This document shows, in pieces, positions 1 to 20,682 of a stretch of DNA of 20,682 nt. Both the position numbers and the translations under genes were made by a program. Source of the stretch: a virus; IMG/VR virus record IMGVR_UViG_3300044616_000517, positions 1-20,682 of that record; one strand, written 5' to 3'. Within the stretch, counting starts at the first letter, position 1; every line of letters begins with the position of its first letter. The notes below the pieces were generated by a model that saw nothing but the letters and a program-made list of their open reading frames with translations, was not told the DNA's origin and did not search any database.

Positions 1-151
1 CAGACGCAATTACAACAGGGTCACCATAACCGATATTAGTGTTGTATCCGTATTGAATAGGGATGTTACGAGTAGAACCCGCAAAAACTTGACCCCCGAT
101 TAGATTTACAGGTTTTAACCCGTAAGGGGCTTGTACTGTAGGATAAGCCAT
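1..151 (-). CDS. Putative virion protein, N-terminal fragment (runs off left edge)
   Basis: The reading frame starts at 151 on the minus strand and stays open to the window edge, giving about 50 residues that begin MAYPTVQAPYGLKPVNLIGG. A good ribosome site (AGGAGTT, 3 nt before the ATG) supports the start. It is the last visible gene of the head operon, 21 nt after the 152-aa gene and downstream of the scaffold-like gene, a position where a capsid or other head protein is expected. From memory, similar N-termini occur in structural proteins of marine phages, but I cannot say whether this is the major capsid protein or another head component. The C-terminal part is outside the window. Confidence 0.72.
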   Translation of the reverse strand, partial: MAYPTVQAPYGLKPVNLIGGQVFAGSTRNIPIQYGYNTNIGYGDPVVIAS

Positions 152-172
152 TTTAACTCCTAAAATAATTAA

Positions 173-631
173 TTAAGTACCTTTACCAAAGGTAACTTTA
201 GAGCTTCTCTCTTTAAAGATAGGCATTCTTGAGTCACTTTGGCGCATTAGATTATTATCTACAGCTTCTGCTTGCTGGCTTGTAATGTTAGCAAAGTGTT
301 GTGCACGCTGCTCCATAAACTCAGCTGGAATCTTGCAAAGTAATAATCCGCCTACTTCGATATTGTCTTTAAAACGACTATTCGGGTCGGCTAACAGTCT
401 AAATTTAGGTTGTTCGCTCATTGTAACGGGTTCCCAGCCTTGTCTTAGATTTGACGCTAAGTTGCTTGGGTCACTGTTATTTAATGTTGCTACGCGAATC
501 CATCTATATGCAAACCCAGCCTCTTTGTCAGGCTCAGGGAGCAATTCTGGTTGCATCCACTGCTTAGGACGCTCCACAAGTGCACGGGTTTCTAGTTCAC
601 GAGTTGTTCTTGCATTTGTATTATCTGCCAT
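173..631 (-). CDS. Conserved phage structural-module protein, 152 aa, function unknown
   Basis: The 152-residue soluble protein has no membrane segment or signal peptide. Recognisable blocks are RWIRVATLNN (about residues 43-52), a GWEPV block, RFKDNIEVGGLLLCKIP (about 86-102) and a C-terminal block with EAVDNNLMRQSDSRMPIF. I recall the same series of blocks in proteins of many phages, always near scaffold and capsid genes, with no established function. The ATG at 631 lies inside the end of the scaffold-like gene (11-nt overlap) and follows a GGAG ribosome site 7 nt upstream, so the two genes are probably translationally coupled. A role in head assembly or decoration is inferred only from position. 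Confidence 0.82.
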   Translation of the reverse strand: MADNTNARTTRELETRALVERPKQWMQPELLPEPDKEAGFAYRWIRVATLNNSDPSNLASNLRQGWEPVTMSEQPKFRLLADPNSRFKDNIEVGGLLLCKIPAEFMEQRAQHFANITSQQAEAVDNNLMRQSDSRMPIFKERSSKVTFGKGT

Positions 632-1568
632 TTTGGTTCTCCAAGGCTAAAGCTGCTTTCGCATATTGTTCAGGGGTTAAGCCAAATTTCTTTGCTAAGT
701 TGACCTGGCTCTGAGTTAACTTTATCTTTGTTGCTGATGTACTTCTCGAAGCGGGTGCGACTACGTTTGACGGTCTGCCCCTACTCGACTTTCTATCTTC
801 GGTTTCACCAAAATACTCGTTAAAACGTCTACGCATTGTTTTGTCCAATACGTTGTAATATTCTTTAGAGCCTACTGGTACGCCTTCGTCTACAAGTTTT
901 GCATGAAGTCCAAGAGCTGCGCTGGTCATTTCTTTGTCTTTACCAAACCACTCATTTCTTTCTTGCCAATCCAAAGCCTTCTCGTCAGGCCGTGGAACTT
1001 GCGGTTCCGCAGGGCGTTGTAGCCTTTCTTGCGCCTGTTGTACCTCATAATCAGGTGTTTGTAAAGCCCCTGTACGCATATTATGTGCTTGAGCCAATTT
1101 TAAGGTGGCCAACTGCATCTGCTCTTGAGCTTCTACTACACCATCGGCATCACCAATTTCATATGCGTCTTTGTAAGCACGCTTGGCTTCTTGCATCTCT
1201 TTCTGAGCTAAACTCTGTATATTATTAATATACTCTTTTTCACCATTACCCAAAACTTGGTTAACGCGTTGGTTTTCTTGAAGCAGTCGTTGCGCTAGTG
1301 CGACAGCCTCTCTGTGCTCACGTTGAGCCGCCTCTTTCTCTCTGCGCTCGTCATGATATACCTTACGCATTTGTTTAATGCGTTGTTGTGCTTTTGCATC
1401 GTAGGAGTCTAATTCGTCTTCTTCTAACTCATCTACAATGTGTTTAGGCATTGGTTCCCGACCACGGTCTTCTTCGGGAGTATCGTCTTCTATTTCAACC
1501 TCGATGTTATCGTCATTATCGTCTATTTCATCGGGGAATTTATATTCTGTTCTTTCAAAATCTGCCAT
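621..1568 (-). CDS. Capsid scaffolding-like protein, 315 aa
   Basis: Composition and layout are those of a phage scaffold. Residues 1-60 are strongly acidic (runs of D and E). Residues about 60-185 are a charged, Gln/Ala-rich predicted coiled coil. A folded segment follows (ALDWQERNEWFGKDKEMTS, then DEGVPVGSKEYY). The C-terminus is basic and helical (KIKLTQSQVNLAKKFGLTPEQYAK), the kind of tail that commonly contacts coat protein. It lies between the portal/GroES-like genes and the putative virion proteins, where scaffolds sit in many tailed phages. The ATG is 9 nt after the GroES-like stop, whose TAG is part of the TAGGAC ribosome site. No protease motif is visible, so cleavage during maturation cannot be judged. 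Confidence 0.8.
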   Translation of the reverse strand: MADFERTEYKFPDEIDDNDDNIEVEIEDDTPEEDRGREPMPKHIVDELEEDELDSYDAKAQQRIKQMRKVYHDERREKEAAQREHREAVALAQRLLQENQRVNQVLGNGEKEYINNIQSLAQKEMQEAKRAYKDAYEIGDADGVVEAQEQMQLATLKLAQAHNMRTGALQTPDYEVQQAQERLQRPAEPQVPRPDEKALDWQERNEWFGKDKEMTSAALGLHAKLVDEGVPVGSKEYYNVLDKTMRRRFNEYFGETEDRKSSRGRPSNVVAPASRSTSATKIKLTQSQVNLAKKFGLTPEQYAKAALALENQNGR

Positions 1569-1577
1569 AGTCTTGTC

Positions 1578-1994
1578 CTATTTGCGTGAAATGCCGCGTG
1601 GGTCGAGTACAACTGCTTCTACCGAATCATCATTGATAAGACGGAATTCTCTACCGTGAATAAGCAGGCGTGAGCCTGAGTTGGGGCGTACTAAGATAAA
1701 GTCGCCTTCTTTACACCATGCACCACTAGGGAATTTGTTTGTGTCTTTATAAGCTTCTGGACCTAATGAAACAACGAATAATACGGTCGTAAGTACTTCT
1801 TCATTGCGCATCGTGATATCAGCTTTGGCGATACCACCTTCGTATTCTTTGTCTGCTTCTGGGATAGCGCATAGGATTCTGTATCCTGATGGCATTGGGA
1901 GTTGCGTTGCTTTTTCTTCGTTAGTAGCCTCTGTTTCGTAGCTACCAACAACTTGTGGGTTTTTGGGGTTTGACCCAATTAAAATCTTGGACAT
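1578..1994 (-). CDS. GroES-like co-chaperonin (Cpn10 fold), 138 aa
   Basis: After a variable N-terminal extension of about 33 residues the protein follows the Cpn10 pattern: a start strand around PMPSGYRILCAIPEADK (34-49), a Gly-rich segment EYEGGIAKAD (50-59) where GroES has its mobile loop, TVLFVVSLGPEAYKD (70-84), WCKEGDFILVRPNSGSR (93-109) and a closing segment REFRLINDDSVEAVVLDPR. Phage homologues of GroES such as T4 gp31 replace host GroES so that GroEL can fold the coat protein. Placement between portal and scaffold genes fits a similar job here. GroES itself is about 97 residues, so the N-terminal extension is unusual. Start: ATG 5 nt after AGGAAA. Substrate and GroEL preference are inference. 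Confidence 0.78.
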   Translation of the reverse strand: MSKILIGSNPKNPQVVGSYETEATNEEKATQLPMPSGYRILCAIPEADKEYEGGIAKADITMRNEEVLTTVLFVVSLGPEAYKDTNKFPSGAWCKEGDFILVRPNSGSRLLIHGREFRLINDDSVEAVVLDPRGISRK

Positions 1995-2288
1995 TTTGTT
2001 TCCTGTTTGTGGGATAAAAATACGCCGTCTTTCCGTGCTGTCATGATAGTAATCTCGGTATTCGCCGCTGTACTTTCAAGCGTTCCCAAGTCTCCTATTT
2101 CCGAGCGTCAGGCCATTACTGGTGCGCTATGCGCGTACTATCAAGCTACAGACACTGGTGTAACTAGTCAAATTATCTTACCGGACATGACAAATATCCA
2201 AAACCAATGCCTATACTTGATAGTGCTTGTCTTTCCAAGCTGTCATCGAACGATTTCTAAAAAACCCCGAAGCGAAAGGCCGTGTTAT
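1995..2288 (-). other. Gene-poor gap inside the head operon
   Basis: No minus-strand frame longer than about 21 codons fits between the 59-aa gene and the GroES-like gene. On the minus strand the first part has a weak CCTT...GGGG stem followed by TTTTTT (about 2251-2276), and there is a small perfect hairpin, GCTTG-6 nt-CAAGC (2225-2240). A 97-codon plus-strand frame exists with only a TTG start and no ribosome site; I did not accept it. The gap may hold a partial terminator or processing site separating portal from capsid-assembly genes. I see no good promoter. Confidence 0.4.
2251..2276 (-). terminator. Weak rho-independent-like terminator
   Basis: Reading the minus strand just after the 59-aa gene stop gives CCTTTCGCTTCGGGG followed by six T. 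The stem is short (four pairs, some G-U) around a 7-nt loop, so it would be a leaky attenuator at best. It looks like a decayed version of the common GC stem plus U-tract arrangement. Confidence 0.28.
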
Positions 2289-2468
2289 CTAATCTTCTAA
2301 TTTATCCTTTATATCAAGTACATAACCGCGAGCTGTTTGAAGCCCTCGTATTTCACCGCACATCTGTTTATACGTTTCCATTGAGTCGATTCGCTCAGAA
2401 CATACAGCGTCTTTAAGTTGCATAACTTTTTCATCAATGTGCTTAAGCACTACATCAAACGCGTCCAT
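2289..2468 (-). CDS. Small conserved protein next to portal, 59 aa
   Basis: This short frame encodes MDAFDVVLKHIDEKVMQLKD at its start, then a helix-rich sequence with YKQMCGEIRGLQTARGYVLD, ending DKLED. Its ATG overlaps the portal stop by one base (TAATG), and the portal end supplies GAAGAATA upstream, so it is almost certainly co-translated with portal. It is predicted to be all-alpha, possibly a short coiled coil. From memory, similar 55-70-aa proteins containing a GEIRGL...ARGYVLDL block follow the portal gene in other phages, with no known function. It could be a portal-associated or early head assembly factor; this is inferred from position only. Confidence 0.8.
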   Translation of the reverse strand: MDAFDVVLKHIDEKVMQLKDAVCSERIDSMETYKQMCGEIRGLQTARGYVLDIKDKLED

Positions 2469-5278
2469 TATTCTTCACCTTTCTTAGGTTTCTTGGCGGA
2501 TTGTTTTACCTCTCCCCCTTTAGCAAAAGCTTGTTCTTTTTGATGTTCGCGATTTACTTCAGCTTGGTGGCCTTGGTGCGCTACATCGAGTATTTTATGA
2601 TGTCTTTGATGGTCTCGTTCAAGTGACTTTTGATAGGCTTCGTGAGCTATAGTTTCCGCTTTCTCTGTCTGTGCGCGTTCACGCTCAAGCATACCTTGAT
2701 ACGCTTGGTGAGCTAACCCCATTTCGGTTTCAGTCTTCTTAGCGGTAATTTGAGCCGCATCTTTTAGAGCCTGAACAGTTGTTTTGCGCTGCTGGTCTTC
2801 CTTCTTCATTGTCATATCAGCTGCGTTTTTAAGCGCTTCTACTTGCAGTTTCTTCTCATCGTGGGTCTGTTTACCTTTATCAAGTGACTGTTTGACGCCG
2901 AGCTGCGCTGCGTTTTTAAGTACATCAATCTCACGTTGCTTATCTGCTGTAGCTGATTGCGCTGCGATACGCTCACGGTCTACTTGAATCTGCTGCATCT
3001 TAACTTGAATCTCAGCTTGGTCTCTCTGCGCTTTATTCTGAATTTCTTGCGCTTTAAGTTGTAGCTCTTGCATCTGCATTTGAATAAGCGGGTCTTGAGC
3101 TTGCTGCTGCGCTTTTTGCTGCGCTGCTCCAGCTTGATTTTGTTGAAGTAGTTGTGTAGCCGCTTGTGCAAGTAATGGAGACAATGCCGCTTCTACTTCG
3201 GGGTCTTGCTTCATATCTTCGCCGTCATCATCCTCTTGTGGAGGCATCTGCATACCAAGCTGTACTTCAACATCCTTTCTATACTGGAACCCCAAATGCT
3301 CTGCTACGTGTGACATGACTGTCGCTTGAATCTGTGGAAGTAGCGGGTTTCCTTGCAGAGTACCCATAATCTTGGGGTCTTGCATCATCGCCATATGGAC
3401 AGCAATGTGAGCATTGTGGTCTTGAGTTAAGAACGCTTTGACAGGTTTTAATCTAAGGATATTCTGATTCTCAGACACGGGGTCTACAGGGAACTTATCT
3501 TCTTCTAATGGAACCAGCTTTTGCGCATCCTTAATCCCCAAAGCATCAAGCATCTGGCGGTGAAGAATGGGCAGGTTGTAAAGTTGAGGTGCCCCTTGCG
3601 CAAGTTGAAGTACCGCTTGGTACTGTACGATTTTCTGAGCCATCGTAGACGCATTAGGGTCAGATACAGGGATAACTTCTGTAGTCGTATAGTCCGACTT
3701 CTTGGCTTTTCTACTTCCTTCTTCAGGGTCATAGTCGTAATCCTCCGGTGCGTAAGCGGCGATAATACCTTTTAGGAGACCGAGCTCTTGCTTCATTGAA
3801 TAATGCACACGTGCCTGAACAGCAGTAATCACTTTAAGTGTACGCTCTAAAATAGCAAGTGTCGTTCCTACAGGCGCATTACCCGACATATCAGATACTT
3901 GCAAATCCGCCGCGTTAGCAAAGCGTCTACCTTCTTCTACAATCTGATTAAGCAGTGCCATCAATGTTTGTGACGGCTCTTTGTATGGAAGTGGAAGCAG
4001 GTTATCTCGAATAGTACCACTTGGTACATCTACATCGCGCCACTCTCCAGGAGAGATAGGCGTATCATCCCCTTTAATACGCATACCACGCGCTTTAAAC
4101 CCACCAGGCAGATTACTTAGCGTACCCGCATCAACCAGTTGTCTAATAAGAGAAGTACCGGACTTAGCAAATGCGCCAATAAGATGAATAAGGCCAAAGC
4201 AATAAAAGCCAAACCCAGGGACATACCCATAATGAACAAAATGTTGTCGCTTGGTGTAGGTTTCATCATCTGGCTCCCAGTTACGTCTAATGGATAGAAT
4301 CTCTTGACTTCCTTTCTCAATAGTCACTACATAAGGTAGTGCAATTCCCGTTTCATCCCCATCTGCATCAGTATGCTCAAACCCTGGAAGGTCGAGGTCA
4401 ACGTGCATTTCAAGGACTTTATATCGGTCATCAGACGTTGCACTAAATCCCATCTTCTCAGCAATTTTCTTCTCAACGTCATCAAGCTGACTACTAGGCT
4501 CACCTAGGTCAATATCGCGGTAAAACCCCGCTACCTGAAGCCTACGCATATCGTTCTCAGTCTTACGCATAACATGAGTTACACGCTCTGCTGTTTCTAA
4601 GTTAGATGCACCATAAGGTACAACCATGTCTTCAGCAGGGACAAATAGAGATGTTTGGCGGTTTAATTTTGGGTCAAAGTACACTTTTTTAAATGCATTA
4701 CCAGATAGCCCAAGACCCCAAAGCATACGCTCATGCTCAGGTCTGTACTCGGTCATCACGTCTAAAAGCTGGTGATTCATGTCGTCTTGAACACGTACCG
4801 CCGCTTCCTTCTTACTAGAAGTCTCTTTACCAATAATCTTTGTTTTGACAGGACCTGCTGACGGGAATGTCGCCATCATAGTCTCAGCTTGAAACTTAAC
4901 TAATGCTTCGCTAAGTAGAGGGTGATGCACACCACACGCACCATCCCAAGGCTCAGTACGCTCTTCAATCTTCATACCGAGTAGCTCTAAACCATCTGTA
5001 TAAGTCGTAATCCAATCTTTACGCGAAGCCACGTCATCATCAAAGTCAGACAACAAATCTGCTGCAATAGACGAAAGCTCCCCATCATCTAGGAGTTCAG
5101 CTAAGTTCTCGTCAAAATCTTCGTCCGTTTCTTCTTTAGGGTCAAAGTCAATCTCCATCCCACCCATTGCAATATGCAAACTTTCTGGGTCGTCAATTTC
5201 AATCTCGATGTCAGGCTCATCGCCGCCGAGTAAGGACTCAAGTCCTAGTGGTGCTTGGTTTAGGCTTTTATCAAACAT
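2468..5278 (-). CDS. Portal protein, 936 aa, with long Gln-rich coiled C-terminus
   Basis: The portal is the dodecameric ring through which DNA enters and leaves the head. Residues 1-85 are very acidic. The conserved core begins around DWITTYTDGLELLG (88-101) and includes the EPWDGACGVHHPLL block (109-122), FQAETMMATFPS (129-140) and GLGLSGNAFKKVYFDP (188-203), a pattern I associate with the large portal family of marine and other lytic phages. From about residue 690 to the end the protein is a Gln/Ala/Lys/His-rich predicted coiled coil with repeated segments of the type AHEAYQKSLERDHQ. This long tail may form the crown or barrel reaching into the head. The gene follows large terminase after 18 nt. 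The start context (GAGA, weak) is modest. Confidence 0.93.
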   Translation of the reverse strand: MFDKSLNQAPLGLESLLGGDEPDIEIEIDDPESLHIAMGGMEIDFDPKEETDEDFDENLAELLDDGELSSIAADLLSDFDDDVASRKDWITTYTDGLELLGMKIEERTEPWDGACGVHHPLLSEALVKFQAETMMATFPSAGPVKTKIIGKETSSKKEAAVRVQDDMNHQLLDVMTEYRPEHERMLWGLGLSGNAFKKVYFDPKLNRQTSLFVPAEDMVVPYGASNLETAERVTHVMRKTENDMRRLQVAGFYRDIDLGEPSSQLDDVEKKIAEKMGFSATSDDRYKVLEMHVDLDLPGFEHTDADGDETGIALPYVVTIEKGSQEILSIRRNWEPDDETYTKRQHFVHYGYVPGFGFYCFGLIHLIGAFAKSGTSLIRQLVDAGTLSNLPGGFKARGMRIKGDDTPISPGEWRDVDVPSGTIRDNLLPLPYKEPSQTLMALLNQIVEEGRRFANAADLQVSDMSGNAPVGTTLAILERTLKVITAVQARVHYSMKQELGLLKGIIAAYAPEDYDYDPEEGSRKAKKSDYTTTEVIPVSDPNASTMAQKIVQYQAVLQLAQGAPQLYNLPILHRQMLDALGIKDAQKLVPLEEDKFPVDPVSENQNILRLKPVKAFLTQDHNAHIAVHMAMMQDPKIMGTLQGNPLLPQIQATVMSHVAEHLGFQYRKDVEVQLGMQMPPQEDDDGEDMKQDPEVEAALSPLLAQAATQLLQQNQAGAAQQKAQQQAQDPLIQMQMQELQLKAQEIQNKAQRDQAEIQVKMQQIQVDRERIAAQSATADKQREIDVLKNAAQLGVKQSLDKGKQTHDEKKLQVEALKNAADMTMKKEDQQRKTTVQALKDAAQITAKKTETEMGLAHQAYQGMLERERAQTEKAETIAHEAYQKSLERDHQRHHKILDVAHQGHQAEVNREHQKEQAFAKGGEVKQSAKKPKKGEE

Positions 5279-5296
5279 TTAGTTTCTCTGCTGTTG

Positions 5297-6793
5297 TTAG
5301 TAATATGCATTGCGCCGTGATGACCGCCCTCTAAACTCTCGCTCTGGTTCTGGCTCATCTAAATTAGTTGAAATAAACCCACCTTTTCTAAACCTTGCCA
5401 TCGCCATTGACACGGTATCCACATAGTCATCGTGTTGCCCTGCGGGAAATGATGCCACCTCTTCGATAACCTCGTCCGCAAATCGTGTGTTCGGTGCCCA
5501 TACTCTACCAGAGTGAAATAAGTCTGCAACCGCATTAAGCCTAGATATCTTATCGTTACCTCTTGTAGGCGTGAATTCCATCACTGGAATACCCATTGCA
5601 CGTAGCTCATATATAAGTGGCGCACCAGACGCTTTCTTTTCTACGATTATACTATCAGGTTGCCAATAGTTATAGTCATCCAGCACAACTTGCTTAAGTT
5701 CGGGGAACTCATACCGCCCACGTTTCGCATCAAGCATAATAATGTTAGCCTGCATCACGCCGTTGTCGTTGTCTTGGTAGAACACGCCCCACACAGTACA
5801 CGCACTATAGTCAGCTCGCTGTGATTTCTCAAACGCCGTATCCCAAGTCATCAATATAAAGTCTGTAGGTGGTGGGTCTTCTTTAGTCCATTTCTGCCAC
5901 CACTCTCTTTTAACTATCGCACCTTCTTCGGAGGTGGGATTCTGCTGATACTGCGCCTGCCACTTGGATATATCAATCGCATCTCGTGTTGCCTCAAGTT
6001 CCTCAAGACTCCAGAACTCAGGCCACAGCGGTTTACCTGAAGGCAATATGGCAGGGAACTCTACCACTCTCCAATTCTCGTTGCCTCTCTGCATCGCCGC
6101 TTCAAGCACTTGTCCCGTCAGGTCTCTTTTTGACCAACGAGTCTGGATGATGATTATGGCTCCGCCAGGCTGGAGACGCTGACGCGGACCAGACGTGTAC
6201 CACTCGTACACTTTATCGTAAATCTCAGGGTTACTCGCCGCTATCGCCGCTTCTTGTTCACTGTGCGGGTCGTCAATTATCAGCAGGTCAGCACCTTTAC
6301 CAGTTACTGCACCCCCTACCCCGATAGCAAAATAGTCACCTCCTGCACTGGTGTTCCATCTACCCGCCGCCTTGGAGTCAGACCGCAAACCTACGTTAGG
6401 GAACACTTCTTGATACGCAGGAGAGTCTACTAAGTTACGCACTTTTCGACCAAAACCCACCGCAAGGTCAGCTGTATGCGAGCACTGAATTACTTTTTTA
6501 TTAGGAAACCGCCCTAAAAACCAAGCCGGCAGAAGGTACGACCCAAACTCACTCTTTGTATGACGTGGGCCTAAGTTAATAATAAGCCGCTTGCACTCGC
6601 CTCTGGCTACGCGCTCAAACTCTGAGGCTATCCTTGCATGATGTCGACCATAAATAAAGTCAGGCCACACCGACTGCACAAACGCTAAGAAGTCAGTCTG
6701 TGAATTTTCTCGCTCTCTTCGGCGCTTAAGCTCTCGTACAAGTTGTGCTATACGTTCTTTATCTGATGGAGGCACATGGGCTAACTTACTCAT
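5297..6793 (-). CDS. terL: Terminase large subunit, 498 aa (ATPase plus nuclease)
   Basis: This motor pumps DNA into the prohead and cuts genome ends. The N-terminal ATPase has a Walker A-like loop GPRHTKS (75-81; the usual form is close to PPRHGKS), a Walker B LLIIDD (170-175) and a coupling motif QTRW (217-220). The C-terminal RuvC/RNase H-like nuclease has WDTAFEKSQRADYSA with Asp318, IIVEKKASG with Glu385, and HDDYVDTVSMA with Asp455/456, the three acidic metal ligands. Length is normal for the family. The ATG overlaps the end of the upstream small-terminase candidate by 8 nt, with GAGGAGGTAG as ribosome site, so both subunits are probably coupled. The packaging mode (cos, pac or direct repeats) cannot be read from this sequence. 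Confidence 0.97.
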   Translation of the reverse strand: MSKLAHVPPSDKERIAQLVRELKRRRERENSQTDFLAFVQSVWPDFIYGRHHARIASEFERVARGECKRLIINLGPRHTKSEFGSYLLPAWFLGRFPNKKVIQCSHTADLAVGFGRKVRNLVDSPAYQEVFPNVGLRSDSKAAGRWNTSAGGDYFAIGVGGAVTGKGADLLIIDDPHSEQEAAIAASNPEIYDKVYEWYTSGPRQRLQPGGAIIIIQTRWSKRDLTGQVLEAAMQRGNENWRVVEFPAILPSGKPLWPEFWSLEELEATRDAIDISKWQAQYQQNPTSEEGAIVKREWWQKWTKEDPPPTDFILMTWDTAFEKSQRADYSACTVWGVFYQDNDNGVMQANIIMLDAKRGRYEFPELKQVVLDDYNYWQPDSIIVEKKASGAPLIYELRAMGIPVMEFTPTRGNDKISRLNAVADLFHSGRVWAPNTRFADEVIEEVASFPAGQHDDYVDTVSMAMARFRKGGFISTNLDEPEPEREFRGRSSRRNAYY

Positions 6794-7430
6794 CTTCTAC
6801 CTCCTCAAATTCCTCTTCTTCAGCACCACCTTTAAGCTCTTCATCGGAAATCTGCTCGTATTGCACATCAATTGAGCCAAGCTCACCGCCAATAGAGTAC
6901 GTTGACATCAACTCATTAAGCTCAGACTCTAGGTCACCTGTCGGTTTATCTGCAGCAGCTACCTCTACTTTTGTCGTAAAGAGCCCAATTTCAGTTACCT
7001 TACCTAGCATTTCAACCGCCTTAATTTGAAGTTTTGGGTCTTCATTTTCGGCAAGTTCAAATAGCTTAAAGAGCACATATTGACGCATCTTGTTTGTAGA
7101 ATTTGCCAACGTGTAGTCAAAACGCTTTAAAAGTTTGTCGAGAGCTTTAGCCGCACCGGGTGTGGTAGGTGCAACAGGGGCATCAGGTTGTTCTAAGAAA
7201 ATGTTCAACGCTTCGTTTTTTTCTGCATAGGTTAATTGAGGCTCTGGCGGAGGAGGCGGCTCTGGAAATCCTTGCTGCGTTAAAAAATCTTGGTTTTGAA
7301 ACGCTTCTTTAGCGGAAAATCGCCGTTTAACTACCTCATCTGGGGCAAGCTGTTCGTATACAGGGGAAAATTCAAAAGTTTCGTCCTCATCAAATTCCCC
7401 GAAATCATCTATTGTGTCATTTATCTGCAT
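6786..7430 (-). CDS. Probable terminase small subunit, 214 aa
   Basis: It is the first gene of the leftward operon and lies directly before large terminase, the usual place of the DNA-recognition subunit. The N-terminus is acidic and is followed by a proline run (PEPPPPPEP, about 58-66). The middle is helical: KALDKLLKRFDYTLANSTNKMR, then VLFKLFELAENEDPKLQIKAVEMLGKVTEIGLFT, resembling the helical core of small terminases. The C-terminus is extremely acidic (EEEEFEEVEDE), and its coding bases double as the ribosome site of terL. I see no clear helix-turn-helix. The call rests mainly on synteny; a different packaging accessory protein is possible. The ribosome site before the ATG is weak (GAAAG). 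Confidence 0.62.
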   Translation of the reverse strand: MQINDTIDDFGEFDEDETFEFSPVYEQLAPDEVVKRRFSAKEAFQNQDFLTQQGFPEPPPPPEPQLTYAEKNEALNIFLEQPDAPVAPTTPGAAKALDKLLKRFDYTLANSTNKMRQYVLFKLFELAENEDPKLQIKAVEMLGKVTEIGLFTTKVEVAAADKPTGDLESELNELMSTYSIGGELGSIDVQYEQISDEELKGGAEEEEFEEVEDE

Positions 7431-7776
7431 ATTCTTTCTTTGTTATAAACATACATGAGCCTATAGCTTACCTTACTTTGCAAATTTTTTGTGAAAAATT
7501 TTTTTGATGGGCGTTTATATAAGTGACGGGGGGTGTTGCTGTGTGACTATGTGAGATTTGAGGTTACTGGATTTATGAAAGTTTAGGGTAATAAGGTGAT
7601 TTAGTATTTTGGTAAATGTAGTGGTGCTATGAGCATAATAGTATGTATACGAGATAGTGGAATCCTACTTTTAAAAATTGGGGGGCGGGGTCTGCCGTCA
7701 TCAATGCTGTCAAATAATTGTAAATTTCACTGAAAATAGCCCAAAAACGCTGTTTTTATTCCTATATATAGGGCAA
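7431..7776. promoter_or_regulatory. Divergent intergenic control region, A/T tracts and small palindromes
   Basis: These 346 bp separate the leftward packaging genes from the rightward early genes and contain no credible frame. Two A/T tracts lie close together near 7484-7505 (AAATTTTTT, 3 nt, AAAAATTTTTTT), which would bend DNA. There is a 6+6 inverted repeat AAAAAC-GCT-GTTTTT at 7743-7757 and a 12-bp palindrome CCTATATATAGG at 7761-7772, immediately before the first copy of the large palindrome. A G-rich run sits near 7681-7690. A leftward promoter for the late genes should be here, but I could not find a convincing -35/-10 pair, which might mean activator-dependent transcription. Confidence 0.5.
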
Positions 7777-7795
7777 AGGATATACCGTATATCCT
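7777..7795. repeat. Palindrome copy 1 (AGGATATACCGTATATCCT), candidate operator
   Basis: This is the first of seven 19-bp odd palindromes AGGATATAC-N-GTATATCCT; the central base here is C. It ends 11 nt before the -35 box of the rightward promoter at 7807, an activator-like or upstream-repressor position, and differs from copies 5 and 6, which lie downstream of their promoters. Confidence 0.9.
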
Positions 7796-7806
7796 AAAAA
7801 TATTAG

Positions 7807-7834
7807 TTGACATTATGGGATGGGATGGTATAAA
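7807..7834 (+). promoter_or_regulatory. Sigma-70-type promoter P1
   Basis: The -35 box is TTGACA (7807-7812), perfect consensus, followed after 16 bp by TATAAA (7829-7834). The expected start of transcription is near 7841, just before a perfect 9-bp stem-loop. It would drive the first rightward gene. Confidence 0.78.
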
Positions 7835-7842
7835 CTATAGTC

Positions 7843-7866
7843 CAGTTAAGCAATAACGCTTAACTG
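7843..7866 (+). promoter_or_regulatory. 5'-terminal leader hairpin of P1 transcript
   Basis: CAGTTAAGC and GCTTAACTG form a perfect 9-bp stem around AATAAC, beginning about 2 nt after the predicted transcription start. Such 5' hairpins often protect mRNA from end-dependent decay. It is followed by a short GGGC...GCCC stem (7869-7882) before the ribosome site. Confidence 0.6.
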
Positions 7867-7906
7867 AAGGGCGGCTTTGCCCGTATACATAAACAAGGTG
7901 ACTGAA

Positions 7907-8575
7907 ATGAAAAATGTTAAAAGATTAGTTAAGTCTGCAACCACTGCAACCACTGCAACCACTGCAACCAATGAAAATGCTAACGTACAGTTAGCAGATG
8001 ACATCATGGTATTTGTTGGATTAGCGTTAGACTACACTCAACATAAAAGTGCAATGCAAGGCGTCAAAATAGCAATGACGCCGCATATCGAACGTTATCG
8101 CCAAGCTGGGTACACTAGCATTAGTGCCGGCGCAAAGGGGCGCAGTAAAAATATTCCTACACCAGCGAATAACGAGTTGCCTTATACGCTTGTTGTGGCG
8201 GCATTCGATGCTATGTGTTCAAAACGCGGTATTGTATACGATAACACTACAAAGTTAGCGGGCGGTAAAACGCAGTGGCAAAATGCTAAGAATCAATTCC
8301 TAGCAAGTTTTAAACTTGCTTTAGATACAGGCGAATGGGACAACAATGTTAGCCGCGCCACTGCAGAGACTACTGCAGAAACTACTGCAGAAACAAAAGA
8401 AAAAAGGGGCTCAAAAGAACGTAAAGCACCGACTGTTGACAGCGTATCAAAGTCACTGTTAGAAAAGGGCTTAACCACTCAACAGCTCTTAGACGTATTA
8501 GCTAAAGTATGCAAGGAGTGTTCATGCGACCACTGGACTTATAGTGTGGTTAAAACCGACCACCCTAAAAAATAA
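7907..8575 (+). CDS. Unknown early protein with Thr/Ala linkers, 222 aa
   Basis: This is the first rightward gene, read from promoter P1, so probably expressed early. I chose the ATG at 7907 because AAGGTG lies 7 nt upstream; a longer TTG-start form has no ribosome site. The protein has a basic N-terminus, then a Thr/Ala run encoded by four perfect 9-bp repeats (7935-7970). A folded, helix-rich core follows (about residues 30-145, including DDIMVFVGLALDYTQHKSAM), then a second linker of Ala-Glu-Thr-Thr units encoded by three 12-bp repeats (8360-8395). The lysine-rich tail ends with a small domain containing CKECSCDHW. The two repeat-encoded linkers separating folded parts suggest a multidomain binding protein. 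I do not recognise the family and assign no function. Confidence 0.85.
   Translation: MKNVKRLVKSATTATTATTATNENANVQLADDIMVFVGLALDYTQHKSAMQGVKIAMTPHIERYRQAGYTSISAGAKGRSKNIPTPANNELPYTLVVAAFDAMCSKRGIVYDNTTKLAGGKTQWQNAKNQFLASFKLALDTGEWDNNVSRATAETTAETTAETKEKRGSKERKAPTVDSVSKSLLEKGLTTQQLLDVLAKVCKECSCDHWTYSVVKTDHPKK
7935..7970 (+). repeat. Four perfect tandem 9-bp repeats (CTGCAACCA)
   Basis: CTGCAACCA occurs four times without mismatch inside the 222-aa gene and encodes an in-frame Thr/Ala run. Being a multiple of three, copy-number change by slippage would alter linker length without a frameshift. Confidence 0.95.
8360..8395 (+). repeat. Three tandem 12-bp repeats (ACTGCAGARACW)
   Basis: Units ACTGCAGAGACT, ACTGCAGAAACT and ACTGCAGAAACA follow each other inside the 222-aa gene and encode Thr/Ala/Glu repeats. 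Each unit contains a CTGCAG site. Like the upstream 9-bp array, the unit length preserves frame. Confidence 0.93.
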
Positions 8576-8586
8576 ATAACACATTA

Positions 8587-8613
8587 GGTTAGGATATACC
8601 GTATATCCTAACC
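8587..8613. repeat. Palindrome copy 2, extended to 27 bp
   Basis: The 19-bp core is at 8591-8609 with central C. Symmetry continues outward (GGTTA on the left, TAACC on the right) to 27 bp, the longest in the set. It lies in the short gap between the 222-aa and 76-aa genes, with no recognisable separate promoter. Confidence 0.92.
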
Positions 8614-8644
8614 GCCCTTTAAAATGCACAATAGGACTAAAGCA

Positions 8645-8875
8645 ATGAAGAAATTTAAAATAGCAGTAACCAACTGTAATGGTTGGAACCAAATTGGCTT
8701 TATAGCCACAAAAGATGACTTTGTGTCATCAAAAGTATTTAGTAGAAGGATTGATGCAGATAACTTTGCTAAAGTCCAGTCCGATTGGAATTCACAATTT
8801 GATAATCAAAGGATTGGATTTTTAGTTTGTCGTAAGACACCCTGCAAAGGCTGGGTCGTAGTTGCCCAGTTTTAA
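8645..8875 (+). CDS. Unknown small protein, 76 aa
   Basis: The start is set at ATG 8645, 8 nt after AGGA; an upstream in-frame ATG at 8624 lacks a ribosome site. The protein starts MKKFKIAVTNCNGWNQIGFI and continues with a pattern of alternating strands and a central helix (RRIDADNFAKVQSDWNSQF), ending with GFLVCRKTPCKGWVVVAQF. It has three cysteines, is slightly basic and has no membrane segment. Palindrome copy 2 directly precedes it and a strong terminator follows, so it probably forms the end of the P1 transcript or a separately controlled unit. The family is not recognised. A small regulatory or inhibitor protein is possible, but the sequence does not show it. Confidence 0.75.
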   Translation: MKKFKIAVTNCNGWNQIGFIATKDDFVSSKVFSRRIDADNFAKVQSDWNSQFDNQRIGFLVCRKTPCKGWVVVAQF

Positions 8876-8887
8876 AGGTTAAACAGG

Positions 8888-8912
8888 AAGCCCTCGAAAG
8901 AGGGCTTTTTTA
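8888..8912 (+). terminator. Rho-independent terminator after 76-aa gene
   Basis: AAGCCCTC and GAGGGCTT form a perfect 8-bp stem around the stable tetraloop GAAA, followed by a run of T (8906-8911). It starts 12 nt after the stop codon and closes the first rightward transcription unit. Confidence 0.92.
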
Positions 8913-8925
8913 TTGCCTAAAATTT

Positions 8926-8950
8926 ATTAGGATATACTGTATATCCTAAT
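8926..8950. repeat. Palindrome copy 3, extended to 25 bp
   Basis: The core is at 8929-8947 with central T. Flanks ATT and AAT extend the symmetry to 25 bp. Together with copy 4 it belongs to a tandem unit of about 80 bp and lies 15-20 bp after the terminator. Confidence 0.9.
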
Positions 8951-8969
8951 TGATACTAGTTCCCGTGTT

Positions 8970-9068
8970 GACGGCGAGCTATCGTGGAGTTACTGAGGAG
9001 CAAGCAATAGGATATACAGTATATCCTATGATAACTGTTTCCAGAGGAGACGGCGAGCTATCGTGGAG
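8970..9068 (+). repeat. Direct repeat pair GACGGCGAGCTATCGTGGAG, 79 bp apart
   Basis: The identical 20-mer occurs at 8970-8989 and 9049-9068. Together with the palindromes at 8929 and 9009 and partial matches between them, it defines two imperfect tandem units of about 80 bp, each palindrome-spacer-20-mer. The core carries GAGCT and TATCG. The element is not coding in any credible frame. Confidence 0.93.
9009..9027. repeat. Palindrome copy 4 (central A)
   Basis: AGGATATAC-A-GTATATCCT, flanked by T and A (TAGG...CCTA). It lies in the second unit of the 80-bp tandem repeat and has no gene start close downstream, unlike copies 2, 5, 6 and 7. Confidence 0.9.
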
Positions 9069-9085
9069 CTGTACAAGATTTATGT

Positions 9086-9146
9086 TACGGTTTACTTGGG
9101 ACAATTCTTAAGATGTGATTGTATGCTACGGTTTACTTGGGACAAT
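9086..9146 (+). repeat. Direct repeat pair TACGGTTTACTTGGGACAAT, 41 bp apart
   Basis: The 20-mer occurs at 9086-9105 and 9127-9146, each preceded by ATG and one base (ATGT, ATGC). It lies between the 80-bp repeat and the TA-rich tract. Spacing of 41 bp is about four helical turns, so proteins bound at both would face the same side. Confidence 0.93.
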
Positions 9147-9227
9147 AAAGCTGATTTTAATCGGCGATTTCGCAATGATAGTAGGCATAAGAATTTTTTA
9201 AACCCAGCAAATCCGCAGTGTGTGTTA

Positions 9228-9298
9228 TTACTACTACTACTACTAACTATTATTAAATATATATATAAGAGAGAATATATATATATATATTTATAAGA
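9228..9298. repeat. Simple-sequence tract: (ACT)n then (TA)n
   Basis: A run of ACT/TAC trinucleotides (about 9228-9245) leads into almost pure A+T with two TA-dinucleotide runs separated by AAGAGAGAA. This would melt easily and is a candidate DNA-unwinding element if the neighbouring repeats are an origin. Confidence 0.85.
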
Positions 9299-9303
9299 TT
9301 TTT

Positions 9304-9337
9304 GTCCCTGTACGACTGAGCTGACAGGGAGCATTTT
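9304..9337 (+). terminator. Terminator-like hairpin
   Basis: TCCCTGT (9305-9311) and ACAGGGA (9324-9330) form a perfect 7-bp stem with a 12-nt loop, followed after GCA by TTTTTT. It reads as a rightward terminator and closes the repeat region. Confidence 0.6.
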
Positions 9338-9547
9338 TTCGCTTTTTCGTCCTCTTCCTTTCTCTCTCTTTTCATTTTACGAGATACTATCACAAATCTA
9401 TGATATCATATCTACAGGTCGCGGATTTACTGGGCGCAAAAAACGCTCCCACCTTATATAATTGCGAAAACGCCTTTTTTAAATGGTTTGCTCATACCGT
9501 CACCTACAACTTATAACCCATACAATTCACCACATGAGGATGCAAAA
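9338..9547. other. Leader region before the 399-aa gene
   Basis: There is no gene here. It holds a 12-bp palindrome TATGATATCATA (9399-9410) and a good -10-like box TATAAT (9457-9462) without a clear -35 at the right distance, so it is a weak or activated promoter candidate for the gene at 9548. A ribosome site GAGGA is at 9536-9540. Confidence 0.4.
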
Positions 9548-10747
9548 ATGGACGAAAAACTCGCTTTGCAAGAGGCAGAACGCCTTAACAGACTATACAA
9601 AACCGAATATAAAGCCTATCTACGAGCATTGCATGGACGGCAAACTAGACTAGAGAACCGCTTGGCAAACAAACTTGCACGAGAAGTAGCGCATAAAGAT
9701 AAGACTAATGCCACTTTTGATAGGCTTTATGCAATGACCCACTACACTTATGAGGTAGAGGGTAAGAAGAGTATGCGAGTAATAGATGTACTAAAACCGC
9801 AGGTAAAGAAAATACTGGAAGGTTATACAGCGTATAACCTTCCAAAAGAGCCGCGCCCAGTGCTAACACAGGCGATAGTGCAGGCTAAGTACTTCTATGA
9901 CCCAGCTACGGGCGAGATAACCTACAACGAAGGGCGATGCATGGATAAAAGCGCAGTACACACGCCCCCACCTGTAAAGATGCCATACAAGCAGAACCTA
10001 ACACTAAATCGCTTGCCACTAAGAGCTAAAGGTAAAATACCAGTACACACTGGGTTTACATCCTACAATACAGATGCCTATGCACTACTTGATGATGACG
10101 TAAGGCTACAATGCATAAAACGCTATTACCTAGAGAGAAACCCAGACTTAACAGCTCTCAATGCAACAGTACGCAAGACGTACTATATAAAGGCAAATCC
10201 ACGCACACCGCGTGTGTACATAAACAAGAACTCGTACTTACCGCAGGCGATAGCCTATCTATATATGGGTGCAGGCGGTCGCTTTGACTACACAGGCGGG
10301 ATAGATAACATCAAGCGCATACAAGAAGAAATAACGTGCGAACCGTACGGTACGCGCAACATCAACCCAAAGACAAACAAACCCTGTGCATACCCATGCA
10401 GGGACGGCAATTCACTCAACTATGCATGGGATAACATAAAGCCAGAGCCACTGGCTACAGCGGCACTAACACGCTCTCCCGATGCCAAGCGAAAGCCCAT
10501 AAACAGAGGTGATGCACACCTGCCAGATACATACAAGCGGCGCATGACGTACAGCACAGAGCGGAACGTGCGTATAGTGGGGGATAAGTACACCGTGCAT
10601 AGCATGGGGACGGGCAATAAAACCACCGTGTGTGATTCGTGGGAGGATGCAGTGACTGTATTTAATGCACAGCTCAAGAGAGTTAAAGGGGCAAAAACAA
10701 AACTTGCCAATGGCAACATTATGGTCACAACGGAGATAAAGAAATGA
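9548..10747 (+). CDS. HNH/AP2-like protein, apparently without HNH catalytic residues, 399 aa
   Basis: Start: ATG 7 nt after GAGGA; a longer TTG-start form lacks a ribosome site. Residues 1-60 are a basic helical region. From 115 the order of blocks follows phage HNH homing endonucleases: YFYDPATGEITY (115-126; compare Y-x-P-x-TG-x-L), YINKNSYLPQAIAYLYMGAG (224-243), where the usual AHR/H residues are replaced, GIDNI (251-255) in place of IDHINxD, and NYAWDNIKP (291-299) resembling the closing N-x-x-N-L-R. Residues 338-378 (NVRIVGDKYTVHSM, then SWEDAVTVFNAQ) resemble an AP2-type DNA-binding domain. The pattern suggests a former endonuclease retaining DNA binding. This is my reading of motifs, not a search result. 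It overlaps the next gene by ATGA. Confidence 0.55.
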   Translation: MDEKLALQEAERLNRLYKTEYKAYLRALHGRQTRLENRLANKLAREVAHKDKTNATFDRLYAMTHYTYEVEGKKSMRVIDVLKPQVKKILEGYTAYNLPKEPRPVLTQAIVQAKYFYDPATGEITYNEGRCMDKSAVHTPPPVKMPYKQNLTLNRLPLRAKGKIPVHTGFTSYNTDAYALLDDDVRLQCIKRYYLERNPDLTALNATVRKTYYIKANPRTPRVYINKNSYLPQAIAYLYMGAGGRFDYTGGIDNIKRIQEEITCEPYGTRNINPKTNKPCAYPCRDGNSLNYAWDNIKPEPLATAALTRSPDAKRKPINRGDAHLPDTYKRRMTYSTERNVRIVGDKYTVHSMGTGNKTTVCDSWEDAVTVFNAQLKRVKGAKTKLANGNIMVTTEIKK

Positions 10748-11325
10748 GTAAGGATAACAAAGCACGCGAAGCACTCAAAGAACTAGGCATTAGCTTAGAG
10801 AAGACAATAAACTGGGTTAAGGCATCTAAAGAGCAGATGAACGTCATAGCGTGTACACGCAGTAAGAACAGCTCAGTGGAGAATATAGAGGGTGATGCAG
10901 ACCATGTGTATATCCCTGTGTGCGGAAATATAGAGGTTAAGACGTTTTTGGAAGTGAATAGAGAAGAGATGGAGATGATGTGGACAAACGAGAAGGTCGA
11001 TGGGGCGGAGGATGCGTACACTACGTTATATATGAAACACATCCCGTTTGGTGGGACTGCGGAGATAGCATGGTCGATAGAGCTGTTGCGTGACTTGGTA
11101 TCACCGTATTACTTAGTAAGGCTTGGACGGATGCAGGGCACACTAGCTTCAATGCGCATGACAACAGAGCAGATGCAAGCGGCGTTTATTCTGCAACCTG
11201 TGTTTGCTGAGGTGTCAAACTTGCTGGTGTGCAAACACTTTCCGAATTTAATATTAAGTCAGTATAACAAGGCGATAACTGTTCCTAAAGAAGAGGAGCA
11301 AAAACAACAACATACCGTCCCATAA
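10744..11325 (+). CDS. Unknown protein, 193 aa
   Basis: The start ATG overlaps the upstream stop (ATGA) with GGAG 8 nt before it, so it is coupled to the HNH/AP2-like gene. The N-terminal third is charged and helical (MSKDNKAREALKELGISLEK). The middle has VYIPVCGNIEVKTFLEVN and a WTNEKVDGAEDAYTTLYMKH stretch. The C-terminal half is helical and fairly hydrophobic (SIELLRDLVSPYYLVRLGRM, then AAFILQPVFAEVSNLLVCKHFP) but lacks a clear transmembrane segment. The last 15 residues are low-complexity E/Q/K. Coupling suggests it acts with the preceding DNA-binding-like protein. I do not recognise a family. No terminator follows; promoter P2 begins 4 nt after the stop. Confidence 0.82.
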   Translation: MSKDNKAREALKELGISLEKTINWVKASKEQMNVIACTRSKNSSVENIEGDADHVYIPVCGNIEVKTFLEVNREEMEMMWTNEKVDGAEDAYTTLYMKHIPFGGTAEIAWSIELLRDLVSPYYLVRLGRMQGTLASMRMTTEQMQAAFILQPVFAEVSNLLVCKHFPNLILSQYNKAITVPKEEEQKQQHTVP

Positions 11326-11328
11326 CGC

Positions 11329-11357
11329 TTGACTTAGGGTATAAAAGGGTGTATAAT
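11329..11357 (+). promoter_or_regulatory. Sigma-70 promoter P2
   Basis: TTGACT (11329-11334), a 17-bp spacer and a perfect TATAAT (11352-11357). The sequence around the -10 (GTATAATATGTACCA) is identical in promoter P3 about 390 bp downstream, showing that the two are duplicates or under shared constraint. Predicted start near 11364. Confidence 0.93.
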
Positions 11358-11366
11358 ATGTACCAA

Positions 11367-11385
11367 GAGATGAGAAAAGCATCTC
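11367..11385 (+). promoter_or_regulatory. 5' leader hairpin of P2 transcript
   Basis: GAGATG and CATCTC pair around AGAAAAG, about 3 nt after the predicted transcription start. It occupies the same relative place as the hairpins behind P1 and P3 although the sequences are unrelated. Confidence 0.6.
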
Positions 11386-11397
11386 GAAACAAAACAA

Positions 11398-11416
11398 AGG
11401 ATATACGGTATATCCT
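11398..11416. repeat. Palindrome copy 5 (central G)
   Basis: AGGATATAC-G-GTATATCCT lies about 35 nt downstream of the P2 start, between the 5' hairpin and the ribosome site of the 52-aa gene. A protein bound here would act as a roadblock, or the RNA copy could form an 8-bp hairpin. Confidence 0.92.
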
Positions 11417-11440
11417 AATAACAATAACGGAGTAAACGAC

Positions 11441-11599
11441 ATGAGCGACATATTCACATTCCAAGAGTTTAAAGACAGCATGACAGAGGAAGAGGTTAAA
11501 GGCTGGCATTACGAAGGTATCAGCATATCTGAGCTGTACCACGAGTATTTGCTATCGCTCGACCCACCATGCAATTACCGCCCAGAGTGGGCGTATTAA
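11441..11599 (+). CDS. Small acidic protein, 52 aa, function unknown
   Basis: This is the first gene behind P2 and palindrome copy 5, with GGAG 8 nt upstream of the ATG. It begins MSDIFTFQEFKDSMTEEEVK and ends with a CNYRPEWAY tail. It is short, acidic and aromatic-rich, with predicted helices and no membrane segment. A dedicated strong promoter plus operator-like palindrome for a 52-residue protein suggests high, regulated early expression, the pattern of phage host-takeover or inhibitor proteins. That is inference only; I do not recognise the sequence. Confidence 0.8.
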   Translation: MSDIFTFQEFKDSMTEEEVKGWHYEGISISELYHEYLLSLDPPCNYRPEWAY

Positions 11600-11719
11600 A
11601 ATAATGACGTAAGCCCTATCTAGTAGTGGGTTAAAACACTAGAGGGTAGAGGAGTGGGGGTCACCATGTAAAGTTCAAAAACCTGCTTGCTCTACCACTT
11701 ATAAATCAAACACTTACGC
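11600..11719 (+). other. Structured non-coding segment between P2 unit and P3
   Basis: There is no frame of note. TCTAGT and ACTAGA form a hairpin with outer CCC/GGG pairing, and GGTAGAG (11645-11651) can pair with CTCTACC (11690-11696) over a 38-nt interval. The 7-bp closing stem followed by A resembles a tRNA acceptor, but the interval is too short and lacks a T-loop, so I did not call a tRNA. It could be the 3' end of the P2 transcript or a small structured RNA; no U-tract is present. Confidence 0.35.
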
Positions 11720-11748
11720 TTGACATAGCCTACCAATAGGCGTATAAT
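11720..11748 (+). promoter_or_regulatory. Sigma-70 promoter P3 (near perfect)
   Basis: TTGACA (11720-11725), a 17-bp spacer and TATAAT (11743-11748) match full consensus. The preceding ACGCT and the following ATGTACCAGA match promoter P2. Predicted start near 11755. It is the strongest-looking promoter in the window and reads into the Gp88-like gene and probably the AAA+/VWA operon. Confidence 0.95.
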
Positions 11749-11769
11749 ATGTACCAGATGTAAAGAGTC

Positions 11770-11784
11770 GTCCCCTCAAGGGAC
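11770..11784 (+). promoter_or_regulatory. 5' leader hairpin of P3 transcript
   Basis: GTCCC and GGGAC pair around CTCAA roughly 15 nt after the predicted start; flanking AGTC and ACT could offer an alternative register. It precedes palindrome copy 6. Confidence 0.5.
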
Positions 11785-11800
11785 TGCAAACTGAATCGGT

Positions 11801-11819
11801 AGGATATACGGTATATCCT
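11801..11819. repeat. Palindrome copy 6 (central G)
   Basis: AGGATATAC-G-GTATATCCT, flanked by T/A to 21 bp, about 46 nt downstream of the P3 start and upstream of the 56-aa gene. The arrangement promoter-hairpin-palindrome-ribosome site is the same as at P2. Confidence 0.92.
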
Positions 11820-11852
11820 ATTAAACCAACACCGAAACATGAGGATACAACA

Positions 11853-12023
11853 ATGAACATATATTCAAAAGATAGTGACGGCGGTATCACGCACTGCTGG
11901 TCATTCAGTACACGGTATCAAGCTGAGAAGTTTTTAAGAGACCTGCGAAGAGCAGGACGTATGACTCACTGGTACATCATATCAAGTCTTGATTACGACA
12001 AAGCTAAACGGAGATACGCATGA
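11853..12023 (+). CDS. Small basic protein, 56 aa, function unknown
   Basis: This is the first gene behind P3. GAGGA lies 7 nt before the ATG, in a context (CATGAGGAT) also seen before the 399-aa gene. The protein starts MNIYSKDSDGGITHCWSFST and continues with RYQAEKFLRDLRRAGRMTHW and YIISSLDYDKAKRRYA. It looks like a compact alpha/beta fold with a basic helix that could bind nucleic acid. The stop overlaps the Gp88-like start by ATGA, so the pair is coupled. I do not recognise the family. Confidence 0.8.
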   Translation: MNIYSKDSDGGITHCWSFSTRYQAEKFLRDLRRAGRMTHWYIISSLDYDKAKRRYA

Positions 12024-12607
12024 ACCACGTTCATTTAACAAAAGGTAGTGGCAAATTAGCTGGTATCACCAGCATCAATACACCTACATCAACCAACCCA
12101 TTCTGCCAATCCATGCAGAAAACAGACAGCGTGTGCAAGTCATGCTACGCACAACGCTATGAGAAGCTACGCCCTAATGTAGTGACAGCGTTCGAGCGCA
12201 ACAAGTTTTTATCCGAGAGAGAGTTACTACCTCAAGAGATACCCGCTATCAATGAACAGATAGCACGGTTCGCAAGTTACGGCGAACTCATTAACATGAT
12301 GCACTTTATTAACCTATTGCGCATTGCGTTAGCTAACCCGCGAACCATCTTCACACTGTGGACTAAACGCTATCGTATTGTACAGCGCGTGCTTAAGCTA
12401 ATGGGTAAACCCGACAATCTTATCCTTATCTATAGCAGTCCTATAGTAGGTAAGGTGAGCGCACTACCTAAAGGCTTTGACAAAGTATTCACTGCGTTTG
12501 CTAAAGGTACGGACACTACTGACATTAACTGTCACGGGGCGTGCAACGACTGTCGTTTGTGCTACTCACACAACAACACAACATTCATCAATGAGATTAT
12601 TAAATAG
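12020..12607 (+). CDS. Gp88-like cysteine-rich protein (possible Fe-S), 195 aa
   Basis: The layout fits the phage gene-product-88 family: an N-terminal KLAGITSINTP stretch, Cys29, then C39-x-x-C42-YA, the segment RFASYGELINMMHFINLLRI..NPRTIFTLWTK (about 83-115), and a C-terminal cluster C171-HGA-C175-ND-C178-RL-C181-Y. Seven cysteines in two groups, with a C-x3-C-x2-C-x2-C cluster, suggest an iron-sulphur or zinc site. The biochemical role of the family is not established as far as I know. The gene is coupled to the 56-aa gene (ATGA), and its TAG stop overlaps the first bases of palindrome copy 7. Family assignment is by remembered pattern. Confidence 0.65.
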   Translation: MNHVHLTKGSGKLAGITSINTPTSTNPFCQSMQKTDSVCKSCYAQRYEKLRPNVVTAFERNKFLSERELLPQEIPAINEQIARFASYGELINMMHFINLLRIALANPRTIFTLWTKRYRIVQRVLKLMGKPDNLILIYSSPIVGKVSALPKGFDKVFTAFAKGTDTTDINCHGACNDCRLCYSHNNTTFINEIIK

Positions 12608-12624
12608 GATATACGGTATATCCT
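12606..12624. repeat. Palindrome copy 7 (central G)
   Basis: AGGATATAC-G-GTATATCCT begins at the second base of the Gp88-like stop codon and ends 19 nt before the next ATG. No promoter of consensus quality is visible nearby, so here the element sits inside a probable operon, which argues for a transcription roadblock or an RNA-level role. It is the rightmost copy in the window. Confidence 0.92.
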
Positions 12625-12643
12625 AATCAACTGGAGAACTATC

Positions 12644-13495
12644 ATGACATTATCAACATCAGCAATGCTTTGCACCTTAAACATCTCAATCTGGACAGCA
12701 CGCAAGCTCGACAAGAAAGTATCACAGGATGTGGACACAGCTAACTCAACTCGCACCAAAGCAGGTAACTATCACAAGAACCTGCTGGCAGGTGACGACT
12801 CACTTGCCAAGATACAAAAGATTGCGAGCGAGGCTCGCACCTACCACTCACGGTACACATCGCCTTGGAATGACAACGGTCAGCGTCTACTGACCACCGC
12901 TTACTTCCTTGAGTACAAGCGTACGATGGGTGACTACGAGCGCAAGTTCTGGGATGAGGTCGATGCGTTCCTACCTCAGTACGGTCTTAAGATATCAGCG
13001 GCGGCGTTTCAATTAGGTAAGCTGTTTGACCGTGACGAGTACCCCGAAGAAGATAAAGTCCGCAGTAAGTTTAGCTTTGGGATTAACTTCACCCCAGTAC
13101 CAGAGTCAGGTGACTTCCGTGTAGACATTCAATCAGAGGAGGTAGCTGAGTTACGTCGTCAGTACGATGAGATGTATGAGTACAACATCGCTAAGGTTAA
13201 TCGTGATGCGTGGGATAGGCTGTATGACACGCTTACCCAACTGAGCTTTGGCTTGCGCACTAACGATGATGGTACAAAGGGTAAGATATACGACAGCGTG
13301 TATTCATCAGCGTCCGAGCTGTGCGAGTTACTGCGTCACCTCAATATAAACAATGACACGCAACTGGAGGATATGCGCCAGCGTCTCGAAGATACCATCA
13401 TGGGTATTGATACGAAGGACATAAAACAGAGCGACTTCATGCGCTCACAAATCAAAAAAGATGTCGATGCTATGCTCGACAAGTGGAACGACTAG
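12644..13495 (+). CDS. Conserved phage protein preceding AAA+/VWA genes, 283 aa
   Basis: Start: ATG 7 nt after GGAG. The N-terminus (LNISIWTARKLDKKVSQDV), then YHKNLLAG, ARTYHSRYTSPWNDNGQRLL (about 67-86) and a FSFGINFTPVPESGDFRVD block (about 147-165) match a conserved phage family that I remember next to MoxR/VWA gene pairs, without a known activity. It is predicted largely helical, with a long charged C-terminal region. There is no catalytic motif or membrane segment. The next gene starts 9 nt downstream, so it is operonic with the ATPase. It might be a structural or adaptor component of that complex; this is inferred from position. Confidence 0.8.
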   Translation: MTLSTSAMLCTLNISIWTARKLDKKVSQDVDTANSTRTKAGNYHKNLLAGDDSLAKIQKIASEARTYHSRYTSPWNDNGQRLLTTAYFLEYKRTMGDYERKFWDEVDAFLPQYGLKISAAAFQLGKLFDRDEYPEEDKVRSKFSFGINFTPVPESGDFRVDIQSEEVAELRRQYDEMYEYNIAKVNRDAWDRLYDTLTQLSFGLRTNDDGTKGKIYDSVYSSASELCELLRHLNINNDTQLEDMRQRLEDTIMGIDTKDIKQSDFMRSQIKKDVDAMLDKWND

Positions 13496-13504
13496 GAGAA
13501 CATC

Positions 13505-13900
13505 ATGGGATACCGTAGCACAGTAGCATTTGTGATTAGTTTTGAAACAAGAGAACAACTAGACAACTATCTAGCACCACGTCTGCTAGATGAGAACCTT
13601 AAGAACGATAGAGAAAACTTCTCGCGTATCGCTTGGGATGATGCGTCTGTTATGTATTACTCGGAAGAAATAAAGTGGTATGACGAGTACGAAGATGTCA
13701 GAGCTCTAACTAAGTTATACAAGGGTGTTATCGAGGCGGGAGGTGCATACCGTTTCATCCGTGTGGGTGAGGACGATAGAGATATAGACGATGAGTCGGG
13801 CGACTCAGATAATGTAGAGTCTTTCTATGATGACTTCTACCCAGTAACAACAATACAAACCCCAACCACTATCAAATTAACATTCGGAGAAGAACAATGA
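13505..13900 (+). CDS. Acidic MGYRS-type phage protein, 131 aa
   Basis: Start: ATG shortly after AGGAG. The protein begins MGYRSTVAFVISFETREQLD and contains IKWYDEYEDVRALTKLYKGV and YRFIRVGEDDRDIDDESGD, followed by a strongly acidic stretch and a beta-like end. I recall MGYRS-starting proteins of similar size in several phages, annotated as hypothetical. It sits between the 283-aa protein and the AAA+ ATPase, with an ATGA overlap to the latter, so stoichiometric expression with the ATPase is likely. The acidic patch could mimic nucleic acid or dock a partner; this cannot be told from sequence. Confidence 0.8.
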   Translation: MGYRSTVAFVISFETREQLDNYLAPRLLDENLKNDRENFSRIAWDDASVMYYSEEIKWYDEYEDVRALTKLYKGVIEAGGAYRFIRVGEDDRDIDDESGDSDNVESFYDDFYPVTTIQTPTTIKLTFGEEQ

Positions 13901-14967
13901 AACCATACAGCTCAATTACTATGCAAAACGCAATCGACCTTATCAACGCAATCGGCGACACGACCACAGTCTTGGTACAGGGCGAGATGGGGATAGGCAA
14001 GTCATCTATTCTTAAATCCCTACAGCAACAGCACCCCGACCATGTGGTGTGCTATGTAGACATCACGACTAAGGATGTTGGTGACTTCCTTGTACCACAG
14101 GTGCGCCAGCTAGACGGTACGTCTGTCTGCTCATTCATACCCAACGAGGAGTTTGGCTTTCACCTCAACAAGCCTGTGATTATTATGCTTGATGAGATAG
14201 GCAAGGCTAGTAAGTCTGTGATGAATGCGTGTCTTAGACTCATGCTCGAGCGTAAGCTCGGCACACATAGTTTGCCCGAAGGCTCTATAGTATTTGCTAC
14301 TACTAACCTATCAGCAGAGGGTATCGGTGATAATCTGCCACCTCATGCAAGAAACCGTGTGGACGTGGTTAAGGTACGCAAACCAACCTCAGAAGAGTGG
14401 CGTCTTGGCTTTGCTATGGGTGCAGGTGTTGACCCAGTGGTTATTGCGACAGCTAACGAGTACCCTGCTATGTTCGCATCGTTCGAAGACTACGAGAAAC
14501 CAACTCAGAACGAGTACATCTACGACCCACGAGTACCACGAGCGGCGTTCGTTACACCACGCAGTATGGAAGCGGCAAGTAATATCCTCAAGCGTTGCCG
14601 TCACCTACCAGAAGACGTGCTATACCATGCGCTTATTGGTGTGATTGGTGAGCGTGCGACTATGGATATGATGAACATCCTCAAGTTAGATAACACCATG
14701 CCCGCATGGCGTGAGATTGTATCTGAGCCAACTACTACACAAGTACCAAGTAACGGCGCATCAGTCTGTCTTATAGTCTCTAAGGCTTTGCATAACGTAG
14801 AGAAAGATACGTTCGATGCGTGGATGACGTACTTAAACCGTATGACCCGTGAGGCGCAAGCTATGTTCGCTATGTCAGTGATGAGCGGTAAATCCCCCAA
14901 GCGTGACATCGCAGTACGCAACAAATCATTCACCTCATGGTGTGTAACTAACGGCTACTTATTCTAG
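13897..14967 (+). CDS. MoxR-type AAA+ ATPase, 356 aa
   Basis: Walker A is GEMGIGKSS (29-37), Walker B is VIIMLDE (94-100), sensor 1 lies in FATTN (133-137), and LPPHARNRVDVVKV (147-160) supplies arginines 152 and 154 at the arginine-finger position. This order and the LDEIGKAS...LRLMLER block are typical of MoxR/CobS-like ATPases, which work with a VWA-domain partner as chaperones, chelatases or enzyme activators. The partner is encoded immediately downstream (9-nt gap). The C-terminal half (about 230-356) is a helical lid and extension with no recognisable motif. The start is coupled to the previous gene (ATGA). Substrate unknown; possible roles include virion maturation or host protein remodelling. 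Confidence 0.92.
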   Translation: MKPYSSITMQNAIDLINAIGDTTTVLVQGEMGIGKSSILKSLQQQHPDHVVCYVDITTKDVGDFLVPQVRQLDGTSVCSFIPNEEFGFHLNKPVIIMLDEIGKASKSVMNACLRLMLERKLGTHSLPEGSIVFATTNLSAEGIGDNLPPHARNRVDVVKVRKPTSEEWRLGFAMGAGVDPVVIATANEYPAMFASFEDYEKPTQNEYIYDPRVPRAAFVTPRSMEAASNILKRCRHLPEDVLYHALIGVIGERATMDMMNILKLDNTMPAWREIVSEPTTTQVPSNGASVCLIVSKALHNVEKDTFDAWMTYLNRMTREAQAMFAMSVMSGKSPKRDIAVRNKSFTSWCVTNGYLF

Positions 14968-14976
14968 GAGATAATC

Positions 14977-16146
14977 ATGAAAGCAGAAGACCGCATACTC
15001 AAGGCGCACATTGCGCTGATGCAAGACACCCGCACCTTAGCCTACTCTGGCATTATCATGGTGGGCAAAGCAGTCATTACCGATGACATAGACACAGCCG
15101 CTACCAATGGACGTGATGTGTTTTATGGTCGTGCGTTTATTGACAGCTTAACTGACCAAGAGATACGCGGTCTTGTACTGCATGAAGCCAAGCACAAACT
15201 CTACCAGCACTTCTTTATCTGGCAGAAACTATTCGAGGAAGACCACGAGCTTACGAATGCCGCGTGTGACTTTGTGATTAACCTCGAGATACTAGACATT
15301 GATAGGGGCGGTAGCTTTATTAAGTTGCCCGAGTGTGGGTGTATCGATGAGCAGTATCGTGGTATGAATACCGCAGAGGTATACGCTAAACTCAAGGAGC
15401 AGTATGGTGATAAGCAAAGCCGTGCGAGTAAGGGTGGTAAAGGATTACCCGAAGGGTTAGATGAACATCAGTGGCAAGATGCCGTGTCGCTGTCGCCCGA
15501 AGAGAGGGAACAGTTATCTCGTGAAATCGATAGCGCAGTCCGCACTGGCGCACTGCTGGCAGGTAAACAAGGCGGTGATATTGACCGCAACTTCGAAGCT
15601 CTTATGGAATCGAAAGTAGACTGGCGTGAGCAACTGCGTGAGTTCGTATCATCAACGTGCGCTGGCAAAGGTGACAGCACATGGGCAAAACCAAGTAGAC
15701 GCTGGCTTTCTCAAGATATCTATATGCCCAGTCAGATTAGCGAAACAATAGGCTCTATATGTGTTGCGATTGATACATCGGGTTCTATTGATGACGAGGC
15801 GATTACCAAAGCCTTGAGTGAGGTGGTAGCTATATGCGACAATACAACTCCAGAGAAGGTTGACCTTCTCTACTGGGATACAGATGTTGCATCTCATGAG
15901 CAGTACCGCGAGGATAACTACGCGGGTCTAGTTAACTCTACTAAACCTGCTGGCGGTGGTGGTACAGACGTAGGCTGTGTGATGCAGTATATAGATGACA
16001 ACAAGCTCAAGCCAGAGTGTACGATTATTATCACTGACGGTTACACGGACTTTCCTAGAGAGCACCCTACGTACCCTGTGATATGGGTTATTGTTGGCGG
16101 TAGTAATGTCGTGCCACCGTTCGGTAGTGTGATTAGGTTAGATTAG
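14977..16146 (+). CDS. VWA protein with HEAKH metallopeptidase-like domain, 389 aa
   Basis: The N-terminal half carries VLHEAKHKLYQH with an HExxH signature (His69, Glu70, His73) and NAACDFVINLEI (94-105), where Asp98 could be a third metal ligand, as in the DUF2201-type putative metallopeptidases. A Gly/Lys-rich linker (about 145-165) leads to a VWA domain with a complete MIDAS: DTSGS (266-270), Thr330 in GGGGTD and Asp354 in IITDGYTD. The pairing with the upstream MoxR ATPase recalls the CobS/CobT and RavA/ViaA arrangements, but the peptidase-like domain points to a proteolytic or metal-dependent function. The ribosome site is AGGAG. No signal peptide, so it is cytoplasmic. Catalysis is not shown by sequence alone. 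Confidence 0.9.
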   Translation: MKAEDRILKAHIALMQDTRTLAYSGIIMVGKAVITDDIDTAATNGRDVFYGRAFIDSLTDQEIRGLVLHEAKHKLYQHFFIWQKLFEEDHELTNAACDFVINLEILDIDRGGSFIKLPECGCIDEQYRGMNTAEVYAKLKEQYGDKQSRASKGGKGLPEGLDEHQWQDAVSLSPEEREQLSREIDSAVRTGALLAGKQGGDIDRNFEALMESKVDWREQLREFVSSTCAGKGDSTWAKPSRRWLSQDIYMPSQISETIGSICVAIDTSGSIDDEAITKALSEVVAICDNTTPEKVDLLYWDTDVASHEQYREDNYAGLVNSTKPAGGGGTDVGCVMQYIDDNKLKPECTIIITDGYTDFPREHPTYPVIWVIVGGSNVVPPFGSVIRLD

Positions 16147-16148
16147 TC

Positions 16149-16409
16149 ATGATTGAAGTATCTCGTACTTTAACTGAAGGAGAATGGTGGGTATCACCAA
16201 TAGGTCGTAATACATTTGGTGAGCCTCACTCTACCTACCCACTTAATCGGAGCGTACTCGACTTAGAAAAAGAATTACCTCCCTTGTTATATGGTAGATA
16301 CTGTATGTTGCGTATAGCAAAACATGGGGAACAGCATGAGGGACTCGGAGTTGTTTATAAGTACGTGGATGGTGAGCCCTATAAGTTCTATATATGTGAG
16401 GAGGAGTGA
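16149..16409 (+). CDS. Tandem small-protein family, member 1, 86 aa
   Basis: This is the first of six adjacent small genes. It begins 2 nt after the VWA gene stop, with no strong ribosome site, so it probably depends on coupling. The body shares EGEWWVSP...EPH with member 2. The C-terminal half has the family signature: LPPLLYGRYCMLRIA (43-57), then a GLGV turn, ending KFYICEEE. The final Glu codons GAGGAGGAG are the Shine-Dalgarno sequence of member 2, whose start overlaps the TGA stop. The protein is small and soluble, with strand-rich prediction and no catalytic motif. Function unknown; link to the AAA+/VWA genes is by position only. Confidence 0.85.
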   Translation: MIEVSRTLTEGEWWVSPIGRNTFGEPHSTYPLNRSVLDLEKELPPLLYGRYCMLRIAKHGEQHEGLGVVYKYVDGEPYKFYICEEE

Positions 16410-16684
16410 TGATTAGGTTACAGCAAAGGATATCTGAGGATGGGTGGATGATAACTCCCTATAATCCAGAACCCCATAACCCAACAGTTCACGATGAGCC
16501 AATGTCTAAACAAAAATACATATGTACACTAGACAACAACCTACAAGATGACCTGCTTCCATTAGTATACAAAAGATACTGCCTGTTGAAGTTAGCCCCA
16601 TCAGATGAATGGGTGAGTGGGGTAGGTAAAGTAATTAGATACAACAACGGTACTTGCCAGTTCTTTATATATGAGGAGGAGTAG
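16409..16684 (+). CDS. Tandem small-protein family, member 2, 91 aa
   Basis: I chose the ATG at 16409, overlapping the previous stop as TGATG; a GTG three bases earlier is also in frame. It is the nearest relative of member 1: EDGWMITP aligns with EGEWWVSP, and LLPLVYKRYCLLKLAPSDEW aligns with the same region, followed by the GVGK turn and the ending FFIYEEE. It differs by an insertion around KQKYICTLDNN. The terminal GAGGAGGAG-TAG-TG both ends this protein and starts member 3 at a GTG codon sharing the stop's last base. No known domain. Confidence 0.85.
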   Translation: MIRLQQRISEDGWMITPYNPEPHNPTVHDEPMSKQKYICTLDNNLQDDLLPLVYKRYCLLKLAPSDEWVSGVGKVIRYNNGTCQFFIYEEE

Positions 16685-17028
16685 TGATTAGAATTAGATT
16701 CTTTGACGGTAAAAATATTGTGCAGGTAGTAAAAGAAATATTTCCTACTGAGCATTATGGAATACCAGAGCAGATGATAGCTCATAAAGTAGCCCAAGCA
16801 TCAAACGGGTATATTTCTTTTGCATCAAATCCATTTAGCCAAGAGTTTACAACGGGCGTAATGCAAGCAAATAAAGCACCCTCAGAAATCATACGCTTTA
16901 AGTCCCTGTCTATGCATATACAGGAGAAGGTGAGCTTGCTTAAAGTAGGTGAGGTAGGTGAGTGGCTTGAAGGTATAGGAGGTAAAAGTATTAATGGTGC
17001 GTACTATATATGTGAGGAGGAGGAGTAG
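16684..17028 (+). CDS. Tandem small-protein family, member 3, 114 aa
   Basis: GTG start overlapping the previous TAG by one base. It is the longest member; the N-terminal two thirds (MIRIRFFDGKNIVQVVKEIF, then a Ser/Asn-rich part with SNPFSQEFTTG) has little resemblance to members 1 and 2. From about residue 80 the family block returns: MHIQEKVSLLKVGEVGEWLE, GIGGK, ending YYICEEEE with four Glu codons. The same bases form an extended AGGAGGAGG ribosome site for member 4. This mosaic of variable front and conserved back argues for recombination or fast divergence of the N-terminal part. Function unknown. Confidence 0.85.
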   Translation: MIRIRFFDGKNIVQVVKEIFPTEHYGIPEQMIAHKVAQASNGYISFASNPFSQEFTTGVMQANKAPSEIIRFKSLSMHIQEKVSLLKVGEVGEWLEGIGGKSINGAYYICEEEE

Positions 17029-17321
17029 TGATAGCCTTTAAATGGGATGACAAAGTAAAGCGTACTTGTAGAGTGAGAGGTGTTGATGTAGGGGTAGGGA
17101 TAGAACTTTTTCAAACGGGTATTTTTAATACTGAGGGCTATTCTAAGTACCCTACTGATTGTGTTACAGAACTTTATTTCGATGACCTGCCAGATATTAT
17201 CCAAGCTCGTGTAACTATGTTTATGTTAGTAAAACCTTTGCAGCAACATATAGAAGGTGTAGGGGTTTATGCGACTGACGGGAATGTACATTCCTTTATG
17301 TATATCTACGAGGAGGAGTAG
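17028..17321 (+). CDS. Tandem small-protein family, member 4, 97 aa
   Basis: GTG start sharing one base with the previous TAG. It opens MIAFKWDDKVKRTCRVRGVD, closely parallel to member 5 (MIAFYWLDKETGECTVKGVR), so 4 and 5 are a recent pair. The family block is LPDIIQARVTMFMLVKPLQQ, then IEGVGVY, ending FMYIYEEE. The C-terminal codons again serve as the ribosome site for the next gene. No membrane segment, no cofactor motif. The aromatic and acidic surface residues suggest protein binding, which I cannot test here. Confidence 0.85.
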   Translation: MIAFKWDDKVKRTCRVRGVDVGVGIELFQTGIFNTEGYSKYPTDCVTELYFDDLPDIIQARVTMFMLVKPLQQHIEGVGVYATDGNVHSFMYIYEEE

Positions 17322-17608
17322 TGATAGCATTTTACTGGTTAGATAAAGAAACGGGGGAGTGTACAGTTAAGGGGGTGCGTAATGGATATCCTGTAGCATT
17401 AGTGCATAGCACTATAAAAAACCCAGAACCCGATTCAAGATACATTACGTATTTTGGGGAGAGGGGTGAGCGTACTCATATACTGCTACTACCTAAATAC
17501 ATTCAAGAAAGAGTATCAGTATTACGAGTTGCTTCTTTTAACGAGTACATAGAAGGCATAGGCATTAAACTGGGGGCTGAGGTATGCTACATTTGTGAGG
17601 AGGAATAA
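17321..17608 (+). CDS. Tandem small-protein family, member 5, 95 aa
   Basis: GTG start with a one-base overlap to the member 4 stop. The N-terminus pairs with member 4. The conserved half is LLPKYIQERVSVLRVASFNE, then YIEGIGIKLG, ending VCYICEEE. Here the last codons are GAG GAG GAA, followed by TAA and then, without a gap, the TTG start of member 6. The change from TAG-TG overlap to TAA-TTG suggests weaker expression of member 6. Confidence 0.85.
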   Translation: MIAFYWLDKETGECTVKGVRNGYPVALVHSTIKNPEPDSRYITYFGERGERTHILLLPKYIQERVSVLRVASFNEYIEGIGIKLGAEVCYICEEE

Positions 17609-17827
17609 TTGACGTTATTAGTAGACTTAGGTAAGAAAACTGCTGTACCATTAGATGACGCTCTCCCTACTAGGGAGATGAAAGAAATACAATTTGAGGA
17701 GGTTAGCGAATTAACCCCGCCTGTACCCGATAACATAGCTTTACTGCAAGTTGCGCCTGTTGGTGAGATTGTAGGTGGTGTCGGTGTGAATAGGGGTGAC
17801 GGTATATTTTTAGTGTGTGAGACGTAA
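17609..17827 (+). CDS. Tandem small-protein family, member 6 (terminal, truncated form), 72 aa
   Basis: TTG start directly after the member 5 stop, 5 nt after AGGAGG. It is shorter and more divergent: the front (MTLLVDLGKKTAVPLDDALP) is unrelated, but the back retains NIALLQVAPVGEIVGGVGV, matching the LLKVA...E..EGIG signature. It ends IFLVCET and lacks the Glu run. Since no coupled gene follows, loss of the Glu run fits the idea that this tail is kept for its ribosome-binding function. It may be a decaying copy. Confidence 0.75.
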   Translation: MTLLVDLGKKTAVPLDDALPTREMKEIQFEEVSELTPPVPDNIALLQVAPVGEIVGGVGVNRGDGIFLVCET

Positions 17828-17833
17828 AAAGAA

Positions 17834-17857
17834 GATTCCGTACGCAAGTACGGAATC
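17834..17857. promoter_or_regulatory. Perfect 10-bp hairpin with GCAA tetraloop
   Basis: GATTCCGTAC and GTACGGAATC enclose GCAA, 7 nt after the end of the small-gene array. On the plus strand no U-tract follows (CCTAAGAG), so it is not a standard rightward terminator; it may stop 3' exonucleases or be an RNase III site. Read on the minus strand it is followed by TTCTTTTT and would be a good leftward terminator. Confidence 0.7.
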
Positions 17858-17876
17858 CCTAAGAGAGGAGTAACAC

Positions 17877-17900
17877 ATGAAGCACAAGACTCTAGGATAG
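17877..17900 (+). other. Minimal frame (7 codons) behind a strong ribosome site
   Basis: GAGAGGAG is placed 7 nt before an ATG that opens only MKHKTLG before TAG. It could be a leader peptide, a remnant of another array member, or a ribosome site feeding the following tiny frame. Confidence 0.35.
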
Positions 17901-17908
17901 GTAGAGAT

Positions 17909-17959
17909 ATGTGTGAATACTCTAGCATAAATAATTTAAGTAGCAAGAGGTCGATATGA
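17909..17959 (+). CDS. Possible 16-aa peptide coupled to the 78-aa gene
   Basis: The frame encodes MCEYSSINNLSSKRSI and its TGA overlaps the next ATG as ATGA, the same coupling as many real gene pairs here. The upstream AGGTAGAG is a moderate ribosome site. It may simply be a coupling or leader frame, with no function of its own. Confidence 0.3.
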   Translation: MCEYSSINNLSSKRSI

Positions 17960-18192
17960 TTAAGGTTGTAGAAATTCGTAGTGATGCGTCTAATGTTGTG
18001 GAGGATGCTGTAAATAGGCTTAGTAGTGCAGGGCTTACTATGCAGTTCATAGATAGACTAACACTTAAGGTATGGAACGGTGACCCCAACTGCCCAGTGC
18101 ATATGATATGGTTTGGCTCACTCAATGGGCAGACTAAAACGGTAGTAGTGAACAGAATAATTAAGGAGCTGTGTGATGGCAAAGACGCCTGA
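17956..18192 (+). CDS. Unknown small protein, 78 aa
   Basis: The ribosome site AGAGG lies 5 nt before the ATG. The protein is compact: MIKVVEIRSDASNVVEDAVN, then LTMQFIDRLTLKVWNGD and MIWFGSLNGQTKTVVVNRII, consistent with an alpha/beta fold of two helices and several strands. No cysteine cluster or catalytic motif. Its end overlaps the VRR-NUC gene by 17 nt, so the two are probably co-translated, and it could modulate the nuclease; the sequence gives no direct sign of that. The family is not recognised. Confidence 0.8.
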   Translation: MIKVVEIRSDASNVVEDAVNRLSSAGLTMQFIDRLTLKVWNGDPNCPVHMIWFGSLNGQTKTVVVNRIIKELCDGKDA

Positions 18193-18505
18193 AGGTGAGA
18201 TTAAAGACCAAGTACGCAAAGTGCTTGATGAGATGGGTGCGTATTACTTCTTCCCTGCGGCTAATGGGTATGGTCGCACTGGTATACCAGATGTGATTGC
18301 GTGTATCGGTGGGCATTTCATTGGTATAGAGTGTAAGGCAGGAAGTAAACAACCTACAGCTTTGCAACAACGCGAGCTTGATAACATCGAGAAGGCAGGA
18401 GGAACAGGTCTCCTCGTTAACGCCGACAACATCGACAATTTAGAAAACTATTTGAGAGAGTATTATGAGAGATATAGACTCAGCAAGCTGGGATGCAGAC
18501 TATGA
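18176..18505 (+). CDS. VRR-NUC domain nuclease, 109 aa
   Basis: A stand-alone VRR-NUC nuclease of the PD-(D/E)xK superfamily. Residues visible: Glu8 in the first helix (TPEGEIKDQVRKVL), GIPD with Asp39, the E-x-K core IECK (Glu52, Lys54), and Gln64/65 in TALQQ, in the expected order. Phage versions of this size are usually thought to act on branched or Holliday-junction DNA, resolving replication or recombination intermediates before packaging. I chose the ATG at 18176, 7 nt after AAGGAG; a GTG one codon earlier is in frame. Substrate specificity is inferred from the family. Confidence 0.9.
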   Translation: MAKTPEGEIKDQVRKVLDEMGAYYFFPAANGYGRTGIPDVIACIGGHFIGIECKAGSKQPTALQQRELDNIEKAGGTGLLVNADNIDNLENYLREYYERYRLSKLGCRL

Positions 18506-18629
18506 CCCAGAAGATTACCCAACAGCACGCAGACCGTATCACTGGTTAACACCAGAGCAAGTGCAATCACTAGTAGAAGAATCACAACTAAGAACCTATT
18601 TGGAGAAACAAAATGGAAAAGCTAATTGA
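18465..18629 (+). CDS. Small acidic protein, 54 aa, overlapping the nuclease gene
   Basis: It begins inside the 3' end of the VRR-NUC gene (41-nt overlap) at an ATG preceded by GAGAGAG. The sequence starts MRDIDSASWDADYDPEDYPT, then ARRPYHWLTPEQVQSLVEE, ending KQNGKAN. It is very acidic and aromatic in the first half and helical in the second. It overlaps the next gene's start by 17 nt. Small size and a merely fair ribosome site make it less certain, but the chain of overlaps supports it. Unknown function. Confidence 0.65.
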   Translation: MRDIDSASWDADYDPEDYPTARRPYHWLTPEQVQSLVEESQLRTYLEKQNGKAN

Positions 18630-18780
18630 ATATTTAACATGGCTCGATGAGTCAAACGTAGCGTACCTACTGATGCTATTTTTATTCTTAGTATTAGCGG
18701 CTATGCAGAGTGCAACGCAGACTGAGAACACAAGACTACGTAAGATGCTACGTAAAGCTGTATTGGAGTCAAAACGATGA
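18613..18780 (+). CDS. Single-span membrane protein, 55 aa
   Basis: GGAG is 7 nt before the ATG. After a short N-terminus (MEKLIEYLTWLDESNV) comes a clear transmembrane segment, AYLLMLFLFLVLAAM (about 17-31), then a basic cytoplasmic-type tail (TRLRKMLRKAVLESKR). Positive-inside reasoning suggests N-out, C-in. The stop overlaps the next start by ATGA. Size and topology fit a small phage membrane protein, for example a holin-like or exclusion protein, but it lies among early genes away from any lysis gene, so I give no function. Confidence 0.75.
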   Translation: MEKLIEYLTWLDESNVAYLLMLFLFLVLAAMQSATQTENTRLRKMLRKAVLESKR

Positions 18781-19019
18781 GCAAAGAAAACGAGTACATC
18801 AAAACCATAAACAAACTTATTAGGGGTGCGGCAGGGTCACCTATGGATATGGCAGACCTAGCATTTACATTGCACAAAGGGATTGCTGTATTGATTCTAA
18901 TGATTGAGGATGACCATCAAGAAAAACTATTGTCTGAAGTCGTCCCTCTGATTAGAGAGTACATGGAAGAGATGAAGAACAAACACCCCGAACTAAAACA
19001 AGCTGTCTTTAAAGCATAG
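18777..19019 (+). CDS. Unknown helical protein, 80 aa
   Basis: It is coupled to the membrane protein (ATGA) with TTGGAG upstream. All-helical composition: MSKENEYIKTINKLIRGAAG, DMADLAFTLHKGIAVLILMI and a long charged C-terminal helix EEMKNKHPELKQAVFKA. The middle helix is hydrophobic but short and flanked by acids, so membrane insertion is unlikely. The coupling suggests a partner of the upstream membrane protein. Not a recognised family. Confidence 0.8.
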   Translation: MSKENEYIKTINKLIRGAAGSPMDMADLAFTLHKGIAVLILMIEDDHQEKLLSEVVPLIREYMEEMKNKHPELKQAVFKA

Positions 19020-19030
19020 GAGGAGGAGCT

Positions 19031-19522
19031 ATGGCATACAAAGACCCAGAGAAATATAAAGCATGGCGTGAAGCCAACCGTGAAAAATTAAGAGCACATA
19101 GTAAAAAATACCGTGAGGCTAATCCTGAGAAATTAAAAGCCTACCGTGAAGCTAATTGTGAGAGAGGAAAAGTATACAACAAAGCATACCGTGAGGCTAA
19201 TCGTGAGAAAGTAAAAGAGAATCGTAAAACATACTATGTAGCCAACCGTGAGGAAGTAAGAGCAAAGCATAAAGTATATTGTGAAACTAATCGTGAGAAA
19301 TTAAAAGCGTGTAACAAAGCATACCGTGAGGTTAGTCGTGAGAAAATAAAAACATACCGTGAAGCATACATTAAGAATCCTATGAATGCTGCACAAATTA
19401 GTATATACAAATTAACAGGCTTGAAGAAAGCTGAAATCCCAACCGAGTTGCTTGAAACACAAGCACTTATTATTAGTATCAACAGAGAGATTAGAAACCA
19501 TGAAAAATTGCACAGAGCTTAG
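19031..19522 (+). CDS. YREANREK-repeat protein, 163 aa
   Basis: A very strong ribosome site (AGGAGGAGGAG) precedes the ATG. Residues 8-118 are about eight imperfect units of 11-15 residues based on YREANREKLKAYNKA, highly charged (R, E, K) and helical, probably one long alpha-helical rod with alternating charges. Residues 119-163 (ISIYKLTGLKKAEIPTELLE, then ALIISINREIRN) form a distinct small domain. Similar repeats occur in phage and virus proteins, sometimes next to nuclease or DNA-binding domains, but no nuclease is visible here. The repeated Arg/Lys suggests nucleic-acid contact. The DNA repeats could drive length variation by recombination. Confidence 0.82.
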   Translation: MAYKDPEKYKAWREANREKLRAHSKKYREANPEKLKAYREANCERGKVYNKAYREANREKVKENRKTYYVANREEVRAKHKVYCETNREKLKACNKAYREVSREKIKTYREAYIKNPMNAAQISIYKLTGLKKAEIPTELLETQALIISINREIRNHEKLHRA

Positions 19523-19691
19523 ACATAACCTATCAGAAGTATATGAAGGTATTAAAAACAAAACCATTGCAGTACAGGATGCCCAGCAACTTATTGCCGC
19601 CGCCCGTGTGATGGTGTACTCAGCAGGTAAAGAAGTCGAGTATGCGAAAGCAAGACGTGAAGTACCCGAAATCGAATTCCTATCTAAATAA
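19500..19691 (+). CDS. Conserved small phage protein, 63 aa
   Basis: I start this gene at ATG 19500 (MKNCTELRHNLSEVYEGIKN), overlapping the repeat-protein gene by 23 nt; a longer TTG form is not supported. The body KTIAVQDAQQLIAAARVMVY and VEYAKARREVPEIEFLSK follows a small helical phage family that I remember from many phages (a start of the MKNCxELRxxL type, and an LEYxxLRxExPxIxFL-type end). No biochemical function is known to me. The ribosome site is weak. Confidence 0.78.
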   Translation: MKNCTELRHNLSEVYEGIKNKTIAVQDAQQLIAAARVMVYSAGKEVEYAKARREVPEIEFLSK

Positions 19692-19700
19692 CTATAACCC

Positions 19701-19720
19701 GCACGGTGTCACAGCCGTGC
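19701..19720 (+). promoter_or_regulatory. Intergenic hairpin
   Basis: GCACGG and CCGTGC pair around an 8-nt loop between the 63-aa and 100-aa genes. It has no following T-run, so it is not a terminator; it may protect or modulate the downstream ribosome site, which lies 6 nt after it. Confidence 0.45.
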
Positions 19721-19735
19721 AATCTGGAGAACATC

Positions 19736-20038
19736 ATGAGTAGTGAATATACAGAAGAAAATGGGTGGGAGTTCTTTGAATATACTATGCATATAGGAGA
19801 TGAAAGACTTGAGTATTGGGCTACGATAAAACTAGTAGACGATGAAGAAGGCGATAACTATTACTGCGAAGAAGAAGAACTTACTCTGTATGTAAAAAGT
19901 AAAGCGCTTGGGTACGAAATTGAATCCAACGTGGGTTGTGAAGCGCCACAATTTGAGGTAGAAGAGATATTTGATAGATACATATCCAACAACCCTGAGA
20001 TAGACAAAGCAATATTAAACCAGCTATTAAAGAAATAA
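19736..20038 (+). CDS. Acidic protein, 100 aa, function unknown
   Basis: Start at ATG 19736, 6 nt after GGAG; an upstream GTG form would run through the hairpin and is not supported. The protein is highly acidic: MSSEYTEENGWEFFEYTMHI, KLVDDEEGDNYYCEEEELTL, then ESNVGCEAPQFEVEEIFDRY. It looks like a beta-rich first half and a helical end (EIDKAILNQLLKK). Such acidity is common in phage anti-defence or DNA-mimic proteins, but no specific family is recognised, and this remains a guess. Confidence 0.78.
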   Translation: MSSEYTEENGWEFFEYTMHIGDERLEYWATIKLVDDEEGDNYYCEEEELTLYVKSKALGYEIESNVGCEAPQFEVEEIFDRYISNNPEIDKAILNQLLKK

Positions 20039-20049
20039 GGAGAGAACAC

Positions 20050-20298
20050 ATGAGCGCAACACTTGTACTTACATTATCTTTTTTAACTGTCGATACCAAC
20101 ATCGACAAGAAAGGTCACACAACGAGCCATGAAACCATAGCCTACACTACGAGTGTAATCCCCTATGACAGCATGACGGCTTGCACCAATGGACGTGAAG
20201 AATGGAATCTTGCAATAGGGGCTTATCAGATGAGCAAAAGACCGACTCGTATTATCACAGCAGTATGTAACGACTCAGCTACGGGGGTGGTGCAATGA
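20050..20298 (+). CDS. Unknown small protein, 82 aa
   Basis: AAGGAGAG lies 7 nt before the ATG. The sequence MSATLVLTLSFLTVDTNIDK is followed by HTTSHETIAYTTSVIPYDS and REEWNLAIGAYQMSKRPTRIITAVCND. The first 14 residues are hydrophobic but the segment is short and lacks an N-terminal positive charge, so a strand is more likely than a signal peptide. Its stop overlaps the HTH gene by ATGA. Not a recognised family. Confidence 0.78.
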   Translation: MSATLVLTLSFLTVDTNIDKKGHTTSHETIAYTTSVIPYDSMTACTNGREEWNLAIGAYQMSKRPTRIITAVCNDSATGVVQ

Positions 20299-20507
20299 AA
20301 ACCATGACGATTAAACAGTTTACGAAGAAGACAGGGATGTCACAAGCTACGCTTAGAAGGAAGTTAATCGCTCTCAATGTTTCTCCTGTTGGAGTAGATA
20401 CCTATGGGAAGATGTCATGGCTATGGGCGGTAGAGGATTTAGAAAAAGCGTTCTCATTAGTAAATACTTATTTGTCCCCTCGTGGACGTCCTAAAAAATT
20501 GTGGTGA
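20295..20507 (+). CDS. HTH protein with C-terminal AT-hook, 70 aa
   Basis: Residues 4-32 (MTIKQFTKKTGMSQATLRRKLIALNVSPV) fit an excisionase/MerR-like helix-turn-helix, with the recognition helix near SQATLRRKLI. A short wing-like region and a helix (AVEDLEKAFSLVNTYL) follow. Residues 62-68, PRGRPKK, match the AT-hook core (RGRP with flanking Lys), which binds the minor groove of AT-rich DNA. A small DNA-binding regulator is likely. It is the only clear HTH protein in the window and so one candidate for binding the AT-containing palindromes, without direct evidence. The start is coupled to the previous gene. Confidence 0.75.
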   Translation: MKTMTIKQFTKKTGMSQATLRRKLIALNVSPVGVDTYGKMSWLWAVEDLEKAFSLVNTYLSPRGRPKKLW

Positions 20508-20512
20508 TTGAT

Positions 20513-20682
20513 ATGAAAGATGAAAACTTTATTTGGGTTGCAGTGGCAATCTTTTTAGCAGGTACACTAGCAGGTACACTCACAGTCTGCGCATTGCACA
20601 GACACTACCATGAAATCATCAAAACAAATATTGGAGAGTTCATGCTACGAGACGGTAAGATGTATGGGGTATATGAGTTAAC
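20513..20682 (+). CDS. Membrane protein, N-terminal part (runs off right edge)
   Basis: The ATG at 20513 follows a moderate GGTGA site and the frame stays open to the end (56 codons). It begins MKDENF, then a transmembrane segment WVAVAIFLAGTLAGTLTVCAL (about 8-28), followed by HRHYHEIIKTNIGEFMLRDG. The AGTLAGTL part is encoded by a perfect 12-bp tandem duplication (20557-20580). The single N-terminal anchor suggests a small inner-membrane phage protein. The rest lies outside the window. Confidence 0.7.
   Translation, partial: MKDENFIWVAVAIFLAGTLAGTLTVCALHRHYHEIIKTNIGEFMLRDGKMYGVYEL

Follow-up and report, generated by a model that had tools for sequence, protein, structure and literature searches.

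The locus analysed here raises the question of whether six small genes that follow each other on one strand are copies of a single family, what the acidic tails of the first five of them do, and what part such an array could play in a phage. The window is the whole 20,682-nt stretch of IMG/VR virus record IMGVR_UViG_3300044616_000517, which comes from an uncultured bacterial virus. Six open reading frames were found at 16149-17827, where the sequence-only reading had placed them (Table 1). The starts of g3, g4 and g5 each overlap the preceding stop codon by one base, g2 starts either at GTG 16406 (a 4-nt overlap with g1) or at ATG 16409 (a 1-nt overlap), and g6 adjoins g5 with zero overlap. 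The array is diverged at the DNA level, and Tandem Repeats Finder does not report it.

Table 1. Positions in the window of the array, its tail motifs and the neighbouring features.
Feature	Position	Strand	Description
AAA+ (MoxR-like) ATPase gene	13897..14967	+	356 aa; phrog_1297 ATPase 2e-47; PF07728 AAA_5 23.3 bits, cut-off 22
DUF2201 metallopeptidase-like + vWA protein	14977..16146	+	389 aa; PF13203 5.8e-23, PF09967 1.1e-21
Cassette g1 (class A)	16149..16409	+	86 aa, ATG start, tail EEE, own ribosome site weak
GAGGAGGAG	16398..16406	+	g1 tail, predicted Shine-Dalgarno site of g2; -12.2 kcal/mol
Cassette g2 (class B)	16406..16684	+	91-92 aa, tail EEE
GAGGAGGAG	16673..16681	+	g2 tail, predicted Shine-Dalgarno site of g3; -12.3 kcal/mol
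Cassette g3 (class C)	16684..17028	+	114 aa, GTG start, tail EEEE
Four GAG	17014..17025	+	g3 tail, predicted Shine-Dalgarno site of g4; -12.2 kcal/mol
Cassette g4 (class D)	17028..17321	+	97 aa, GTG start, tail EEE
GAGGAGGAG	17310..17318	+	g4 tail, predicted Shine-Dalgarno site of g5; -11.8 kcal/mol
Cassette g5 (class E)	17321..17608	+	95 aa, GTG start, tail EEE
GAGGAGGAA	17597..17605	+	g5 tail, predicted Shine-Dalgarno site of g6; -12.2 kcal/mol
g6 (class F)	17609..17827	+	72 aa, TTG start, ends VCET, no Glu run
Hairpin, 10-bp	17834..17857	+	between g6 and next gene

The results of leave-one-class-out profile searches, in which the profile was made from the five other classes with the acidic tails trimmed, showed that each left-out member was found at E values from 5.7e-10 to 4.9e-5, the best non-member standing at 0.26. 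Comparison of the cassettes with g6 homologues by hhalign gave a probability of 96.8 over 42 columns. On this evidence g1 to g6 are one undescribed protein family; the profile search and hhalign speak at the sequence level against unrelated members, and one array member was modelled as well. The fronts had been described as more variable than the backs, and mean identity among the five cassettes was indeed 9-17% in the front parts versus 28-36% in the back. Closer relationship had been proposed for members 1-2 and 4-5; the first pair was recovered with a tree support of 0.945, while the second was grouped without support above 0.5.

No match to g1-g6 was found in Pfam at E 1 or in NCBIfam and PADLOC at 0.01 (the PADLOC models are of defence, not anti-defence), and PHROGs gave weak matches only (0.081, 0.21 and 0.33). 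The family profile reached only E 0.11 against PDB sequences. The AlphaFold2 model of g5 (mean pLDDT 79.5) predicts one small domain; the proteins modelled were g5 and one 298-aa remote protein, and the folds of g1-g4 and g6 rest on sequence homology. Among solved folds, the best Foldseek match to g5 (E 2.4) and its best VIA-align match, 2zmf_B (Z 3.2, 66 residues, rmsd 4.1), were too weak to use, and 1ew4, the best match to the 298-aa protein at Z 5.2, was set aside, its alignment covering residues 39-153, outside the module. The top four BFVD structural matches were alike for the two models (A0A6J7X9R3, A0A6J5RNX1, A0A6J5RE98 and A0A6J5QFS9); these are uncharacterised proteins of uncultured Caudovirales phages, 154-302 aa long as against 72-114 aa for the array members. 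The suggestion that the targets are host defence proteins draws no support from these searches in Pfam, NCBIfam, PADLOC, PHROGs and, for g5, solved folds. The listings returned by literature searches contained nothing resembling this family or genetic device.

Computed pairing with the anti-Shine-Dalgarno sequence gave energies between -11.8 and -12.3 kcal/mol at the g2-g6 starts and -3.1 at that of g1, the 1st percentile of 1500 random 22-mers being -10.8 kcal/mol. The GAG runs that end members 1-5 are thus predicted to be strong Shine-Dalgarno sites for the next start, as had been claimed; their spacing is constant before g2-g5, also as claimed, and one base longer before g6. Glutamate in the tails was encoded by GAG in 52 of 57 codons; in the remainder of the arrays, with g6 counted in, the figure was 132 of 221 (Fisher 3e-6, with related copies treated as independent). 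In a relative with zero cassettes (L003), a non-coding GAG run follows the vWA stop at the position of the g6 ribosome site; the vWA protein itself ends LEE in L005 and L028, and a gene inserted behind it in L008 also ends LEE, giving the same ribosome site. Variant cassette tails EEG, EED and EGE also occur. The acidic tail of the cassettes is best read as a translation signal. Because each tail would be a strong site for the following gene, gain or removal of a copy leaves the next gene with a site, and the proposal that each cassette brings the ribosome site of its successor agrees with the GAG runs and the pairing energies. A loss of the Glu run by g6, as had been supposed, is not required, since none of 17 cassette-less g6 homologues (L010-L026) has one. 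An acidic tail is also seen at the same position in the ORF preceding the terminase start. The array would represent an undescribed family with an unusual device, an expression signal that lies inside the coding sequence of each copy and travels with it.

Comparison of ten related records showed that 0 to 5 cassettes precede the constant g6; their vWA DNA is 84-96% identical to that of the window, and downstream DNA is 82-96% identical in the eight that reach far enough. This is the modular array of variable copy number that the sequence-only reading had described, and the comparison of length and order that it had proposed found differences in both. The cassette order, with classes assigned by tree, is A-B-C-D-E in the window; in L005 D comes ahead of C, and L008 has B-E-C. 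Classes A-E are shared among records. The second gene of L027 keeps the first 18 nt of g2 of the window and is 96% identical to it over the last 132 nt, while the front is 53% identical, which identifies it as a clean front swap. Close relatives thus differ in the presence, number and order of cassettes and by one swapped front. The retention of g6 in relatives without cassettes marks it as a constant core gene of the locus, more than a last copy, and a cassette with an in-frame stop in L002 indicates that single cassettes can be dispensable. Assembly artefact was ruled out for most junctions, A-B recurring in L027 and B-C in L007, and for E-F, which recurs in L002, L004, L006, L007 and L027, all contigs from IMG datasets other than that of L001; C-D and D-E were seen only in the window and in the identical record L001. 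Scans of viral contigs with g2, g3, g4 and g5 (not g1) returned already known records only, and a search for the junction pattern gave 20 stretches, of which five carry the family, all from known records, and the other 15 had no family match at E 1.

Both homology among the members and a difference in copy number between close relatives, the marks of tandem birth and death, were found. Since the members are homologous and their number and order vary, a birth-and-death gene family is the best reading of the array. The dN/dS ratio was above the vWA range of 0.07-0.14 in 12 of 13 cassette pairs, which suggests that most cassette pairs evolve faster than the adjoining vWA gene; it was 0.09, as low as vWA, for g1 and its L027 counterpart, 0.28-0.49 for six divergent orthologue pairs with intact frames, and near 1 for some close pairs.

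The array lies directly downstream of the vWA gene, and the ATPase gene, which ends at 14967, belongs to the same operon as the vWA gene, which starts at 14977; the sequence-only reading had made no mention of this pair. The name MoxR-like comes from phage annotations of the pair, the models matched here being general ATPase/AAA_5 models, none of them MoxR-specific; in PADLOC the ATPase had weak matches, the best at 3.6e-4 to PDC-M37B. In remote relatives the small domain recurs as the C-terminus of larger proteins, with other genes separating pair and module by up to 2.5 kb. All 77 loci counted (60 distinct) had the module downstream of vWA and near the pair of MoxR ATPase and metallopeptidase-vWA genes, a count that is partly circular since its profile, A4, includes sequences from 24 of the 77; 24 further vWA-ORF loci with less than 3.5 kb of downstream sequence were excluded. 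The count was therefore repeated with A2 and A3, two profiles built solely from the array lineage and g6 homologues and free of remote sequences; all 45 remote loci then matched at E 0.05 and 40 of them at 0.001. The 20 records searched in full had all 40 of their module matches within the fetched loci round vWA. Other A2/A3 matches were to 222-aa proteins of L127 and L135 (2.3e-7 and 0.05), and a match within the ATPase of L123/L124 (0.0095) was taken as chance. The cassette profile alone matched 13 of 14 records at 0.1, the record of L022 being missed and found with the wider A4.

Relatives of the vWA protein occurred in 787 of 50,697 phage records, N4 included, and none was found in one-genome-per-species bacterial contigs. 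Unlike the array lineage, 11 isolated phages that carry a vWA relative, 10 of them with an ATPase annotated nearby, showed nothing matching the module at E 5 within roughly 4-5 kb, and with the HMMER filters off the best matches were chance-like, at 0.3 (Vibrio phage 1.152.O) and 0.42 (EdH4), so the module is not a general partner of the MoxR-vWA machine. By tblastn, neither g5 nor g6 matched an isolated phage at E 1, and the same was true of two remote module proteins, searched at 0.01 and 0.1. Module and pair are linked in a single lineage of related, syntenic phages, and the link may reflect no more than neighbourhood.

The explanation that we prefer, and hold as tentative but quite possible, takes the array for a birth-and-death family whose small, one-domain proteins would be interchangeable recognition subunits for the MoxR-vWA machine. 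The array, set between the ATPase/metallopeptidase-vWA pair and the constant g6, would be co-translated by termination-reinitiation, and recombination may take place at the repeated GAGGAG/TAGTGAT junctions and at the similar gene starts, as the anatomy suggests. The least certain step is that g6 and the cassettes would serve as the interchangeable recognition subunits. In that scheme the constant back half would attach to the machine, and the target protein for remodelling or cutting would be selected by the variable stretch that lies between strands 2 and 3. We consider it rather unlikely that the phage keeps a reloadable set of adaptors that direct an ATP-driven protein-remodelling and cutting machine to its targets, in which each cassette boundary would be ribosome site, stop-start junction and recombination site at once and adaptors could be exchanged freely in number and order while always being expressed. 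If the cassettes are adaptors, they would show how a phage retargets an AAA+ machine and offer a first way into the role of a widespread phage metallopeptidase-vWA protein; either way, the array is a natural variant set for studying co-translation and fast diversification.

It is possible, if somewhat doubtful, that the cassettes are independent anti-host (e.g. anti-defence) proteins whose variable fronts bind different host proteins, the neighbouring pair being a recombination-prone accessory site. The fast modular diversification with presence and absence between near relatives, the small size of the proteins and the lack of an isolated-phage counterpart by tblastn with g5 and g6 are consistent with this, but no annotated family of known function was matched, and g6 and the remote module proteins stay near the same pair, a constancy that is not required of an accessory gene free to move. 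Near-neutral tandem duplicates that persist by chance and serve no particular purpose would account for the interrupted L002 cassette and for the close pairs with dN/dS near 1, but the lower ratios and intact frames of the six divergent orthologue pairs and the sharing of classes A-E among records make this improbable. We give similarly little credence to a role of the pair in virion assembly, with the module proteins as chaperone clients or scaffold-like factors and an array that follows changing virion parts: such a role was proposed for the pair of group 2.2 jumbo phages (PMC7824862), but some 9 kb separate the array from the terminase and portal genes, which are on the opposite strand, and L003 has no cassettes, so they are not essential virion parts there. 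Less probable still is a tail that acts as a protein signal, for instance an acidic peptide binding the vWA metal site, with its use as a ribosome site secondary. MIDAS sites are reported to bind extended peptides (PMC7159879) and the vWA protein adjoins the array, but GAG is preferred over GAA, the GAG run of L003 persists as non-coding DNA, in L005 and L028 the vWA protein encoded ahead of a cassette ends EE, the variant tails exist, g6 has no such tail, and the ORF before the terminase start has one.

Removal of the Shine-Dalgarno motif is reported to reduce reinitiation in four of five overlapping E. coli pairs (Huber et al. 2019, PMC6728339), and short overlaps to be enriched among subunits of heteromeric complexes (Huber et al. 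2023, PMC10666635). The array resembles the pairs described there in its motif inside the upstream gene and its same-strand overlaps of 1 or 4 nt (g1-g2, g2-g3, g3-g4 and g4-g5; not g5-g6), and differs in that a conserved family C-terminus supplies the motif, which is copied with each cassette, and in that the coupling is predicted. MoxR-vWA pairs are described as often having a distinct third component (eLife 2020, PMC7159879), and the phage locus likewise has a MoxR-like ATPase, a vWA protein and a conserved candidate for a further component, with variable modules. It differs in being phage-borne, in the fusion of vWA to a DUF2201 metallopeptidase-like domain and probably in its candidate third component, 72-114 aa in tandem copies, compared with the VMAP, iSTAND, FtsH and beta-propeller components described for the ternary systems (PMC7159879). 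The phage MoxR and metallopeptidase-vWA pair already described (PMC7824862; N4 gp24-gp25) is the same kind of gene pair; in N4 the vWA relative comes next after an ATPase gene. Archaeal viruses have anti-defence genes, described in PMC11065993, that are also joined by a common expression signal, but that signal includes a promoter while the array has its translation signal within coding sequence, and an anti-defence role of the array is putative. The hairpin 3' of g6 is perhaps part of the same transcript; its stem was present in 10 of 10 records by single-sequence folds, which were used because gaps in the alignment spoilt RNAalifold.

The six ORFs of the array (g1 to g5, the cassettes, of classes A to E, and g6, of class F) lie where the sequence-only reading had placed them. 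The g2 gene may start at either of two codons; g3, g4 and g5 start with GTG, each sharing the last base of the stop before it, while g6, with a TTG start, directly adjoins g5. The claim that each tail doubles as the Shine-Dalgarno (SD) sequence of the next gene was borne out by anti-SD pairing and by a preference for GAG. Pairing energies at the g2 to g6 starts were -11.8 to -12.3 kcal/mol. Among 25 other starts tested, two were equally strong, those of the terminase (-13.5) and of the gene at 19031 (-12.1), and the other 23, g1 included, ranged from +1.8 to -9.9; g1, which follows the vWA gene in the window, has a weak site (-3.1). In the last three codons of 20 cassettes from nine records with arrays (L001, an identical copy of the window, was excluded), 52 of 57 glutamate codons were GAG, compared to 132/221 in the rest of these arrays, counting g6 (Fisher 3e-6, related copies being treated as independent); the share in eight large window genes was 150/275. 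A DNA signal could be told apart from a peptide because the cassette-less record L003 holds GAGGAGGAGGAATAATTG as non-coding DNA between the vWA stop and g6, because vWA itself ends in LEE (TTGGAGGAG) directly 5' of a cassette in L005 and L028, as does the inserted gene of L008, and because the variant tails EEG, EED and EGE retain the purine run. The cassette tail is predicted to be the ribosome site. The terminase gene shows the array's device too: the ORF preceding it has a long acidic C-terminus, within which lies the strongest anti-SD match among 30 starts tested.

The six genes also proved to be related beyond their shared tail. In leave-one-class-out searches, the last four residues were trimmed from the cassettes and window ORFs, and a profile built from the remaining classes was run on the 123 window ORFs of at least 40 aa. 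The left-out member always ranked straight after the five training members (E values: A 5.7e-10, B 6.3e-9, C 9.7e-10, D 4.9e-5, E 1.2e-9, F 1.0e-5), and the best score of a non-member among the 123 trimmed ORFs was 0.26. With remote proteins also included in the training, D was the weakest left-out member (4.1e-4) and the best non-member scored 0.6. Comparison of the cassettes with the g6 homologues by hhalign gave a probability of 96.8% over 42 columns. We infer that g1 to g6 are one family, with more than a tail in common; the four libraries searched (Pfam, PHROGs, NCBIfam and PADLOC) held no named entry for it. The fronts are indeed more variable than the backs, mean identity among the five cassettes (g5 frame) being 17% over the first 18 residues, 12% over the next 31 and 9% in strand 3, versus 28% for the helix and 36% for the last strands. 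The tree grouped all cassettes (support 0.995); of the two pairs said to be closer, the g1 and g2 classes grouped (0.945), whereas g4-g5 had no support above 0.5. The root on the g6 homologues was set by choice, so the tree gives no date for the cassette origin.

Ten records have the locus in common at high identity (84-96% DNA identity to the window for vWA, 83-100% for g6, and 82-96% downstream in eight comparable records, L006 being too short). The array is modular and length-variable among them, as had been proposed, with five cassettes before g6 in the window, three in L007, L008 and L027, two in L005, one in L002, L004, L006 and L028, and none in L003. The 17 loci L010-L026 lack cassettes and each contain a g6 homologue, of which 0/17 end in a Glu run; L009 stops within vWA. 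Cassette order also varied (D then C in L005; B, E-like, C in L008). The g2 of L027 has the same first 18 nt as the window g2; identity is 96% across the final 132 nt and 53% in the front, which reads as a clean exchange of the front part. The scar in L003, an extra GAG in the window g3 tail and the shortened L007 g2 tail would fit recombination at the tail repeats. The only cassette of L002 has an in-frame stop close to its start; a later GTG could begin a shortened protein. Five records carry extra genes directly 3' of vWA. That of L024 matches HNH_3 and AP2 in Pfam, those of L006 and L008 match only HTH models, weakly, and that of L019 has no Pfam match; the L006 and L008 genes end in a second vWA-tail copy (VPPFGSVIRL), as if the original end had been displaced by insertion.

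Coordinates of the array and of other features in the window and related records (L numbers)
Feature	Record	Position	Strand	Detail
ORF before terminase gene	window	6786-7430	minus	
vWA gene	window	14977-16146		
Array g1-g6	window	16149-17827		
g2 start options	window	16406; 16409		GTG; ATG
Hairpin just 3' of g6	window	17834-17857		T run absent
Repeat-built ORF	window	19031-19522		163 aa; period 45 nt
Only cassette	L002	7173-7460		
Extra gene	L006	2901-3557		
Extra gene	L008	1297-1956		
Extra gene	L019	2720-3340		
Extra gene	L024	7149-7640		
Extra gene	L025			
Module-like protein	L127	3155-3823		222 aa
Module-like protein	L135	3395-4063		222 aa

The terminase of this 20,682-base virus record is 50-56% identical to those of the Pelagibacter phages HTVC023P and HTVC027P, phage DSL-LC04 and Synechococcus phage MinM2, which points to a probably aquatic tailed phage. 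The array is preceded by genes for a MoxR-like AAA+ ATPase and for a protein with DUF2201 metallopeptidase-like and vWA domains. A vWA ORF was present in 101 loci; the 77 of them with at least 3.5 kb downstream (60 distinct by exact sequence) were counted, and profile A4 found the module, the g5/g6-type domain, downstream of vWA in 77/77. Because A4 was partly drawn from the counted loci, we recounted with profiles without remote sequence, which matched 45/45 remote loci at E 0.05 and 40/45 at 0.001. In 20 records searched end to end, 40/40 module matches lay inside the fetched loci. Among 11 isolated phages that have a vWA relative (ATPase annotated nearby in 10), none had a module match at E 5, nor did HTVC023P in the 38.7 kb examined; with filters off, the best scores were 0.13 (HTVC023P), 0.3 (Vibrio phage 1.152.O, a 103-aa ORF just 5' of vWA) and 0.42 (EdH4). 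These isolated phages argue for the module-vWA link being a lineage feature. PHROG 1314, labelled 'HNH endonuclease', takes in the vWA gene, and the label is also on several phage records, N4 gp25 included; Pfam lists DUF2201 metallopeptidase and vWA domains for this protein, and not HNH.

The AlphaFold2 model of g5 (41 sequences; mean pLDDT 79.5, pTM 0.73) has a beta-beta-loop-beta-alpha-beta-beta fold; residues 23-33 are below 50, and the variable stretch is therefore unreliable in the model. Remote relatives, whose ATPase is 54-60% identical, have proteins of 267-311 aa and 78-159 aa with the module at the end, and the last 65 residues of a 298-aa protein (mean pLDDT 87.8) were modelled in the element order of g5. 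The top four BFVD matches of both models were the same four uncultured phage proteins. In L127 and L135, a protein whose gene lies roughly 5 kb upstream of vWA has motifs that resemble the module (LALLKIMDVDGYVEGVGY in L127), and may have two of them.

By NG86, dN/dS was 0.09-1.28 for 13 cassette pairs, 12 of which exceeded the vWA range (close pairs, with their few substitutions, give noisy values; the six divergent pairs among the 13 gave 0.28-0.49), 0.30-0.33 for g6 (3 pairs) and 0.07-0.14 for vWA (6 pairs). These values mark the cassettes as coding genes, with a constraint that is either weaker or diversifying. We tentatively favour cassettes and g6 as putative recognition subunits of a MoxR-vWA machine because published work describes a third component that accompanies MoxR-vWA pairs, along with MIDAS sites that bind extended peptides (PMC7159879), a phage MoxR and metallopeptidase-vWA pair proposed to act in virion assembly and processing (PMC7824862), an enrichment of short gene overlaps among subunits of complexes (PMC10666635), and SD motifs within upstream genes that mattered in 4/5 E. 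coli pairs (PMC6728339). That the cassettes are putative free-standing anti-host proteins is slightly less probable and ranks a close second; host-defence proteins are possible targets. Gene coupling, tandem gene families and MoxR-vWA pairs in phages are all known already; what the array would add to them is a row of paralogues whose coding tails each provide the ribosome site of the following one, an arrangement not found in the accessible parts of the literature searched.

Behind g6, the hairpin had three different stem sequences among ten records, all paired save small interruptions. The repeat-built ORF is rich in Lys, Arg and Glu, and its L003 counterpart has 141 aa.
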